In this document: in pieces, positions 1 through 64,000 of the stretch
Layout: every line of letters begins with the position of its first letter
Numbering within the stretch: the stretch's first letter is position 1
Assembly: GCA_027451905.1 (NCBI GenBank)
Contig: DAIDHV010000001.1
Location: forward strand, 224,667 to 288,666
DNA: 64,000 nucleotides
Direction: 5' to 3'
Source of the DNA: Armatimonadota bacterium
GTDB lineage: Bacteria; Armatimonadota; Fimbriimonadia; Fimbriimonadales; Fimbriimonadaceae
Position numbers and translations under genes: made by a program
Notes under the pieces: generated by a model
The model's database searches: none
Told to the model about the DNA's origin: nothing
The model's input: the letters and a program-made list of their open reading frames with translations, nothing else

Positions 1-1
1 C

Positions 2-91
2 GAATTTCCCTACCCGCCGGACACTGATTGGAGCCAGACGGATTCAGACCTATACTACTGGCTCACTATGCTGAGCATCAATGCAAACTAA
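2..91 (+). CDS. 3' end of an unidentified gene (partial)
   Basis: A reading frame is open from the left edge of the window to a TAA at 89-91, giving 29 residues rich in acidic and aromatic amino acids (it includes DTDWSQTDSDLYYWL). This looks like the C-terminus of a gene whose body lies outside the window. Its stop overlaps the earliest possible start of the next gene and lies 13 bases before that gene's second candidate ATG, which suggests co-transcription. No family can be assigned from so short a piece. Confidence 0.4.
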   Translation, partial: EFPYPPDTDWSQTDSDLYYWLTMLSINAN

Positions 92-1364
92 TGGATGTAC
101 CCTTATGAGTCCTATTACGCTTCTCAGTTTAATGTGCCATTTGCAGCAGAAACAGCGGCTTTATTTACCATCTGCTTCGCTTGACGGTCAACGATGGAAG
201 GACCCGTACCAACTCAACCCAGGAATGCCCATACTTTCTTTTCTCAGAAAAGATCCACTTCATATCAAGCCAAACTTCCTCGTTAACGGTGGTTTTCTCT
301 CTGGACCGCCCAAACGGTCCGACAGTTACATACCTATTGTCTTTAGAAACGGACACAAATACCTTATCAAAATTCTTCATCGTGACCTACCAGCGGTGGT
401 AGACCTCCATAATGAAGGCTGCTCAATCAGCAATCTACAGTGCACCGCCGATGGAAGAGCGATAGAATTTTATGCATGGCTCTCCGTTCGCAACGGAAAC
501 TATTATCGCCACTTCTTTTGGAGAGTCGGCATGAGAGAGGCTGTGCCGGTCAGTTCGCTAAAGTTCTATTTTTTACCTGAAACAGCATTCACACACTCAA
601 AGTATGCGTTTCGACTCTCTCCAGGTGGCCACTATGTGTGGAAGGCCAGCATCAGGAAGAGTGCTCTTTGCATTAGCTATCTTAATACGAACAATATGAA
701 GTGGCATTTCTTTGCGCCTCAACATAGTAAGTTTCCCTTCAGATTGTCATCAAACTTCTTTGAGTTGTACCACAAGGAAATGTTTATTTTGGCGGGATAT
801 TGTTGGTACAAGACCCATTATGGGGGTAAATGGCTCGTTAAGATTCAAGGCGCAGCACCCTATGCGTTCCTCCCTAAGCAGAACATCAAAGTTTATCGAA
901 GAAAGGCCAAGTATACAACAACTTTGCATATTGTGGATGATAACACCGGCACCCAGAAGGTTCTCGTCTTTTCGAATAATCAATCGCTGGTTGACTTTCC
1001 AGTTGCCGATGTTTTTATGGATGGTAAAGCACTCGAGGTGATGGCGGCAGGCCAAATGAGGCTCCTTTCGATCCCCAAGTTAAGCGAGATAAATGTGCCG
1101 CCCCAAAGTCTGTTGGCATTCCAACAATTCGTAATTTGGTGCTACAGTAGTGATAATATTCCCTTTACTTTCCACAGTAGACGGCGAACCGCACATCACT
1201 ACTATAGTAAAGTGTACAGGTTTCGGGAAAACACTTACTGGCCCGCTGGCCTAGGACCCTGGGCAATCGGCACCCCAGATGGAGTTTTGCAAATTTTAGG
1301 TAGCCCCGTGTCCGCCATTTTCCCAGCCGACTCGCGCTCTCCTTGCGTTGACGATGGGAGCTAG
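81..1364 (+). CDS. hypothetical protein, 427 aa
   Basis: A single uninterrupted frame of 427 codons. It can start at the ATG at 81, or more plausibly at the ATG at 105 (MSPITLL...), which avoids overlap with the preceding frame; neither has a strong ribosome binding site. The protein is rich in Trp, Tyr, Phe and His, has many short beta-like segments and no convincing membrane helix, and resembles no family I recognise. Its composition is more basic and aromatic than its neighbours. The terminal residues (DSRSPCVDDGS) are polar. It is followed by about 110 bases with no gene before the convergent exopolysaccharide operon. Coding status rests on length alone. Confidence 0.55.
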   Translation: MQTNGCTLMSPITLLSLMCHLQQKQRLYLPSASLDGQRWKDPYQLNPGMPILSFLRKDPLHIKPNFLVNGGFLSGPPKRSDSYIPIVFRNGHKYLIKILHRDLPAVVDLHNEGCSISNLQCTADGRAIEFYAWLSVRNGNYYRHFFWRVGMREAVPVSSLKFYFLPETAFTHSKYAFRLSPGGHYVWKASIRKSALCISYLNTNNMKWHFFAPQHSKFPFRLSSNFFELYHKEMFILAGYCWYKTHYGGKWLVKIQGAAPYAFLPKQNIKVYRRKAKYTTTLHIVDDNTGTQKVLVFSNNQSLVDFPVADVFMDGKALEVMAAGQMRLLSIPKLSEINVPPQSLLAFQQFVIWCYSSDNIPFTFHSRRRTAHHYYSKVYRFRENTYWPAGLGPWAIGTPDGVLQILGSPVSAIFPADSRSPCVDDGS

Positions 1365-1476
1365 ACCATGATTTGGATCAATCTTGGTTGCGCACCGCAG
1401 AGTCCCCGATTACCCAAAGGGGGACGCCCCCCAGTTATGGTCAACGACATTGAGCTACCCATAGCAGCTATAGTGC

Positions 1477-3444
1477 CTAACCGAAGAAAGAACTTTTTGA
1501 CCTTTTTGCGTCAACAATAATAACATCCACACTTTTGGCTCCCGCGTTTGCAAGGATTCCTCTTGCTTTTTCCACCAATCCCCTCGTCTCATCAGAGGTT
1601 GTTGCAACAACGCAAACATCATCCATGTATCTCACTAACCGAGGCGCGTCTGCTACCAAAGTGCAAGGAGCCGCGTTGAAAATGCGCACGTCGGCTTTGT
1701 TTTGAAAATCCTCGATTAGCCCTGCAATTTGCAGGTTGTGATAGCCACCCAGACCTTCGCTTTCTTCAGTACCGGATGGCAAAAAGTAAAGTCCATCATG
1801 AGAAGTCTCCAAAAGTAGATCATTTGCAGGGACCGGAAGCATTGTTCTGCCAAGCATGTCGCTGATGCCACTTTTGCCTTTGAAGCCAAATGAATCAGTT
1901 AGCTCAGAATTGCGCAAATTGATGTCGGCAAGAAGGGTTCGGATTCCGGTCTGAGACATGGCAATCGCAAATTGGGCGGCCGCCTCCGAGCAAATTTGGT
2001 CGGAGCTGACTCCTGTAAACAAAACCGATCGACATAAGTCCTCATGCTTTGCAGCCAGCGAGTACACCATGTATCTGTACGACTCGCTGGGGCTGCCACT
2101 TGGCAATGACAAGGCCACAAGCCCCTCTGACCGCCTTCCTGGCAAAGGTGGCGCAGTTGTCGAGGCTCCTGCAATGGCAAGGGGTTGATAAGGCATCGGA
2201 AAGGCTTGGGGGCTAGGCTGAAAGCCTTGGATTGCCCCTTCACGTTCCATCGTTGCATATCCCACAATCGCACCAAGCATTAAACCAATCGCAAGCCCAA
2301 TGGAAAGAACCTCTTTTTGATTGGGCCAAACTGGTTTGTTAGAGGCAGAAGGAGCTAAAACAGTGGCTAGGGTTGGAGCCTCACCCTGAACTCCGGTTAG
2401 ATTGATTCCATTGAACGAGGTGGAAAGGGTGTCGTAGTTGTTTTGAGCCTGTCGCTGTTCCGTCATCAGGTTGATCATCTGAGCCTGAGCGGCAGGAAGA
2501 TTCTTGGCTTGCTGCTGCTGGGACGCCAAAGTTTGCCCGATGGCAGTGACCGAGGCTCGGTCGCTGGCAAGCTGAGCCTGGTTATTGGCGATTTCTTGCT
2601 CTAGCGTTTGGCGGATAGGATTGGGGCTTGTTGTTTTGGTTTGGACCGTGAGCTGGGGCAACTGAGCCGCTGCCATCTCTCTCTTCACCGCGTTGATTTG
2701 AGCATCAACCCCCTGGACTGGACCGGACGAGCGTCGCCAAGTTTGAAGTAATGCAATCTTCTTTTGCTGAAGCTGAAGCAACGTGTCTTGATACGCTTTA
2801 AGAATCGGGTTGGCTTGCTCGGTAATCTTGGCTGCCTGGGATTGAGTGAGGCCCTGAATTTGCCCGACTTCTTGTTGAATCTGGTGAGTCAGGGCGATCA
2901 TATCTTGATTGGCTTGATCGCGCTGCTGCCCAAGCAAAGATTCATAATTAACAACTTGCTGAACCTTAGAGTCAACATCCAAAATGCCGGTCGAAGCTTT
3001 CACGGTCGCAATTTGGTTGTTGATCGAAACCAACTTTTGATGGGCCTGATTGATCTGCGACTGCAAACTGCTCTTTTTTGTGAGCAAAAGCTGCTTGTTC
3101 GATTTGAGAGAAATGTCTTGGTAGGCGCTCAGTAAAGCCTTTCCGTAGTTAGCGGCCAGAATCGGACTTTTGCTCTCTACTGATACGATGACAAAGTTGT
3201 TGGAGGGATTATCACTTACGCTGACTGCAGTAGGGATTCCGTTGGCAGCTTTTGCCGCTTCACTCTGAACCTGAGGCTGCCTTAGAATATCGGCCGCACT
3301 GGAGGACGGATGGGGATCATTAACACTGATCGCCGATGAAATAGACTTGGATTCATACACGTTTGGGGTGAAGTGATCATAGATCAGTCCACCCGCCATG
3401 CCAACCAGCCCAAGGCCGGCCGTCCAAGCAATGAATTTAAGCAA
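1477..3444 (-). CDS. Wzz/GumC-like polysaccharide co-polymerase with degenerate BY-kinase domain
   Basis: Inner-membrane chain-length/co-polymerase protein for exopolysaccharide export. A membrane helix at about residues 5-23 is followed by a Wzz-type periplasmic domain, a long coiled-coil region rich in Gln and Ala (about 110-335), a second helix at about 375-398, and a cytoplasmic domain of the tyrosine-autokinase (BY-kinase) fold. In that domain the Walker A lysine motif is missing: the position expected to read G-x-G-K-T/S reads FTGVSSDQICSE. Walker A' survives as TLLADINLRNSEL, and the Walker B position reads ADVRIFNAAP, without the expected aspartates. No tyrosine cluster closes the C-terminus (KRSKSSFFG). 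The fold is therefore kept but ATP hydrolysis is unlikely. The start lies 21 bases after the stop of the upstream exporter gene on the same strand, so the two form an operon. A second Wzz-like protein is encoded at 18.1-20.2 kb. Confidence 0.85.
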   Translation of the reverse strand: MLKFIAWTAGLGLVGMAGGLIYDHFTPNVYESKSISSAISVNDPHPSSSAADILRQPQVQSEAAKAANGIPTAVSVSDNPSNNFVIVSVESKSPILAANYGKALLSAYQDISLKSNKQLLLTKKSSLQSQINQAHQKLVSINNQIATVKASTGILDVDSKVQQVVNYESLLGQQRDQANQDMIALTHQIQQEVGQIQGLTQSQAAKITEQANPILKAYQDTLLQLQQKKIALLQTWRRSSGPVQGVDAQINAVKREMAAAQLPQLTVQTKTTSPNPIRQTLEQEIANNQAQLASDRASVTAIGQTLASQQQQAKNLPAAQAQMINLMTEQRQAQNNYDTLSTSFNGINLTGVQGEAPTLATVLAPSASNKPVWPNQKEVLSIGLAIGLMLGAIVGYATMEREGAIQGFQPSPQAFPMPYQPLAIAGASTTAPPLPGRRSEGLVALSLPSGSPSESYRYMVYSLAAKHEDLCRSVLFTGVSSDQICSEAAAQFAIAMSQTGIRTLLADINLRNSELTDSFGFKGKSGISDMLGRTMLPVPANDLLLETSHDGLYFLPSGTEESEGLGGYHNLQIAGLIEDFQNKADVRIFNAAPCTLVADAPRLVRYMDDVCVVATTSDETRGLVEKARGILANAGAKSVDVIIVDAKRSKSSFFG

Positions 3445-3465
3445 TGTGCCTATCTCCGGATTGGT

Positions 3466-4695
3466 TTAGGGGATAATGGCCCGAAGCACGTAGTAGAGCT
3501 GGCTGATGCCGAGAGCATCAGAGATATTGGGCGCACCGCTCTGGGGAATAAACACAACATCCTTATTTTTGAGGACCGGATCAGGCTCGCCTTTGCTGCC
3601 AATCTTTTTGAGATCGTAGTCCTTAGAAACAAGCTTCCCATCCTTTCCGATTGTGGTAAGGGTGCAGCTATTCTTGGCCCGTTGAGCCAAACCACCTGCT
3701 TCCGAAATCGCTTGTGAAAGAGTCAGCGTCCTGCCATCAGGAAGGATGATGGGCCCAGGATGGGCAACCGTCCCAACAACCGAAACTTGGTCTACATCCT
3801 GAGGAATGATTAGGGTGTCGCCGGCTTTCATGATGACATCCTTTGAAGCCTCGCCTTTTACAACTGCGTCGTACAAGTTAACGGGAATGTTTTCATTGCC
3901 CCGATGAATCACTGCCATCGAAAGAGCGGCTTGCTGAGTGGGGCCCTCAGCGGCGCCTAGGGCTTCCACTGCACCCTGATTGGCATCAATCTGAACCAAG
4001 CCGGATCGGGTGACCTGTCCAACTACGTTCACCTGAATTGTTTCCTTAGGCTGGATATAAACCGTATCTCCTGTCTTTAGGGCAATGTCTGCATTGGGAT
4101 CAACTTGAATCAAAAGCTTAGAAAGTGGAATTTTCTTAGGATCGTCCCCATTTCTGAACAGAACCGCAGTTAGCCGATTTGCAGGGTCTGTGATACCACC
4201 TGCCGCTGCAATCAATTGGCTAAGATGCCAACCTGGCTTGAAGTCATAAACATTGGGCTGCCTCACTGAACCCAGAATGTAAATTCGATTCTCCCTCATC
4301 TGCTTGAGGTTTACCGACACCTGAGGATCTCTGAGCTGAGATTGCAAACCATCAACAAGAATTTTTTGCACCTGTCGCAATGTGTGCCCTGCAACATCCA
4401 CGTCACCCACAATTGGGAACATGATATGCCCGTTAGGAGCAACAAGAAAATCTCCGCTCATTTCCGGCACATTTTGAGTTGTTACCGTAATAACATCTTC
4501 GGGGCCAAGGACGTAATCTGGGTTGACCGCCAAATTGCTGGGCAACTTCTTGGTTTGATCCTGCACGGGAGGCAGATTGTGATCTTTTTTCGACGAATCG
4601 CCGTTCGGACCCGCTAAGCTAAAAGCAGAGACTACCAAGAGGCAGCTTAAGCAAGTTAGCGCCAAAATCCAATTCGATTTCCTATTCATTACCAT
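3466..4695 (-). CDS. Polysaccharide export protein, Wza-type with SLBB domains
   Basis: Outer-membrane exopolysaccharide exporter. An N-terminal hydrophobic signal (about residues 7-24, ending SAFSLAG) is followed by the polysaccharide-export domain (about 58-130, beginning DYVLGPEDVITV) and three SLBB-like beta-grasp repeats starting at about 137 (IYILGSVRQPNVYDF), 225 (VNVVGQVTRSGLVQI) and 307 (VSVVGTVAHPGPIIL). There is no obvious lipobox cysteine, unlike Escherichia coli Wza, so membrane anchoring may differ. The start could be ATG at 4695, the in-frame ATG at 4689, or TTG at 4698; AGGAAC lies just upstream. It is the first gene of a two-gene operon with the Wzz-like protein downstream. 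Family confidence is high; substrate is unknown. Confidence 0.87.
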   Translation of the reverse strand: MVMNRKSNWILALTCLSCLLVVSAFSLAGPNGDSSKKDHNLPPVQDQTKKLPSNLAVNPDYVLGPEDVITVTTQNVPEMSGDFLVAPNGHIMFPIVGDVDVAGHTLRQVQKILVDGLQSQLRDPQVSVNLKQMRENRIYILGSVRQPNVYDFKPGWHLSQLIAAAGGITDPANRLTAVLFRNGDDPKKIPLSKLLIQVDPNADIALKTGDTVYIQPKETIQVNVVGQVTRSGLVQIDANQGAVEALGAAEGPTQQAALSMAVIHRGNENIPVNLYDAVVKGEASKDVIMKAGDTLIIPQDVDQVSVVGTVAHPGPIILPDGRTLTLSQAISEAGGLAQRAKNSCTLTTIGKDGKLVSKDYDLKKIGSKGEPDPVLKNKDVVFIPQSGAPNISDALGISQLYYVLRAIIP

Positions 4696-4886
4696 CAATT
4701 CTTGTTCCTAAACTGTCTGTACGGTCTTGTGAACCCTTTTCCCACTTTTCGTAATTATCGGATAGAGTCAGCCGTCCAATTAGGCAAGTTTCTCTATCCA
4801 AGCCCTCAAGTTTCCTGCCAAAAACCCAATTGGGGCTTTACAAGATACACTTTTGCAATAAGTATAGATCACTTGGGGCTTATTCT

Positions 4887-5471
4887 TTGACTGATAATAC
4901 TGACAATCAAAACACAACCCAGGGTTCCCCCGGGCAGAAATCTAAGCAAACAAAGCAAATTCGGCTTGCCATCATCCTGTTGGCTTGCTGCGTGCCTTTG
5001 TTTTTTATCGGAAGAATTGCGTGGGCGGGATGGGTCTTCTACCGTCACGGCATCTTTACACCCGCTACCGGCATGCGAACCTATCACGGCGATCGCATTG
5101 CTAGGCTTAAGGCTATTCGAATCGCGTTGATGCAGTATCAAGATTCTGAGGGTCAGTTCCCCGATGCCTCCGGTTGGATGGACGCGATCGTTAACCGGAT
5201 CCAATCTGATGACATGTCGGCAAGCCAATCCAACCGAAAGCTTCGAGACCCTTCTGTATTGGACAAATCTGCATTTGGATGGGGATTTAATTCTGCCCTC
5301 AGCAACAAATACATTGGTGATGTTAAAAACCAAAAGACAATGATCATGGTTTATTCCTCTGCCAACACCGCCAAAAATGCCAGCGGAAATCCATCTAACA
5401 GTCTTGCCAACCCTCCTCGTGATGGAGAAAATCTTGGAATCACCGTTTCCGGCAATATTGTCAAGCTATAG
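4887..5471 (+). CDS. hypothetical single-span membrane protein
   Basis: About 194 residues from a TTG at 4887; the frame is open back to a TTG at 4830, so the start is uncertain. A hydrophilic N-terminus (TDNTDNQNTT...) is followed by a basic stretch and one strong membrane helix (about RLAIILLACCVPLFFIGRI), then an extracytoplasmic domain. That domain begins RIARLKAIRIALMQYQDSEGQFP, a pattern like the processed part of pseudopilin-type proteins, in which an alpha-helix precedes a small globular head. The canonical prepilin cleavage motif is not evident, so a pilin role is not claimed. It is transcribed divergently from the exporter operon and is followed by the E1 dehydrogenase gene. Confidence 0.6.
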   Translation: MTDNTDNQNTTQGSPGQKSKQTKQIRLAIILLACCVPLFFIGRIAWAGWVFYRHGIFTPATGMRTYHGDRIARLKAIRIALMQYQDSEGQFPDASGWMDAIVNRIQSDDMSASQSNRKLRDPSVLDKSAFGWGFNSALSNKYIGDVKNQKTMIMVYSSANTAKNASGNPSNSLANPPRDGENLGITVSGNIVKL

Positions 5472-5581
5472 TCCCATTTTTGGCTATACGAGCAGAGGAA
5501 AAGAGATTCTCTTTACCGTATACTTTCCATTGCGAGTGAGCTTTTACCCATTTGTCACTTCAGCGTTGAGGAGAAAACCGG

Positions 5582-7540
5582 TTGCAAGCATTGTCAGATA
5601 GCAGGTCATTGAACAAACTTGAGTTGCTGCGCCTAATGGCGGAGAGTCGAGAAGGAGACCGCCGAGAAGGCATCCTTCTGCGTCAGAGTAAAGGATGGTT
5701 TCAGGTAAGTGGCATGGGTCATGAGGCCCTCGTCGCACTGAACCTAAGCCTACGGGCTGAGGACTATCTATTTCCGTATTACAGAGACCGGGGACTTGTG
5801 ATGGGCCGCGGTCTTTCTACGTACGATCTTGCTCTTGCCTACTTTGCTAAAAAAGATTCAAGTTCTGGTGGCAGGCAAATGCCCGGTCATTACTCATCAA
5901 GGCAACACAACATTTTTAGCGTTTGCACCCCAACCGGTGGTTCGCTGTTGCCTGCCTGCGGAACCGCGTGGGCAATGAAGCTCAGAAAAGAAGATTCCGT
6001 TTGCGTGGCGACGATCGGTGACGCCGCCTCAAGGCAGGGTGAATTCTACGAAGCAGTTGCCTTTGCCCACCAAGAGCAGTTGCCGCTTGTCATCATTGTT
6101 GAAGATAACAAGTACGGCATTTCCACGCCCACAACCAAGTTTTTGCCATTTCACCTTGATCTTTTTGATGCCAATAGTTTTGTCAAACTGAACGGAAGAT
6201 GGGTTGATGAAGTCCACCAGGTTGGGGCCCAAGCCATCCAAAAGGCAAGAAACGGGCTTGGCCCAACCCTGATTTGGTGCGATCTCGATCGCTTGTCCAG
6301 TCACACCAGCTCCGATGACCATCGCGTTTACCGACCTCTTCATGAAATTGAGGAAATGGTTGATCGTGATCCGATCAAACTATTAGCGGAAGAGCTTATC
6401 CAAGGGGGCCAGCTGACTCAGCAAGATTGGGCTGCGATGCAAGAGGAAATTAAAGAGGAGGTTGATCGGGCCTATTTGAAAGCTGAACAAATGGCGGACC
6501 CACTTCCTGAGGAAACAAACCGATTTGCAATGAGCCCACCCGGCAAGGTGGAAGCCCCGCCAATCCAAGCCAAAAAACAGACAATGGTATCGGCGATCAA
6601 CGATACTTTTGCTAAAGCGTTAGAATCGGACCCCAATATCATCTTCTTTGGTGAGGATATCGAAGACCCCAAGGGCGGGGTCTTCGGAGTCACCAAGGGC
6701 CTCAGCCAAAAATTTCCCAATCAGGTTTTCAACTCTCCGCTGGCAGAAGCCACCATCATGGGGGTTGCAGTGGGCATGGCAATCCATGGATTCAGACCCG
6801 TATTTGAGCTTCAATTCATTGACTTCATCTCTCCTGGATGGAACCAGATCGTCACCAACCTCAGCACCCTAACTTGGAGGAGCAACGGAGAATGGAAGTT
6901 GCCTATCACCATCTACGCGCCTTATGGGGCCTATCTTCCCGGCGGAAGCCTTTGGCATAGCCAAAGCAATGAAGCCCTGCTGGCTCATGTTCCCGGCATC
7001 AAAACCGCAATTCCCAGCACTCCAGAGGATGCTTCCGCCCTGATGTGGACTTCTATCCAAGATGATGGACCCTCATTTGTCCTGATTCCAAAGCATATTT
7101 TCCGCAAAAGCGTAGAAGTAGCCAGCGTAGAAAAAGTGCCGTTTGGCTCCGCAAAAGTCGTTGAATCAGGGACCGATATCACGGTGTTAGCCTACGGAAA
7201 CTGTATCGAACTGGTGCAAGAGGCTAGAGCCAAATCTTCTTATTCCATTGAACTCATTGACCTGAGATCCATTGTTCCCTGCGATTACGAACTCATCGAA
7301 AAGTCACTCTCTAAAACCGGCCGCTTAGTTGTTGTTCATGAAGACACACGGACTTGCGGCTTTGGCCAGTCCTTAATTGCAGAGATGGTGAACCGTGCTG
7401 AGCGGTTTAATCTATTCCTAAGCCCTCCAGAATTGGTTTGCAGAGACGACGTTCATATTGGATACAACCCTATCTACGAATATGCGGCTCTACCTGACCT
7501 TTTCCAGGTACAAGAAGCGCTAGATCGCGTGATGCAGTAA
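5582..7540 (+). CDS. 2-oxoacid dehydrogenase E1, fused alpha and beta subunits
   Basis: Thiamine-diphosphate enzyme that decarboxylates a 2-oxoacid (branched-chain oxoacid or pyruvate type) and passes the acyl group to a lipoyl E2. The first half is an E1-alpha domain with the ThDP/Mg motif GDAASRQGEFYEA at about residues 146-158 and a DNKYGIST close. The second half, from about residue 335, is an E1-beta domain (FGEDIEDPKGGVFGVT; SPLAEATIMGVAVGMA) with a transketolase C-terminal domain after about 525. The 652-aa length fits alpha plus beta in one chain. The TTG start is chosen because GAGGAGA sits about 8 bases upstream. The best E2 candidate is at 39.9 kb; no E3 is in the window. GDAASRQ resembles 2-oxoisovalerate dehydrogenases more than pyruvate dehydrogenases, but substrate is not certain. 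Confidence 0.9.
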   Translation: MQALSDSRSLNKLELLRLMAESREGDRREGILLRQSKGWFQVSGMGHEALVALNLSLRAEDYLFPYYRDRGLVMGRGLSTYDLALAYFAKKDSSSGGRQMPGHYSSRQHNIFSVCTPTGGSLLPACGTAWAMKLRKEDSVCVATIGDAASRQGEFYEAVAFAHQEQLPLVIIVEDNKYGISTPTTKFLPFHLDLFDANSFVKLNGRWVDEVHQVGAQAIQKARNGLGPTLIWCDLDRLSSHTSSDDHRVYRPLHEIEEMVDRDPIKLLAEELIQGGQLTQQDWAAMQEEIKEEVDRAYLKAEQMADPLPEETNRFAMSPPGKVEAPPIQAKKQTMVSAINDTFAKALESDPNIIFFGEDIEDPKGGVFGVTKGLSQKFPNQVFNSPLAEATIMGVAVGMAIHGFRPVFELQFIDFISPGWNQIVTNLSTLTWRSNGEWKLPITIYAPYGAYLPGGSLWHSQSNEALLAHVPGIKTAIPSTPEDASALMWTSIQDDGPSFVLIPKHIFRKSVEVASVEKVPFGSAKVVESGTDITVLAYGNCIELVQEARAKSSYSIELIDLRSIVPCDYELIEKSLSKTGRLVVVHEDTRTCGFGQSLIAEMVNRAERFNLFLSPPELVCRDDVHIGYNPIYEYAALPDLFQVQEALDRVMQ

Positions 7541-7566
7541 GGTGCCATCCAACTGCGGGTGATGTC

Positions 7567-7600
7567 TCAAGGCATCATGCAGTTAAGCAGGATGCCTTGA
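7567..7600. terminator. hairpin between convergent genes
   Basis: A perfect 10-bp stem (TCAAGGCATC at 7567-7576 with GATGCCTTGA at 7591-7600) and a 14-base loop lie between the converging E1 gene and the serine protease pseudogene. No T-run follows on either strand, so a role as a bidirectional terminator is likely but unproven. Confidence 0.4.
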
Positions 7601-7609
7601 ATAGCAAGC

Positions 7610-8692
7610 CTAGACCAGTTTCCGATGCCTTTTCGCAATCAGCACCAAACTGGCTAGGCCAAAGGTCCACTCGGCTGGCTCCGGCACACTCTGGCACTCA
7701 GAGTTATAGTGATTCCACTGGGCCGTCAGCCATGTAACGTCGTCGTTCGTAAATCCAACGCCTCCACCTTGCGATCCGTACGCAAACCCTTCTTGAGTTT
7801 TATTATTGAACACTTGCCCCTGGGCGTAAGTATTAACCCCAACCAACGCCCCGTTAAACGAGACGATTCCACCTCCTGAATCTCCGCTGTTGATTTGCCC
7901 GTAGTTGAGCTGGTTTTGCAGAGTCCAATAGAGGGCTTGATACTTATATCCCCCTGACGTATAGGTTTGAAGCCCATTAGAAGTCGTAGTTGTAAAACGG
8001 TCCGTCCCAGGTTGGTAAGAAGCCGCCATTGTATTTGTCCAGTAGAAACCTACTCCTTGCAAGGTATCGCCGTTAAGGGGCCCGCCCACTTGGACTCCAG
8101 GGGTAAAGGTCGGCATGTAGTAATAATTGCCAGTGGTTACATCTTTAACCCAATACTGACCAGACCTACCCCACCCATAATTCGATTCAATTATTCCGGC
8201 TGTGCCCGATGCTTCCGCTAACCCTGGTGCCCCTGAAACCAGGCTAGAAAGCGCGTTCCATTGGGCACCCGAAACCTCATCTTCTTGAATCATCAAACCG
8301 CTAAATCCCAAATCTTCTGGTGCCCCTGCAACACCCCCATAGGTTGCCGTTCTTGAAACATAGGTTCCAAAATGGGATCCGCTAGCAAAACTGAGCGTTC
8401 CACCTGCCCCGTCATGAAAAGTATCGTTCCAGGTGTTGACTCCGTTCATCACATGGTCGGCAGTGGCAAGCCCCAGACACAGAGTTTCTGAGCCAGGCAC
8501 GCCATCAATCTCTGCCGCGAAAACTGCCATTGAGCCGCTGCTGTTGACGTTTGATTCCCTTACTGAGAATTCCTGGGTCGATAGATTTGAGCTTGGGTCG
8601 CCACTTTAAAGCGGGTTTCCCAAATTGGTTTCACTGGCAATACAGGCAGACGTACTGCAAACAATTGCCACACACGCTAGCGAAAGTTTCAT
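7610..8692 (-). pseudogene. VPEP-sorted trypsin-like serine protease, interrupted by in-frame TAA
   Basis: The gene begins at an ATG (8690-8692) preceded by AAGGAAA and encodes a signal peptide (MKLSLACVAIVCSTSACIA). Codon 29 is TAA (8606-8608), and the same frame then continues without a shift for over 300 codons. The body has a trypsin-like triad pattern: TADHV for the histidine and GDSGGG for the nucleophile serine. It ends with VPEPAEWTFGLASLVLIAKRHRKLV-type sorting sequence: a VPEP motif, one hydrophobic helix and a basic tail, as in PEP-CTERM proteins handled by exosortase. The only internal ATG (8530) would give a leaderless protein lacking the signal, so as read the product is not exportable. 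A sequencing error at one base, or a recent nonsense mutation, are both possible. No exosortase is in the window. Confidence 0.7.
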
Positions 8693-8707
8693 TGTAATGG
8701 TTTCCTT

Positions 8708-8732
8708 GCAAATGAAATTTTATTTCATTTGC
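8708..8732. promoter_or_regulatory. perfect inverted repeat upstream of protease gene
   Basis: GCAAATGAAAT (8708-8718) and ATTTCATTTGC (8722-8732) form an 11-bp perfect dyad with a TTT loop, ending 15 bases before the start codon of the protease gene and overlapping its leader. It could be an operator or an mRNA hairpin near the ribosome binding site; which one cannot be told from sequence. Confidence 0.45.
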
Positions 8733-8846
8733 AATAATTTATTGATCAAACTTTTCTTTGTGTGACTGACAATTTCCTGTAAAAAATCACAGGTTCTGAG
8801 GAGTTAATCTTCAATGTCCCATCCAAAAAATTTCTTGGTTACGAAG

Positions 8847-9587
8847 CTACTGAATAGCCTTCGTGGTTGCTTTTAAGGCTTGCACCTTTGCGCGCCGGCG
8901 AATATTTAAGACTTCCAAGACTAAAGCGTAACTCATTCCGAAGTACAAGTAGCCATGTGGAAACGGATGTCCGGTTCCTTCTGCCACAAGAGACACGCCA
9001 ACCATAACCAAAAACGATAAGGCAATCATCCGAATGGATGGATGCTGCTCCAAAATCTTGGCCAGTCCGTGTACAAATAACGACATCATGGCAACGCTTA
9101 TTAAAATGGACAAGACCTGAATGGCAAGCTCATGAGTCATCCCAATAGCGGTTAAAACTTGATCAACGGAAAAAATAATGTCTAAGAAAAATATCTGCAC
9201 CAAAACTGCGGTGAGGGTATGGACTTTCTTTTTGTGAGATCCTTCGTGCTTAACCTCAACGTCGTGGAACATTTCCTTGGTTGCCTTGGCAACAAGGAGA
9301 AGTCCGCCAAGGGCAAGTGCAACCGTATTTACGCTAACCGGAGTTCCTAAAACATGGGCAAACGGCTTTTGCAGCCGAGCCAGCATAAAGATTGCCCCGA
9401 GGAGGATGAGCCTCGAAACCATCGCTACAAAAACCCCCAAAGACCGCGCTTCCTTTCTTTTGTGATCGGGCAATGATCGAGACAAAATTGTGATGAGGAC
9501 AATGTTGTCGACTCCAAGAATGACCTGAAGGAGGCTCAGGGCCACTAATCCAACCCAAGCGTCAAGGTGCCCAACCCAGCTAAACAT
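8847..9587 (-). CDS. TerC family integral membrane protein
   Basis: About 246 residues with eight or so membrane helices. The TerC hallmarks are two acidic intramembrane motifs, LGVDNIVLI near the N-terminus and FSVDQVL in the middle, separated by a charged, histidine- and lysine-rich loop (HDVEVKHEGSHKKK). TerC proteins are linked to metal (often manganese) export or tellurium resistance; the exact substrate here is unknown. The start is the ATG at 9587-9585, because the longer frame upstream has no TerC-like residues and lies inside rfbC. This ATG overlaps the TAA of rfbC as TAATG, so translation is probably coupled to the dTDP-sugar operon, an unusual partner for TerC. Confidence 0.85.
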   Translation of the reverse strand: MFSWVGHLDAWVGLVALSLLQVILGVDNIVLITILSRSLPDHKRKEARSLGVFVAMVSRLILLGAIFMLARLQKPFAHVLGTPVSVNTVALALGGLLLVAKATKEMFHDVEVKHEGSHKKKVHTLTAVLVQIFFLDIIFSVDQVLTAIGMTHELAIQVLSILISVAMMSLFVHGLAKILEQHPSIRMIALSFLVMVGVSLVAEGTGHPFPHGYLYFGMSYALVLEVLNIRRRAKVQALKATTKAIQ

Positions 9588-10162
9588 TAGGAAGTGGCTC
9601 CTTGCCCATCCGAAGCATCTTGGCGGATCAGCTCTGATAAAGGCACGCCGTTGGCATCTTTGACTGAAATAATGAGGTCTAATTGAGCTTTCCAAGGGAT
9701 CCCAAGAGACGGATCGCTCCAAAGTAGTGTCTTTTCGCTGGCAGGATGGTAAGCCGCATCACACTTGTAGCAAACAACGGCCTCGCTACTAAGGACCTGA
9801 AACCCGTGGGCAAACCCTTTTGGTATGTAGAGTTGGAAGCGGTTCTCTGCAGACAGCACCTTCATCACGTAGTTCCTATAAGTTGATGAACCCGGTCTAA
9901 GATCAATGGCCACGTCCAATATCTCTCCACTGGCAACCCAAATCAACTTAGTCTGGGCATGTGGTTCGTGCTGAAAATGAAGCCCACGAATAACTCCTTG
10001 GTGAGAAACCGAGACATTATCTTGAACCCATTGAGTCTGCAATCCTGCCTCCGAGAATCTCTCCTGATTGTAGGCTTCAAAGAAACCACCTCGATTATCT
10101 TGATAGTAATTGGGAACAAGAAGTTTTACCTCTTTAATTTCCGTTTCTTCAATCGTCAGCAA
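9587..10162 (-). CDS. rfbC: dTDP-4-dehydrorhamnose 3,5-epimerase (RmlC)
   Basis: Cytosolic cupin enzyme that epimerises dTDP-4-keto-6-deoxyglucose at C3 and C5 on the route to dTDP-L-rhamnose. The 191-residue length is normal. Seen motifs include DNRGGFFEAYN near residue 22, the catalytic histidine in VIRGLHFQ (about 57-64), PKGFAHGFQVLS (about 114), and the catalytic tyrosine region CYKCDAAYHPASE (about 131). It sits 58 bases after rfbA in an operon rfbB-rfbA-rfbC-terC, with enolase upstream. The rhamnose reductase (RmlD) is not nearby. Confidence 0.93.
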   Translation of the reverse strand: MLTIEETEIKEVKLLVPNYYQDNRGGFFEAYNQERFSEAGLQTQWVQDNVSVSHQGVIRGLHFQHEPHAQTKLIWVASGEILDVAIDLRPGSSTYRNYVMKVLSAENRFQLYIPKGFAHGFQVLSSEAVVCYKCDAAYHPASEKTLLWSDPSLGIPWKAQLDLIISVKDANGVPLSELIRQDASDGQGATS

Positions 10163-10220
10163 GGGGCAGTCTCCTGCTTTGTTGCTCTTGCATCGGAACG
10201 GCAGAGGAAGGTTTTGGGAG

Positions 10221-11087
10221 TCATTTTGATGCTAGCCGGTTCAAGTACTTTCCGTACTGAGTTGAGCCCAACTTGGAGGCTCGATTTTTCAACTGTTCCT
10301 CAGTAATCCAGCCTTCAATATATCCAACTTCCTCTGGACACCCAACCATGATCCCTTGCCTGCTCTCGATCGCCCTCACAAAACTGCCCGCCTCAAGCAT
10401 ATCGGCTGGGTTGCCGGTATCTAGCCAGGCAGTGCCTCTTCCTAACACTTCCACTTTGAGCATTTGACGTTTAAGATAGGCATTATTGAGATCGGTAATT
10501 TCTAACTCACCCCTTGTTGAAGGGATCAAATCCTTCGCCATTTGGCTTGCCAATCCATCATAAAAATAAAGGCCAGTGACCGCGAAATTAGACTTCGGCT
10601 CAGATGGCTTTTCACACAGGTTGGTAACGTTGCCAGATTGATCAAATTCCGCGACACCGTATTGAGAAGGATTGGCAACTTCATGGACAAAGACAACCGC
10701 CCCCGATTGAAGTTGGGACGCCGCTTTGAGCTGCAGAGAAAGCTGAGCACCAAAAAACAGATTATCACCCAAAATCAACCCGCACGAGTTTCCTTCTAAG
10801 AAATCCTCACCGATGATAAGAGCCTCCGCAATGCCAGACGCCTTTTCTTGAACCTGATAGCTAAGCTGGACCCCAAAATCGCTTCCGTCGCCAAGCAATT
10901 TTTGGAACAAGGCCTGATCCCACGGCGAGGTTATAACCAAGATCTCTTGAATTCCCGCCGACATTAATGTTGAAAGCGGGTAGAAGATCATTGGCTTATT
11001 GTAAACCGGCAGCAGCTGCTTGCTAACAGAAATCGTTACCGGAAACAACCGAGAACCGGTCCCGCCTGCCAAAATGATCCCTTTCAA
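10221..11087 (-). CDS. rfbA: glucose-1-phosphate thymidylyltransferase (RmlA)
   Basis: Makes dTDP-glucose from glucose-1-phosphate and dTTP, the first step to dTDP-rhamnose. The N-terminus carries the nucleotidyltransferase signature ILAGGTGSRLFPVT (residues 5-18) and SKQLLPVYNKPMIFYPLS follows, both typical of RmlA. GLILGDNLFFG (about 106) holds the metal-binding aspartate. The 288-residue length matches the short RmlA class. The start codon is one base past the stop of rfbB, so the two are translationally close. Confidence 0.95.
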   Translation of the reverse strand: MKGIILAGGTGSRLFPVTISVSKQLLPVYNKPMIFYPLSTLMSAGIQEILVITSPWDQALFQKLLGDGSDFGVQLSYQVQEKASGIAEALIIGEDFLEGNSCGLILGDNLFFGAQLSLQLKAASQLQSGAVVFVHEVANPSQYGVAEFDQSGNVTNLCEKPSEPKSNFAVTGLYFYDGLASQMAKDLIPSTRGELEITDLNNAYLKRQMLKVEVLGRGTAWLDTGNPADMLEAGSFVRAIESRQGIMVGCPEEVGYIEGWITEEQLKNRASKLGSTQYGKYLNRLASK

Positions 11088-11088
11088 T

Positions 11089-12186
11089 TTATTGATGCCC
11101 TCCTTTGGGTTGGCTGTAGTTTCTTGATAGCCAATCTTTATAATCGGTTCCTTGAACTTCCCTCATCCATTCCGGATTGTTGAGGTACCACTCCACCGTC
11201 TTGGCAAATCCAGACTGAAACGGTACTTTTGGCGTCCATCCAAGTTCGGCGGCTGCCTTGCGGGAATCCAAAGCATAGCGCCGATCGTGGCCCAAACGAT
11301 CTTCTACGTGGGTAATAAGGCCATCCAACTCACTCTTCTCTACCTTCAGATGGGCAGAGACGGCTCCTAAGATTTGATTGACAACGTCTAGGTTCGTCAC
11401 CGTAGATTCCAGCCCACCGCTAAAGCAGTAACCTTCTCCAACCTTGCCCCTAAGGGCGGTTTGCCAAACTCCCGCCGCGTGGTCGTGCACATGCAGCCAG
11501 TCTCTTACCTGAAGCCCGTCTCCATAAACAGGCAATGGCTTGCCTTCCAACGCATGAATCGTCATGAGAGGAATCAATTTTTCGGGATGCTGCCGAGGGC
11601 CATAGTTGTTGGTGCACCAAGTTGTGAGAGTTGGTAAGCCGAAGGTTGTGAAGTAGGCCGTCACTAAATGGTCAGAACCGGCCTTTGAGGCTGAATAAGG
11701 GCTGCTAGGCTTGTACCGGCTAGTCTCAGAAAAGAGCCCATCTTGGATGGACCCATAGACTTCATCAGTGCTAATGTGAACAAGCCTTTTGTGACACTGG
11801 TCTTCATTTAGCCAATGCCCCCGAAAATACTCGAGCAGATTCAAGGTGCCGATGACATTTGTCATGACTGTGATTTTGGGTTCATGAATCGAGCGGTCAA
11901 CATGGGTCTCGGCAGCAAAGTGAAAGACCCAATCAAAATCAAATGGATCAAGGGCACTGCCAAGACCGTCCCCATCGCACAAATCCGCTTTAACAAAAGC
12001 GAAGTTTGGGTGCTTTACCGCTGATTCCAAGTTCACAACATTGCCTGCGTAGCTCAGGGAATCTAGGCAGACCACACTGACCCCATGATTGGATTCCAAC
12101 ACGAGGTCAATGAAGTTGGAGCCGATAAAGCCTGCGCCACCGGTCACTAAAATCTGTTTAACTTGGCTTGGCGCCCGCTCCAGCAT
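11089..12186 (-). CDS. rfbB: dTDP-glucose 4,6-dehydratase (RmlB)
   Basis: Extended short-chain dehydrogenase that converts dTDP-glucose to dTDP-4-keto-6-deoxyglucose using bound NAD. The Rossmann motif VTGGAGFIGSNF is at about residues 14-25, the STDEVYGS stretch at about 141, and the catalytic YSASK at about 165-169. Length is 365 aa, slightly long at the N-terminus; an alternative start could remove the first few residues (MLERAPSQVK). It lies 3 bases downstream of enolase on the same strand and leads the rfbB-rfbA-rfbC series. Confidence 0.95.
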   Translation of the reverse strand: MLERAPSQVKQILVTGGAGFIGSNFIDLVLESNHGVSVVCLDSLSYAGNVVNLESAVKHPNFAFVKADLCDGDGLGSALDPFDFDWVFHFAAETHVDRSIHEPKITVMTNVIGTLNLLEYFRGHWLNEDQCHKRLVHISTDEVYGSIQDGLFSETSRYKPSSPYSASKAGSDHLVTAYFTTFGLPTLTTWCTNNYGPRQHPEKLIPLMTIHALEGKPLPVYGDGLQVRDWLHVHDHAAGVWQTALRGKVGEGYCFSGGLESTVTNLDVVNQILGAVSAHLKVEKSELDGLITHVEDRLGHDRRYALDSRKAAAELGWTPKVPFQSGFAKTVEWYLNNPEWMREVQGTDYKDWLSRNYSQPKGGHQ

Positions 12187-12189
12187 TGG

Positions 12190-13531
<1,342 letters not shown>

Positions 13532-13542
13532 AAAGAAACGAA

Positions 13543-14268
13543 ATGGCTCTTTCGATCAATCGAGAAAACTACGTCCTTCATAAGATTCATTCGATAACTG
13601 GTGTGATACCGGTAGGTTACTATCTGGTTCAGCACCTCTTCCTGAATACATTTAGCCTAGAGGGGCCCGCAAAATTTAATGCGGTCATAATGTTTTTTGA
13701 ATCTTTGCCAAAACAGCTTTTGATGGGATTAGAAGTTTTTGCAATTTGGATTCCACTTGCCTTTCATGCCATTTATGGACTGTTTATTGTCGACCGCTCA
13801 CAAGGCAATTACTTTTCTAAAAAGTATAAGTTTTCCCAGAATCGCATGTATACATTTCAACGATGGAGCGGGATTTTTCTTTTCTTTTTCTTGATCATCC
13901 ACTTCACAACCACAACCGGCGTCAAATATTTCACCGGTGACCCAAAGGTTGTTGAGTTTAATGCTTGGCATACAAAGCTGCTAGAGTACGGTGGCTTTTG
14001 GCTGATTTTTTACACAGTTGGAGTACTAGTAGCCAGTTACCATTTTTGCTACGGACTTTGGAACTTTTGCATCCGCTGGGGCATCACCGTTTCCGAAAAA
14101 GCCCAAGCCAATGTTCAGAAGTTTTCCTTTGTGGCCTTTGTGTTGATCACCATCATGGGTTGGGCTGCCCTTGCCGGATTTTTAATTCCTCATGGAAACG
14201 TCGTTCAAGGGGTCGCACACTCAAGCAATAGTCCAACTCCTGTCGTTTTGCAACCTTTCCGGCTTTAA
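13543..14268 (+). CDS. sdhC: succinate dehydrogenase cytochrome b558 subunit
   Basis: Membrane anchor and diheme cytochrome b subunit of succinate dehydrogenase/fumarate reductase. The 241-residue protein has five predicted helices, the b558-type layout, with histidines well placed as heme ligands (VQHLFLNTF, FHAIYGLF, IIHFTTTTG, SYHFCYGLWNF). Such subunits normally precede sdhA and sdhB, but the next gene is a sugar phosphatase, so the flavoprotein and iron-sulfur subunits must be encoded elsewhere. The stop codon lies 3 bases before the next start, so the two genes are probably co-transcribed. Confidence 0.85.
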   Translation: MALSINRENYVLHKIHSITGVIPVGYYLVQHLFLNTFSLEGPAKFNAVIMFFESLPKQLLMGLEVFAIWIPLAFHAIYGLFIVDRSQGNYFSKKYKFSQNRMYTFQRWSGIFLFFFLIIHFTTTTGVKYFTGDPKVVEFNAWHTKLLEYGGFWLIFYTVGVLVASYHFCYGLWNFCIRWGITVSEKAQANVQKFSFVAFVLITIMGWAALAGFLIPHGNVVQGVAHSSNSPTPVVLQPFRL

Positions 14269-14271
14269 AAA

Positions 14272-14853
14272 TTGAACGAAACTCCCAGGCCAGGTGTTTT
14301 TCTTGATCGGGATGGGGTCCTGATCGAAAATGTCTCTACCTATGTGCGGAGGTGGGATGAAGTTGAGATCTACCCGTACTCCGTTGAATCTCTTCGCCGA
14401 TTAAAGGAGGCTGGGCTTCCTGTTTTTGTCATCACTAATCAATCCATCGTGGGAAGAGGCGGAATTGACTTTGCTACGATTGATTCTCTTCATCAAAAAA
14501 TCATGGAGGCTGTCGATCCCCACCATGCAGTGGTTAAAAGCTACCTATGCCCTCATGCCCCCGAGGAAAATTGTGATTGCAGAAAGCCCCAGCCCGGCAG
14601 CCTTTTTAGGGCAGCAAAAGAATTCAATATCGATCTTGATCGGTCCTTTATGGTGGGGGATGCTGTTTCTGATGTCCTAGCCGCAAGAGCCGCCGGCGTG
14701 AAGCCGCTTATCGTGAAGTCTGGCAGAGGACTTGCCCAAATTCAGAAAATGGAGCTAGGTCTCGCGGAGGTCACCGAAAACTTAGAAACGGCAGTGAGCT
14801 TGATTCTTGCTCAACTGCCGCATCTTAAAAACGGTCTCGATGAATTGGCTTAA
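14272..14853 (+). CDS. gmhB: D-glycero-D-manno-heptose 1,7-bisphosphate phosphatase-like HAD hydrolase
   Basis: HAD-superfamily phosphatase of about 193 residues. Motif I is FLDRDGVLIEN (residues 10-20), motif II VITNQS (about 53), and motif III plus IV RKPQPG and MVGDAVSD (about 104-130). A CPHAPEENCDCRKP zinc-binding loop is the GmhB signature. It would dephosphorylate heptose bisphosphate for lipopolysaccharide or surface glycan precursors; histidinol-phosphatase is the main alternative. The start is TTG, 3 bases after the sdhC stop. Its stop overlaps the stop of the convergent rpmF gene. Confidence 0.85.
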   Translation: MNETPRPGVFLDRDGVLIENVSTYVRRWDEVEIYPYSVESLRRLKEAGLPVFVITNQSIVGRGGIDFATIDSLHQKIMEAVDPHHAVVKSYLCPHAPEENCDCRKPQPGSLFRAAKEFNIDLDRSFMVGDAVSDVLAARAAGVKPLIVKSGRGLAQIQKMELGLAEVTENLETAVSLILAQLPHLKNGLDELA

Positions 14854-15032
14854 TCTTTGAAGCCTGGAAGCCGACGGCCCTTATAATAACCATCAGGACT
14901 CGCATTGTGTCGCAACACGAAAGGCTCGCCGTCTCGACTCTTATTCAACTGAATCTCGGGCATATCCGTTGTGTAGTGGGTTCGTCGAAGAGCGGTCCTC
15001 TGGTGACTGTGGCGTCGTTTTGGATTTGGCAT
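14850..15032 (-). CDS. rpmF: 50S ribosomal protein L32, cysteine-free form
   Basis: A 60-residue basic protein beginning MPNPKRRHSHQRTALRR, the L32 signature, and ending in the conserved GYYKGRRL. Standard L32 carries four zinc-binding cysteines between these blocks; here there are none (VLRHNASPDGYYKGR), so this is a zinc-independent form. AAGGA lies about 9 bases upstream of the start. It is the second gene of an operon with rpmG, 17 bases downstream of it. Its stop overlaps the end of gmhB on the other strand by 3 bases. Confidence 0.9.
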   Translation of the reverse strand: MPNPKRRHSHQRTALRRTHYTTDMPEIQLNKSRDGEPFVLRHNASPDGYYKGRRLPGFKD

Positions 15033-15049
15033 GGTTTTTCCTTAAACTT

Positions 15050-15217
15050 TTATTTTTTCTCGCGATGGAGGGTGCGCTTGCGCAAATTCGGATTGTATTT
15101 CATGAGCTCAAGCCGCTCGGTTGTATTTTTACGATTTTTAGTCGTCGTGTAATAGTTCTTTCCGTCCTCCGTACAGACGATTCTGATAATTTCTCTTGCT
15201 TCCGCTTTCTTTGCCAT
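15050..15217 (-). CDS. rpmG: 50S ribosomal protein L33, cysteine-free form
   Basis: A 55-residue protein ([18 protein letters not shown]...) with the L33 pattern [20 protein letters not shown] and the C-terminal RTLHREKK. The zinc pairs of the standard form are lost: the first CxxC reads CTED and the second region KYNPNL, leaving a single cysteine. AAGGAT is about 7 bases upstream of the ATG. It forms an operon with the equally zinc-free rpmF. In many bacteria such paired cysteine-free paralogues are released under zinc starvation, but no Zur box was recognised here. Confidence 0.9.
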
Positions 15218-15346
15218 AAGACGATCCTTCTTAATTTATCCGGAGACGAAAATAAATTATGGCACACCTTACGCCATGAATTCAACACCGCTATCAACTT
15301 TTGAACGTCGATGCCTCGTTCCGCCTTCCGATGAACTTGGCAACAT

Positions 15347-15373
15347 TCAAAAACTGGCAACATGTTGCCAGTT
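15347..15373 (-). terminator. intrinsic terminator of the glycosidase gene
   Basis: A 22-bp perfect palindrome (15352-15373; CTGGCAA and TTGCCAG arms around CATG) followed on the minus strand by TTTTT lies 20 bases after the glycosidase stop. Stem plus T-run gives a standard Rho-independent terminator separating the gene from rpmG. Confidence 0.7.
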
Positions 15374-15392
15374 CCTGAGGAGTCTTTTTGCT

Positions 15393-16934
15393 TTACCGCC
15401 GCCAGCTTACAACCGTCACCGCAAACGGGTTGAGCTTGATGGCGCCATCTTTGATGCCAATCCTTCTGGCTGGATTATCTCCTGTCTTCTCATCTACGCT
15501 TAAAGCCGAAGCTCCCTTAGAATTGGGAATACCAATATAAATTGGGCTTGCGCTTTTGTTGATCAAAAGAATTTTGTTGCCAGATCTTGTGTGGTAAGCC
15601 TGAACTTCTACCTGATCGCTGCCCTCGCCAGAAACCTGAGTATCCACCAAATGGTCGCCAGGATGGAAGTTATCTTTGAGCAGTTTTAACACCCAAAACC
15701 TTGCATTGGGCTTGTTGGTCGTCCAATCCATCATGCTCACGCTGGGGTACTGGGTTGGATAACCAACCAACTGGGATTCTCCCACAATATCAACTTTAAG
15801 CTTAGACAACTCAACATAAAGGTAGGCAAAAAGAGAACCCGCCAGATTCCAGTAGGCATGAGGAGGGGGAATGCTGTCTTTGGGACCGTTGTCGGTAGGC
15901 AAAATCACCCCAAGTTCATCAATATCGGTCTTTGTTTTAGGGGACAATTCTTCACGCACGGCTTGAATCTTGCCTACGGTTCCCAAAAAGCCCTTGGCCT
16001 GGGCAAAGAAAGTTGCCGGCCACTGGGCAAGAGTTTGGTTAGGTCCCGGAGAGGCATAGAAATGGTAAGAAATATAATTGATGGGGATACCAGGCTTATG
16101 GTTTGCAGGATTCAAAAAGTATTTGATGAAATCCATATCGTTGCCCGGAAAAGCCAAAGCCATTCCCATAAACTGGGTTGTTGGGCTTGCCTTGTGAATA
16201 CCAGCAACAATGGCGTCGTATCGCTTTGTGTAGTCTTGTGGTGAAGTTGAATGTTCCGCTTCGACCTCATTGAGGACCTCCCAAATCGCGATCTTATAGT
16301 GGTAGCCAGAATTGTGTCGCACTCCATCTTCATCAACAAATCCTCCATCCACATACCAGCTTGCTAAGCGGCGGTAGTAATCCCCAAGCTGCTTTCCGCT
16401 CGGATCATTGAGAACGGTGCCTTGCGTGTAGTTCCAATAGGGCTGGTTCGGATCTTTTGGATAGGTCACTGGGCTTGGAGTCTTGAATAGCCAAGCCGGC
16501 ATCGTACTAAAGTTCATTACCACGGGATGCCCCTTTGTTGAATTTAAAAATGCGGTTGTGATGGGGTCAATAAGGTTAAAATCCCAAAATGTTTTTTTGT
16601 CAGTGGGTGGTTTCAATTCTGCAACTCCCAATCGAGGATAGGGTAGCCATGGCACGAATCGAACATCGTTGGCTCCCAACAATTTGAGGGCATTAAATGC
16701 GGCTTTCCCAAGCGGCTGACCCGGACGCAGCGGTGGGTTGACAACCACCTGAAGCGTTGGAGTTGATCGAGAAACTAAGGTTGTCTTGTGCCAGTTGACA
16801 ACGAGCGTTAAATTTTGCTGGGCAATAGCAGAACCGGAGACCGAAAGCCCGGCGAGAGTGGAAAAGACCAGCCAAGCTCTTTTAGCCTTGAAGAAAAATA
16901 GAAAATGCGTCCTGATGACCACGCTTGTGAGCAT
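15393..16934 (-). CDS. secreted GH39-like glycoside hydrolase
   Basis: Exported (alpha/beta)8-barrel glycosidase of about 513 residues. The start at ATG 16934 gives a signal peptide (AWLVFSTLAGLSVSGSAIA, cleaved about residue 39). The clan-A acid/base motif WEVLNEVE lies at about residue 220, preceded by a barrel strand with VVMNFSTMPAWLF, as in GH39 beta-xylosidase/iduronidase relatives. A C-terminal beta-sandwich (KILLINKSASPIYIGI) follows. The second catalytic glutamate is less clear; VGESQLVGY is a candidate. Substrate is unknown; the neighbouring polysaccharide genes suggest plant or bacterial glycan turnover. A longer TTG start at 16958 is less likely. Confidence 0.65.
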   Translation of the reverse strand: MLTSVVIRTHFLFFFKAKRAWLVFSTLAGLSVSGSAIAQQNLTLVVNWHKTTLVSRSTPTLQVVVNPPLRPGQPLGKAAFNALKLLGANDVRFVPWLPYPRLGVAELKPPTDKKTFWDFNLIDPITTAFLNSTKGHPVVMNFSTMPAWLFKTPSPVTYPKDPNQPYWNYTQGTVLNDPSGKQLGDYYRRLASWYVDGGFVDEDGVRHNSGYHYKIAIWEVLNEVEAEHSTSPQDYTKRYDAIVAGIHKASPTTQFMGMALAFPGNDMDFIKYFLNPANHKPGIPINYISYHFYASPGPNQTLAQWPATFFAQAKGFLGTVGKIQAVREELSPKTKTDIDELGVILPTDNGPKDSIPPPHAYWNLAGSLFAYLYVELSKLKVDIVGESQLVGYPTQYPSVSMMDWTTNKPNARFWVLKLLKDNFHPGDHLVDTQVSGEGSDQVEVQAYHTRSGNKILLINKSASPIYIGIPNSKGASALSVDEKTGDNPARRIGIKDGAIKLNPFAVTVVSWRR

Positions 16935-16971
16935 ATCACACAGGCCACTGCTATGCAATTTGGTGGCTTAA

Positions 16972-17941
16972 GCCGCTAAACAGTCCTGGCAAGAAGCTGT
17001 GACTGCTGCGCCCGAGACTGGGTCATTCATCCGCAAATTGTAGGTCGCGTGCGGGACAATGCCACCGCTGCCGGAGGGTCCCGTGGCAACAACCGTCGCA
17101 CCAGATGAACCTTTTGGTTGGTAAAGTTCAACGCCTCAACAAGAAAAGGTGACACTTACGATGCCATCCGGCTGGGCATCCGCCATACCAAGAACACCAA
17201 TGTCCGGTACCTGGGCACCCTGGGGCAATGCACTCAGAGGATTGGAGCTCGACAAATTGGGAACATTTCCACTTCCAAAAAAGAACAAGTACCACGGGCT
17301 ACTTGTCTCCCCTAGTACATCACGGTAACCAGCCGTATAGGCATTCGCCGAAGTATCCCACACCCAGGAGGCAAATAATAATTGCCTGCTTACCACGGCG
17401 GTGCCTCTGCTTGCACTGTCAATGGCCCGCCGATTGTAACAACCCAATCTTGACCAGTGACTTGGGTTGAGTTGCCAGTTGCATTGTTCTTAAAATAAAC
17501 TGTGCAGGATATCCAAGTATAAGAGGTTCCGGTTCCAAAGCTATAACCCGACGCAGTGACAGAGTCACCGCCTTGGTTGAACCACACAACACCAGGTTCC
17601 AAATTGGCAGGAGGGGTAGAACTGCTGGAATTAGCCCATAAATACCCAGTTATAGCCCAGTTTCCTAGATTGCTCACCGTTGCCGTTCCCGAGACCGAGG
17701 CGCACACACAGCCCGGTTGGGATTGGCCCGGCGCGGTAATACCGCTATTGTAATTAAGCTTAAGAACGTTAGATGCGGCTTTGACCGTTACAGTTGGACC
17801 AACCGGGATTTGAGCAAAGCTTGAGCGGGCACCAAGACCGAACAAACTATCTATAACGAAATAAGGAGCTTTGAGCTTTGAGCTTTGAGCTTTGAGCTTT
17901 GAGCTTTGAGCTTTGAGCTTTGAGCTTTGAAGAACTGACAA
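16972..17941 (-). pseudogene. decayed secreted protein gene with heptamer-repeat 5' end
   Basis: Three coding segments on the minus strand appear to be parts of one gene. Segment 1 (17941-17390) has an N-terminus built from a DNA heptamer repeat (SSKLKAQ units), a signal-like stretch ending RSSFAQIPVGP, and a Ser/Thr/Gly/Asn-rich beta-type domain; it stops at APPW. Segment 2 (to 17136) continues in another frame from about 17400-17440 (ASRGTAVVSRQLLFASWVWD). It ends at a TGA (17136-17138), after which the same frame continues as segment 3 (GVELYQPKGSSGATVVATG...) to a TAA at about 16972. A frameshift and a stop codon thus separate plausible protein. No family was recognised. Confidence 0.5.
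17866..17928. repeat. nine tandem copies of heptamer GAGCTTT
   Basis: Nine exact head-to-tail copies of GAGCTTT (AAAGCTC on the minus strand), 63 bp in all, fall between two possible start codons and the signal-like sequence of the decayed secreted-protein gene. Because the unit is not a multiple of three, each gain or loss of a copy shifts the reading frame. With nine copies the TTG at 17941 is in frame; an ATG-initiated frame slightly upstream (MIKFCQFF) would come into frame with seven or ten copies. Confidence 0.9.
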
Positions 17942-18060
17942 AATTTAATCATCCCAAGTTCCGTAACCCTATTAAAACAAACTCTTCCAAAAATGCAAGC
18001 AAGAATCAAACAAAGGATTGCAATCCTCCTTTCGGCTAAACGCAGACCTACTGACTTAAT

Positions 18061-20151
18061 TCAAGCGACTTCGTCTTCGTACTCTTCGTAGGCAACCGAA
18101 GTTGGGCCCTTGGCCTTGCCGGGACGATTGTAAATCACCCCTAAGATGTTAGTTCGCGTTCGCTTGAGCATTTCCATGCAGTATCGGATCGAAGTCTTGT
18201 GGGTCACCCCGACCTTAATCACAAAAACGGAACCGTCACAAGCATCAGCCGCAACCTGAGCGTCTGCGCTGGCAAGTGCAGCCGACGTATCCACGATAAT
18301 GAAGTGGAACTGTTCCTTAAGATCGTCTAGCAGCACGGTAAAGGCTTCTGATGCAAGCAGTTCCGTTGAGCTGCCTGCTTCTGACCCCGCTGTGATCACC
18401 TTTAAGCCCTCAACATCTGTCTCTTGAAGGACCTCGCGAGCGGTCTTGTAACCCAAAATGACATCCGTCAAACCAGGACCCTCTGCCAAATTCATGACTT
18501 TGTGCAAAGAAGGTCGGCGTAAGTTCGCATCAATCAAAACCACATCATGAGAACCAAGTGCCATCGAGGCGGCAAGGTTCGAGGCAATTTCGGAACGCCC
18601 TTCATTATTTCTGCCGCTGACAACCGCAATGGAACGCATAGGTTCTCCTCCAACCGTAAACAAGAGGTTTGATCTGAGTAGACGGAAGTTCTCGGCCTGA
18701 TTGGCATCGCCAGCCACCACCAAAGAACGGGCCGAATTTGGCAAGGGAACTGCCCCAAGGTTGCGACTTCCTGCAATAGCCCTTGCGTTTTCCACCGTGT
18801 ACACCCTATCATCCAGCCTTTCTTTGATGCCAACTACTCCAAGCCCTACCGCGATTGCAAACACAAAGGATGCCGCCATGTAAATGGGCCAGTTGGGCTT
18901 GATTTGCTTGGGTGGCGTCACGGCTCCAACTTCTTGGACAGGAGGCTGAGCTTCACTTTGACGCTGTTCCAAATCCAGCAAGGTCTTTTGAGAAATCTGA
19001 AGGCCGTTTTGGGCATCAATAACCTTTTGATTCAGGTTATCGTAAGTGCCCTTATGGCTTGTAATAAAATCAACTCGATCTTTTGCCGAATTCATTTTCT
19101 GAAGAGCAACTGTGGCTGCCGATGCCGCTCCTTCGTACTCGGATTTGGCACCTGCAATCTTCTCGTGCAAAACGTCTAATAGAGGATTTCTGATCAACCT
19201 GCCTGTGTTAATGACCTGAGGCAGTTGATCAACAAACTTTCTTTGGACATTGACCTGATTTTGAAGCTGCTGCACCTTGGGATTATTGCTTCGGTAAAGA
19301 ACCTTGGCTTGAGCAAGCTGGCCTTCTAAGTCCGCTAATTTTGATCTTTGCTCCAACACATACTGCTCATTGTTCTGATTGGACTTATCTTGGATTTGGG
19401 CTGGTGTTGCTGCCAAAGTTGCTTCTAAGGAGTTCAGTGAACTTTGAGCATCAACCTCTTTTTGCTGAGCCTGAGAGTAAGTATCTTTGGCATCCGCGTA
19501 GTCTCTCAAGGCATAGTTTGTATCATCATCAATTTGGGTGATGTTGGTGCTTGCACGGAACTTTTGCAGCGCCGACATTGCCGAATCTAACTTGGCTTTT
19601 GCCGTATTTTCCCGAGTTTGGGCAAACCGGATTGCATCGCTAAGTGCCTTTTGCAGAGCTTCGCGCTCATACGACGCGTAGGTCACAGGAATTTGCTGGG
19701 CCAATTGATAGGCAAGGGTCTGATTTCGAGAATCGACACTGACTACCAACACGTTTGTCATACTGGCCTGTTGAACCGAGACTAAGGGATCCTGAATGAG
19801 GTCTGGAGATGGCAAAGGTGGCTGCTTACCAATCGCTAGCATAGAATCTCTTAAAACATCAAAACCCTGTAAAACTTCAATTTGGCTGGGGATGTCATCC
19901 ACGGTGGGGGTTAAAGAAACGTTGTTGAGCGGGTCAAACTGACTGGGGCTCGACATAAATTGCTGGTTTCGCCCCTGAACAAGGATGCTAATTTGAGACC
20001 GGTACACCTTGTCAATCTGCAGCGTATAAAGCACCGCCAAAACCATAACAATAAGGAATGTGCCCACAAACAACACCCAGCGTCTTTTGAGGGTTGCAAA
20101 GTAGTCTCGAAGCCTTGCTTCTTGTTGAAGTGGATATGGATCGTTTCTCAT
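18061..20151 (-). CDS. Wzz/BY-kinase-like exopolysaccharide protein with altered P-loop
   Basis: Full-length co-polymerase/autokinase architecture of 696 residues: cytoplasmic N-terminus, helix at about 26-46, Wzz domain, long coiled-coil (about 170-400), second helix at about 418-438, and a cytoplasmic BY-kinase domain. Walker A' (VVLIDANLRRPSL) and Walker B (FIIVDTSAAL) are well kept. The P-loop reads SGRNNEGRSE, with arginine in place of the invariant lysine (about residue 519). The C-terminus has only two nearby tyrosines (AYEEYEDEVA) rather than a long cluster. BY-kinases normally phosphorylate their own tyrosine tail to control polysaccharide length. Here catalysis may be weak or lost. 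The gene stands alone, divergent from imuB, 14 kb from the Wza gene. Confidence 0.87.
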   Translation of the reverse strand: MRNDPYPLQQEARLRDYFATLKRRWVLFVGTFLIVMVLAVLYTLQIDKVYRSQISILVQGRNQQFMSSPSQFDPLNNVSLTPTVDDIPSQIEVLQGFDVLRDSMLAIGKQPPLPSPDLIQDPLVSVQQASMTNVLVVSVDSRNQTLAYQLAQQIPVTYASYEREALQKALSDAIRFAQTRENTAKAKLDSAMSALQKFRASTNITQIDDDTNYALRDYADAKDTYSQAQQKEVDAQSSLNSLEATLAATPAQIQDKSNQNNEQYVLEQRSKLADLEGQLAQAKVLYRSNNPKVQQLQNQVNVQRKFVDQLPQVINTGRLIRNPLLDVLHEKIAGAKSEYEGAASAATVALQKMNSAKDRVDFITSHKGTYDNLNQKVIDAQNGLQISQKTLLDLEQRQSEAQPPVQEVGAVTPPKQIKPNWPIYMAASFVFAIAVGLGVVGIKERLDDRVYTVENARAIAGSRNLGAVPLPNSARSLVVAGDANQAENFRLLRSNLLFTVGGEPMRSIAVVSGRNNEGRSEIASNLAASMALGSHDVVLIDANLRRPSLHKVMNLAEGPGLTDVILGYKTAREVLQETDVEGLKVITAGSEAGSSTELLASEAFTVLLDDLKEQFHFIIVDTSAALASADAQVAADACDGSVFVIKVGVTHKTSIRYCMEMLKRTRTNILGVIYNRPGKAKGPTSVAYEEYEDEVA

Positions 20152-20321
20152 GAGGCAGGCAGAACTTTTTTAAGGCCTATTGTGAAAAATCGGGTTTTTG
20201 ACCCGCATTCAATAGACGGACATGTCTGTTTGTTTGACATTTAGCTGACAATTCCAGTTCCAATTCTACTTTTTTCTGAACAAAACTGGTGATTTCACCG
20301 AAAAATTTCCTAAAAATCCTC

Positions 20322-20347
20322 TATAATAGTAGACATATATGTACTAT
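20322..20347 (+). promoter_or_regulatory. imuB promoter with SOS-operator-like dyad
   Basis: A consensus -10 box TATAAT (20322-20327) lies 11 bases before the imuB ATG (20339), giving a near-leaderless message. Overlapping it is an inverted repeat, ATAGTA (20326-20331) and TACTAT (20342-20347), separated by 10 bases; a 10-bp palindrome ACATATATGT sits inside. A repressor bound here would cover the -10 box, start site and start codon. Since imuB-dnaE2 cassettes are usually LexA-controlled, this is a candidate LexA site, though it does not match a known consensus exactly. Confidence 0.5.
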
Positions 20348-21496
20348 ATTGGGTTCTGTTTGCTTGAGCAGTTCTATGTTGACCAAGTGCAAAAAATGGC
20401 AACGTCCAGCCAGCCCCTTATGATTACATTTCAAAAACAAGTCTTAGATTCATGCCCTTTGGCCCGGGCAAAGGGAGTATTGCCTGGTTCGGCGGTAAGC
20501 GTAGCCAAAGCCATTCTTGGCCCCCAATCTTGCGGCCTCAGTTGGAACCAGCAAGATTACATCGAAGGCCAAGAAAGGTGGCTGCACGTTTGTGAAAAAT
20601 ACACCGATGCCATTGAACCGATCCATCAACACAGTGCTTACCTTGATCTCTCTGCCCATGCCCAACCAGAAGACATCGCTGCCATCTTAACCCGAGACCT
20701 GCAAGCCAACGGTTTTCAGGCAAAAATCGGCATTGGTGGCAATAAGTGGATCGCAGAAATGACCGCTACACACGGAGATCCTGGCCATATTGCCTTGATC
20801 ATGCCCAGAAAATATGTGGGCGGCTTCCCCGTTTCTTTGCTTCCTTGCCAACCCAGCCACATTAAAAAACTCACTCTCTTAGGCTGCCATCGGATTGGAG
20901 ACATCCTTTCTATACCGTCACAAGCGCTTCGCGCACAATTTGGAGAAGATGCTACTGTTTTACGCAAACTTGCTCTCGGTGGAGACGATCCGTACGTTCG
21001 CGCGATCTATCCAAAAGACACCATTTCCGCTGTCTTTTGGCCATCAAGCCCCATAGAAACTACACTCCATCTCGAAAGTTGTCTGGAAGTTGTCTCACAA
21101 AGGATAGGCGACAAACTAGAAAAAGCCGACAAGTTAGGTCACGGAATAGGACTTTACCTAGAAAGAGAAGATAAACCACCCTTGCAACGCAAAAGGACGT
21201 TTGTTAAGCCTATTTTTGATGCCATAACCGCCATTCATGCTCTTAGGTCAATGACGGTTTTGCTGCACGAGCCAGTTATAGCCATTCGCGCTCAGATTAT
21301 TGATCTCAAACCTAGGCAGCGTCACCAACCCAGCTTAGATGGACCCAATGATAGTGCCGCTAAAAAGCAAAAAGCAGAACAAGCCATTCAATCCGTACAG
21401 AAATTATTTGGGGAAACTGCGGTTCAGCCAACTTCTGCCATGGTGACTCCCCGGCAGCTCTACCTAAGAGCCTTTCACGATGAACACAAACCCTGA
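20339..21496 (+). CDS. imuB: ImuB-like inactive Y-family DNA polymerase
   Basis: A 385-residue protein of the Y-family polymerase fold, acting as the adaptor of the ImuB-DnaE2 damage-induced mutasome. The N-terminus (MYYIGFCLLEQFYVDQVQ) aligns with the first strand of DinB/UmuC but lacks the metal-binding aspartates. The second catalytic site, normally S-x-D-E, reads HSAYLDLS. Loss of these residues is the hallmark of ImuB. The finger/thumb part (GCHRIGDILSIPSQALRAQFG) carries the helix-hairpin-helix that binds DNA. It overlaps dnaE2 by 17 bases, so translation is coupled. No ImuA/SulA-like gene is adjacent. Confidence 0.75.
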   Translation: MYYIGFCLLEQFYVDQVQKMATSSQPLMITFQKQVLDSCPLARAKGVLPGSAVSVAKAILGPQSCGLSWNQQDYIEGQERWLHVCEKYTDAIEPIHQHSAYLDLSAHAQPEDIAAILTRDLQANGFQAKIGIGGNKWIAEMTATHGDPGHIALIMPRKYVGGFPVSLLPCQPSHIKKLTLLGCHRIGDILSIPSQALRAQFGEDATVLRKLALGGDDPYVRAIYPKDTISAVFWPSSPIETTLHLESCLEVVSQRIGDKLEKADKLGHGIGLYLEREDKPPLQRKRTFVKPIFDAITAIHALRSMTVLLHEPVIAIRAQIIDLKPRQRHQPSLDGPNDSAAKKQKAEQAIQSVQKLFGETAVQPTSAMVTPRQLYLRAFHDEHKP

Positions 21497-24400
21497 TCAA
21501 CAAATCCTTGCCCGATGGAGGGAAAGCTACGGCTGGTGGAACGACGAACCCTACCGCGAGGTTATCAAGACCCTTGACGGCAACGGCAAAGTCCACCGCA
21601 TCGAAAAACATGCCCCTCCCCTCGGCCAAAAGTTGAGTTCTGGCCAAACTCAACACAAAGAAGATCACACCCAAGATTGGGGACTGAAAGAGAAAAAGGT
21701 CAGAGATGTCAAGGCTGCCCTTGCTCAGGGACGCCTTCCAAGCCATTATTATGACCGGCAGATTCAAGAACGGCATGGGCTGCCAACCTTCCAATCAAGT
21801 TCCATGCTCAAGCAGGGTAGTCATTACGCCCCGCTTCGATGCATCAGTGGATACTCATTTGGTCGGTCTGTGATTCTTGCAGAAGAGCTTCCCGCCCTTG
21901 CCGCCGCTGCTGGATGCAGTGTAGCCGCCATCACCGATCATTTTTCCCTTTCCGGAGCCTATGAATTTGCCAAAGCCGGCAAAAGACACGGAATCAAAAC
22001 GATCCTCGGAGCAACCTTCACCTTAGAGGGAGGCGGTGATATTGTCTTGCTTGTCCGCAATAAAACCGGATACCGCAACCTATGTCGATTGATCACAAAA
22101 TGCCACCTTGAAGAGCCTAGAGGATTTCCACTGGCTAACCTTGATCGGATTGCCCAACACGCCGATGGCTTGATTTGCCTCACTGGCGGCGATCGTGGGC
22201 CAATCAATCTTTTGCTGCAGACTGGTAAAGATAAAGAATCCTATGAATACCTATCTTTATTGTCCAATATCTTCAAAAAAGGCTCCCTCTATATAGAAAT
22301 AGAAAGATCCTTTCATCCTTGGACCCAGGCCATCAACTCCAAGCTTCTACAACTTGCCGATAAATCAGGAGTTCCATTTGTGGCAGGTGGACCCATTACC
22401 CATGCAAGAAGAAGTCACTTCCCTGCCCAAGATATCCTTGCCTGCGCTCACAATCTTGCCACGGTAGAAGACCCAATCGGACGCAAACCTTTTTATGATG
22501 ATGGGCAAAGCCCTTTGCCAAGTCATCCAAGAAGAGCCCTTAATGCAGAGCATTTTTTTCATAGCGGACAAGAAATGGCTGCCCTTTTTGCCGACATTCC
22601 CCAAGCCTTACAGAACAGCCTTGAAATTGCAGAAAAGTGCGATAGCGACGTTTTTCCATCACGTCCGCCCCTTCCCTCCCTTTTTGAAGACGACGATATT
22701 GCCTTGCGAGAAATTGTGGAGGCAAATGCCCATTTTGCCTATCCCAATTACACACCTCTCCACCGACAAAGGCTAAGGATGGAGGTCGATCGCATCATTA
22801 GGTTGGGGTTTTCCAGTCACTTTCTGATTGCTTCTGAAATGTGTCGATGGGCTGGCGAGCACGCCATCCATCTCAGCGGACGCGGTTCGGCAGTTGATTC
22901 TGCTGTCGCCTATGTTCTTGGCTTTTCTCGCATTGATGCCATCAAACACAACTTGCATTTTGACCGCTTTTTGCCTGCCGACGGATCGAAAAGGCCCGAT
23001 ATAGACATTGATTTTGAAGCTCGTCGACGTGATGAAGTCCGCGGATATCTCATCCGCCGTTTTGGAGTGGAAAGAACCGCCCAAGTGGCAGCAATCGGCT
23101 CTTATCGCACACGCGGCATCCTCAGGCAGGTGGGTAAGGCTATGGAACTGCCCGAGTCTTTGGTCAACGAGTTGGCTAAAAGGCTGCATGGAGGTGTCTC
23201 GCCCGATCATCTTGCTGATGCCCTTAGCAAACGACCGGAATTAAGAGACCACCCCATGGATAAAGCCCGCTTTAGGTGGGCAATACAACTGGCTGGAAGG
23301 CTGATGGATGTTCCCTTTGATATCGGCTGCCACTCATCGGGGCTTGTGGTCAGTTCTCAACCAATATCAGATTACGTTCCCATTATGTGGTCGGCAACAC
23401 CAAGCCACCCCACCGCCCAAACCACAGAACCCTTTTTGCGCCTCATGCAGTGGGATAAACGATCAAGTAAGTCTCTGTTTGATAAATTTGATATCTTGTG
23501 CCTGCGCGGGCAAGACGTTATCTCTGGAACCGAACAGCGCATGCGTGTTCACCAACCCACATTCGATGCCAAAAAAATTGATGTTGATGACCCTGAGATT
23601 TATCGAGCCATGCGCAGTGGAGAACTGATCGGCATTCCCCAATCTGCGTCCCCTGCCATGCGTCAGGCCCACATTCGTTTACAAACCAATAACCTTCATG
23701 ATGCCAGCCTCGTTCAGGCTGGCATCAGGCCAGGGGTGGGCGGAGCCGTGAAAATCAATGAACTCATTGCACGGCGCCGTGGCAAACCATTCCAGTTTGC
23801 CCACCCCGATTTTGAACCTATTCTTGGTCACACCTATGGGATTATTGTGTTCCAAGAACAAGTGGACCAGCTTCTGCAGCATTTCTGTGGGTGTACATCG
23901 GGCGAGGCAGAAGACATCCGAGATTCCATCCACAAAAGAAGGCGAGAAGATTACGGCCAAGCCATTCGAGAGCAATTGCTAGACCGCTGCCTTGCTCAAG
24001 GTTTTTCCGCCGAGACCGCAGAACATGTTTGCAACCTTGTTGCAGGTTTTAAGGGCTTTGGATTTGCCCAAGGACACGCCCTTGCCTTTGCCGAGGTCTC
24101 TTTGCGCAGCCTCTATTTGATGCAGAACCAGCCAAGTTCTTATTTTGCCGCCCTTCTTTCTGCTCAGCCAGCAGGATATTATGGACCCTGCACCATTGCC
24201 AATGAAGCCCGCTTGCGAGGAGTTGCCATGCTGCATCCTTGCGTCAATCGCAGCCAGGAATTGTTTACGGTGGAAGATATCTCCATGCAATCCGGACTAA
24301 CCATCCCTGATGCCGCCATCCGCACAGGGCTTATGCAAATAAATGGCATTAGTTCTGGTTTGAAGGAACGTATTATCGCCTCCCAACTGCAAGTCACCGC

Positions 24401-25187
24401 TCCTTTCTATAAGCCGCTGGTGCCATTGCAAGAAGTTGGTTTGAAGCATCGGCTTGGCCATATTGCCCTTTTAGATGCCCAACAAGACCCACCACTGCCT
24501 TTAGCTCCAAAGGCATTTGCAAGTTTTTTTGACTTTGCCGCCAAGACCAATCCCCATCAAGATGAGTTGGAAGCCTTAATCCTTGCTGGTGCCTTTGATG
24601 ACTTGTGCCCCAACCGTCGCGCTCTTCTATGGGCCATTCCCCTTGCTCAAGAGTATGCAAGGGCAAGCAAGGCACTATCCGGCCCCGACACCTTACCCAT
24701 CCAACTCCCTGAACCTCCACTAGAAGCCAACATTGAAGACTTCTCGGTTGAAGAAAAAGCGGTTCTGCAACGCTCGGTGTTAGGCATGGATATTGATCAC
24801 CACTTGATGGCATTTGAACGGGAAAGGGTAAGCAGAAAGGCGATGACCACCCTAGAAATCAAGTCCCAGTCAGATGGGCAACATGCAATGGCGGTCGGTA
24901 ATCCTATTCGCCTTCGCTTCCCGCCAACCGCATCCGGCAAACGGGTGGTCTTTTTTGACCTTGAGGATGAAACCGGTCTTTTGAATGTCACCGCATTTGA
25001 TGATGTGTATCAGGTTTTTGGCAAAGCCATTGTCACCTCACCTTATGTGACCGTTATCGGTGAGGTGCAAAATCGGGATGGACACAAAGCCTTTTTGGCC
25101 CATGAGGTGTATTCCTATAAACCTGCCTTACTCAAGAAAACCAACACTTCCATCCCCATCCACGGCGCCGACTTCCTTGGTCGATAG
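21480..25187 (+). CDS. dnaE2: error-prone DNA polymerase III alpha subunit (DnaE2) with N-terminal extension
   Basis: C-family polymerase of 1235 residues used in translesion synthesis with ImuB. The PHP domain starts near residue 117 (YAPLRCISGYSF; AITDHFSLSGAYEF); the expected first PHP histidine is cysteine here. The polymerase core holds GRGSAVDSAVAYVLG (about 470) and the catalytic PDIDIDF (about 506-512). The beta-binding/HhH region follows, and a C-terminal OB domain (about 1140-1235, FFDLEDETGLLNVTAF) closes it. About 115 extra N-terminal residues include ARWRESYGWWNDEPYRE and DGNGKVHRIE, which resemble the WW...Y..V..DG module usually found at the end of ImuB or as a separate small partner protein. 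Encoded directly after, and overlapping, imuB. Confidence 0.85.
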   Translation: MNTNPDQQILARWRESYGWWNDEPYREVIKTLDGNGKVHRIEKHAPPLGQKLSSGQTQHKEDHTQDWGLKEKKVRDVKAALAQGRLPSHYYDRQIQERHGLPTFQSSSMLKQGSHYAPLRCISGYSFGRSVILAEELPALAAAAGCSVAAITDHFSLSGAYEFAKAGKRHGIKTILGATFTLEGGGDIVLLVRNKTGYRNLCRLITKCHLEEPRGFPLANLDRIAQHADGLICLTGGDRGPINLLLQTGKDKESYEYLSLLSNIFKKGSLYIEIERSFHPWTQAINSKLLQLADKSGVPFVAGGPITHARRSHFPAQDILACAHNLATVEDPIGRKPFYDDGQSPLPSHPRRALNAEHFFHSGQEMAALFADIPQALQNSLEIAEKCDSDVFPSRPPLPSLFEDDDIALREIVEANAHFAYPNYTPLHRQRLRMEVDRIIRLGFSSHFLIASEMCRWAGEHAIHLSGRGSAVDSAVAYVLGFSRIDAIKHNLHFDRFLPADGSKRPDIDIDFEARRRDEVRGYLIRRFGVERTAQVAAIGSYRTRGILRQVGKAMELPESLVNELAKRLHGGVSPDHLADALSKRPELRDHPMDKARFRWAIQLAGRLMDVPFDIGCHSSGLVVSSQPISDYVPIMWSATPSHPTAQTTEPFLRLMQWDKRSSKSLFDKFDILCLRGQDVISGTEQRMRVHQPTFDAKKIDVDDPEIYRAMRSGELIGIPQSASPAMRQAHIRLQTNNLHDASLVQAGIRPGVGGAVKINELIARRRGKPFQFAHPDFEPILGHTYGIIVFQEQVDQLLQHFCGCTSGEAEDIRDSIHKRRREDYGQAIREQLLDRCLAQGFSAETAEHVCNLVAGFKGFGFAQGHALAFAEVSLRSLYLMQNQPSSYFAALLSAQPAGYYGPCTIANEARLRGVAMLHPCVNRSQELFTVEDISMQSGLTIPDAAIRTGLMQINGISSGLKERIIASQLQVTAPFYKPLVPLQEVGLKHRLGHIALLDAQQDPPLPLAPKAFASFFDFAAKTNPHQDELEALILAGAFDDLCPNRRALLWAIPLAQEYARASKALSGPDTLPIQLPEPPLEANIEDFSVEEKAVLQRSVLGMDIDHHLMAFERERVSRKAMTTLEIKSQSDGQHAMAVGNPIRLRFPPTASGKRVVFFDLEDETGLLNVTAFDDVYQVFGKAIVTSPYVTVIGEVQNRDGHKAFLAHEVYSYKPALLKKTNTSIPIHGADFLGR

Positions 25188-25324
25188 GCAACCTATGACT
25201 AGTCTCCGCACTACGATCACTGGTCAACATTTGTCTTGACTTTCAGCTCACACCAACTGCTTAAAACGATTTACATTGACACTGCCAGACGTATTGAACA
25301 GCTACTGAGACTTAACTGCTCTGT

Positions 25325-25330
25325 TATAAT
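25325..25330 (+). promoter_or_regulatory. -10 box of the M48-like gene
   Basis: TATAAT ends 12 bases before the ATG at 25343. A start site six or seven bases downstream would leave a 5-6 base leader, too short for a ribosome binding site, so a leaderless mRNA is likely. No matching -35 at normal spacing. Confidence 0.45.
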
Positions 25331-25342
25331 GGACGAGTCACG

Positions 25343-27103
25343 ATGCGAAAGAAAGTTTTATATGGATTGATGTTTATTCTGGCACTGATGCCAGCGATTG
25401 GGTGTGCCTCTATTGTTCATTCCGTCGACAACCTTGTTGGGCTCAAACAACTCAATCTCATTCGTAGCCTCAGTAGATCCAAACAACACCCTGGTTTTCC
25501 CAGCCAGCTTGTTGCCAATCAAGTCTACATTATTAATTACCTCGGAGCCGCCTATTGCCAATACTTCGTCATTGGTTCTTCCACTGCTAGTGGCCAGGAC
25601 CTAGCCAAAATCCTAGATCGTTGGCAGATGTCTAAATTGATTAACCACAAGGTGAGATGGTCGGAAGATTCCAGCGGCAGCGCTGCAGTTCTAAACTTTA
25701 CAAACAAGAGCCACTTCTTTAGCAGCGGCAGTACGGAAGTATCTCCAATTGGCTCGTTGGTCGAGGCATTTCGTCAGGCTGGCTATCAAACATTTCCCGT
25801 GGTTCGTAGCTGGAACTACCTTGCCGTATCGGGAGCCGGACCGAAAGTTTTTGGCGGCCGCGTAGTAGCCTATGATGAACTGGGAGTTGACCCAAGCAGC
25901 CAAGTTCTCGCATCTGCCTCCGTTTCTCCAGTTTTAAAGTGGCTCAGTTGCCTATGGTTTGGGTTTCTCTTAGTTACTTTTTTGATTGGTTTTGCGCTTG
26001 CCCAATACCTGGTCAAGAACAGTAACCGCCCCTTATATGAAAGAAGAAAGATCTACCGCAAATGCATTTTTGGAGGTGCGTTCGGGGGGATGGGCTTTCA
26101 TTTCATTTTTTTCCAATACTTGATCATAACCACAACCTTGTATAAATTGACTGACCTGTGGACGGGCAGCCCAGATGCTGGGCCCTCAATCTTAGCATTA
26201 CCTTTGGGCACCTTTCCAATGTTGCTTGCGTTGCCGTTCATCTCAAAATTGGAGTCAAAGGTATTGATACCACGAGACGATTTCGAACGGGAAGCCCAAG
26301 CAATTTTCTCTGCAAAGCCGGATACAGTAAAAGTTACCCACGACCAGTTCACTCAGCGTTCTCGCATAAAATCATTGAAACTCACAATAATGGTTGCGAT
26401 CCTATTGTTAGCAATCGTAGCTCAATTTGCTTTCAGGCCCCATGGGGCTAGCTTCATTCTGCTGGGATTTATTGCTGAACTTTTCGCCAACGTTTTATTC
26501 GATGCTTTCTTGCCCAAAAATTTAAAAGTTATCGCCACAGACGGAAGCGAGATTTCGGCTGATTTCGATCTCAGCCAAATTTCAGGCAATTTGGCGGCCA
26601 ATCTGGGAAGACCTAGCTTGCTAGTGAAAGTCCGCAAAGATCCCCAAGCTCAGATGCTTGCCTCCTGTAGCCACAACAAGGAGTCAATCTTGATTACACA
26701 ACGGATGCTGGAAATTCTCAACCAAGACGAACTGAAATTTGTACTAGCTCGAGAGATTTTGGGTGATAATAGTCGCACCACCAAAAAAATCCTCTATCCA
26801 ATCTTGCTCGCTTGCTTACTGCCAGACGTATTTATTGGTTTCGTCATTTTTAAAAGATCTCACGTTGACTTCATTTGGATCGCCGCCGCCGTCAGTTTGC
26901 CGGTCCTTGCAATTCCATTCGTTTTGCTTAATTCAACAAGGACCCGACTTAATGAAGCAATCCTCTTAGACAGACAAGTGGTTGATCGAATTGGTGGCAG
27001 AGACCATGCCATTTCGGCTATAAAAAAAATCGAAGCGGCAAGGGCACTAATTCCATCGCCTCCAAATGACATAAAGAAAAGAATTGATTTTCTGCAACCG
27101 TGA
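25343..27103 (+). CDS. multi-span membrane protein with catalytically dead M48-like peptidase domain
   Basis: A 586-residue membrane protein: N-terminal signal/anchor (about 4-22, with a cysteine at GCAS that could be a lipobox), an extracytoplasmic domain (about 25-195), then a group of helices (about 200-290) and two more at about 345-385. The following domain has the layout of M48 peptidases (HtpX/Ste24): SILITQRMLEILNQDELKFV is followed by LAREILGDN where active members have LAHELGHV. The zinc-binding HExxH is therefore absent. The downstream ExxxxxD region is also altered (RLNEAILLDRQVVD). It looks like a pseudo-protease with retained fold. It is transcribed alone, with a -10 box close to the ATG. 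Function unknown. Confidence 0.65.
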   Translation: MRKKVLYGLMFILALMPAIGCASIVHSVDNLVGLKQLNLIRSLSRSKQHPGFPSQLVANQVYIINYLGAAYCQYFVIGSSTASGQDLAKILDRWQMSKLINHKVRWSEDSSGSAAVLNFTNKSHFFSSGSTEVSPIGSLVEAFRQAGYQTFPVVRSWNYLAVSGAGPKVFGGRVVAYDELGVDPSSQVLASASVSPVLKWLSCLWFGFLLVTFLIGFALAQYLVKNSNRPLYERRKIYRKCIFGGAFGGMGFHFIFFQYLIITTTLYKLTDLWTGSPDAGPSILALPLGTFPMLLALPFISKLESKVLIPRDDFEREAQAIFSAKPDTVKVTHDQFTQRSRIKSLKLTIMVAILLLAIVAQFAFRPHGASFILLGFIAELFANVLFDAFLPKNLKVIATDGSEISADFDLSQISGNLAANLGRPSLLVKVRKDPQAQMLASCSHNKESILITQRMLEILNQDELKFVLAREILGDNSRTTKKILYPILLACLLPDVFIGFVIFKRSHVDFIWIAAAVSLPVLAIPFVLLNSTRTRLNEAILLDRQVVDRIGGRDHAISAIKKIEAARALIPSPPNDIKKRIDFLQP

Positions 27104-27549
27104 ACACTAAAGAATTAATGTGATCCGCAAAGCCATCTTGTTTGCCAAGCCGGAAAGGCTTCTCATACGGCTATTTTGAGATCCCTCTCAAATGATTCTG
27201 GGTGCTTTTAGGACGCGTAATTTGAAACGACATCTCCCAACGCGTAAATCAAAATGAGGATCATTTTGGTTAGTAACACCAAGAGAATCCTCAGGTGTTG
27301 GCTGCAACAAGTTTAAGAAGGTGTCGAACAGTTGTCGATCCATGGCAATTGCTCAAGTTAACCGTCTGATTTGCACTGAAACCAGACGGTTACCAAAGAT
27401 GTTCAGGTTCGAAGCTCCTTCACATTGCATCCCGACTCCTTCCGGGCTAGGTGGGTTTTGAGTTGCTCAGCACTCACCTAGCAAGCCAAAGCATCACGAT
27501 TCAGCTTCACAATGCTCCAAACATCCTGTCATCACTCCATCCGCTAACT
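27104..27549. other. 446-bp non-coding gap between convergent genes, with three hairpins
   Basis: No credible gene is seen here. Three inverted repeats stand out: CAAAATGA/TCATTTTG with a 3-base loop (27250-27268); a 10-bp stem TAACCGTCTG/CAGACGGTTA with a 14-base loop (27359-27392); and GCTAGGTG/CACCTAGC (27446-27482). They may act as transcription terminators for the converging M48-like gene and clpC, or belong to an unrecognised small RNA. None is followed by a strong T-run. Confidence 0.5.
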
Positions 27550-30039
27550 TTATGAGCCGACGAGTTCTTTTTCTTTCTTCTTGCCGCCGCTAGGACCTTT
27601 AAGGCGGAAGATGACGTTCTGATCCGAATCCATTTCTGCTACGATCGTGTCACCAGACTGGAACCTGCCCAAAAGCAACTCCTCAGAAAGAGGATCTTCA
27701 ATAAACCGCTGGACAGCGCGGCGCAAAGGTCGCGCACCAAGGTTAGGATCGTATCCTTGCTCTACCAAGTGGTCTTTGACCTTATCACTCAGCTCAATTG
27801 TAATGCCCTGGGCGCCGGCCTGATCATTCACCCTCTTCAGGTAAAGCTCTGCAATTTGCAGAATTTCATCCTTGGTGAGATGGTGGAACACGATAACCTC
27901 ATCAACACGATTGAGAAACTCGGGCCGAAACAGCTTCTTCATCTCATCAATCATCTTCTTCTTCATGGTTTCGTACGTCTTGGGATCACCCACGTCGATC
28001 TTGCTTTCTCGGAACCCAAGTCCCTTTTCAAGCTCAATCGGACGCACGCCCACGTTAGAAGTCATGATGAGAATGATGTGGCGGAAATCAACCGTTCTTC
28101 CCTGGCTATCCGTAAGCTGCCCGTCCTCCATCACCTGCAACAGGATATTGAAGACGTCTGGGTGGGCCTTTTCAATCTCATCTAAAAGCACAACCGAGTA
28201 TGGGTTTCGACGAACCGCCTCTGTAAGCTGACCGCCTTCTTCGTAGCCAACATATCCGGGAGGGGCACCCAGCAGCCTTGATACAGAAAACCGCTCCATG
28301 TATTCAGACATGTCAATCCGAACCATGCTCGACTCTTTTTCGTACAAGTAAGCAGCTAAGGTCTTTGCCAGTTCCGTTTTTCCGATACCAGTCGGACCTA
28401 GGAAAATAAAGCTTCCCAAAGGCCGCTTTGGATCCCGCAGGCCGCTTCTTGACCTTCGGATTGCCCTAGAAACAGCAGTAACCGCATCCTTTTGGCCAAT
28501 AACTCTTTTGTGCAAATCTTCTTCCATGCGCAAAAGCTTCTGGCTTTCTGCTTCAACCAACTTGGTAACGGGAATCCCCGTCCAACTCTGCACAATACCA
28601 GCAATTTCCGCCTCGCCTACCACTGGCTCTGGCTTTTCAATGGCATTCCAAGCCTCTTCTCGCTTGACCAAATCAGCTTCCAGTTCGTCGCGTTCTGCCT
28701 TAAGTTTTTCGACATTTTCATCGCTCGATCGCTTTGACTGATGCTCGTAGTCGGAATTCATTTTGCTTAGTCGAATTCGATCGGCACGAACGTCATCGGG
28801 CGGCAAACTTTGCTGCAGTCTGATTCTTGAAGCGGCTTCATCGATCAAGTCAATCGCTTTGTCTGGCAGACTTCGGTCCGAGATGTACCGTTGAGATAGG
28901 GTCACCGCCGCATCAATGGCGCTGTCCGTAATTTCTACTTGGTGATGAACCTCATAGCGCTCTCGGAGCCCCTTTAAGATTTCGATCGCTTCTTCTTCAC
29001 TTGGCTCTTTGACTTTGACCCCTTGGAACCTTCGCTCTAGGGCTGCATCGCGCTCAATATACTTCCGAAACTCATCTTGAGTAGTGGCACCAATGCACTG
29101 AAGCTCGCCTCTGGCAAGGGCAGGCTTCATGATGTTAGAAGCATCAATCGCTCCTTCTGCGGCGCCAGCTCCAACCAAAGTATGAAGCTCATCGATAAAG
29201 AGGATGATTTGGCCATCCGCTTTGCGGACCTCTTCCATCACCTTCTTCATGCGCTCTTCAAATTCGCCTCGATACTTGGTGCCCGCCACCAATCCTGCCA
29301 AATCTAAGGCAACAATCCGCTTGTCTTTAAGCAGTTGAGGGATATCTCCTTGGACAATCCGAAGCGCCAAGCCTTCTGCAATCGCGGTTTTGCCAACACC
29401 GGGCTCTCCTACCAAGCACGGATTGTTTTTTGTGCGTCGGCAAAGAATTTGCATAACGCGCTCAATCTCGTTTTGTCGACCTACAACTGGATCAAGTTTC
29501 CCTTCTCGAGCCATCTCGGTAAGATCGCGACCAAATTCATCGAGGGTCGCGGTTTTGTTGGATCCACTGCCCGAAGACGATCTTCCGGTGGATTTGGTTT
29601 GCGTCTCGTTGTCTTGCAAAGCCATAACCTCCCTTCGCGCCCGTTCCAGTTCAATCCCAAGCTTGGTTAGAACTCGACCTGCAAGTCCGTCACCCTCCCT
29701 GATAAGCCCCAGCAAGAGGTGCTCGGTGCCTATATAGTTGTTATTAAGATTCCTTGCTTCATCATAAGCAAGATCAATGACTCGCTTGGCTCGAGGAGTC
29801 AAGGTGACTTCCTGGTTGGTTCGAGAATCTCCACGCGGCAACTGCTTTTCAACTTCTGCCCGAATCCGGTCCAAACTGGCCCCGATATTGGCTAGAACTC
29901 GTGCGGCAACACTATCCTTTTCTCGCACCAAACCTAAAAGCAGATGCTCGGTGGAGACATAGCCTTCACCAAACTTAGTTGCTTCTTCTTGTGCGTAAAA
30001 AACGACCTTTCTCGCTCTTTCTGTAAACCTTTGCCACAT
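27550..30039 (-). CDS. clpC: ATP-dependent Clp protease ATP-binding subunit ClpC
   Basis: AAA+ unfoldase of 829 residues that feeds substrates to ClpP. Two Clp-N repeats occupy about residues 1-145, the first AAA module has GEPGVGKTA (about 208), a coiled middle domain lies around 410-465, and the second AAA module has GPTGIGKTE (about 548). The short middle domain and the overall length mark ClpC rather than ClpB. The C-terminus ends [13 protein letters not shown] ClpP-docking loop is not clear at this resolution. A separate Clp-N-only protein is encoded just upstream on the same strand. No mcsA/mcsB/ctsR operon partners are seen. Confidence 0.95.
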
Positions 30040-30307
30040 ACTTTGTTTCTAACACCTAGTCCGTCTCAGACATCCTTACTTGCTCAGACGTGTTTTCTAA
30101 TTCTACGTTCCCAAGTTCCCGGGACTCTCAGGTTGAACCAGGCATTTTTGCCTATGGGAAATCATCGTACCCGTCGCCCTTGGAGTTTATATTCGGGACG
30201 AACGGACTGCGTGCTTAGTTGCTGATTCAAATTCTTTCCTAACAAAATTCATTCAATTCCCCTTTTAGGCAGGTTGTTTCACTCTGCCGCTTAGACCGTA
30301 TCCGCAG

Positions 30308-30742
30308 TCAGAGGGCCTGAAAATAGATAACTTCTCTTCGAGCCCGTTCCAGATCAATTCCAAATTTTGCAAGAAGGTCATCGGCAAGTTCATCTCGTTC
30401 CCGGATAAGACCCAACAAAAGCTGCCCAGTGCCAATATAGTCAACATTAAGATTTCTTGCTTCTTCATAGGCCAAATCAATGACTCTCTTTGCCCCCGGA
30501 TCCAACGTGATTTGTTGGTTTTTACGGGCATTCCCGGTGAATTTCAGTTTCTTCACATCTGTCCGGATCGCTTCTAAACTTGCCCCTAATCTGATCAAGA
30601 CTCGTGCGGCAACCGATTCCTCGTCATGCACCAAGGCCAAAAGAATGTGCTCGGAGAACACTCGCTCCATTCCAGCCTGAATCGCCTCTTTCTGGGCCTG
30701 AAAAACCACTATCCTTGCGTTTTGCGTAAATCTATTCCACAC
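30308..30742 (-). CDS. stand-alone Clp N-domain protein
   Basis: A 144-residue protein made only of the double Clp-N repeat. Its start, MWNRFTQNARIVVFQAQKEA, mirrors that of the adjacent ClpC ([20 protein letters not shown]), and similarity runs across both repeats to REVIYFQAL, where it ends before any AAA module. It could compete with ClpC for adaptors or act as an adaptor itself; plant ClpT and ClpS-type proteins give precedents for separate N-domain partners. It is separated from clpC by about 270 bases with no gene, so it may have its own promoter or share one. Probably a partial duplication of clpC. Confidence 0.85.
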   Translation of the reverse strand: MWNRFTQNARIVVFQAQKEAIQAGMERVFSEHILLALVHDEESVAARVLIRLGASLEAIRTDVKKLKFTGNARKNQQITLDPGAKRVIDLAYEEARNLNVDYIGTGQLLLGLIRERDELADDLLAKFGIDLERARREVIYFQAL

Positions 30743-30977
30743 AGTTTGCCCTGATGATCCCCGTCTAACTGAGTCAACTTGCCTAGCCCCGAAGAAGTTT
30801 TCATTAAATCTAAAAACCCACCTTCAAAGCCATGCCAAATTGAACCAAGTCCCCTTGCTTAAAGTAAGCATTGCACATTCCTGGTTTGGTAGCTACTAGG
30901 GAGCCGAACTTGATTCTAACCGACTTGTTTTTGGTCCGAATTTAGCTGCAAACTGGCAATCAATCCTAGTAACAAGA

Positions 30978-30983
30978 TAAAAT
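30978..30983 (+). promoter_or_regulatory. -10-like box of the MCE gene
   Basis: TAAAAT ends 6 bases before the ATG at 30990, the spacing at which transcription would begin on the start codon itself. No Shine-Dalgarno sequence precedes the ATG. Inferred leaderless promoter. Confidence 0.35.
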
Positions 30984-30989
30984 CCGAGT

Positions 30990-32423
30990 ATGCAGGCAAG
31001 AGCCAGAACAAACGCGGCGAGAGTTGGACTTCTTGTGATTGCCTTTGCCGTGATGTTGCTTTACGCTTGGCAGTTTTTGGGAAACCACTTTTCTAAAGAC
31101 GAACATTTGTACTTTGTCAAAATGCCGGACGCCACTGGTTTAGTGCGGGGATCGAAAGTCCTTCAAGCTGGAGTTTCCATTGGCTCCATTAGTGCGATTG
31201 GCCTTACAGCCAATAACCAAGCCAAACTCACCATCCGCATCCGAAAGCCGTATTTCTTGGCGGTTGGCAGCACAGCCTCCATTCCAACAAGCCTTGTTGG
31301 GCTAGGAGATTCTGCACTTGTTATCAATCCTCCCAGCGGAAAGGAGATTCCTTTGCCCGATGGAAGCACGATCTTTGGGGAGAAAACGAACCCCCTCAAT
31401 GCGATTCTTCCCAACGCGCAGCAAACCATCAAAGACCTCGATAAGACCTTGGTTGCATTTCAAAAGCTGCTCAGCAGTCAAAAACTTAAAGGTGGACTAG
31501 TTGCCTTGATGCAATCCAGCGCCAGCACCATTCGACAGGTCCAATTGCTTGCCATTCAAACCCGCAGTTTGATGAGCCAAAACCAAGCTTCGATTTCGCA
31601 GGTGGTCCATCAAGCCGCTCTCGCAATGGCAAATATCCAAAAAGCCACCAGCCTTGTTGCCCAAACCATTGATTCCGGGAAATTTCAGAAGCAATCGATG
31701 GCCCTTCTCAAAAGTCTCACCGCAACGAGTGACAAAGCCCAAAAACTAGTCACCGATGTTGAGGCTTATGTTGATGATCAGTCCCTCCACCAGAATCTAG
31801 ACGCAACTATGGGCAACATGGCTAAGCTCACCGATCAGGGAAACAAGATTGCCGCCAACGTTGACCAAATGACCCAATCTGGCAAATCAGTGGCAAAAGA
31901 AGCCATCAGGCTAACTCAAAGGGCAACCAATGTTGCCAATCAAGCCAGCAAGTTAATTGTGAAGCTTCAGCATTTGGTTGACAAAGTGAACGGAAAAGTT
32001 GATAAAGTGGGAGCCCTCACCAAATTGGGTCCCATCAAAACTGAAATTGACCTTTTACATTCCGATAAACCCGGGTACAGTCGCACCGACATCAATTTTG
32101 GAGTCCAGCTAAGCCCTAAAGAAGAAATTGATGCGGGGGTTTATGATGCCTTTGAATCTGACCGATTGAACTTGCAGCTGGGGGAGTGGCTCAACCCAAA
32201 TCTGAAATTAAGGTACGGGGCCTATGCAGGCAAGCTTGGTTTAGGAGTAAACTATAAGGTCGCAAATCGGCTCTCGCTGGTAGACAATCTCTTTGGATTG
32301 AATTCTCCAGAAAATGACCTTTTTGCGAAGTACGAGATCGGCCACGGATTCGTGGGATGGCTCGGAGTGGATCGCCTGTTCGATAAAAATCAGTTTTCGA
32401 TCGGGATTGGATACCAAAAGTAA
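30990..32423 (+). CDS. MCE/MlaD family protein with C-terminal beta-barrel-like region
   Basis: A 477-residue protein. After a basic N-terminus and one membrane helix (about 11-30), the MCE domain spans about 38-118 (VKMPDATGLVRGSKVLQAGVSI; LVGLGDSALVINPP). A long helical, Gln/Ser/Ala-rich stretch (about 140-345) follows. The last 115 residues alternate polar and hydrophobic residues in short strands (INFGVQLSPKEEIDAGVY; LKLRYGAYAGKLGLGVNY) and end FSIGIGYQK, as in outer-membrane barrel proteins. MCE proteins carry phospholipids or other hydrophobic compounds between membranes. The MlaE permease and MlaF ATPase are not in the window. rplI follows 17 bases downstream. Confidence 0.8.
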   Translation: MQARARTNAARVGLLVIAFAVMLLYAWQFLGNHFSKDEHLYFVKMPDATGLVRGSKVLQAGVSIGSISAIGLTANNQAKLTIRIRKPYFLAVGSTASIPTSLVGLGDSALVINPPSGKEIPLPDGSTIFGEKTNPLNAILPNAQQTIKDLDKTLVAFQKLLSSQKLKGGLVALMQSSASTIRQVQLLAIQTRSLMSQNQASISQVVHQAALAMANIQKATSLVAQTIDSGKFQKQSMALLKSLTATSDKAQKLVTDVEAYVDDQSLHQNLDATMGNMAKLTDQGNKIAANVDQMTQSGKSVAKEAIRLTQRATNVANQASKLIVKLQHLVDKVNGKVDKVGALTKLGPIKTEIDLLHSDKPGYSRTDINFGVQLSPKEEIDAGVYDAFESDRLNLQLGEWLNPNLKLRYGAYAGKLGLGVNYKVANRLSLVDNLFGLNSPENDLFAKYEIGHGFVGWLGVDRLFDKNQFSIGIGYQK

Positions 32424-32440
32424 GTAGGTTTAGCAATATC

Positions 32441-32935
32441 ATGAAAGTCATCCTTACCCAAACAGTGCCAAAAGTTGGCAAAGAAGGAAGCGTCCTTAAC
32501 GTCGCCGATGGATTCGCGCGAAATTATTTGTTCCCAAGGGGCCTTGCGATTATCGCCGATAAAAATCAGATCAAAGCCTTGGGCAAGCGCAACGAGAAAA
32601 TCGCTGCCAAACTGGCCACCCTCAAAACCGACGCTGACGCCTTGAAGGAAAAACTTGATGGCATTCGCGTGAAACTTGGGGCTAAAGTGGGCAGTGATCA
32701 GGGCAAGCTCTTTGGTGCCATTACTAATGCCGACATCGCCAATGCGATTAAAGAACAAACCGGAATCAGCCTCGACAAAAAGCAGGTTGCACTTATTGAC
32801 CCGATTAAGCGGTTAGGCGTCTTTCCGATCCATTTGGACCTTCATCGGGAAGTTGATGCCCATATTGAAGTCGAAATCTTTGATCCTCAGGCAACCGTCG
32901 AATCAGCAAAAGCTGAAGAAGTCGTAACCGCCTAA
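32441..32935 (+). CDS. rplI: 50S ribosomal protein L9
   Basis: A 164-residue protein with the L9 N-terminal domain (MKVILTQTVPKVGKEGSVLNVADGFARNYLFPRGLA in pattern: VGKEGSVLNVADGFARNYL), a long connecting helix (about 45-75) and the C-terminal rRNA-binding domain (KLFGAITNADIANAIKEQTG). A 12-15-residue acidic tail extends beyond the usual end (ESAKAEEVVTA). Normally found with rpsF, ssb and rpsR; here it follows an MCE gene and is closed by a strong terminator. DnaB, its frequent partner, is 10 kb away. Confidence 0.96.
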   Translation: MKVILTQTVPKVGKEGSVLNVADGFARNYLFPRGLAIIADKNQIKALGKRNEKIAAKLATLKTDADALKEKLDGIRVKLGAKVGSDQGKLFGAITNADIANAIKEQTGISLDKKQVALIDPIKRLGVFPIHLDLHREVDAHIEVEIFDPQATVESAKAEEVVTA

Positions 32936-32955
32936 GGATTCCAACCTCAATTTCA

Positions 32956-33000
32956 AACCCACTTGCAAAGCTTTTAGCTCGCCAAGTGGGTTCATTTTTT
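32956..33000 (+). terminator. intrinsic terminator after rplI
   Basis: AACCCACTTG (32956-32965) pairs with CAAGTGGGTT (32983-32992), a perfect 10-bp stem with a 17-base loop, followed by CATTTTTT. It lies 21 bases after the rplI stop and separates it from the convergent holA gene. Confidence 0.85.
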
Positions 33001-33039
33001 ATTGACCGCCAAGCCATCGCATGGCTAGGTCCGCCTGCC

Positions 33040-34125
33040 TTAGAACGTTTTTTGAGGCGACTTGCGGACCATAAAGGCTTCTGCCATTTCAATAACCAGC
33101 CTTTCTAGCGATTCGGTCACGCTATAGCTTGGCAGGGCGCCTTTCAACTCACTATCTGCGTTAGCCAGCAGTTCAAAGCTCTTGGTGAGCTGAGAGTATT
33201 GAATGCGCCTTGCCGAATCCAAAAATGTGTTTAACCGATACCCCTTAACTTCTGTGATTTTGGGTCGATCCGGCAATTTTGCTAAAAATTCTGGGCTTGG
33301 CTGACCCCAGTTCACCTTAAATTCAAGTCCAATTTTGGCTTGCCAAAGGAGGCTAATCTGCCTTGAAATCATCGGGAACAATGCTCGAAACGCATTATCT
33401 GCCAAAGATCCTGGTGTTGCAATCAAAGATTTCAACTGCTTCATGGCTTTAGCAGGATTACCCTGGGTAATTCCATCAACCAGATGAAAGACATTCCATT
33501 CTCGGCAAGGGATCACAATCGCCTCAACATCCGCTTCTCGGATTTCATTGGCTGATCCCACGTACGTCACCAGTTTCTCCAGTTCATCAAGGGATTCTCC
33601 GTAAGAACTGCCCGTCATCTCCACCAATAGCTCAGATGCCCTAGAGGTTAGCTTTTTCCCTTTTGAGAATGCAAAGTCCTGCAGTTCCTTCCCTAGCCTG
33701 GAGGGCTCAATATCCGTCGAAATCACCTTGCCTCCCGCCCTTTCTATAATCTTTATGAGAGCTTGGGACTGGCTTTTAAAGGCTTGCACCTTATCGTATT
33801 CACTGGAATCAACCCCCGCAATCAAGACAAGCAGTCCCGAATTAGGCAGGTTTTTCCACTGAGCTGCCTCTAGCTTTTTTTTGTCGATACTGAGGGCATG
33901 GTCAACAAAGACCACTCGCCTTTCTGCAAAAAATGGCAAAGTGCAAGCTGCCGAAATCCATAAGTTTGGATCACCTTGGCCCGAGAAGGATTCGGATTCT
34001 TCCATCAAGCCCGCAGATTCTAAATGCTGCACCAATTCACTGCGTTTTCTTTTAAGCAAGCCGACATCGGCCCCTGTAATCAGCACAAGCGAAGTGCCGC
34101 TAACGAGAGTTGATAAGGTTGCCAC
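33040..34125 (-). CDS. holA: DNA polymerase III delta subunit
   Basis: Clamp-loader subunit of 361 residues with a non-catalytic AAA+-like fold. The N-terminus (SLVLITGADVGLLKRKRSELV) matches the family start, and FFAERRVVFVDHA and LVEMTGSSYGESLDELEKLVTYV are the typical central blocks. The C-terminal collar domain includes FRALFPMISRQISLLWQAK. It binds and opens the sliding clamp within the replisome. The gene lies directly downstream (9 bases) of the transglutaminase gene in the same direction and probably ends that operon. Confidence 0.9.
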   Translation of the reverse strand: MATLSTLVSGTSLVLITGADVGLLKRKRSELVQHLESAGLMEESESFSGQGDPNLWISAACTLPFFAERRVVFVDHALSIDKKKLEAAQWKNLPNSGLLVLIAGVDSSEYDKVQAFKSQSQALIKIIERAGGKVISTDIEPSRLGKELQDFAFSKGKKLTSRASELLVEMTGSSYGESLDELEKLVTYVGSANEIREADVEAIVIPCREWNVFHLVDGITQGNPAKAMKQLKSLIATPGSLADNAFRALFPMISRQISLLWQAKIGLEFKVNWGQPSPEFLAKLPDRPKITEVKGYRLNTFLDSARRIQYSQLTKSFELLANADSELKGALPSYSVTESLERLVIEMAEAFMVRKSPQKTF

Positions 34126-34134
34126 TAGTAAAGG

Positions 34135-36237
34135 TTACCGAACGCTTGCTTTAGTTTTGGACTGCTTGACTTTTGCAATTCGACCGTTTAGCTGGGTAAC
34201 TTTTTGCAAATCAATTGCTTGACTATCGTAAAAAATAGCTTCAAATTCCTTCCCAAGTTCAATAATCTCTTGTTCGATTGCCCCACATGCCGCCGCGGCT
34301 CCGCTTGTGTACTCGGTTATGGTTTGGTTTGGACTTCGAGCCATCTTGCTTTTCTTCTCGACTTCTTTGCAAAATTGTTCAAATGCGGCTTGAGTCAGAA
34401 TTCGGGTCCGGTCTCGTTTCTTAAACGTGGGCAACTTCAAGTTAAGCTTCCTCCAAAAGTAGACGGCTAACCCTCCTAAAACACAAACAATGCCAAAAGC
34501 GGAAGAAAGCAAAAGAATGGTGGAGCTAGACTTTCCAAATTGATCGGTTGAAGAAACATCCTGAGCCCCCTCGGTGGCGTCAAAAACAACCCAGCCAACA
34601 TCATGAAATTTAAGATTTGCCCAGGCGTGAGCGTCGTTTTCTCTGATCCTTAAATTGCCCTGAGCATCCCGATCACTGGGGTCAACCAAATATCCAACCG
34701 AGTAATTGGCCTTAATACCCGCGCAGCGAGCCATAACTGCCATTGCCGACGCAAACATCTCGCAGTAGCCGCGCTTAGCCGTAAATAAAAAGTAATCCAC
34801 TGCGTCTTTGCCGGGCGGATAGGCGGGAGTACCGACGTCGTACTTGCACCGCGCCGCAATCGCATGTTTGATGGCTTCAGCTTTTGCCCAATCGTTGGGT
34901 AGCCCTTTTGTGATCTGTTCAACCAGATTCCGGACCCTCTCGGTGGTATTAACCCCATCATTATCCGGATATGCGGTCAGGCAAGCTGGATCTTGGGACG
35001 ATCCAGGACGGATGCCGCTTTTGATGTAGTTTCCCATAAACTGCAAATTGAAGTAGTTCTGCAGCCTCATTTGGACTCCTCCATCGCCAAAAACGTCAAC
35101 ATGGCTTGGAATTTGGATGGAGAGTAAGGTTGGCGGAATGGGCACCCTTTGAATGCTTTCGTCAAACAGAGTGACGGTAAAGGGACGCGATTGAGGGCTT
35201 ACAATTGCATTTTGATCAGATTGGAAGAGCTCTTGAGAGGCAGGAGTCACCGCTTCTAGCCTTCGCCCCGAACCATCAATCGCAACTCCCGATTCTGCCC
35301 CATCCTGCTGCCATTCGTTACCGGTATAAAGTGAAAAGCTCTGTTGTTGCAAGTAATCACCAACCTGTGAACTCACAACTCCAATCACGTGGTCGCTTAA
35401 TCGCGCGGGACCAATCCCTATTTGTTGGTAAGTTGCCGGCGCGCTGGTGCCCGCATAGTTCGAAGCGCGCTGCCTTAGTTTTTTGGGCAAGATGACTTGC
35501 ACGTGGCCCGTCACGCTCGATACCGATGCGGCAATAATCGGCGATCCAAATAAGCTGATTCCCACGATCGCAGCCGCAGAAAGGAGCGCCCACTCCGGTC
35601 CCGCCATCATTTTCCATGGCCCACGGCGCATAGCTTTGAGTAGGGCATCTTGCTGAAGCTGCTCCTTTCTTAAAGATGTCCCTTCATCAATCCTAGAAAA
35701 TCCGCTTTCGAAGGCAAATTGAAGCATCGCCCTAGAATGGGTTCTACTAAATAACCACGCTAAGAAGAAGAGAAAGATGAAGAATGCAAAAACAGCACCT
35801 CCAAAGGTGTCATAGACTCCAAGAAGCCCGAACATCGCGATGCAAGGAACCGCCTGGAACATTCTGGTGGCATCCGTCCACTGAAAGAACGTTGCCAAAG
35901 TCACAAACCAGGTCAAGACTCCCGGCACCCTTAGACTTCCTTCAAATGTTCCGGGGGGAGCTAAGTTCAAAAAGAACCCACTGAAGATGATCACCGAACT
36001 GCCCGCCATAACCTGGAACAAGCCATCAACCCCTCGCCTATCTCCCGTTGACCCAATGACAAACCCAAAGTAACTCACCAATGTGCCAAGGGTTGCCAGA
36101 CCAATCATCATGTAAGAAAAGGTTTGAATCTGCAGAGCCTGACCTAGGGCAAACAGTGTGGTTGTTGTTAGTCCCCAAACGAGGGCTTGGTCAATCCAGC
36201 GGCTTTCACGAGTTAATGTTTTTGAGCCAACGCTCAT
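34135..36237 (-). CDS. membrane transglutaminase-like protein (TgpA type)
   Basis: A 700-residue membrane protein with a hydrophobic N-terminal block of several helices (about 15-165), a helix at about 205-225, a large extracytoplasmic domain carrying a transglutaminase/protease core, one further helix (about 568-590) and a cytoplasmic tail. The core has the triad in order: cysteine in GYCEMFASAMAVMARCAGI (about 492), histidine in NDAHAWANL (about 537) and aspartate in VVFDATEG (about 553). The family accompanies DUF58 and MoxR proteins, as here. Its start overlaps the DUF58 stop by 4 bases. Biological role is thought to involve cell-envelope protein handling. Confidence 0.87.
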   Translation of the reverse strand: MSVGSKTLTRESRWIDQALVWGLTTTTLFALGQALQIQTFSYMMIGLATLGTLVSYFGFVIGSTGDRRGVDGLFQVMAGSSVIIFSGFFLNLAPPGTFEGSLRVPGVLTWFVTLATFFQWTDATRMFQAVPCIAMFGLLGVYDTFGGAVFAFFIFLFFLAWLFSRTHSRAMLQFAFESGFSRIDEGTSLRKEQLQQDALLKAMRRGPWKMMAGPEWALLSAAAIVGISLFGSPIIAASVSSVTGHVQVILPKKLRQRASNYAGTSAPATYQQIGIGPARLSDHVIGVVSSQVGDYLQQQSFSLYTGNEWQQDGAESGVAIDGSGRRLEAVTPASQELFQSDQNAIVSPQSRPFTVTLFDESIQRVPIPPTLLSIQIPSHVDVFGDGGVQMRLQNYFNLQFMGNYIKSGIRPGSSQDPACLTAYPDNDGVNTTERVRNLVEQITKGLPNDWAKAEAIKHAIAARCKYDVGTPAYPPGKDAVDYFLFTAKRGYCEMFASAMAVMARCAGIKANYSVGYLVDPSDRDAQGNLRIRENDAHAWANLKFHDVGWVVFDATEGAQDVSSTDQFGKSSSTILLLSSAFGIVCVLGGLAVYFWRKLNLKLPTFKKRDRTRILTQAAFEQFCKEVEKKSKMARSPNQTITEYTSGAAAACGAIEQEIIELGKEFEAIFYDSQAIDLQKVTQLNGRIAKVKQSKTKASVR

Positions 36238-37547
36238 AGCACGATTCCCCCTCCGTACGGATCAATAACCCGAACTCCTGCTTCCGATAATCTCAGCACC
36301 GAAAGGTTCAGCCCGTCCTCCGCAGTTGCCACTGCCTTGGTGTCATCTTCACTCCCAAGGTTCTGCGCCCAAACCGCGAACTTGGAAAACCAATTTCCAT
36401 TGTTTGTATTTTCCTGTTGACTACTTTGCCTATGGTCTTGAAATGTTAATTTGGGTTGACCACTCCAGTTTTTTTGCCCGTACCAAATGAGATAGATATG
36501 AACCTTTTTCTTGAGGGCAAACATGATGGCATCTACAATTTGCTGATTGAGAACACTGGCAAAGATGTAGTAGCTGCAGGCGTCTGCATATTTGCCGACT
36601 GCCTGAGAGACTTCCGCAACAAGATTAGAGTTACGGGAAACGTCTAGGTCTGCAAGGTATTCCAGAATCTCAATTTGCCGCTCTGGCTTGCTGGAAATGG
36701 CCGAGAGATCCTCGTGAGTTGGAAAGAAGCAATAGCAGCCCTTCCTTGCCATGTCTTCTGCCATAAACGCAATGTTGCCCGCCATAAGGTCTAGGCTCCG
36801 CGATCCCTCAAATTCAAGGTTTGTGCCAAGGTCTAGTTGGACGATCAGGCCCGCATAAGAAATTGAGCCGCCCTCAAATTCTTTAACCTGCAAGCTTCCT
36901 ACCCTCGCAGTTGACCTCCAATGGACGTGGCGCAGAGGATCACCCATCCGGTACCCCCGGATTCCCCGAGAGTCGATGCCACTGTGAACCAAACTCTGCC
37001 CTTCCTCAAAAGTCCCAAACCCACCCCCTCGTGGCAGCTCGTAACTCATCGGTATCGGCTTTGGAAGCACAAGTAAATCAGATGTCGCAGTGCTGTAGGC
37101 CTTGGTGACATGAGAAAGCCCCATGGCATCCATGCCGTGCACAATGACTCCGCTCCATCGGTATCGACCGCGTTGGGTTGGGATAAAGGTGTATTGGGAT
37201 CGGACTGGCCCTTTGGAAGACGGAGCAACTGGCAGGCTTCGAGACACGTTTTGAGGATGCATCCTCTTGGGAAGTGAGTCCTCTAGAAGGATCAAGGGCA
37301 GTCTTGTTCTTCTCCCGCCAGTCACAAAATACTCCACCGTGACCGCATCACCAGCCGTAACCGATGGGGGCACTGATCGGCTCACCTTGAGCTTTTGAAT
37401 GGCATACCATGCCTGCAATCGAGATGCTAAAAGAGTTGCCAGTACCGCCGTGCTCATGTAGAACAAGCCAGGAGCACCGACCAAGACCGCAACGATTGTT
37501 AAAAAAAGACCGGCAAATCCAAGACCAACTGCAGCCGTTCTGCGCAT
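36234..37547 (-). CDS. DUF58 domain protein
   Basis: A 437-residue protein with two N-terminal helices (about 8-42) and a DUF58 domain. The defining block GDPLRHVHWRSTARVGSLQV is at about residues 202-221, followed by a von Willebrand-like fold (LIVQLDLGTNLEFEG). A Ser/Gln/Asn-rich insertion at about 385-400 is unusual. It sits between MoxR (overlap of 1 base) and the transglutaminase (overlap of 4 bases), a classic MoxR-DUF58-TgpA operon. Exact function unknown. Confidence 0.88.
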   Translation of the reverse strand: MRRTAAVGLGFAGLFLTIVAVLVGAPGLFYMSTAVLATLLASRLQAWYAIQKLKVSRSVPPSVTAGDAVTVEYFVTGGRRTRLPLILLEDSLPKRMHPQNVSRSLPVAPSSKGPVRSQYTFIPTQRGRYRWSGVIVHGMDAMGLSHVTKAYSTATSDLLVLPKPIPMSYELPRGGGFGTFEEGQSLVHSGIDSRGIRGYRMGDPLRHVHWRSTARVGSLQVKEFEGGSISYAGLIVQLDLGTNLEFEGSRSLDLMAGNIAFMAEDMARKGCYCFFPTHEDLSAISSKPERQIEILEYLADLDVSRNSNLVAEVSQAVGKYADACSYYIFASVLNQQIVDAIMFALKKKVHIYLIWYGQKNWSGQPKLTFQDHRQSSQQENTNNGNWFSKFAVWAQNLGSEDDTKAVATAEDGLNLSVLRLSEAGVRVIDPYGGGIVL

Positions 37548-38554
37548 TATCTTTCGACGAGGGTAGGTACCGGGACCGTTTCTACAACTTCGTGCATCAC
37601 TCGAGACGCCCCTTCGATTGCACTCGCCCCAGAATGTATCCTAGCTTCTGCCCTTAGCATCACGCGGTGGCCCAAGACTGCGGCGACAACTTCTTTAACG
37701 TCATCTGGCTTCACAAACTTTCTGCCGTTGATTGCCGCGGTAGCTTGCGCTGCTCGCATAACATGCAAACTGCCCCGAGGCGAAGACCCCAATGAAATCA
37801 TCGGGCTTTCCCTGGTTGCGCGGACAATGTCTACGATGTAGCCAACAACAGATTCGTGAATAAAAACGTCTCTTACCGCCTTTTGTGCCTCCGACAGCAC
37901 TTCTAGGCTCGTCACCTGCATCACAGAATCCAACGGGTCAACTTGGGCTCTTCCCAGCAAGATTTCTGCCTCCGCGCTCCGAGACGGATATCCCAAGGAC
38001 AGCCTTGCAAAGAAGCGATCAAGCTGGGCCTCTGGTAAGGGATAAGTGCCTGTCATTTCCACCGAATTCTGGGTGGCAATCACAAAAAATGGGCTTGGCA
38101 AATTTCTGGTCTGCCCTTCTGAGGTCACCTGGCCTTCTTCCATTGATTCCAACAATGCCGATTGAGTTTTTGGCGTCGCTCGGTTGATTTCATCAGCCAA
38201 AATAACGTTGCCAAAGATCGGCCCCGGTCTAAATTCAAAATCGCTGGTGCGTTGATTGAACACGGAGCCGCCCGTGATGTCGCTTGGAAGCAAATCCGGA
38301 GTAAATTGAACCCTTCTAAACTCGCCGCCAATCGCCTGAGATATCGCTTTGGCAAGGGTGGTTTTTCCAATGCCGGGAATGTCTTCTAACAACAGATGGC
38401 CGCCGCTGAGCAAGCACATTACCGCTAGCCGAACTTTTTCTGACTTCCCAAGGATCGCCTTCTCAATTTCCTCGGTTAGTTTGCCGGCTGTGTCCTGAAC
38501 CAGTTCCACATCTGCACTGCCAGCAGCCTGACCCACTACAGCCTGCAATTCCAT
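37547..38554 (-). CDS. MoxR-family AAA+ ATPase
   Basis: A 335-residue AAA+ chaperone-like ATPase. Walker A is GIGKTTLAKA (lysine about 64), Walker B LADEINRATPKTQSALLESM follows at about 126, with sensor 1 VIATQNSVEM (about 160) and sensor 2 arginine in GSSPRGSLHVMRAA. MoxR proteins assist assembly or activation of partner proteins, often those with von Willebrand-type folds such as the DUF58 protein encoded next. First gene of the operon MoxR-DUF58-transglutaminase-holA. Confidence 0.92.
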   Translation of the reverse strand: MELQAVVGQAAGSADVELVQDTAGKLTEEIEKAILGKSEKVRLAVMCLLSGGHLLLEDIPGIGKTTLAKAISQAIGGEFRRVQFTPDLLPSDITGGSVFNQRTSDFEFRPGPIFGNVILADEINRATPKTQSALLESMEEGQVTSEGQTRNLPSPFFVIATQNSVEMTGTYPLPEAQLDRFFARLSLGYPSRSAEAEILLGRAQVDPLDSVMQVTSLEVLSEAQKAVRDVFIHESVVGYIVDIVRATRESPMISLGSSPRGSLHVMRAAQATAAINGRKFVKPDDVKEVVAAVLGHRVMLRAEARIHSGASAIEGASRVMHEVVETVPVPTLVER

Positions 38555-38707
38555 TCCCTTATCCTACTCAATACGCCTCGTGGAACCAATAGTTTGTGCT
38601 CTTTGCTAAAAAAACTACAAATTCCATAGACTATCTGACGCAAGGCAGTTTGATTAGGGTTCTCGTTACTTTTTTGGTCCTCTCAATTCAGGGTAGGGAG
38701 TCCACAA

Positions 38708-39760
38708 GTGCTAAAATTTTCTGTGCCCGAATCAATTCAAAATGGCCAATGTGTTGTTGGCGTGGACCTCGGCGGGACCAATGTTCGCGCCTGTGTTTAC
38801 AACCAAGACGGTTCACCAGTTGGGACCAAGGTTTCCGAGCCGTCTCATGCCCAGTCGGGATCCGCAGGCATTTTTAGGGCCATTGCCGACGCCGTCACTA
38901 GGGCGATCAATTCCGCCCCAGGTTACAGCCCCGCAAAAGTTGGGATGGCGATCCCTGGGATTGTTGATAACCTCGCAGGGGTCATTCGTTGGGCTCCAAA
39001 CTTTGGAGAAACCGTTGACGGGGTGTTTCAATTTTGGGAAAACATCAACGTTCGGGAGCCACTAGAAAAGGCACTCGGCATTCCTTTTGTGCTTGGCAAC
39101 GATGCTAATCTGGCGGCGCTTGGTGAATATAAATTTGGATCCGGCAAAGGCAACGCATCGTGCCTTGTCATCCTCACAATGGGCACCGGAATCGGGGGCG
39201 GTGTTGTCATAGCGCCTGTCGCGGTGACCGGCAACGCAAGCAGTACCTTGCTGCTTTTAGGAGGTAATCAAGGAGGAATCGAGTTGGGGCATACCATTAT
39301 CCAAAAGGATGGGTTAGACAGCAGTGCAGGAGCCTACGGGTCTATCGAGGCATACTGCCAACGAGACTCTATTATCAGAAGGGCCCAAAACAAGCTAATT
39401 CGGGGCAGAAAATCTTCTTTGCACGACGCGGTGCAAGGCGATTACGGCAAAATAACCCCCCTGATCCTTAGCCAAGCCGCCGCAAATGGCGACGACGTGG
39501 CCCTCGAGGTTTGGGAAGAAGTCGGAACTTTCTTGGGTATCGGGATCGGAAATATGATCAACATCTTTGCCCCCCAAATTGTGGCAATCGGCGGCCAAAT
39601 CGCGAAAGTTGGCGAGCCACTTCTCAAACCTGCCCGCCATGCTGCCCAATCTGTTGCCATACCCAACCTTTTTGAGTATGCTTCCATTTTGCAGGCAGAA
39701 CAAATCGATGACGCTGGACTGCTTGGCGGAGCCGCTCTTGCCCTTGAATCTCTGAAATGA
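38708..39760 (+). CDS. ROK-family sugar kinase without the zinc motif
   Basis: A 350-residue ROK kinase, likely glucokinase or N-acetylhexosamine kinase. The phosphate-binding loop GVDLGGTNVRACV is near residue 18, with the catalytic-aspartate region VLGNDANLAALGE (about 128) and TMGTGIGGGVV (about 156). The usual ROK zinc site, C-x-C-G-x-x-G-C-x-E after the conserved GH, is replaced by GLDSSAGAYGSIEAYCQ, leaving no cysteine ligand. The start is GTG at 38708, chosen for the GGGAG about 9 bases upstream. Its stop overlaps the start of the next small gene as ATGA. Confidence 0.85.
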   Translation: MLKFSVPESIQNGQCVVGVDLGGTNVRACVYNQDGSPVGTKVSEPSHAQSGSAGIFRAIADAVTRAINSAPGYSPAKVGMAIPGIVDNLAGVIRWAPNFGETVDGVFQFWENINVREPLEKALGIPFVLGNDANLAALGEYKFGSGKGNASCLVILTMGTGIGGGVVIAPVAVTGNASSTLLLLGGNQGGIELGHTIIQKDGLDSSAGAYGSIEAYCQRDSIIRRAQNKLIRGRKSSLHDAVQGDYGKITPLILSQAAANGDDVALEVWEEVGTFLGIGIGNMINIFAPQIVAIGGQIAKVGEPLLKPARHAAQSVAIPNLFEYASILQAEQIDDAGLLGGAALALESLK

Positions 39761-39936
39761 AGCTGACTCCTCAACCGATCAATTTAGATGAATTGCCTGT
39801 GCTTGAGTTAGAAAAAGAGCAGTACACCATCTCTGGAAACCGAAATTTATACCATTACAAGCTAAAATCTAAAGACAAGAGTCGAACGCAAGTCAACTCT
39901 AACCCGCACCAGGACGATACAGAAAAGAAAAAATGA
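39757..39936 (+). CDS. 59-aa uncharacterised protein coupled to ROK and E2 genes
   Basis: A short frame starting ATGA over the ROK kinase stop and ending ATGA over the E2 start, so it is linked at both ends by 4-base overlaps. It encodes a very hydrophilic protein (MKLTPQPINLDELPVLELEK... to ...DDTEKKK) with no membrane helix, rich in Lys, Asn and Asp. The double overlap is strong evidence of real translation, and translation through it would couple E2 expression to the kinase. No known family; a regulatory or structural accessory of the dehydrogenase complex is possible but speculative. Confidence 0.6.
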   Translation: MKLTPQPINLDELPVLELEKEQYTISGNRNLYHYKLKSKDKSRTQVNSNPHQDDTEKKK

Positions 39937-41159
39937 CGGACGTAATCATGCCCAAAATGGGCGACGGAATGGAAGAAGGAACCCTTCTTGAATGGCTGAA
40001 ACAAGACGGCGAGATGGTGAAGTCTGGCGAAGTTATTGGATCTATTCAAACCGATAAAGCCACTTTGGAACTTGAGGCCCCTGCATCAGGAAAGCTGTCT
40101 GGAATTCTGATCCACAGCGGAGAAACGGTTCCGGTTGGCAAATCAATCGCCGCAATCCTTGCCAACGGAGAATCCTTACCTGCGGGTTGGGGCGCTTCTG
40201 CAAGTCAAGGTGCCTCCTCTAAACCAGAAGTTCAAACTCAATCCGCTCCAGTTGTTCCTGAGGAACCGACCGCGCCCTCGGGTGAGACTTCACGAATCAA
40301 GGCAAGCCCATTGGCGCGAAAAACGGCTCAAGAGCAAGGAGTTACCCTTTCTGAAGTGACAGGAACCGGGCCCGGAGGGCGAATCATTCAAGAAGATGTC
40401 CTAGCCTATGCGTCGGCGCCAAAGTCAGCTTCAAGCCCCATCAAGTCTGCCCCTCCGGTTGCAATCGCAGCAGCAAAAGATGACGTGCTCATTCCCCTTA
40501 GTCGCCTCAAGAAAATCACCGGTGAAAGAACGTTGCAATCCAAGCTCACCGTGCCTCACATCTATGTTTCGTTGACAGTAGACGTAGATAAAATCGCCGA
40601 CATTCGCGAGCTCTTTCAGCAGGATGGCGCCCCGAAACCTAGCATCAATGACTTTGTTATCAAGGCTTGCGCCCTTGCCCTGAGAGACATGCCCTTGGTC
40701 AATTCTTCATTGACCACCAATGGAATTCTCCAGCATGGCAGCGTCCATATTGGTATCGCGGCTGCAATCGAAGAAGGTTTAACCGTCCCCGTGCTGAAAA
40801 ATGCGGATTTAGCAACTCTAGGCCAGATTTCTGCCCAAGCCAAGGCACTTGTGCAAAGAGCCAAGGAGAACAAGTTAAGCCTCGATGAACTTAGCGGATC
40901 AACGTTCTCGATCTCGAATATGGGAATGCTAAATATTGATAGCTTCTGCGCCATCATCAATGCTCCCAATGCCGCAATTCTTGCCATTGGGTCTGCGAAA
41001 AAGGCTGCCATTCCAAACGACGCTAATGAACTTGAAATCAAAACTCAGATGACGATCACCGGCTCTTTTGACCACCGCGTTGTTGATGGTGCCGAGGCGG
41101 CTAAGTTTATGAATTTGGTAAAAAATTACCTTGAGCGCCCGACTCTGCTTCTGAGCTAA
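39933..41159 (+). CDS. 2-oxoacid dehydrogenase E2, dihydrolipoyl acyltransferase
   Basis: Core component that carries the acyl group from E1 to CoA. The N-terminal lipoyl domain has the lipoylation lysine in TDKATLELEAP (Lys42). A Pro/Ala/Ser linker follows, then the E1/E3-binding domain (ASPLARKTAQEQG to GRIIQEDVLAYA, about 124-160) and the catalytic domain with DHRVVDG (His381, Asp385) near the C-terminus. The 408-residue length fits one lipoyl domain. It pairs functionally with the fused E1 at 5.6-7.5 kb; which substrate is unclear (pyruvate or branched-chain). Its 3' end overlaps the convergent CDF gene by 53 bases. Confidence 0.93.
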   Translation: MTDVIMPKMGDGMEEGTLLEWLKQDGEMVKSGEVIGSIQTDKATLELEAPASGKLSGILIHSGETVPVGKSIAAILANGESLPAGWGASASQGASSKPEVQTQSAPVVPEEPTAPSGETSRIKASPLARKTAQEQGVTLSEVTGTGPGGRIIQEDVLAYASAPKSASSPIKSAPPVAIAAAKDDVLIPLSRLKKITGERTLQSKLTVPHIYVSLTVDVDKIADIRELFQQDGAPKPSINDFVIKACALALRDMPLVNSSLTTNGILQHGSVHIGIAAAIEEGLTVPVLKNADLATLGQISAQAKALVQRAKENKLSLDELSGSTFSISNMGMLNIDSFCAIINAPNAAILAIGSAKKAAIPNDANELEIKTQMTITGSFDHRVVDGAEAAKFMNLVKNYLERPTLLLS

Positions 41160-42060
41160 GCAGTTTGGCCTTAATCGGATCAAACGGATCAACGTGGATC
41201 ACCACGATAGCAGGATCAAATTTGTCTTTGATCCTTTTCTCAATCGTGTCGGCAATCTCGTGAGCCTCCACAATCGTTAACGCAGTAGGCAAAACAATGT
41301 GGACGTCTAAAATCTTCACGCTTCCGCTTAACCGACTGCGCATTCGATGGTGGCTCAGCACCCCCGGGGTTGACTGAATGATCTGGTCAATCTGATCTAA
41401 AGTTGATTTAGGCAAGGCATGATCGATCAACTGCTGAACCGCTAAATTCCCATTCTTTATCGCCCCAACAATGAGCCACAAGCTAACAAGGATGCCTAAG
41501 GTCCCATCAAGCCATGTCCACCCTTCTAACCAAATGCCGACAAGGGCCAGCATGACCGCGAAACTGGCAACGAAGTCACTCTTGAGGTGGAGTCCATTAG
41601 ATTGCAATGCCAAAGATTGGGTTTGATGAGCAACTTTGCTGACGTACAGGCCTGCGATCAAGCTTGTCAGAGAGCAGAAAAGCAACAGGACGGCAGCAAT
41701 TTTGGCATGGTGAACAGTTTGAGAGCCAACCAAGTGCTGGGCAGAATGAAACAAGGCAAAGGCGGCTACCACAACCAAAAACGAAGATTCTGCAAGACCA
41801 ACCACCGCTTCAATCCGCGCGTGGCCATAGGGATGGTTTTCGTCAGCAGGCTCTTCCGCCTTTTTTATGCCAACCCTCGTCACGAAAGAGGCAACAACGT
41901 CGGTTAGGCTATGAAGGGCCTCACTAAGAAGAGCAGCTGAGCCCGAAAACAAAGCTCCCAAAACCTTGACCAAGGCTAGCACAAGGTTAGCAATCAACGA
42001 GATTGCGGCCGCTTTATTCTTCGATTCATTTGCCTGTTGATCTAGTGTCAAGAGCGTCAT
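41107..42060 (-). CDS. cation diffusion facilitator transporter
   Basis: A 317-residue CDF metal/proton antiporter with six helices and a cytosolic C-terminal domain (about 215-300). ALLSEALHSLTDVVASF in helix 2 and NHPYGHARIEAVVGL before helix 3 are the family landmarks; the helix-2 aspartate position reads Glu in SEALHS, while the later Asp is kept. HMD-type residues DHALP and HHRMRSR in the C-terminal domain suit metal sensing. Substrates are usually zinc, iron or manganese. The last 17 codons lie antisense to the end of the E2 gene. Confidence 0.88.
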   Translation of the reverse strand: MTLLTLDQQANESKNKAAAISLIANLVLALVKVLGALFSGSAALLSEALHSLTDVVASFVTRVGIKKAEEPADENHPYGHARIEAVVGLAESSFLVVVAAFALFHSAQHLVGSQTVHHAKIAAVLLLFCSLTSLIAGLYVSKVAHQTQSLALQSNGLHLKSDFVASFAVMLALVGIWLEGWTWLDGTLGILVSLWLIVGAIKNGNLAVQQLIDHALPKSTLDQIDQIIQSTPGVLSHHRMRSRLSGSVKILDVHIVLPTALTIVEAHEIADTIEKRIKDKFDPAIVVIHVDPFDPIKAKLLSSEAESGAQGNFLPNS

Positions 42061-42190
42061 TTGAATTATGGCGAATCGTGGACAAGAGATTATCTTAACT
42101 TTATGGGGAGTTAGCCGAACTTAGCCCGCCAAAACCTCGTCCAAATTGCTAAGTTTAAGGCAATGATTCCAGTGGGGAGGAAGACTAAAT

Positions 42191-42538
42191 ATGCCGATAC
42201 ATAAGGTTCAGATGATGAGAAACACCCCACCGTTCGAAGACTCGGTTTCTAGCAATTTTCTGCCCGACATTACCGTCGCGAATTTGAAACTGTGCCCTTT
42301 GTGCGATTCCCTCAATGCCAAATCCAATCAATGCTGCTTTGTGTGCGGGTGGACGGGAAAATTCATCAATGACTGCAAAAAGCTGCGATCAAGCCTTGTC
42401 ATCCTATTAGAACAGTGTCCCGATCTTGCCTACTCCGTTAAGGTCAAAGTCGCCAAACCAAAACCAACTTGGCAGCAACTGTGGACTTTGTTCAAAAGGA
42501 CGTTCTTTTCGTGTGGAAAACTCGATCTTAAGGCGTAA
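42191..42538 (+). CDS. small zinc-ribbon protein
   Basis: A 115-residue protein with two CxxC knuckles spaced like a zinc ribbon: LCPLCDSLNAKSNQCCFVCGW (about residues 34-54). The rest is basic with two Trp-containing helices. GGGGAGG lies about 10 bases before the ATG. Proteins of this sort often bind nucleic acid or protein; no specific family is recognised. It is transcribed ahead of dnaB and separated from it by 65 bases. Confidence 0.65.
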   Translation: MPIHKVQMMRNTPPFEDSVSSNFLPDITVANLKLCPLCDSLNAKSNQCCFVCGWTGKFINDCKKLRSSLVILLEQCPDLAYSVKVKVAKPKPTWQQLWTLFKRTFFSCGKLDLKA

Positions 42539-42603
42539 TTAGGTTCCGTGGATTAGCTTCACCCCTGGTAACTTGACAAACATAAAGGCATACTTTAGGG
42601 GTC

Positions 42604-44067
42604 ATGGCCGTCATCACAACTCTCGACAATGCTCCCATTTTTAGCGATGAAGCAGAAATGTCGGTGCTGGGCTCGATGCTTTTTAATGAGAACGCCCTTA
42701 TTGAAGTTCTCAGCGTCCTTGAAGACCACGACTTTTATCGACCTTCCCACAAAACCATCTTCCAAGCCATGCGCCGCCTTCATGAGCGGAAGATTCAAGT
42801 TGATCTGACAACCTTGCGCGATGAGCTGAACTTGGCTCAGAAACTCAATGACGTAGGCGGAGAGGCTTACCTTATCCAAATTGCGGAGTTCGTTCCGTCT
42901 CCTGCTAATGCCGCTTTTTATGCATCCAGCGTTCAAGACCGATCCACTCTAAGAAAATTAGAAGCGGTTGCCCGAGATATTATCGGCTTAGTCAGGGCTC
43001 CCAGTGATCTTTCCGTTCCCGAACGTGTATCAGAGGCTGAACGCAAAGTCTTCGAAATCAATAACTCAAAATTGGGTTCCTATTTTGAACCAATCAGCAA
43101 ACTGACAAGCGATTTTACGGCTTCACTCGATACGATCCTTGATAAGGGAGTGGCACCCGATGAACTTGTCACCCACTTTGCCGATCTTGATCAAAAAATC
43201 AACGGACTTAGCAAGGGAAACCTCATCATCGTTGCGGCAAGGCCCGGCATGGGAAAGACTTCGTTTGCCCTTGAGCTTGGCATCCGTGCTGCCAAGCAAA
43301 AAATGGGTAGCGTTGCCATCTTTAGCCTAGAAATGAGCGCACAGCAGCTGGCCCAAAGAATGGTTTCAATGCTGAGTGGAGTCAATGCTTTCAAACTCAA
43401 GACTCCGGATATGGTGACCAGAAACTACGATGCGGTCACCGAGGCGATGGAAAGCTTGATGAACCTACCCATTTTTATTGATGCAACAAGCGGAATTTCT
43501 CCCATGGAAATGCTTGCCAAATGCAGAAGACTTGCCCGAGAAGGTGAACTGGGCCTGGTTGTGGTGGACTACCTTCAGCTGATGCAAAGCTCCAAGAAAA
43601 CGGAGAACCGCGTCCAAGAAATCTCCGACATTGCGAGAAGCCTTAAATCGATGGCAAGCAGCCTCAAGGTTCCCATTATTGCCCTTAGCCAGCTAAACCG
43701 AGGGGTTGAAGCAAGAGACAATAAACGCCCACAACTTGGAGACCTTCGAGAATCTGGCTCCATTGAAGCAGAAGCCGACATCGTTTTAATGCTGTACCGA
43801 GACAGCTACTATCAAAGTGCAGAAAGCCTGGAGTTTGAGGAAGATCCAAATCCAGACCGCGTTGAAGCTGCCGAGGTCAATGTTGCCAAAAATCGAAACG
43901 GGGTGACGGGGCCTGCCATTCTTGGATTTCAACCCAGCTATATGCGCTTCCATAACCTCGACCAAGATTCCATCGAGAACTACCGAAAGTCAGTGACCGA
44001 GAAGAAAAATCGAGAACCAAGGATGCCAAGAAAAGGCAGGGACAAGGGAGACGGTTACGGGGAATGA
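42604..44067 (+). CDS. dnaB: replicative DNA helicase DnaB
   Basis: Hexameric 5'-3' helicase of 487 residues. The N-terminal domain (PIFSDEAEMSVLGSMLFNENAL) binds primase, and the RecA-like ATPase domain begins near 190. Walker A is ARPGMGKTS (Lys218), Walker B LVVVDYLQLM (about 318), and the H3/arginine-finger region has LSQLNRGVEARDNKRP and DLRESGSIEAEAD. No intein is present. The tail is basic (RKGRDKGDGYGE). Its stop overlaps purD as ATGA, so the two genes are coupled. Confidence 0.96.
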   Translation: MAVITTLDNAPIFSDEAEMSVLGSMLFNENALIEVLSVLEDHDFYRPSHKTIFQAMRRLHERKIQVDLTTLRDELNLAQKLNDVGGEAYLIQIAEFVPSPANAAFYASSVQDRSTLRKLEAVARDIIGLVRAPSDLSVPERVSEAERKVFEINNSKLGSYFEPISKLTSDFTASLDTILDKGVAPDELVTHFADLDQKINGLSKGNLIIVAARPGMGKTSFALELGIRAAKQKMGSVAIFSLEMSAQQLAQRMVSMLSGVNAFKLKTPDMVTRNYDAVTEAMESLMNLPIFIDATSGISPMEMLAKCRRLAREGELGLVVVDYLQLMQSSKKTENRVQEISDIARSLKSMASSLKVPIIALSQLNRGVEARDNKRPQLGDLRESGSIEAEADIVLMLYRDSYYQSAESLEFEEDPNPDRVEAAEVNVAKNRNGVTGPAILGFQPSYMRFHNLDQDSIENYRKSVTEKKNREPRMPRKGRDKGDGYGE

Positions 44068-45335
44068 GAAGATTTCTTGTTCTTGGTTCTGGAGGCAGAG
44101 AGCATGCCCTCTGTTGGAGGCTTGCCCACGAAGCAGAAGTCCATTGCACGCCCGGTAATCCTGGCATAGCCGACGACGTTCCGTGCTATGGCATACCACT
44201 CTATGATGTCGAAGGGATCATTCACCTGTCCAAGCGATTAGCGCCCGTCACAATTGTCATTGGTCCGGAAGACCCCCTGATTTCTGGTCTCGCCGACAAT
44301 CTCAGGGCGGCTGGCTTTTCCGTCTTTGGCCCTGGTGCGCTTGGAGCCCAGCTTGAGGCTTCGAAGAGTTTTTCTAAGGACCTCATGAAGAAGCACAATG
44401 TGCCTACCGCTCATTTTGAAACTTTCATTGAGGTCAACGCCGCCCTAGAGTGCGCTAAGAAAAAAACCGCCGAGAGAGGAGGCGTTGTTGTCAAGGCAAG
44501 TGGAAACGCTCTTGGCAAAGGAGCCGTGGTTTGCCAGTCGTTTGCAGAAGCAGAAGAAGCTCTCACCCAGTTTTTGGTAGAAAAAACCTTGGGAGAAGCA
44601 GGCACAACCGTGGTAGTTGAAGACCTCTTGAAAGGGCCCGAGTTCTCTTTGCTGACCCTTGTCAATGGATATGAAATCTACTCTTTACCGATCGCTCAAG
44701 ATTACAAACGGGCCATTGATGGTGATCAAGGGCCAAACACGGGTGGCATGGGTAGCTACTGTCCATCAACCTGGGTGACCCCAGACCTGATCCAATCCTC
44801 TGAGCAGCAAATTGTGTGGCCAATTGTCCATGCTCTCAAGGCATCCCAAATTGACTTTCGCGGCATGCTGTTTTCGGGGATTATGGTTGAAGACGGCAAA
44901 CCCTATTGCCTGGAATACAACGTCAGATTTGGTGATCCGGAAACCCAATCTATTATGATGAGGCTAACTTCGGGTTTAGCCCATGCCATCCAAGCCTGTG
45001 CCGAGGGGCTCACAATTCCCCCCATCGAAATCGACGAGCGTCCCGCGGTTTCGGTGGTCGTTGCCGCAGAAGGATATCCCAAAAATCCCAAAAAAGGCGC
45101 AAAAATCTGGATTCCAGAACTAGAGCGAGACACCAAGCTCTTTTACGCAGGCGTCAGCAATCATCAAAATCAACTGGTCGTCAGTGGAGGCAGGGTGTTC
45201 ACCGCTTCCGCGGTTGGCCGCTCTTTAAGCGAGGCAAGGGATGCTGCCTACCTTTTAGCAAGAGGCATTCAATTTGAAGGGGCATGGATGAGAAGCGATA
45301 TTGCCGACTTGAGCTCCGCCACTCCTTCAGACTGA
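44064..45335 (+). CDS. purD: phosphoribosylamine-glycine ligase
   Basis: ATP-grasp enzyme of purine synthesis that joins glycine to phosphoribosylamine. The N-terminus RRFLVLGSGGREHALCWRL is the PurD signature; KASGNALGKGAVVC (about 145) is the ATP-grasp glycine loop, DGDQGPNTGGMGSY (about 218) the conserved central motif, and YNVRFGDPETQSIMMRL (about 285) the metal-binding strand. Length 423 is normal. Coupled to dnaB by a 4-base overlap. Confidence 0.96.
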   Translation: MRRFLVLGSGGREHALCWRLAHEAEVHCTPGNPGIADDVPCYGIPLYDVEGIIHLSKRLAPVTIVIGPEDPLISGLADNLRAAGFSVFGPGALGAQLEASKSFSKDLMKKHNVPTAHFETFIEVNAALECAKKKTAERGGVVVKASGNALGKGAVVCQSFAEAEEALTQFLVEKTLGEAGTTVVVEDLLKGPEFSLLTLVNGYEIYSLPIAQDYKRAIDGDQGPNTGGMGSYCPSTWVTPDLIQSSEQQIVWPIVHALKASQIDFRGMLFSGIMVEDGKPYCLEYNVRFGDPETQSIMMRLTSGLAHAIQACAEGLTIPPIEIDERPAVSVVVAAEGYPKNPKKGAKIWIPELERDTKLFYAGVSNHQNQLVVSGGRVFTASAVGRSLSEARDAAYLLARGIQFEGAWMRSDIADLSSATPSD

Positions 45336-45459
45336 TGAGTGCAATCAGAGGGTGCACGGTTCAGATTTTAGAAAACCGCGGGACTTGGTTAGGTGCAAAT
45401 TTAGCTGTTTTTGTATTTTCAAGCAATTCTGGTTTGCCAAATTCAAGTAACTTTAAAGG

Positions 45460-48400
45460 ATGATTCGTCAACGGCTGTTAACCAACTCCATTGCTTTGGC
45501 TTTTGGCATCGCCCCCATACTGGGCCTAGCCACTAACAAAACCGCTCATCCTATCGTGGCTAAAAACCACAACAAGCCAGAAGCAAGCCAAACCATGATC
45601 GGCAAAGGAGACTGCATCGGCCTTGTCGATAGCAATTTGGCAAAAGGGCCCGATAACTTCTTTTTGTATGTAAAGTTTTCCAGCCTTCACATCCGGATTA
45701 AACAGGGCGATGTGTTGAGCTACGACGTCTTTTTGAGCCCAAATGACCCAATGCCAAAGGGAGGGATTGATATCACCTTTTCAAACGGAGACTCCCTTCG
45801 AGATAGCCACATCCCAGACCAAAACGGCATCGATTCCCATGGTGATGGGTTACTGACTCCTGCCGTGGACCATTGGTACTCGCGACAGATTCCCCTTTCT
45901 TCCTTTGCAGGGCATAGGACCGGCTACTGGACCCTTGTTTTTGAAGGTGACGCCTTCGGCCAATACGCTCAGTTTGTAGACCGAGTCAGGATCAAACACG
46001 CCGACGGCACTTCGACGTGGGTCTTCCCTTCTGCGAACCTGATCGAGGATCAGGTCGACAGCGTCAACGGATACTCCCAAGCTCCTGCTTTAGCCCTTAT
46101 TCCAAGGTCCCAGGTTCAAGATGGCAAGCCAGTGCAAGCCGATGTTCAGCAAGTTCTTCAGGGAGCCGATCGTTTGCGAACGATCACCCATATTCAAGAT
46201 GGCCTAAATCTAGCTCTCCACGTGCCTACCGACAGCGCTACCGACAAAGATGCGCTTTCAAAGGCGTTAGCCGATGCCAAGACCTTAGCAGAAGACACAA
46301 CTCAGCCTACTCAGCAATTTAACGCCGCCGTCCAAAAAGTTCTTGCTGAATCAACGCCCGCCGAACATATCCTGAGAGGCCTCACTGCCGATCTTATAGG
46401 CCACGCCCACATTGATGTTCAGTGGTTGTGGCAGGCACCCGAATCTCTTCAAGCCGCTCATAACACCTGGAACCAAGCCACGATCTTTATGAAGGAATTT
46501 CCAGGTTTCACCTTCACCCAAAGCTCGGCTGGATACTATCGGGAAGTTCAAAAAACTTGGCCGGCTCTGTTCAAGCGGATCCAAAAGTACGTCAAAGATG
46601 GTCAGTGGGAAATTGTTGGAGGTAGAGAGTGTGAGGCCGACGAAAACCTGATTTCACCAGAAGCCAGTGCGAGCCAGTTTTTGTATGCCCAGCGCTACTT
46701 TCAAAAGGAATTTGGCAAGACCGCAGTCGTTGGCTGGGAGCCCGACACGTTTGGGCACACGGCTCAGATGCCGCAAATGCTGCAACTTGGCGGATGCAAA
46801 TATTACTACTTCTGCCGAGGAGGCAAGGGAGATCCCTTGTTCTATTGGAAAGCGCCAGATGGCACGAAGGTTTTAGCCTATGATGAAGTCGCGGCAGGGG
46901 CTTGGTACGATACTCCCCTCAACGATTCTAACTTCCACGAGCTGCCCGGATACATCAAAAAATCGGGAAGAAAAGAAATGATGTGGGTCTATGGTGTCGG
47001 CAACCACGGAGGCGGACCCACCAAAGAATACGTTGAGCAAGCCCTAAAATGGAAGAAGAGCCCGTTGACCCCAACCGTGCGGTTTTCAACCGCTCAATCC
47101 TATTTTCAACACATGGCAAAGACGGACACGTCCACCATTCCTACCATTCAATCCGAACTAGAAGGCGTGTTTATGGGATGCTACACAACCAACTCCTTCG
47201 AGAAAAAGCGCAACGACTACGCTGAGGCCGATACAGTGCAGGCAGAAGCCATTTCCGCAGTAGCCCATGCCGTAGGAGGGTGGCCGTACCCCACCAAACG
47301 GTTTGCCCACAACTGGGAAAAGATTCTCTTCAATCAACATCACGACACCCTTTGTGGCTCATCGTTCCATTGGGCCTACCAGCAAACGATTCCCGACATA
47401 GACTCCGTGATTGCCGATGACAAAGACATCTCCAGAGACGCACTAGAAAACCTATGCGTGCAAGTCTCACCGGCCAAGGGCGGAGCCAACTTTATGGTTT
47501 TCAACTCTCTAGGCTGGGCCCGAAGCGGCTGGGTCAATGTCTACTTGCCTACCAGTTTTGGTGGACCGAATCCCGTCTTCAACAATCCAGTTGCAGTGGC
47601 TCCCGATGGGACCAAGTTCCCTTTAACCGTAATCAATCCAAACACAAGGCAAGCCGTGTTCTATGCCGCCAATGTCCCCGCTTACGGCTATGAAGTCTAT
47701 GTGATTCGAGACAGCAAGACTCCGGTGCAAAACACAGAAGATGTTGTTTCTGATGATGGCAAAACAATCTCTAACGGAATCATTTCCGCCAAGTTTGACC
47801 TCGCAAAGGGCGCTATTCAATCGCTTGAAATGGGTGGAAAGGAATTTGCCGGATCCGCTGAACTAGGAAGACTTATAGACACCCCCGAAAAACCAGGCGC
47901 CGACGCGTGGACCATTAAGCTGGATGGATCCAGGTTCCCCGTCAACGCGATCTCCCATCATATTGTGAAATCTTACAAAGGGACGGGAATGGAATTTGAG
48001 TATAAATTGGCGCCTTCCCAGCCGGGAATGAAGCCAACGAGAGTCTGGCAAACCTTCTGGCTAAGGCCCGGCTCCAAGGAAGTCAACGTTGATTTTGCTG
48101 CCGATTGGCAAGTTGTCAGCAATCTCTCCAAACCCAGCCCATTCCTGCGGGCAACATTTGACTCTAGATATGCAAACCCAACTGCAAGATACCAAGTGCC
48201 GTTTGCCGTGGTTAAGCGTCCAAACAACGGTGAAGAGGGTCCTGTGCAAACCTGGGCCGATGTTAGCAATGGTGATCAAGCAGGATTTGCAGTTGTTGTG
48301 GATTGCAAGCATGGATTTTCGTGCCAAGGATCGGACCTTGTCATGAGCATGATTCGAGGCTGCTACGCACCCGATCCGTTGCCAAATCCCGGATATCAAA

Positions 48401-48792
48401 CTGCAAAATACAGCATAGTGCCTCACTTGGCAAATTGGAAGTCTGCCAATCTTTCACAAAAAGGTGAAGCCATCCAAACCGACTTGCTAAGCATTCCAGT
48501 TCCTCCTGATGCAGAAGGCACCGCTCCGCTAACCTATTCCTTCGCTAACTTTACCGGCTCTAATATCATTCCAACCGGATTGAAAGTCAGCGAAGACGGC
48601 AACGGCTATGTGTTTCGATTCTTCAATGAAAGTAACTCTTCTCAAAACGGAATCCTCCACTTCACAAGCGGTGTGAGCGGTGCCCAATGGGTCAATTTCA
48701 TCGAAAATCACCTTCATGATGCGGCCTTTACCAGTCAATCTGTCTCGATTCCGCTTCACAAGTGGCAGATTGGCAACGTAGAGGTTCACTAG
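45460..48792 (+). CDS. exported GH38 alpha-mannosidase
   Basis: A large (1110 aa) exported glycosidase. After a signal peptide (about 1-25) an N-terminal beta-sandwich-like region (about 50-200) comes before the GH38 catalytic domain. Zinc and catalytic residues are visible: HAHIDVQWLW (His317, Asp319), the nucleophile Asp429 in WEPDTFGHT, and the zinc histidine in FNQHHDTLCGS (about 628). Large beta-rich C-terminal domains follow. GH38 removes alpha-linked mannose; the N-terminal extra domain may bind carbohydrate. It is a stand-alone gene, likely periplasmic or secreted, and is followed by a hairpin. Confidence 0.87.
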   Translation: MIRQRLLTNSIALAFGIAPILGLATNKTAHPIVAKNHNKPEASQTMIGKGDCIGLVDSNLAKGPDNFFLYVKFSSLHIRIKQGDVLSYDVFLSPNDPMPKGGIDITFSNGDSLRDSHIPDQNGIDSHGDGLLTPAVDHWYSRQIPLSSFAGHRTGYWTLVFEGDAFGQYAQFVDRVRIKHADGTSTWVFPSANLIEDQVDSVNGYSQAPALALIPRSQVQDGKPVQADVQQVLQGADRLRTITHIQDGLNLALHVPTDSATDKDALSKALADAKTLAEDTTQPTQQFNAAVQKVLAESTPAEHILRGLTADLIGHAHIDVQWLWQAPESLQAAHNTWNQATIFMKEFPGFTFTQSSAGYYREVQKTWPALFKRIQKYVKDGQWEIVGGRECEADENLISPEASASQFLYAQRYFQKEFGKTAVVGWEPDTFGHTAQMPQMLQLGGCKYYYFCRGGKGDPLFYWKAPDGTKVLAYDEVAAGAWYDTPLNDSNFHELPGYIKKSGRKEMMWVYGVGNHGGGPTKEYVEQALKWKKSPLTPTVRFSTAQSYFQHMAKTDTSTIPTIQSELEGVFMGCYTTNSFEKKRNDYAEADTVQAEAISAVAHAVGGWPYPTKRFAHNWEKILFNQHHDTLCGSSFHWAYQQTIPDIDSVIADDKDISRDALENLCVQVSPAKGGANFMVFNSLGWARSGWVNVYLPTSFGGPNPVFNNPVAVAPDGTKFPLTVINPNTRQAVFYAANVPAYGYEVYVIRDSKTPVQNTEDVVSDDGKTISNGIISAKFDLAKGAIQSLEMGGKEFAGSAELGRLIDTPEKPGADAWTIKLDGSRFPVNAISHHIVKSYKGTGMEFEYKLAPSQPGMKPTRVWQTFWLRPGSKEVNVDFAADWQVVSNLSKPSPFLRATFDSRYANPTARYQVPFAVVKRPNNGEEGPVQTWADVSNGDQAGFAVVVDCKHGFSCQGSDLVMSMIRGCYAPDPLPNPGYQTAKYSIVPHLANWKSANLSQKGEAIQTDLLSIPVPPDAEGTAPLTYSFANFTGSNIIPTGLKVSEDGNGYVFRFFNESNSSQNGILHFTSGVSGAQWVNFIENHLHDAAFTSQSVSIPLHKWQIGNVEVH

Positions 48793-48804
48793 CCGAAATC
48801 CTGA

Positions 48805-48848
48805 TTTACGGCTTCTTGGCAAAACGACGAGGGCCATGAAGCCGTAAA
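48805..48848. terminator. hairpin after the mannosidase gene
   Basis: TTTACGGCTTC (48805-48815) pairs perfectly with GAAGCCGTAAA (48838-48848), an 11-bp stem with a 22-base loop, starting 12 bases after the mannosidase stop. There is no clear T-run, so termination is probable rather than certain. Confidence 0.45.
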
Positions 48849-48897
48849 CTGAGGAGTAAATCTGGCTAACGAGTCACAATTCAAGCCACAAGAATTC

Positions 48898-49878
48898 ATG
48901 AAAATTGCAATCATCGGAGCCGGTATGGCTGGGCTTGCGGCTGCCCGCGAACTGATTCAACACGATTTACCTGCCGTGATCTTCGAGAAATCACAAGGAT
49001 TGGGTGGCAGGGTTGCCACACGGCGATTGGAAGGATTTGTTTTTGATACCGGTGCCCAAAGCTTTGCATGCGAAGGCTCTGTACTCGAAAAAACAATCCT
49101 CGAAAACCTTGATCGGACCGAGCTCGTTCAAATTGAAAAGCCGATTTTTGTTCATGATGGGCATCACCTTTTGCCAGGCGATAAAAGAGTGAATAAGGTT
49201 CGACGCTACACCTATCTCTCTGGAAACACAAAGCTTCCCAAATTGCTTGCCGCAAACCTGGAAATTCGCTTAAATTCGCCCGTAAGTCAATTAGAAAGAG
49301 CCAATGGAAAGTACCGCGTCGGTGACGAAGAATTCGATGGAATCATCCTCACCGCGCCGGTGCCTCAGTCTTCTTTGCTTCTATGGGGAATCGGTGAAAA
49401 AAGAGCGACTGCCCAGGCCAAGTATCGGGCCTGCCTCTCGGTTTTGTTGGGCTACCAATTTGAACTAGAAACGCCTTTCCACGCCGCAATAGATCCGGAA
49501 GGCACCACTCCTTTGCAGTGGATTGGGCTAGAATCCATGAAGTGCAAGGGGCGGTCTCCGGAAGGTTCAACCGCTATTGTCGCCCAGATGTCGGCGGCGT
49601 ATAGTCACTCCGCTTGGGAGCGGTCCGATGAGCAGATTGTGCAGATGGCAACCGGCCAACTTGCCAACTTATTCGGGCAAAAAATGCTCCGTCCCGCCAT
49701 CTCAAACGTCAAAAAATGGAAGTACTCTCAACCAGAGGAAATTGCCATGTTTGATACCGTCAACCAAAAAGGAAGCACAATCGTTCTGGCGGGAGACGGG
49801 CTTGTGGGTGGCAGAACCGAACTTGCATATGACTCGGGAATACGAGCTGCAAAACTTTTGTTGGGAGCCCTTTCATGA
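48898..49878 (+). CDS. FAD-dependent oxidoreductase, renalase-like
   Basis: A 326-residue flavoprotein. The N-terminal Rossmann motif IAIIGAGMAGLAAARELI and the GG doublet stretch GLGGRVATRR that follows are typical of the amine-oxidase/renalase branch. VFDTGAQSF and a C-terminal FAD block (TIVLAGDGLVGGRTELAYDSG) complete the pattern. It is shorter than amine oxidases, as expected for renalase-type proteins, which oxidise reduced nicotinamide isomers; substrate is not certain. Its stop overlaps the next ATG by 4 bases. Confidence 0.8.
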   Translation: MKIAIIGAGMAGLAAARELIQHDLPAVIFEKSQGLGGRVATRRLEGFVFDTGAQSFACEGSVLEKTILENLDRTELVQIEKPIFVHDGHHLLPGDKRVNKVRRYTYLSGNTKLPKLLAANLEIRLNSPVSQLERANGKYRVGDEEFDGIILTAPVPQSSLLLWGIGEKRATAQAKYRACLSVLLGYQFELETPFHAAIDPEGTTPLQWIGLESMKCKGRSPEGSTAIVAQMSAAYSHSAWERSDEQIVQMATGQLANLFGQKMLRPAISNVKKWKYSQPEEIAMFDTVNQKGSTIVLAGDGLVGGRTELAYDSGIRAAKLLLGALS

Positions 49879-50519
49879 TCACCCCTTTCATTTTGTGGGC
49901 TCTTTCCGGACCCTCTGGCGCCCCAAAGGTTGATACGAACCACTTTTCTTTGTATCAAGATCAAAACCTTGTTGGCAAGGCAACCTACAAATTCTCCACT
50001 TTTGCAAATGGTAATCATGAACTAGAAATCAAATTGGAGCTTGGACCTTCTGTAATGGTTGTGGTCAAAGGTGTCTATGATCCCAAAAATGTTTGGATTA
50101 CCAAGTCCATGGATGCCGATATCCAAACCCATGCCATCCACCTAGAATCCAAAATGGTGGCTGATGGAGCCCAAGTCCAAGTAGACGGCCCTAATGGCCC
50201 CCAAATCAAAGTCCTTGAGCCCCCGTCCGGCTTGTCACTTGCCGATCCAACTCTGACCTGGTGGAAGGGAACCACCCCAACCGTTGGAGACAAAGCCACA
50301 TTTGCCTACTTTGACCTCCAAAAGCAGTTGTGGGAAAAAGAAAATGTTGAGTACCTTAAAGACTCCACAAAGACGGTTGCCGGCGTCAGCTATCAGGTTC
50401 ACAAAATTAGCCAAACCATTGGTAGCGGAGATCCTCAGATTGAATATCTTGATAGCAATGGTGATCCCGTGCTGATTGAAGGAAATCCTCGGTTTGAAAG
50501 ATCACCAAAGCCTTCGTAA
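49875..50519 (+). CDS. uncharacterised exported protein, member 1 of a local family
   Basis: A 214-residue protein starting MITPFILWALSGPSG, a short hydrophobic N-terminus that could be a signal peptide. The body is beta-rich, with the pattern VAGVSYQVHKISQTIGSGD and a C-terminal IEYLDSNGDPVLIEG. These blocks recur, with the same order and spacing, in the proteins encoded at 50554 and 52005, so the three are paralogues. The gene is coupled to the upstream FAD oxidoreductase by an ATGA overlap. No known domain is recognised; the fold may resemble lipid- or ligand-binding beta proteins, but that is not established. Confidence 0.65.
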   Translation: MITPFILWALSGPSGAPKVDTNHFSLYQDQNLVGKATYKFSTFANGNHELEIKLELGPSVMVVVKGVYDPKNVWITKSMDADIQTHAIHLESKMVADGAQVQVDGPNGPQIKVLEPPSGLSLADPTLTWWKGTTPTVGDKATFAYFDLQKQLWEKENVEYLKDSTKTVAGVSYQVHKISQTIGSGDPQIEYLDSNGDPVLIEGNPRFERSPKPS

Positions 50520-50553
50520 AAAGTACGATTCATGGGCCACTTTTGGTAAAGTA

Positions 50554-51210
50554 ATGCAAATGAAAGGAATTTTTGTTGCGATTTGCTGCTTGGCATTTGG
50601 CGTTGCTTTTGCCGATACACACTCGGTTACCGCGATCATAGATGGAAAATCAGTAGGACAAGGCACAGTTATAGAAACCGCTTCTGCCAAAGGATGCGAG
50701 CACAAGCTCAATATCAAGATTTCGGGCCCTAACGGCGGCGTCGCAACCATCCTACAAGTCAGTTACGTGGATTCCAACGGCAAGCCTACAAAATCCGAAC
50801 TTCAGATCAGCCAAGGCACCCAGTCGTTTCAGACCGTGGTTACATTTAGCGGGCTCACTGCTCATTGCACCATCACCACCGGAGGAAAGTCTAAAGTCCT
50901 GAACCGAACCGCGCCCAAAGGATCGGTCATCGCCGATAAAAGTAATTTCTGGTTCAAATCGATACATCCCCAAATGGGCGCCGCTTACCATATTTTGACC
51001 TTTGATCCCCAGTCATTAGATTGGGTTCCCACGACTTTGACCTATGTCAAAGATACAGACCTTAAGATCGGCAGCACTACTTTTCACTGCCACAAAGTGA
51101 CTCAAACCATTCAGGTTAATTCTGCCAAGTACGAGGAAACAATTTACTTAGACCGCCATGGAGACATGGTGAAGTACATTACGCCAAGCCTAACCCTCCA
51201 AAGAAGCTGA
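50554..51210 (+). CDS. uncharacterised exported protein, member 2 of a local family
   Basis: About 218 residues from the ATG at 50554 (a second ATG at 50560 is equally possible). The signal peptide KGIFVAICCLAFGVAFAD argues for this start rather than a longer frame that begins inside the previous gene. The C-terminal half matches its neighbour: WVPTTLTYVKDTDLKIGSTT, CHKVTQTIQVNSA and TIYLDRHGDMVKYI line up with the blocks of the 49875 protein. The N-terminal half (IIDGKSVGQGTVIE) is a similar beta domain. Probably periplasmic. Function unknown. Confidence 0.65.
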   Translation: MQMKGIFVAICCLAFGVAFADTHSVTAIIDGKSVGQGTVIETASAKGCEHKLNIKISGPNGGVATILQVSYVDSNGKPTKSELQISQGTQSFQTVVTFSGLTAHCTITTGGKSKVLNRTAPKGSVIADKSNFWFKSIHPQMGAAYHILTFDPQSLDWVPTTLTYVKDTDLKIGSTTFHCHKVTQTIQVNSAKYEETIYLDRHGDMVKYITPSLTLQRS

Positions 51211-51225
51211 ATAGGTACGTTTTTG

Positions 51226-52008
51226 ATGATTCGGGTTGCCATTTCGGGTTTTAGCGGAAAACTAGGTTCCGCCCTCCTTCCCTTTTTGCTAGAAGATCCT
51301 GATGTTGATCTTGTTGCCGGATTCAGCCGAACCCACAAAGAAGGAGCCCCTCTAGACCAGGTCCATAGCTTTTCTGAACTCCTCGGCACCGGCCCCCAAC
51401 TGCTTCTTGACGTTTCTCAACACGAAGGCGCCGCCTCAAGGCTCCTAGAAGCGATAGAGGCTGGGGTATCGCCGGTAATAGGGGTGACAGGGTTTGAGCA
51501 GGCTGAATTGGACGCCTTGAATGCGGCCGCTAAAGCTAACCGCGTGCCTGCCATTTACGCTCCCAATTTCGCGGTTGGCGCTGTTCTTATGATGAGATTT
51601 GCTGAAATGGCATCCCGCTGGTTTGGTGACATAGAAGTCATTGAAATGCATCACGATCGAAAGCTGGATTCCCCAAGCGGGACCGCGATGATGACCCTAG
51701 ACCGGCTTGCCCGACACCGCCAAGATCCAACCGCGCCCCAACTGAACGAACAAGAAAAAGTTACCGGAGCCAGAGGTGGTGTCTACGATGGAATTCATGT
51801 CCACAGCGTGCGTCTTCCCGGATTGGTGGCTCACCAAATTGTGATGTTCGGAGGTCCTGGTGAAGGGTTGACCATTCGTCACGACGCCTATGACAGGGCC
51901 TGTTACGGAAAAGGTGCCTTGCTGTGCCTGAAAAAAGTCCTAACGATGACGCCGGGACTCCATAGGGGACTGGATTCTATTTTATTTGACCAAGCGGGTT
52001 CAGTTTGA
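51226..52008 (+). CDS. dapB: 4-hydroxy-tetrahydrodipicolinate reductase
   Basis: Reductase of the lysine/diaminopimelate pathway. The N-terminal nucleotide-binding motif reads VAISGFSGKLGSALL, a variant of the usual GxxGRMG. The catalytic block EMHHDRKLDSPSGTAMMT (about 142-160) contains the double histidine, lysine and SGT. The C-terminal LPGLVAHQIVMFGGPGEGLTIRHD is typical. It is 260 residues, normal length. The ATG at 51226 is preferred to the TTG just before it. It is embedded between paralogous exported proteins, and its TGA overlaps the next TTG start. Confidence 0.93.
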   Translation: MIRVAISGFSGKLGSALLPFLLEDPDVDLVAGFSRTHKEGAPLDQVHSFSELLGTGPQLLLDVSQHEGAASRLLEAIEAGVSPVIGVTGFEQAELDALNAAAKANRVPAIYAPNFAVGAVLMMRFAEMASRWFGDIEVIEMHHDRKLDSPSGTAMMTLDRLARHRQDPTAPQLNEQEKVTGARGGVYDGIHVHSVRLPGLVAHQIVMFGGPGEGLTIRHDAYDRACYGKGALLCLKKVLTMTPGLHRGLDSILFDQAGSV

Positions 52009-52766
52009 TCAAACCTCTGACCTATTTTATAGCCTCCAGTCGAGTTGGCTTTCCAAAACATATTCCAATTCAAATTTATGTCAACGGAAAACAAATCGGG
52101 GGCGGGGATCTTTCCTTTTCCGCGCGGTTCAGCACGATTACTCACGATTTCACTCTGTCTTACAACCTTGGTTCCTCCGCCTATAAAGTTCGATATATTG
52201 ATGGCGTAGCCCTCAACGGCATGCCTCGCATGCAGTACCTCAATATGACGAGAGATGGAATGACCTTGATTAAGAAAGAGATGGTCTACGTTCCGGAAAG
52301 CGTTCTGGTTTATGACCAAACAGCGAAAGCTTCTCGGCCTCATGAGATCCCTGTACCGGAGACGTATGAGCAGGCCCATAAGCACAAAACTTGGTTTGTT
52401 ACCTTTCTGCCAACTCCAAATCAATCCAATAACTACCTAGCACTAGAACCAGAATCAGAAAAGTGGCTGCCAACCCTCAGAAAGTATTGCGGCAAAGTAT
52501 CGCTTGCCGCACAGCAGGGCCCTTTAGAGTTACAATCATTTTGCCACTCTTCTGCCATTTCTACAGGAGGAATGCTTCGCAATAAAGGTCAATTGAGATA
52601 TTCGTCTTTTAACCTTAAATCTGGGCTTTGGGAAGTTGTTTCCGCGCCCCTTCATAACCAAATCTCCCTTGATGAGCTAAGACAAAAGCTACCTCAAATC
52701 ACCTCTCTCAACCAAACCTATGAGCCACTAGAAACCGATAGCTTCCCCTTTGATCTGATGGTTTAA
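52005..52766 (+). CDS. uncharacterised protein, member 3 of a local family
   Basis: A 253-residue protein from a TTG that overlaps the dapB stop (TTGA). Its N-terminus (IKPLTYFIASSRVG) resembles the start of the 49875 protein, and IPIQIYVNGKQIGGGDLSFS parallels IIDGKSVGQGTVIE of member 2. The segment YLALEPESEKWLPTLRKYCGK matches the tryptophan-centred block of the other two, and LELQSFCHSS the following cysteine/histidine pair. It lacks the short YLD.(N/H)GD ending of its relatives and has its own C-terminal tail. The signal peptide is weaker, so its location is less certain. Function unknown. Confidence 0.6.
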   Translation: MIKPLTYFIASSRVGFPKHIPIQIYVNGKQIGGGDLSFSARFSTITHDFTLSYNLGSSAYKVRYIDGVALNGMPRMQYLNMTRDGMTLIKKEMVYVPESVLVYDQTAKASRPHEIPVPETYEQAHKHKTWFVTFLPTPNQSNNYLALEPESEKWLPTLRKYCGKVSLAAQQGPLELQSFCHSSAISTGGMLRNKGQLRYSSFNLKSGLWEVVSAPLHNQISLDELRQKLPQITSLNQTYEPLETDSFPFDLMV

Positions 52767-52853
52767 GAGAGAGTTGGCAATTCATATTCGCTTTAACCTG
52801 CCTTAACCGGTAGACTAGAACCTCATTTGAGTTCAATTTTCTAAACGTCATTT

Positions 52854-54650
52854 ATGGATCAATCCCACATCCGCAATTTCTGCATTATCGCTCACATCGA
52901 TCACGGCAAGTCCACATTGGCCGACCGTCTCATCGAAAAGTGTGGCGCTGTGCGCGGCTCGGCTCAGGCCCAGATGTTGGATACGATGGATATCGAAAGA
53001 GAACGCGGAATCACCATTAAAATGACGGCGGTACGCCTGAATTATAAGGCTAAGGATGGAGAAACTTATGAGCTCAACCTTATCGATACGCCGGGCCACG
53101 TCGATTTCACCTATGAGGTTTCCCGTTCTTTAGCGGCTTGCGAAGGAGCCTTGTTGGTTGTGGATGCCAGCCAAGGTGTCGAAGCCCAAACTATTGCCAA
53201 TGCCTCGATGGCAATGAATCAAAACCTCGAAATCATTCCTGTCATCAATAAAATTGACCTGCCTCATGCCGATATTGCCCGTGCGAAGGAAGAAATCGAA
53301 CAAGCCGTTGCAATCGATGCCTCCGACGCCATCCCTTGTTCCGCCAAAAACGGCATTGGGATCGAAGATATTTTAGAAGCGGTTGTCCACCGCATCCCTG
53401 CGCCAGCTGGAAACCCAAATGGCCCCCTCAGGGCCCTCATTTTTGATTCCCACTTTGATACCTATCAAGGCGCGGTTGCCTATGTCCGAGTTAAAGATGG
53501 ATCGGTGAAACCGGGTGACAAAATCATGATGATGTCAACCAAATCAAAATTTGATGTCGATCAAGTTGGAGTTTTCCGACCTCAGCTTGAAGTCGGCAAC
53601 ATGATTTGCACCGGTTCGACTGGGTTTTTGACGGCGGCCATGAAAACAATTGGAGACGCCGGCGTTGGAGACACTGTGACCCTAGCCGACAACCCGGCTG
53701 TTGATCCCTTGCCAGGATATCGCGCCGCCAAGCCAATGGTGTTCTGCGGGCTTTTTCCTAGTGATGGCGAGCAGTATGAAGACCTAAGAGATGCCATCGA
53801 AAGGTTAAAACTTAATGATGGCGCGCTCTCCTTTGAACCAGAAACCAGTGCTGCCCTTGGATTTGGATTCCGATGCGGGTTCCTAGGGCTTCTTCATATG
53901 GACATCGCCAGAGAACGCCTTGAACGAGAATTTGGATTAGACCTTATCCTAACCGCCCCCAGCGTGGATTACATCGTCCACCGCACCAACGGCCCCATTG
54001 AACACATCTCCAATCCCGCCGAATTTCCCAACCCACATGAGGTTGATTTGATTGAAGAGCCAACCGTTTACTCCACCATCATAGTCCCCAACGAGTTTAT
54101 CGGCACCGTCATGAACCTTTGCCACGAGCGCAGGGGAGTTTATATCCGAACCGAGCATCCGACGCCGCAAAGAGCGATTCTTTTTTACAAGCTTCCTCTT
54201 GGCGAAATACTGTTAGACTTTTTTGATCGGCTAAAGAGCGGCACCCGAGGCTACGCAAGCTTTGACTATGAGTTGAGCGACCCCATGGCGTCCGATCTTG
54301 TTAAAGTCGACATCCTGCTTAATGGCGATCCGGTTGACGCCCTTTCATTCATTGTCCATCGCAGCTTTGCCTACAATCGGGGCCGAGCCATGGTCGAACA
54401 GCTGAAAAAAGTTGTGCCTCGCCAGCAGTATGAGGTCCGCGTTCAAGCTGCGATTGGGGCCAAAGTCATTGCTGCTGATTCGATCAAGCCTTATCGCAAA
54501 AACGTCATTGCCAAGTGTTACGGGGGAGACATCACCAGAAAAAGGAAGCTGCTAGAAAAGCAAAAGGAAGGCAAAAAGCGGATGAAGCAAATTGGATCGG
54601 TCGAGTTGCCTCAGGAAGCCTTTTTGAGCGTGCTCAAGGTTGCCGAATAA
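52854..54650 (+). CDS. lepA: elongation factor 4 (LepA)
   Basis: Ribosome-associated GTPase of 598 residues that remodels stalled or mistranslocated ribosomes. G1 is AHIDHGKST (13-21), G3 DTPGHVD (about 79), G4 NKIDLP (about 134), G5 CSAKNG. Domain II and the EF-G-like domains III and V follow, and the C-terminal domain unique to LepA ([25 protein letters not shown]) is complete. Transcribed alone ahead of the cytochrome c maturation genes. Confidence 0.97.
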
Positions 54651-54717
54651 AATACGCCGCACTGTTCCAAGAACCAGCCCTTTTGCCTAATCTCCAGATT
54701 AAAACGCCAAGAGTGAA

Positions 54718-55344
54718 ATGGAATCTCCAAGCAACCATCGCCCAATTCCCTTGCAAGAAGCAACCTTGCTAAAAGTAGAGGGCCTCAGCAAGAGATTTGG
54801 CAGAAGGTGGATTTTTAGAAATTTAAGTTTTGACCTTGGGTTAGGAGATTGCTTGGTGGTGACGGGGCAAAATGGAAGCGGAAAGTCCACCCTCTTAAAA
54901 ACCATTGCCAGCCTGACCTCCGCCTCAGAAGGCAAGGTGATATTGCCGCCAGGAGATCCTCGTGTCACAATTGGATATTCTAGCCTTGAATCGAGTTTGT
55001 ATCCAGAATTGAGCTGCCGAGAACACCTGCAACTGACCGGTGATCTTCGAGGCATCCCCTCTCGCAGCAATGAGCTCCTCGAAAAAGTCGGCCTTGCCAA
55101 TGCGGCCTCGGTTCACGCCAAAGAACTGAGTACAGGGATGAAGGCGAGGTTGAGACTAGCCGTCGCCATCCAATCGAACCCCCTCCTTTTGCTGCTAGAC
55201 GAACCTGGTGCCAGCCTAGACTCTAACGGAAGGGCTCTCATTTCCGACATCGTTGCTGAGCAGCAAAAGCGAGGATCACTCCTGATTGCCACAAACGATC
55301 CCAGCGAGTTCTTTTATGCTACGCATGCCCTGGAGTTGAATTAG
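54718..55344 (+). CDS. ccmA: heme exporter ATPase CcmA
   Basis: ABC-transporter ATPase of 208 residues, cytosolic, driving heme handling for cytochrome c maturation together with CcmB. Walker A GQNGSGKSTLL (about 51), signature LSTGMKARLRLAVAI (about 140, a divergent LSxGM form typical of CcmA), Walker B LLLLLDEPGASLD (about 157). The identification as CcmA rests on the next genes, ccmB and ccmC. The stop is 3 bases before ccmB. Confidence 0.85.
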   Translation: MESPSNHRPIPLQEATLLKVEGLSKRFGRRWIFRNLSFDLGLGDCLVVTGQNGSGKSTLLKTIASLTSASEGKVILPPGDPRVTIGYSSLESSLYPELSCREHLQLTGDLRGIPSRSNELLEKVGLANAASVHAKELSTGMKARLRLAVAIQSNPLLLLLDEPGASLDSNGRALISDIVAEQQKRGSLLIATNDPSEFFYATHALELN

Positions 55345-55347
55345 TCC

Positions 55348-56046
55348 ATGGAGCCGCCAATCCGTCAAGATCAAACCAATAGCTGGTACCGAGAAATTCG
55401 GTCTGTCTTTTTGAAGGAAATTTTAAGTGAAGGAAGGGCACCCCATTCCATTCTAACCGGAGCCCTGTTTAGCCTTATCGCGGTGGTTGCCATCTCGTTG
55501 ACGTCTTATAACCATGCCCTCCAGCCAACACTGGCCTCTGGGCTGCTTTGGGTTGTTTTGCTTTTTGCATCCGTGATGTCCTTGCCAAGGATGATGCTTG
55601 CCGAAGAAGACCTAGGCACTGGCGACCTTTTACGCTTAACCGCCCGCCCTCATTCCATTTTTTGGGGCAAGTTGTTCTTTAATCTTGGCCAGTTGATCAT
55701 CCTGGCGGTTATCTTGTGTCTTTTGTTTGTCTTGTTCAACAATTTGACAGTTCCCCACCCAGGAATTTTTATTTTTGGAGTTCTTGGAGGTTGCACCGCG
55801 GTTAACGCCTCTGTCACACTTGCCGGCGCCCTTTCTGCAAGAGCCTCCAATAGATATGCTCTTTCAACCGCAATTTCCGTCCCCCTCATCTTGCCAATTG
55901 CGTCGTGGGGAGTCTCTGCCGTGAGGACCGGATTTGGCACCGGATTTGTAATGGATGGTCAACACGCAGTGCTGGGGCTCTTCAGCTATGGGATCGCGGC
56001 AAGCGCTGTCGGGCCCTTTATTTACGCTGCAATCTGGAAATCATAA
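55348..56046 (+). CDS. ccmB: heme exporter permease CcmB
   Basis: A 232-residue membrane protein with six hydrophobic helices, the CcmB pattern. An N-terminal cytosolic segment (WYREIRSVFLKEILSEGRAP) precedes the first helix; the block SVMSLPRMMLAEEDLGTGDLLRL after helix 2 is characteristic of CcmB. It forms the membrane part of the CcmAB transporter. In an operon with ccmA upstream and ccmC downstream after 50 bases. Confidence 0.88.
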   Translation: MEPPIRQDQTNSWYREIRSVFLKEILSEGRAPHSILTGALFSLIAVVAISLTSYNHALQPTLASGLLWVVLLFASVMSLPRMMLAEEDLGTGDLLRLTARPHSIFWGKLFFNLGQLIILAVILCLLFVLFNNLTVPHPGIFIFGVLGGCTAVNASVTLAGALSARASNRYALSTAISVPLILPIASWGVSAVRTGFGTGFVMDGQHAVLGLFSYGIAASAVGPFIYAAIWKS

Positions 56047-56096
56047 ATTCTTTTTCATGGAGTTGAGCCGCGTAGCTCAAGTAAACTGGACTGGAA

Positions 56097-56990
56097 ATGG
56101 AGACGGAAGCACCTATTCAGCCGGACTATAATCCGGGTTTAGGGGAAGCAGCAATCAAGGTTTGGCAGAGTGTTTGTCGAACCGGTTCCTCGTGGTGGGC
56201 TGCCTTAGACCGCCCGTTCCAAAAGCTTCAGGCCGCATTAGGGATTAGGATTCTGTTTGGATTCTTTACCGCCTACACCATTTGGCGCAGCTTTACTGTA
56301 TCCGATGATCCCGCTTTTCAGAGACCAGAACTTGCCAGAATCTTTTTTTGGCATTTTCCGTGCCCTATGCTAGCCTCTTGGCTGCTGATTCAGGGTGCCT
56401 ATTACAGCGCAAAATACCTGCGCACCACAAGTCTTTACGACGATGCCAAAGCCTTTGCCGTCTTAAAACTTGGATTTGTTTTTTGCCTGTTGACGATGGC
56501 AACTGGCATTGTCTTTTCGAAGTCAGAATGGGGGGCTTGGTGGCAATGGGACCCTCGCCAAACTTCATTTTTGTTGGTTATCCTTATTTACGGAGCCTAT
56601 TTTGTGTTGCGAGGTGCATACCAAGAGACGGATCGAAAGGCTTCATTTTCTTCTGCCTACGTGATGGCGGCCACACTACCCGCCATGTTTTTAGTGTTTG
56701 TTTTCCCTCGATTGCCCCAAATCAGCACCGAATCTTTGCACCCTACCGACTCAATTCTTGGTGGCCAAATCAGAGGAGGCTATGCCGAAGTGATTTGGCT
56801 GACCCTTTTTGTAACCACCGTCCTCACCGTCTGGCTGTACCGGATCCAAATCCGGCTTGCTGCCATTGAACTAAAAAATCACACCTATGAACTGGAAATA
56901 TCTCGCGGCAGTACCGCCAATGCTCCTGTGGTTCGCCCTATTCGGGTACCTACTAACTCTGGAAGCCAAGGTGAACCGCCTTCGGTCTGA
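56097..56990 (+). CDS. ccmC: cytochrome c maturation protein CcmC
   Basis: Heme-delivery membrane protein of 297 residues with six helices. The tryptophan-rich heme-handling signature GAWWQWDPRQTSFLLVIL lies at about residues 145-162, flanked by histidines in HFPCPM and later loops. It is longer than typical CcmC by an N-terminal cytosolic segment and a polar C-terminal tail (about 265-297). The tail's DNA overlaps the ccmD-like gene in another frame. CcmC attaches heme to CcmE, which is not in the window. Operon ccmABCD. Confidence 0.88.
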   Translation: METEAPIQPDYNPGLGEAAIKVWQSVCRTGSSWWAALDRPFQKLQAALGIRILFGFFTAYTIWRSFTVSDDPAFQRPELARIFFWHFPCPMLASWLLIQGAYYSAKYLRTTSLYDDAKAFAVLKLGFVFCLLTMATGIVFSKSEWGAWWQWDPRQTSFLLVILIYGAYFVLRGAYQETDRKASFSSAYVMAATLPAMFLVFVFPRLPQISTESLHPTDSILGGQIRGGYAEVIWLTLFVTTVLTVWLYRIQIRLAAIELKNHTYELEISRGSTANAPVVRPIRVPTNSGSQGEPPSV

Positions 56991-57021
56991 ACAAGACAAC
57001 AGTCAGTCCAATCCCCGGTAG
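56887..57021 (+). CDS. ccmD: CcmD-like small membrane protein, overlapping ccmC
   Basis: A 44-residue frame starting inside the ccmC 3' end (overlap of about 104 bases, different frame). It has one hydrophobic helix (YLAAVPPMLLWFALFGYLLT), then EAKVNRLRSEQD, a charged cytosolic tail. This is the size and layout of CcmD, which stabilises the CcmABC complex and aids release of holo-CcmE. No other candidate exists nearby, and the gene order fits exactly. Short length limits certainty. Confidence 0.6.
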   Translation: MNWKYLAAVPPMLLWFALFGYLLTLEAKVNRLRSEQDNSQSNPR

Positions 57022-57070
57022 TTCACACCAAAGAGAAAGGACAATGTCGATTGAAGGCGGGTGGAAAGTG

Positions 57071-57097
57071 TTGCCAACTTCGCTTCCGAATTGGCAA
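57071..57097. repeat. inverted repeat after the ccm operon
   Basis: TTGCCAA (57071-57077) and TTGGCAA (57091-57097) form a 7-bp stem with a 13-base loop between the ccm operon and the methyltransferase gene; TTGCCAA recurs at about 57132. It may end ccm transcription or serve as an operator for the methyltransferase gene. No T-run follows immediately. Confidence 0.3.
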
Positions 57098-57155
57098 ACT
57101 CTTCAACTCTCTTTTTGCGGCCACTATTTTTTTGCCAATAGCACCCTTTTAGCCC

Positions 57156-57917
57156 ATGTTTGAACCGACTGATACTCAAGGCCGTGCAACTGCATTTGAG
57201 TCTATTGCCCCCTACTATGACCATCTGATGAGGACAGTTCCCTACCGGATGTGGGTTGGTTATTACTTGTTATTGCTCTCTGTGATTGATTCTCATCCCA
57301 AATCTATTCTGGAAGTCGGATGCGGCACAGGATCGCTCTGCAAGCTCCTTTATGAAGAAGGGTTCGACATGACCGGCCTTGATCTCAGCGAATCCATGAT
57401 TCAAGAAGCCAAGGTTAGGCATAGCCAGTTGCCGATCGAATTTATCCGCTCTGATGCAAGAACTTTTGAACTTAACCGAGTGTTTGACGGGGTTTTCTCG
57501 TTCTTTGATAGCCTCAACAACGTACTGACCCTGAGCGATCTCCAGCAGGCGTTTCAACATATTTACGACCATCTCATCCCCGAAGGAAGTTTTGTGTTTG
57601 ATTTAAACACGCCTTACGCCTTTGAACAAAAGCTTTTTGATCAACGCTCGATGGCCAAAAAAGCAAAGCTGAAATACAACTGGGTGGGAGCCTACGACCC
57701 CCAAACAAAGATCATCAAAGTCAACATGGAGTTTTGGTGGCAGGATAACCACTTTACCGAGGTTCACTTTCAGAGAGCTTATGACCCTGATGAAGTCATT
57801 CCCCTCCTTGAGGCAGTCGGATTCACCTCCATCCGGTGCTACCACAGCTACGGGTTAGAACCTCCTCGAAAGACAAGCGACCGAGTTCATTTTGTTGCCA
57901 AAAAACCCAGTGCTTAA
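57156..57917 (+). CDS. SAM-dependent class I methyltransferase
   Basis: A 253-residue Rossmann-type methyltransferase. Motif I is ILEVGCGTGSLCKLLYEEG (about 51-69), followed by the acidic loop GLDLSESMIQEAK (about 74) and motif II/III IRSDARTFEL and FDGVFSFFDSLNNVL. The 'IAPYYDHLM' start is common to this small-molecule group. A cyclopropane- or UbiE-like substrate type cannot be told apart. It stands between the ccm genes and a convergent S41 peptidase; no functional link is evident. Confidence 0.85.
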   Translation: MFEPTDTQGRATAFESIAPYYDHLMRTVPYRMWVGYYLLLLSVIDSHPKSILEVGCGTGSLCKLLYEEGFDMTGLDLSESMIQEAKVRHSQLPIEFIRSDARTFELNRVFDGVFSFFDSLNNVLTLSDLQQAFQHIYDHLIPEGSFVFDLNTPYAFEQKLFDQRSMAKKAKLKYNWVGAYDPQTKIIKVNMEFWWQDNHFTEVHFQRAYDPDEVIPLLEAVGFTSIRCYHSYGLEPPRKTSDRVHFVAKKPSA

Positions 57918-57927
57918 AACCTAGTAC

Positions 57928-59151
57928 CTACTTTTCTTGCTGGGACTTCTTTTGCATCACTAGCTTCGCCGCTTCTTTGATGCCTGCCTCTAAAGTCATA
58001 TCCTTTCCAGCCGAATTGAATCCAAGGGGCGCAACGATATTGGGGCTGACTCCAACCTTTTCTAATCGTTTGCCGTTTACAAAAACGTCCATGACCGGCA
58101 TTTCTAAATAGCACCAAGAATTAATCCGATTTGGGTAGGTGCCAAGAACGTTCCCAGCCGTTGTTTGCCCAACTAAAACTGCCCTCTTTGAAGTTTTCAT
58201 GATTTGGCTAAACACTTCTTTTGCGCTTCGACAATAGTGATCAATCAGCAGCACAAGCGGCTTGCTGTATCCAAAATGCTCCGTTGTTTCCACGCCATTG
58301 GTTTTCCAACCCAAATTGATGTCGGGCAGAAAAAACGGGTTGCCGTACCCTTCCGGTCTGCCTCCAAACCCTCCTCGATCATCAAGAATAAAGGCGTCGG
58401 TGTGATAAAGGTTTCCAAGGACTGCCGATTGCAGAACAGCGGCAAAGGATTGCGAGGCCTGAGTCCACAAGTGGATGTAGCCAATCTTCAAACCATCGGC
58501 ATGGATGATTCTTTCGCTGTCTCGGGTCGCTTGCAAAAACTGATCCATGGACTGGTCTTTGCTGCCAATCACGGTGATCTGAAGGGTCTTGCTCCCTCGT
58601 TTGGCATCGAGCACCACCTTTTTCCCTTCCTTGCCTTCAAAAGATTCCACCGGAGAAAAGGACATGCCATCCGCTTTCACTACCAAATCGCCCTCTCTTA
58701 AACCGGCTTTGAAAGCACTTGTGCCGTCTAATACAAACGCAGTCACCCACCCATTGTCTGTTTTTGTAAAGTAGGCGCCGCAATTGGGCATGGATTCAGC
58801 ATTGGATCCACGAGCCAGGCCGTCAAACAAGTAATAGCCTTGGTCTCGCTTTACATAAACCGCAAAATGGCTGTCATTAAACTTATTGATGAACTCTTCA
58901 ACCCGATTCCTAAAGTCCTTATCGTTAGTTGAGGCTTCAACGGAGGGCCCAAACTCATTTTCCCACTTTTTGATCTGCCCATGAATCTGTTTGTGATCAA
59001 ACAGCTGGGTTTCAATCGCTTTTGAAATCTTTTGCCAAGCCTCTTTGTAGTTATGAGGAGCCGACTTTGGTTTCTTGCTTTGCACAGAAGCATGAACAAT
59101 GGATCGAAGGTTAAAGCTTGGTTGAACCGTGAGTATCGTGGCAAGAAACAT
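57928..59151 (-). CDS. exported S41-family peptidase
   Basis: A 407-residue protein with a short hydrophobic N-terminus that may be a signal. A helical N-terminal part (about 30-115) precedes a PDZ-like domain (VTAFVLDGTSAFKAGLREGDLVVKADG, about 135-162) and the S41 protease domain from about 225 (IGYIHLWTQASQSF). The serine region reads IDHYCRSAKEVFSQIMK, with the candidate nucleophile after CR. The catalytic lysine expected in a GKG-type loop is not present: the loop reads GQTTAGNVLGTYPN, the pattern of the tricorn/IRBP-like S41 branch rather than CtpA. It might use a different dyad or be inactive. Divergent from rplA. Confidence 0.75.
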   Translation of the reverse strand: MFLATILTVQPSFNLRSIVHASVQSKKPKSAPHNYKEAWQKISKAIETQLFDHKQIHGQIKKWENEFGPSVEASTNDKDFRNRVEEFINKFNDSHFAVYVKRDQGYYLFDGLARGSNAESMPNCGAYFTKTDNGWVTAFVLDGTSAFKAGLREGDLVVKADGMSFSPVESFEGKEGKKVVLDAKRGSKTLQITVIGSKDQSMDQFLQATRDSERIIHADGLKIGYIHLWTQASQSFAAVLQSAVLGNLYHTDAFILDDRGGFGGRPEGYGNPFFLPDINLGWKTNGVETTEHFGYSKPLVLLIDHYCRSAKEVFSQIMKTSKRAVLVGQTTAGNVLGTYPNRINSWCYLEMPVMDVFVNGKRLEKVGVSPNIVAPLGFNSAGKDMTLEAGIKEAAKLVMQKKSQQEK

Positions 59152-59193
59152 AGAAGAAATCTACCCAAAAGAGGTAATCTTGAAGTTATGGGA

Positions 59194-59212
59194 GATGTGC
59201 ACAACGCACATC
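59194..59212 (+). promoter_or_regulatory. hairpin in the rplA leader
   Basis: GATGTGC (59194-59200) and GCACATC (59206-59212) pair perfectly around an ACAAC loop, 21 bases before the rplA start and just upstream of its GGAGGT. L1 often represses its own mRNA by binding a leader hairpin that mimics its 23S rRNA site; this hairpin is a candidate, unproven. Confidence 0.4.
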
Positions 59213-59233
59213 GTTTGACCACGGAGGTAACTC

Positions 59234-59953
59234 TTGAGAAAAAATACAAAATCTAAAAGCCATTCCCCTCGTTATCTAGCTCTCGCTAAAGAAGTCAGCA
59301 AAGACAATTTCCTGACGGTCGAGGACGCCATCAAGCAAGTCAAATCAACTGCTAACGCCAAGTTTGTGGAATCGGTTGACCTTGCCATCAAACTGGGGGT
59401 TGATCCTCGCAAGAACGATCAAAATGTGCGTGGAATCACCACGATTCCCCATGGCACCGGCAAATCCCGAAAGATTGCGGTGCTTGCCAAGGGCGATCAG
59501 GCCAAAGCCGCTGAAGAAGCCGGAGCCGATACGGTTGGCGGAGAAGAATTGATCACGAAGATTCAAAATGGATTTCGGGATTTTGATGTGGTTCTGGCCG
59601 CCGAAGATATGGCAACCCAAATTGGAAAAATCGGAAGGCTTTTGGGCCCCAAGACCCCCAACAAAAGAAACGGAACTGTCACCAACAACCTTGCCGCTAC
59701 CGTTAAAGAAATTAAATCGGCAACCCGTGTTGAGTACAGAACAGACAAAGAAGGTGTCATGCACCTGATCATTGGCAAAGTCAGCTATACCGATCAACAA
59801 CTCATGGAAAACTTCATGGCCGTGTTTGGAGCCGTGATCAAAGCCAAGCCAAGTTCGGCAAAGGGCAAATACGTCCATTCCATCACCCTAAGTTCAACAA
59901 TGGGGCCCGGAATAAAGGTGGACGCGAACCTTGCCACAAAGCTAGTTAGCTAG
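59234..59953 (+). CDS. rplA: 50S ribosomal protein L1
   Basis: A 239-residue L1 protein, standard length. The N-terminal domain (SVDLAIKLGVDPRKNDQNVRG) and the conserved GRLLGPKTPNKRNGTVTNNL and VEYRTDKEGVMHLIIGK blocks are clear. The start is TTG at 59234, supported by GGAGGT six bases upstream. rplK, rplJ and rplL, its usual partners, are not in the window; the next gene is msrB. It may therefore be transcribed alone, with its own leader hairpin. Confidence 0.95.
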   Translation: MRKNTKSKSHSPRYLALAKEVSKDNFLTVEDAIKQVKSTANAKFVESVDLAIKLGVDPRKNDQNVRGITTIPHGTGKSRKIAVLAKGDQAKAAEEAGADTVGGEELITKIQNGFRDFDVVLAAEDMATQIGKIGRLLGPKTPNKRNGTVTNNLAATVKEIKSATRVEYRTDKEGVMHLIIGKVSYTDQQLMENFMAVFGAVIKAKPSSAKGKYVHSITLSSTMGPGIKVDANLATKLVS

Positions 59954-60006
59954 TTTTTGAGAAAATCTAGAATTCTTCTGACGAAGATTGACCCAGATGG
60001 TGCGTT

Positions 60007-60603
60007 ATGATCTTCATGCGCACCATTTTTTTGGCAATCATCGCAAGTTCCGCCGCATTAGCATCAAGCGCCCTTTTGTTTTTACCCGGGCATCATCCAA
60101 ATCCGGCTCCCACTCACCTTGTGAACACGCTAAAAGGTGAGAAATTAAATGCTCATGGGGAATACTCTGTGACGCCTAAAGTTTTTAAGGTCGAACATTC
60201 CGAGGCCTCTTGGAAGAAAATGCTCGGTCCCGCTAGATTCGAAATCCTCCGCAAAGCTGGCACCGAAGAGGCCTTTACCGGCAAGCTTTTGAATGAGCAT
60301 GGCTACGGAGTTTTTGTGTGCGCCGCCTGTGGTCAGCCACTCTTTAAATCCACCACGAAGTTTGACAGCGGCACGGGCTGGCCAAGTTTTTGGAAAGCAC
60401 TGCCCGGAGCCGTGATCGAGCGCCCCGATGATTCGCTAGGAATGGAACGCACAGAGGTCATCTGTTCGCGGTGTGGAAGCCACCTCGGCCACGTTTTTGA
60501 TGATGGTCCCAACCCCACCGGGCTCCGCTATTGCATGAATTCTCTCGCATTGAAATTCCACCCCGAAAAGAAGCCGCATTCTGTAAAACAAGCTAAGAGG
60601 TAA
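60007..60603 (+). CDS. msrB: exported peptide-methionine (R)-S-oxide reductase
   Basis: Reduces R-methionine sulfoxide in damaged proteins. Zinc cysteines CAAC (Cys105, 108) and CSRC (Cys153, 156) and the catalytic Cys176 in LRYCMNS are all present, with TGWPSFW and GHVFDDGPNPTGLRYC as family blocks. An N-terminal hydrophobic signal (about 5-26) suggests a periplasmic or membrane-bound location, where it repairs envelope proteins. Length is 198 including the signal. Its stop codon directly precedes the RHS frame, which starts with no spacer. Confidence 0.92.
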   Translation: MIFMRTIFLAIIASSAALASSALLFLPGHHPNPAPTHLVNTLKGEKLNAHGEYSVTPKVFKVEHSEASWKKMLGPARFEILRKAGTEEAFTGKLLNEHGYGVFVCAACGQPLFKSTTKFDSGTGWPSFWKALPGAVIERPDDSLGMERTEVICSRCGSHLGHVFDDGPNPTGLRYCMNSLALKFHPEKKPHSVKQAKR

Positions 60604-60722
60604 AACTGAAATTTGCCAATGGCGGTATTGTCACCAACACATTTGATAGCCTCAGCCGCACCCTTTCGACCACCGACCAGCTTGGCAGGACGACTTCATA
60701 CGCATACGACGCAGGCGATCAT

Positions 60723-63356
60723 GTGATCTCTGTCCAAAACCCGCTGGCGGAAGTCTCCACGTTCATTTACGATGGCTGCCTTTTGCAAGCAGAAGTGAAT
60801 CCACTGAACCAAAGAACCACGTACACATATGGCAGGTTTAACCGTCGAACCTTGGTGGAAAATGCCCTCGGATTCGTCACTACGACCAACTACGATTCGA
60901 TGGGCTACCCCATTGCGTTTATAGATGCCAATGGCAACGTGAACACAACAACCTATGACCTCGCTCATAGGGTCATTGCCCAAACCGATCCTCTTGGTTA
61001 CGTAACCACCTTCGGTTACGATTCGGCTGGGCGACAGAACCAAGTCACCAACCCGCTGGGATTCATCACAACTTCCGTATTCAGCGCCCGTGATCTCATT
61101 GCCTCTATTGATGCCCTTGGCAACCGCACCAGTTACAGCTATGACGCCATGGCAAGGCGAACCGCGATCGAAGACCCCCGCGGCTACCGATCTACAAGCC
61201 AGTATGACCTTGCCGGGCAGGTCACCACAACAATAGACGCCTTGGGGCATAGCACAACCTACGGCTACAACCTGAACGGCGGACAAATTCTTGTCACCGA
61301 TCCCCTCGGCAATTCCAGCCAAACCGTATACTTTTCCAACTCCAATCAGGTTCAAGCCACTGTAGACGCCCTTAGCAACCGAACCACCTACACCGTTGAT
61401 CTTGCCGGACAGCAAACCGCACGTCAAGACGCCAATGGCAACATCATTTCCTTTGGTTACGATCTTGCCGGAAGGCAAACCGTCATCCAAAACGAACTTG
61501 GCTACTCCACAACCACCTCCTACGACGCGGCGGGACGCCCCTCCACCATCATCGATGCCAATGGCTGGCTCCGCACCCTCACCTTTGATGCAGTCGGACA
61601 AGAACTTGTGATCGCTTACGCCGATGGCTCTGCCGTGACCTCCGCCTACGACCCAGTTGGCAATCGCACGACAATGATGGACTGGGGAGGCACCAGCACC
61701 TATGCCTTTTCAGCCCGAAACGAACTTCTTGTTGCGTCCACTCCAACCGGCTACCCGCAGTCTTATAGCTATGATCCGGTGGGAAACAGGGGCGGTTTGG
61801 TAAATCCAGACGGCACACTAGTGACCTACTCTTACAATGGCAATAACGCCCTGACTACCCAACAGCTTCCGGGCGGAAGAACCTACACCACCCAATACGA
61901 TTCGGCTAGCAACCCCACAACCATTCTCTTTAACGGAGGTCAAAGGTTGATGAGCTATGATGGACTTGGCAGGGTGATCACTCAAACTGAATACCGGGGA
62001 GTGAATGTGATCTCCACCATCACCGATGGCTATGACGCAGGTGGCAGAAAGGTCAGCCAGACAAGGGATGCTAATACAACTTTGTATTCTTATGATGCCA
62101 TCAACCGTCTCACCGGCCAAAGCCTTTCTGGTGCGGCTGCAACCTACAGCTATGATAATATTGGCAACCAAACCCTAAAGTGGCAAGAAGGCTCTAGCCC
62201 GATGACAATGAGTTATGATCCTGCCTCTCGGCTGACGACGATGGTTCAGGGTAGCAATACGACCACGTATGGGTATGACAATAATGGCAATACGACCATT
62301 GAGTCGATCCCTGGTGGCTCGACTTATTACGCGTACGATTATGATCCTAGGAATCGTTTGACCGCGTATAATCTGGAGACCGGTGGCAGTACCTTGCCAA
62401 TTGCGACGATTTCCTATGATGGAGACGGGCTGAGGCGAACCAAATGGGCGAGTTTAAACGTAACAACCTATATCTGGGATGGAGTGGATTATTTGGCAGA
62501 GGAAACCGGAGCGGCCCTTGATGTAGTTTATGCAACTGTGAATGGGCAATTGGCTGAAGAGAACAGGGGTGGGACGGTGACCGAATATGTTCCTGACACC
62601 TTGGGATCGGTGATCCAAACCACAAACGCCTCCGGAGCCCAAACTTCTTCTGCCTATTACTGGCCCTATGGAGAAACTAGAACTTCCACCGGAACTAACC
62701 CCAGCCCGTGGAACTTCGTGGGCACTTTTGGCTACTACATGGATTACCCCAGCCTGGCAAGTGGCCCGCCGCAAAGATATTACATTCGCGCCAGAGACTA
62801 CCGCCCCGATCTCTCCCGCTGGCTCACCACCGACCCCCTCTGGCCAATTGAGGCTTCTTATAGCTACTCGAACCTAGACCCCGTTGGTCTGCTGGACCCT
62901 TCTGGGGAAAAATGCCGATCTTTTGTCACTCAGCTAAGCGACCATAGCTGGAAAAAGGTTACAAACTGCAATCGAAGGGAGTATCTGGTATTCCACCTAA
63001 CCTTTCCATGCATGAAGATCGACCCATATTTTTGCTTCCCTCCATTTATACCGGGTCTGTGCCATGAAACCATATCAATTCCATGCGACATCACTGACAT
63101 TACGACAGAGTATCACATAAGCAGGGTCTCGAGGGACAAATTACAGGGGCTGTGCGATCTCTACAGTGGCTTTGGAGTTGCGGCGTGTGTCAGAGCTGGA
63201 GGGGGGCCACTTTGCTTGTTACTACCCGTCCTGTGCTTTCTCGGTCACAACTCTTGCGTCAACCCCGATGGGAGCCAGTGCTTTAAATTTAGGTCGAGGT
63301 TTAATCCCTGTATGTGGCAGGGCGGGCCGGGTTCTGGGTTCACGGGTTGCTGTTGA
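60723..63356 (+). CDS. RHS/YD-repeat protein with cysteine-rich C-terminal tip (5'-truncated)
   Basis: A long RHS protein of at least 877 residues from the GTG at 60723. The same frame, with good YD-repeat sequence, is open back to about 60603 and beyond into msrB without an ATG; a CTG at 60606 has AAGAGG five bases upstream. The usual N-terminal RHS regions are therefore missing. The body is about 20 tandem YD repeats of roughly 21 residues (DLAGRQTVIQNELGYSTTTS type). A conserved core closes it (RYYIRARDYRPDLSRWLTTDP; NLDPVGLLDPSG, to residue 728). The 149-residue tip that follows has 15 cysteines and one hydrophobic stretch (GGPLCLLLPVLCFLG), and resembles no toxin I know. The stop overlaps the next start as TGATG. 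Confidence 0.85.
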   Translation: MISVQNPLAEVSTFIYDGCLLQAEVNPLNQRTTYTYGRFNRRTLVENALGFVTTTNYDSMGYPIAFIDANGNVNTTTYDLAHRVIAQTDPLGYVTTFGYDSAGRQNQVTNPLGFITTSVFSARDLIASIDALGNRTSYSYDAMARRTAIEDPRGYRSTSQYDLAGQVTTTIDALGHSTTYGYNLNGGQILVTDPLGNSSQTVYFSNSNQVQATVDALSNRTTYTVDLAGQQTARQDANGNIISFGYDLAGRQTVIQNELGYSTTTSYDAAGRPSTIIDANGWLRTLTFDAVGQELVIAYADGSAVTSAYDPVGNRTTMMDWGGTSTYAFSARNELLVASTPTGYPQSYSYDPVGNRGGLVNPDGTLVTYSYNGNNALTTQQLPGGRTYTTQYDSASNPTTILFNGGQRLMSYDGLGRVITQTEYRGVNVISTITDGYDAGGRKVSQTRDANTTLYSYDAINRLTGQSLSGAAATYSYDNIGNQTLKWQEGSSPMTMSYDPASRLTTMVQGSNTTTYGYDNNGNTTIESIPGGSTYYAYDYDPRNRLTAYNLETGGSTLPIATISYDGDGLRRTKWASLNVTTYIWDGVDYLAEETGAALDVVYATVNGQLAEENRGGTVTEYVPDTLGSVIQTTNASGAQTSSAYYWPYGETRTSTGTNPSPWNFVGTFGYYMDYPSLASGPPQRYYIRARDYRPDLSRWLTTDPLWPIEASYSYSNLDPVGLLDPSGEKCRSFVTQLSDHSWKKVTNCNRREYLVFHLTFPCMKIDPYFCFPPFIPGLCHETISIPCDITDITTEYHISRVSRDKLQGLCDLYSGFGVAACVRAGGGPLCLLLPVLCFLGHNSCVNPDGSQCFKFRSRFNPCMWQGGPGSGFTGCC

Positions 63357-63751
63357 TGGTCCTAAGAATAAAACGACTCACTTTAGTGCTTGCATCGGCA
63401 ATTTGCTACTATGCTATGTGCCTGCGTTATGGTCAAGCGGTTTCAAAGGGGCAGATGGGAACCCTGATCAGTATCATCCTCTATGTGATCGGCATAATAC
63501 TTTTTAGCACCGTTTGTAGCCAATTAATTAAGCGCTGGGACATTAAGCAGGTCAGCACCTATCGCGCAGCCTATTATCATGTAGGTATGAGCAATGCGGC
63601 GTTGGTTTGTTGCGCCACCTTTAAGTTGCAATGGATGGCTCCATGCTTTCTATTGACTTTTGTCTTTGCCATTCCTTTTATTGGTGATTATTTGGACAAG
63701 GGTCTTCCACCTCTTGGTAGGTCAAGGGATAAGATTCGGGTATTTTACTAA
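63356..63751 (+). CDS. small multi-span membrane protein, candidate RHS immunity partner
   Basis: A 131-residue protein starting at the ATG that overlaps the RHS stop (TGATG), so its translation depends on that of the RHS gene. It has four hydrophobic segments (LTLVLASAICYYAMCL; GTLISIILYVIGIILFSTV; NAALVCCATF; CFLLTFVFAIPFIGDYL), a basic first loop (SQLIKRWDIKQ) and a short basic tail (GRSRDKIRVFY). In RHS loci the gene directly after the tip usually encodes immunity, and membrane immunity proteins accompany pore-forming or lipid-directed toxins. No family match is recognised; the role is inferred from position only. Confidence 0.6.
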   Translation: MVLRIKRLTLVLASAICYYAMCLRYGQAVSKGQMGTLISIILYVIGIILFSTVCSQLIKRWDIKQVSTYRAAYYHVGMSNAALVCCATFKLQWMAPCFLLTFVFAIPFIGDYLDKGLPPLGRSRDKIRVFY

Positions 63752-64000
63752 ATGCTATCGATGGGCGGTTGGTGGAAAAGAATCGAGGTGGAACGGTGAC
63801 TGAATACGTCCCTGACACCTTGGGTTCGGTGGTGAAGACTACCAATTCCTCGGGTGGCATCACTTCAACCATGACCTATTGGCCGTATGGTGAAATAAAT
63901 ACGTCTTCCGGATCTAACCCCAGCCCATGGAACTTCGTCGGCACCTACGGTTACTATTTAGATTCAGGTCAGCTAGGCTCGCCTCGTTACTACATCCGAG
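63751..64000 (+). CDS. orphan RHS core fragment, continuing beyond the window
   Basis: Directly after the small membrane gene a frame encodes a second copy of the RHS core: GRLVEKNRGGTVTEYVPDTL, then SNPSPWNFVGTYGYYLD and RYYIR at the window edge. It corresponds to residues about 606-693 of the full RHS protein (NGQLAEENRGGTVTEYVPDTL) but differs at many positions, so it is not a recent exact duplication. No ATG start lies near its beginning. Such displaced core-plus-tip units are typical of RHS loci, serving as stores of alternative tips. Confidence 0.7.

Follow-up and report, generated by a model that had tools for sequence, protein, structure and literature searches.

A perfect array of the heptamer GAGCTTT, present in a single place in the genome that carries it, belongs most plausibly with the heptameric simple sequence repeats, a kind already known from bacteria. 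Replication slippage would have grown this repeat, between a putative chain-length-determinant gene and a broken gene, at the 5′ edge of a lineage-specific gene that later decayed and whose product was apparently of exported type. The locus probably holds no working switch, and we regard this account as a whole as the likely one. Because the array is stop-free in every frame of the minus strand, a mechanical ORF finder runs straight through it and reports what looks like a frame-switchable 5′ end. The product is truncated in every setting, and thus the locus most likely does not work as a phase switch at present. Present function of any kind is most likely absent.

The array and its neighbours

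Tandem Repeats Finder places (GAGCTTT)9.3 at positions 17866-17930 of the window, by which we mean the whole 64-kb stretch of DNA that was analysed. The array has a period of 7, 9.3 copies and 100% matches, as the nine perfect units reported by a first-pass annotation had promised. The program found no other tandem repeat in the window at a score of 40. The longest period-7 self-match run covers 58 bases; no run exceeded 12 bases in 100 first-order Markov sequences of equal length. The perfect array is real and far above chance. On the minus strand its unit reads AAAGCTC; this strand alone is stop-free in all three frames, and it encodes the seven-residue repeat KAQSSKL.

The genome is a 37-contig draft of 2,871,635 bases. 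The first-pass annotation had pointed to further copies of the heptamer as a telling check, and no second site with three or more GAGCTTT units was found in the 2.87 Mb. An exact scan for units of 2-15 bases, run on a 464-kb sample (20 stretches of 20 kb each plus the window), returned one heptamer array, which was the window's own, together with two pentamer arrays and one trimer array. That the array is both the window's only tandem repeat and the genome's sole site of at least three units speaks for a simple sequence repeat. Plasmid origin was also checked, with no match among plasmid records. An RNA element was considered and rejected: the sole Rfam match, to a microRNA family, scores 27.8 bits where the gathering score is 100, falls on the repeat and was taken as a repeat artefact.

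Both flanking genes lie on the minus strand, with the array and the broken gene between them. The upstream neighbour (18061-20151, minus strand) encodes a 696-aa protein that resembles polysaccharide chain-length determinants and tyrosine kinases (Pfam Wzz, 6e-08); its P-loop NTPase-like half gave ParA-like matches below the cut-off. The array starts ∼130 bp past the stop codon of this gene, and a 12-bp perfect palindrome, GGATTGCAATCC, occupies 18015-18026 in the interval. The downstream neighbour (15393-16958, minus strand) encodes 521 aa with a sub-threshold match to glycoside hydrolase family 39. Of 85 genomes of the family, 42 encode a relative of the upstream protein, the present one included. 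The best of the others are ∼30% identical, and there is therefore no clearly orthologous locus for comparison. Among the relatives searched, the genus is represented by only one genome. Two plus-strand ORFs of 385 and 1235 aa (20339-25187) adjoin the polysaccharide gene and have the look of what we take to be an ImuB/DnaE2-type error-prone polymerase pair. Elsewhere in the window, an 877-aa ORF (60723-63356, plus strand) carries 15 RHS repeat matches.

A gene body broken twice

The reading of the downstream gene rests on codon usage, scored as log-odds in 30-codon segments after training on 28 ORFs of the window that we chose ourselves. In-frame segments score 0.16 (sd 0.08) and off-frame segments −0.22 (sd 0.13). 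From 18060 to the array, no frame of the minus strand is clearly coding-like. From ∼17850 onwards frame 0 scores −0.04 to 0.19 and is the sole frame open throughout. Frame 0 ends at 17390, and the coding-like signal shifts to frame 2 at ∼17440-17400, where it persists down to ∼16980, across a TGA at 17136. Because the signal changes frame and then crosses a TGA, the body contains both the frameshift and the stop that the first-pass annotation had described.

The broken gene can be followed in three minus-strand parts. The first (17390-17865, frame 0) has a weakly secreted-like N-terminus and no family match; the second (17139-17447, frame 2) lies past the frameshift and runs up to the TGA (17136-17138) within the coding-like frame; the third (16974-17135) is still coding-like in frame 2. 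A programmed frameshift was set aside because the TGA at 17136 follows as a second disruption and inspection by eye revealed no classic slippery run.

The broken gene is without a confident relative in the genomes searched. A search of 100 other genomes at E 0.001 found nothing related to its N-terminal body. The C-terminal part, queried with an X at the stop, gave two marginal matches only (E 0.0077 and 0.0098) in 84 other genomes. None of the three pieces matched Pfam, NCBIfam or PHROGs, and the first piece found no relative among solved structures (best E 0.37).

Copy number and reading frame

Two possible start codons precede the array on the minus strand, in different frames as originally proposed: an ATG at 17950-17952 (frame 1) and a TTG at 17939-17941 (frame 0). 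The repeat unit is not a multiple of three and lies between start and body, so copy number sets the frame. At the present 9.3 units, only TTG 17941 is in frame with the body and opens into it, giving 183 aa. With one unit more or two fewer, only ATG 17952 enters the body, for a product of 189 or 182 aa, respectively. With one unit fewer or two more, neither start does. Frame arithmetic across copy numbers thus upholds the claim that gain or loss of a unit changes which start is in frame.

The frameshift near 17400-17440 and the TGA at 17136 mean that a full-length product is made at no copy number, and an intact downstream frame was found in no setting; translation stops at the frameshift in each of them. 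The phase-variation layout recognized in the first-pass annotation is therefore right as to the geometry of a switch, and is not supported as a working one. Further observations also disfavour a working switch. By eye, no convincing ribosome-binding site precedes either start. A scan restricted to consensus promoters found no promoter-like site upstream of or near the array on the minus strand; its three sites, against 1.2 expected, lie elsewhere or on the other strand. The genome has no second GAGCTTT array, and arrays of this unit in other genomes lie mostly outside genes or at gene edges, as set out below.

A hydrophobic segment upstream of the array

The stretch that follows the array, YFVIDSLFGLGARSSFA, is probably the one that had been called signal-like, a description in need of correction. 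It is only weakly hydrophobic: its best 12-residue hydropathy is 1.44, whereas 1305 open 25-residue stretches picked at random have a 95th percentile of 1.90. A strong hydrophobic segment, resembling a signal or membrane segment, is found instead upstream of the array in frame 1. This segment, AERRIAILCLILACIFGRVC (approximately 17960-18034, minus strand), has a hydropathy of 3.40, with two arginines just before it. Among 81,906 stop-free scoring windows in six frames of the window, only two further segments reach 3.3; these two sit inside long ORFs at 25343-27103 and 55348-56046. AERRIAILCLILACIFGRVC lies downstream of the chain-length-determinant gene's stop and shares its frame. It may be what is left of an export signal, now cut off from the body by the array.

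Around this segment one could build a locus of translational phase variation, either live or extinct since recently. AERRIAILCLILACIFGRVC would serve as the export signal and KAQSSKL as the linker, changes in unit number would join or separate signal and body, and the present 9.3-unit state would be OFF for the frame-1 signal. Such a locus fits the frame arithmetic, the standing of AERRIAILCLILACIFGRVC among the three most hydrophobic segments of the window with two arginines before it, the absence of stops from every minus-strand frame of the array, and a neighbouring gene of surface-polysaccharide type. It does not fit a body that is broken twice downstream, from which no setting yields a whole product. 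No ATG, GTG or TTG stands ahead of AERRIAILCLILACIFGRVC in frame 1. The only candidate there is CTG 18045, and the next possible start, TTG 18009, already falls within the segment. The codon usage of AERRIAILCLILACIFGRVC is ambiguous (−0.06, against 0.16 for genes and −0.22 off frame, with sd 0.08 and 0.13). Neither several loci nor a conserved orthologue with repeats was found: the genome has one GAGCTTT site, and the N-terminal body has relatives in 0 of 100 other genomes. On balance we consider such a locus unlikely.

Equally built on AERRIAILCLILACIFGRVC is the idea of a contingency locus, cryptic or only recently extinct, in a lineage of free-living type. Here a frame-1 signal and a frame-0 secreted body would have been joined by KAQSSKL only at certain copy numbers, next to a surface-polysaccharide type gene, in a locus whose body is now truncated. 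This idea we hold to be distinctly unlikely. A switch that is extinct or cryptic is possible, and AERRIAILCLILACIFGRVC is what argues for it most strongly. The segment would join the body at +1 or −2 units and looks like more than an accidental ORF, a point that counts against a plain simple sequence repeat. The earlier suggestion of a former phase-variable or a decaying gene is supported as to decay, by the frameshift and the TGA, and a former switch is possible by way of AERRIAILCLILACIFGRVC.

Possible action outside the protein

Heptamer tracts need not act through the reading frame. At hmw1A and hmw2A of Haemophilus influenzae, heptamer tracts located in promoters tune expression, according to the available text of PMC8262952 and PMC2651432. 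The array resembles these tracts in its place ahead of a gene whose product is of surface or exported type, where its copy number could alter expression. It differs in that hmw1A/hmw2A is a tested promoter rheostat with an intact adhesin gene, whereas the gene here is broken and the proposed effect is on the frame (PMC8262952, PMC2651432).

By analogy with the hmw1A tract, copy number might tune transcription or the structure of the mRNA 5′ end. The distance of the array from the upstream stop codon (∼130 bp) would suit this, and as DNA the array folds better than shuffled sequences (z −2.33). Against it, the 5′ region as RNA is no more stable than shuffles (z +1.39), the consensus scan gave no promoter-like site near the array on the minus strand, and the target under control would be a broken gene. 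We regard action of this kind as quite improbable.

GAGCTTT in other genomes

A scan of species genomes found four perfect GAGCTTT units in at least 118 stretches. Among the 80 matches listed, the phyla represented are, as we take it from the record titles, Bacteroidota, Verrucomicrobiota, Planctomycetota, Proteobacteria, Patescibacteria, Nitrospinota and others. One viral contig also carries a GAGCTTT array.

To assess placement, ORFs of 80 aa or longer were called mechanically in 118 of these stretches, which contain 126 arrays of three or more units. Of the 126 arrays, 59 lie wholly outside ORFs, 19 overlap them partly and 48 lie wholly inside. By comparison, 5000 random 35-bp segments from the same stretches gave 573 outside, 225 partial and 4202 inside. 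GAGCTTT arrays thus lie outside ORFs or at their edges beyond random expectation, which again speaks for a simple sequence repeat. This preference for intergenic positions and gene edges is seen in heptameric repeats, and the window's array precedes a coding-like body. The 7-bp tandem unit, in several perfect copies beyond chance, likewise agrees with that class.

Outside arrays with both neighbours known number 40, the remaining 19 of the 59 having been left out because a neighbour was missing. The nearest gene end is a stop for 30 of the 40 and a start for 10; 19 lie between tandem genes, 17 between convergent and 4 between divergent ones. From the outside and edge bias and the nearness of stops it follows that most GAGCTTT arrays are not placed for frame switching, while a minority could be. 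For all 48 inside arrays the stop-free strand is the coding strand, which is unavoidable. Ten of the 48 lie within 100 nt of a mechanical ORF start. The 48 inside arrays, with these 10 near a start, argue against a simple sequence repeat, being placed as coding phase-variable repeats would be. The length of the window's array argues the same way. Copy number across the 126 arrays has a median of 4.9 and reaches nine or more in 8; a perfect 9.3-unit array is long for GAGCTTT, which implies recent growth or maintenance.

In three other genomes (L148, L135 and L100), the mechanical start of an ORF of 1110, 975 and 2277 bp lies 6, 24 and 56 nt, respectively, ahead of a GAGCTTT array. These would make better frame-switch candidates than the window's gene.

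The breadth of the species scan suggested that GAGCTTT might be a special heptamer of bacteria at large, a functional element that had spread or been maintained across phyla. Four perfect units in at least 118 stretches of many phyla would fit this, as would the absence of the reversed control sequence from 35 of 36 genomes, a set biased by having been chosen for carrying GAGCTTT. Evenly drawn samples of two phyla, with the chosen centre excluded, go against it. None of the 239 genomes in one sample and none of the 397 in the other carried four GAGCTTT units, and the reversed control was found in 0 of 239 and 2 of 397. The same balance is seen close to home: among 101 genomes (its own and 100 relatives), arrays of at least three units occur in two, and those of the reversed control also in two. 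The counts from the even samples therefore mark GAGCTTT as a rare, scattered microsatellite, and we rejected a pan-bacterial element as very unlikely.

A generalised TTGAGNN family was also tried. Four units were present in 5 of 101 genomes and the reversed control in 6 of 101; the family was dropped because its control was as common. Two of these genomes do show an excess of forward over reversed TTGAGNN matches (94 vs 2 in G013 and 19 vs 4 in G090). G013, a relative of the same family (L201-L220), has 48 heptamer arrays of many different units in 221 kb, vs 6 arrays whose period is not 7 (four of period 8 and one each of periods 6 and 9, with periods 2-15 scanned). Such richness in heptamers is a further point in favour of a simple sequence repeat. 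Seven of its 48 heptamer arrays fall within 86 kb that had not been selected for arrays. Of these 48, 26 lie outside ORFs, 4 partly overlap them and 18 lie inside.

An error of the draft assembly in the frameshift, the stop or the copy number is a reading to which we give hardly any credence: both disruptions could be assembly errors in a genome of 37 contigs, and this would count against a decayed gene, but the array is just 65 bases within a 645-kb contig, two independent disruptions fit decay, and the frameshift shows no long single-base run by eye.

Relation to known heptamer repeats

Over-representation of heptamer repeats in many bacterial genomes was reported in 2007, as cited in PMC4692102 and PMC4679880, and a preference for slippage at seven bases may stem from interaction with DNA polymerase (PMC4692102, PMC4679880). 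The array shares with the bacterial heptameric repeats treated there a unit length of seven, a tandem arrangement and a mostly intergenic or intergenic-edge position. It differs in that the present genome has one array, and GAGCTTT is not named in the available text of either paper.

Particular families show the same mixture of likeness and difference. The GGGAATC arrays of Xanthomonas and the GGGGA(C/T)T arrays of Nostoc are likewise heptamer arrays, vary in length and are largely intergenic (PMC4692102). Their units are G-rich and can form quadruplexes, whereas GAGCTTT is not G-rich, and GGGAATC occupies ∼180 sites per Xanthomonas genome compared with one GAGCTTT site here (PMC4692102). TAACTGA, from Beggiatoaceae, Cyanobacteria and Bacteroidetes, is again a heptamer common to distant phyla, intergenic and near start codons (PMC4679880). 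One genome has 169 TAACTGA sets, each of 2 to 6 copies (PMC4679880), compared with a single GAGCTTT set of 9.3 here. Judging by titles, literature searches for GAGCTTT, its rotations or KAQSSKL returned nothing on bacterial repeats, and none of the matches listed joined Armatimonadetes with tandem repeats and phase variation.

The locus is a clean example of a stop-free 7-bp repeat that mimics a phase-variable 5′ end in raw sequence. Beyond this one site, a heptamer that is sporadic across phyla and biased towards gene edges, together with the dominance of period 7 in the related genome G013, bears on why bacterial microsatellites favour seven bases.

Follow-up and report, generated by a model that had tools for sequence, protein, structure and literature searches.

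The RHS locus at the right end of the window, i.e., the whole stretch of 64,000 nucleotides analyzed in this study (G000:C1:224667-288666 of a 2.87 Mb genome represented by 37 contigs and being 98% complete), most probably constitutes a bank of RHS polymorphic-toxin cassettes. Their disulfide-rich tips would act in the cell envelope, and the partner genes located next to them would provide immunity (probability of roughly 0.7). Reading the assembly past position 64000 revealed an array of five tandem core/tip/partner cassettes, followed by the remnant of a sixth core (Table 1).

Table 1. Features of the RHS cassette array. Positions refer to the window unless a contig or locus is given; L007 denotes C1:284500-304000, and the window position equals the L007 position plus 59833.
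Feature	Position	Strand	Description
Truncated RHS/YD-repeat shell, cassette 1	60597..62906	+	Open frame running in from the msrB end
Codon of the only Cys in the window's shell (FIYDGCLLQA)	60777..60779	+	YDxC column of the shell alignment
RHS core end with predicted bipartite autoproteolysis motif	62550..62906	+	DPLWP at 62832, DPSG at 62895-62906
Tip 1	62907..63353	+	Residues 729-877, 149 aa, 15 Cys, one hydrophobic stretch
Partner 1, candidate immunity protein	63356..63751	+	131 aa, 3-4 predicted membrane spans
Cassette 2 start, second RHS core fragment	63761..64000	+	Core homology; leaves the window
Cassette 2, tip and partner	G000:C1:288780-290236		Tip 128 aa, 15 Cys; LRR-like partner 351-377 aa
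Cassette 3			Tip 143 aa, 13 Cys; pentapeptide-repeat partner 298 aa
Cassette 4			Tip 171 aa, 13 Cys; partner 136 aa with N-terminal membrane segment
Cassette 5			Tip 196 aa, 17 Cys; partner ~260 aa
Sixth core remnant	L007 11112-11249		Frame-broken

Organization of the cassette array

An earlier note on this DNA had described a YD-repeat protein ending in the conserved core and continuing into a hydrophobic, cysteine-rich tip, which was confirmed by the family matches and the reading frame. Counted from its first GTG (60723), the ORF of cassette 1 encodes 877 aa and terminates at 63354-63356. RHS repeats were recognized in 15 stretches (Pfam RHS_repeat, PF05593; E 1e-54), and the RHS-associated core was located at residues 646-728 (NCBIfam Rhs_assc_core; E 4e-8). 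The end of this core is a predicted autoproteolysis site: the TTDPLWP and LDPSG elements are spaced by 21 residues, representing the bipartite DP...DPxG motif of RHS cores as laid out previously (PMC13018210), and the Arg-rich sequence RARDYRPDLSRW is located upstream of it. The hydrophobic stretch of tip 1 was identified as AGGGPLCLLLPVLCFLG.

Partner 1 had been claimed to be a four-span membrane protein starting on the RHS stop codon. The overlap was found as described, with the ATG at 63356 sharing its A with the TGA stop of tip 1 (TGATG; partner stop at 63749-63751). The number of spans is less firm, since three are clear by hydropathy and four helices were obtained in a single-sequence AlphaFold2 model of low confidence (pLDDT 58); four membrane spans are thus plausible. 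A second copy of the core directly after the partner, as noted before, was recovered from approximately position 63761 onwards, i.e., 10 bases past the partner stop, and the proposed inspection of the sequence to the right of the window yielded four further tip/partner pairs.

Comparison of the array with itself (BLASTN) aligned only the cores, featuring ~75-85% DNA identity over longer stretches, and the tips and partners were unrelated to each other. Homology of cassette 1 to the other cores stops at ~62845 and resumes at 63761, indicating that tip and partner together represent the exchanged unit. The previously suggested polymorphic toxin with recombining tips is therefore supported at the level of architecture by similar cores flanking unrelated tip/partner blocks and by the further pairs on the right; this support does not extend to the pairing of tip 1 with partner 1. 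Three additional cassettes were found on the 4.7-kb contig DAIDHF010000100.1 of a MAG labelled Acidimicrobiales, with cores being ~75-90% identical to those of the array but carrying other tips, one of which is PLA2-like. This contig is probably a misbinned one originating from a relative.

In contrast to the assumption of a working RHS gene accompanied by an orphan second core, the first RHS gene appeared to be an orphan itself. Its frame is already open within the last codons of msrB (msrB stop at 60603) and features no plausible start, and its shell lacks ~450 N-terminal residues compared to full-length relatives, which encompass ~1,180-1,225 residues up to the core end. A full-length gene featuring an N-terminal trafficking region was thus not observed at this locus. 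The N-terminal part of the platform was also absent from the 98%-complete genome, in which only generic YD repeats were matched, leaving query residues 1-250 uncovered. The locus was therefore interpreted as a bank of orphan cassettes and, because no intact platform of its type was found, the array may be silent in this genome. In the full-length shells of relatives, neither an obvious signal peptide nor a known secretion domain was detected.

The start-less first gene, the missing platform, and the frame-broken sixth core are also what a decaying graveyard would leave behind, in which the rhs platform has been lost and the cassettes persist as functionless remnants. This explanation is considered unlikely, since all five tips and partners have kept long open frames, and the platform could be located in a gap of the assembly, considering its 37 contigs. 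Furthermore, orphan cdiA-CT/cdiI modules tested elsewhere proved to be functional, and their immunity gene can be expressed (PMC3150448).

The same genome also harbors a second RHS core type, detected at L026 (G000:C1:171000-190000), L030 (C1:443459-447175), L031, L034, and L035. It comprises at least one intact gene of 1238 aa and a long orphan-cassette array, the tips of which contain 0-2 Cys and often feature hydrophobic stretches. Transposase-like frames adjoin the intact gene of this type (L030 region, G000:C1:440830-442654).

Odd cysteine counts in the tips of the order

To describe the tips beyond this locus, 157 core+tip frames were extracted from loci of the order, the genome bins of which may be chimeric. 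Once frames on the core type with Cys-poor tips had been set aside, 137 distinct tips that were closed and no shorter than 80 aa remained for the parity analysis, their ends depending on the core profile. The median Cys content of these tips was 8.2%, and nearly all Cys counts were odd, ranging from 3 to 21. In total, 121 out of the 137 tips featured an odd number of cysteines (p = 2e-21; the data that revealed the pattern also served for testing it). All of the 12 platform-borne (long-frame) tips were odd, and when the analysis was restricted to one tip per similarity cluster, between 43 and 46 out of 52 were so (five random draws, p ~1e-6 to 5e-9). Tips carried by short orphan cassettes followed the odd-Cys rule nearly as strictly as platform-borne ones, which further argues against functionless remnants, as decay would erase such a pattern.

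Parity was unbiased for the cysteines of the partners (66 out of 124) and for most other tip residues, with mild deviations for His (79 out of 128, p 0.005) and Met (p 0.046) among eight residues tried. The odd count depended on where the tip was taken to begin and end: 121 out of 137 tips were odd when counted from the predicted cleavage site or from five residues upstream, 82 when counted from ten residues downstream, the bias being nearly lost within 10-15 residues, and 70 when the last ten tip residues were removed. Since odd parity is sharpest when counted from the predicted autoproteolysis site, it is regarded as a property of the released tip. An artefact of the position at which the tips were cut was considered and rejected, because the signal reaches its maximum at exactly this site.

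A compositional habit of the genome does not account for this rule, as the 11 tips located on the other RHS core of the same genome contain 0-2 Cys. A single further order of the phylum contributed 27 tips, 12 of which were Cys-rich; 8 of those 12 featured odd counts, which was not significant. Odd Cys counts point to disulfide-based folding or holding of the predicted toxin and, since the rule crosses unrelated folds, it should reflect a shared way of loading, holding, or releasing the tip. Furthermore, the rule may serve as a quick sign of intact tips in sequence data. No paper on Cys-rich or odd-count RHS tips in this lineage was found in the open literature searched, and a lineage-wide tip class of this kind appears to be undescribed there.

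Predicted activities of tips and joint inheritance with partners

Tips were clustered by iterated profile searches on Cys-rich sequences, a procedure by which looser members were possibly over-merged. Within the resulting clusters, ten tips carry the phospholipase A2 (PLA2) motifs YGNYCG and DxACxxHDxC (PDB profile E 1e-8). Another 14 tips represent putative metalloproteases with the motif HExxHxxGxxH, in which HExxH and the third His are invariant, snake-venom metalloproteinases being a weak match (E 0.004). A third cluster consists of 15 tips, 6 out of 13 scanned members matching DUF6973, which we take to be the prok-SAA family, and a fourth one of 13 hydrophobic, pore-former-like tips. Moreover, a family of NC(Y/Q)F-type tips was observed at L007:8568-9083 (cassette 4), L037:3168-3611, L062:3738-4229, and L089:2160-2528; the L062 member clustered apart and was assigned to this family by eye only. 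By eye, the family resembles a papain-fold thiol hydrolase.

Tip 1 could not be placed in any of these groups, as neither a PLA2, metzincin, or DUF6973 motif nor a family match was detected in searches against Pfam, NCBIfam, and the other tip families. The earlier observation that neither tip 1 nor partner 1 belongs to a known toxin or immunity family held true, given that searches in Pfam, NCBIfam, PHROGs, and PADLOC returned nothing credible for either of them. For tip 1, searches of 113 genomes of the order and of 291 genomes of the phylum gave no match below E 3e-3, and the same held for partner 1 in the 113 genomes of the order. Relatives of tip 1 were accepted neither from these 291 genomes nor from PDB sequences. 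The best weak matches of both within the order (E ~3e-3) covered short stretches, occurred singly, and lacked supporting context, and were therefore rejected. Likewise, PDB matches of tip 1 to designed 'Cake' propellers were discarded, since they arise from an NPDGS-like motif of 18 residues whose contributions add up across the repeats. The AlphaFold2 model of tip 1, built without relatives, was unusable (pLDDT 33). As no relatives of either protein were found, it is from position and analogy that we infer the pairing of tip 1 with partner 1, and their activities are likewise presumed.

Partners were chosen by rule as the nearest long frame, so that some of the following assignments will be wrong. 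An N-terminal hydrophobic segment was present in 69 out of 111 partners, compared to 21 expected from shuffled sequences and 11 out of 42 genes of the window. The plain number of spans was dismissed as evidence, because shuffled partners score nearly as often, and only the N-terminal segment was used. Multi-span partners were found next to 16 out of 33 hydrophobic tips vs. 13 out of 78 others (p = 9e-4, based on a crude span count). Tip 1 and partner 1 fit this trend, as does the suggestion of the earlier note that the tip could act on membranes, and membrane activity is considered probable for tip 1. Partners lacking any membrane segment exist as well, namely LRR-like and pentapeptide-repeat proteins.

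Regarding joint inheritance, partners were related in 11 out of 218 pairs of related tips vs. 2 out of 7408 pairs of unrelated tips (Fisher p 6e-16, the pairs not being independent). Among order-wide close tip pairs (E < 1e-30), related partners occurred in 7 out of 9. A pair of the cassette-3 type recurs on C15 of the same genome on a different core, with 34% identity (E 1e-21) for the tip and 27% (E 4e-33) for the partner. To judge by these comparisons, tip and partner travel together in other families and in cassette 3. In the Cys-rich tip family TKAECRAAC, the presumed cognate partners are pentapeptide-repeat proteins (L007:6487-7837 and L029:3413-4763), a single genome carrying them behind two different cores.

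That the tips are surface or signalling modules rather than toxins, and the partners their chaperones or anchors, is considered very unlikely. Teneurins are RHS shells that turned into adhesion proteins, and the toxicity of the tips is itself deduced from sequence. However, catalytic motifs mark the recognizable tips as hydrolases, the conserved core contrasts with hypervariable tips and partners, and the pentapeptide, ankyrin, and HEAT repeat proteins seen among the partners are of the kinds expected for binding or immunity.

Proposed mechanism and comparison with known systems

According to the cassette-bank interpretation, in which toxicity, immunity, the site of action, and the role of the extra thiol are inferred, each cassette would consist of an RHS core stretch, a C-terminal toxin tip, and the immunity gene for that tip. 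Homologous recombination between cores would exchange the cassettes on an intact shell, and this shell would free the tip by autoproteolysis at DPxG. The released tips would then fold in the oxidizing envelope of the target and attack there, outside the cytoplasm, some of them as phospholipase A2 or metalloprotease domains. The partners would confer protection in the same compartment; most of them, including partner 1, are predicted to be exported or to reside in the membrane. For the most part, RHS tips known so far are seen as toxins with a cytoplasmic site of action. Disulfide-rich tips that are directed at the envelope and occur throughout an order would thus widen the toxin repertoire and supply many unassigned tip/partner pairs.

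The locus resembles RHS polymorphic toxins and orphan rhs-CT/rhsI modules in its YD repeats, DPxG core, variable tip, and adjacent partner (PMC3150448; PMC3482391). RHS shells are known to enclose the tip and to cut it loose at DPxG (PMC13018210, PMC8765631), and orphan cassettes of enterobacteria, most of which have no translation start, can be functional (PMC3150448). As in orphan rhs-CT/rhsI cassettes, the modules described here are arranged in tandem and start-less, their cores representing recombination sites. Unlike in those systems, nearly every tip is rich in Cys and contains an odd number of them, and the platform is absent from the genome. In the accessible part of the survey published in 2012 (PMC3482391), the terms 'disulfide' and 'cysteine-rich' both have 0 occurrences. 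RHS orphan cassettes, PLA2 tips, and disulfide-dependent antibacterial toxins, each taken separately, are already known.

Lipocone toxins (PMC12419801), including the prok-SAA toxins, are comparable with respect to envelope-acting tips and to immunity proteins that are membrane proteins or lipoproteins, one of them with four TM segments; the cluster of 15 tips matches DUF6973, and tip 1 matches none of these families. A further parallel is provided by disulfide-dependent T6SS effectors (PMC5792426; Tse1, PMC12302283), which, according to the accessible parts of these publications, are antibacterial and need disulfides formed outside the cytoplasm. The T6SS markers PAAR and VgrG were not seen at this locus.

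The odd Cys count would correspond to paired cysteines plus one extra thiol per released tip, and, in the reading that we prefer, this thiol may bond the tip to a conserved shell Cys until delivery. A structural precedent exists in the bacterial teneurin-like protein BiTLP, in which the cut tip stays in the YD-shell and tip residue C2216 is disulfide-bonded to C719 of the FN-plug (PMC13018210). BiTLP, however, represents one structure and not a rule across tips; its domain order is BIG/TTR/NHL, and proteins of its kind are characterized by TTR, FN-plug, and NHL domains preceding the YD-shell. Within the aligned shells, the YDxC column contains Cys in 8 out of 9 shells carrying Cys-rich tips, including that of the window. 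The exception (L126, with an 11-Cys tip) features Ser at this position, and its N-terminal part looks out of frame. Among these eight shells, all six covering the PLGC column contain Cys there as well, and both cysteines are missing from three shells with Cys-poor tips.

Either the YDxC or the PLGC cysteine could receive the tip thiol. That every released tip, whatever its fold, combines n disulfides with one Cys tethered to a conserved shell Cys until delivery is nevertheless a tentative proposal, and a rather doubtful one in this general form, as there are two near-invariant shell cysteines instead of one, so that shell and tip together do not simply reach an even Cys count. If true, a universal redox tether would be required by any new tip for loading and would be opened in the target. 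A matching rule by which the shells themselves always feature odd counts was not supported either, near-complete and clearly readable shells having 3, 4, 4, 6, and 6 cysteines.

There is close to an even chance that the extra Cys is not linked to the shell but serves as a free thiol that is needed for activity, lets released tips dimerize, or forms a mixed disulfide with the target. Parity belongs to the released tip, the two near-invariant shell cysteines could pair with each other, and the NC(Y/Q)F family is a possible thiol enzyme, all of which is consistent with such a role. However, the rule spans PLA2, metzincin-like, DUF6973-like, and hydrophobic tips, which do not have a common catalytic Cys. 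The two near-invariant cysteines correspond to alignment columns 352 and 699, the shells being otherwise 38-51% identical to that of the window.
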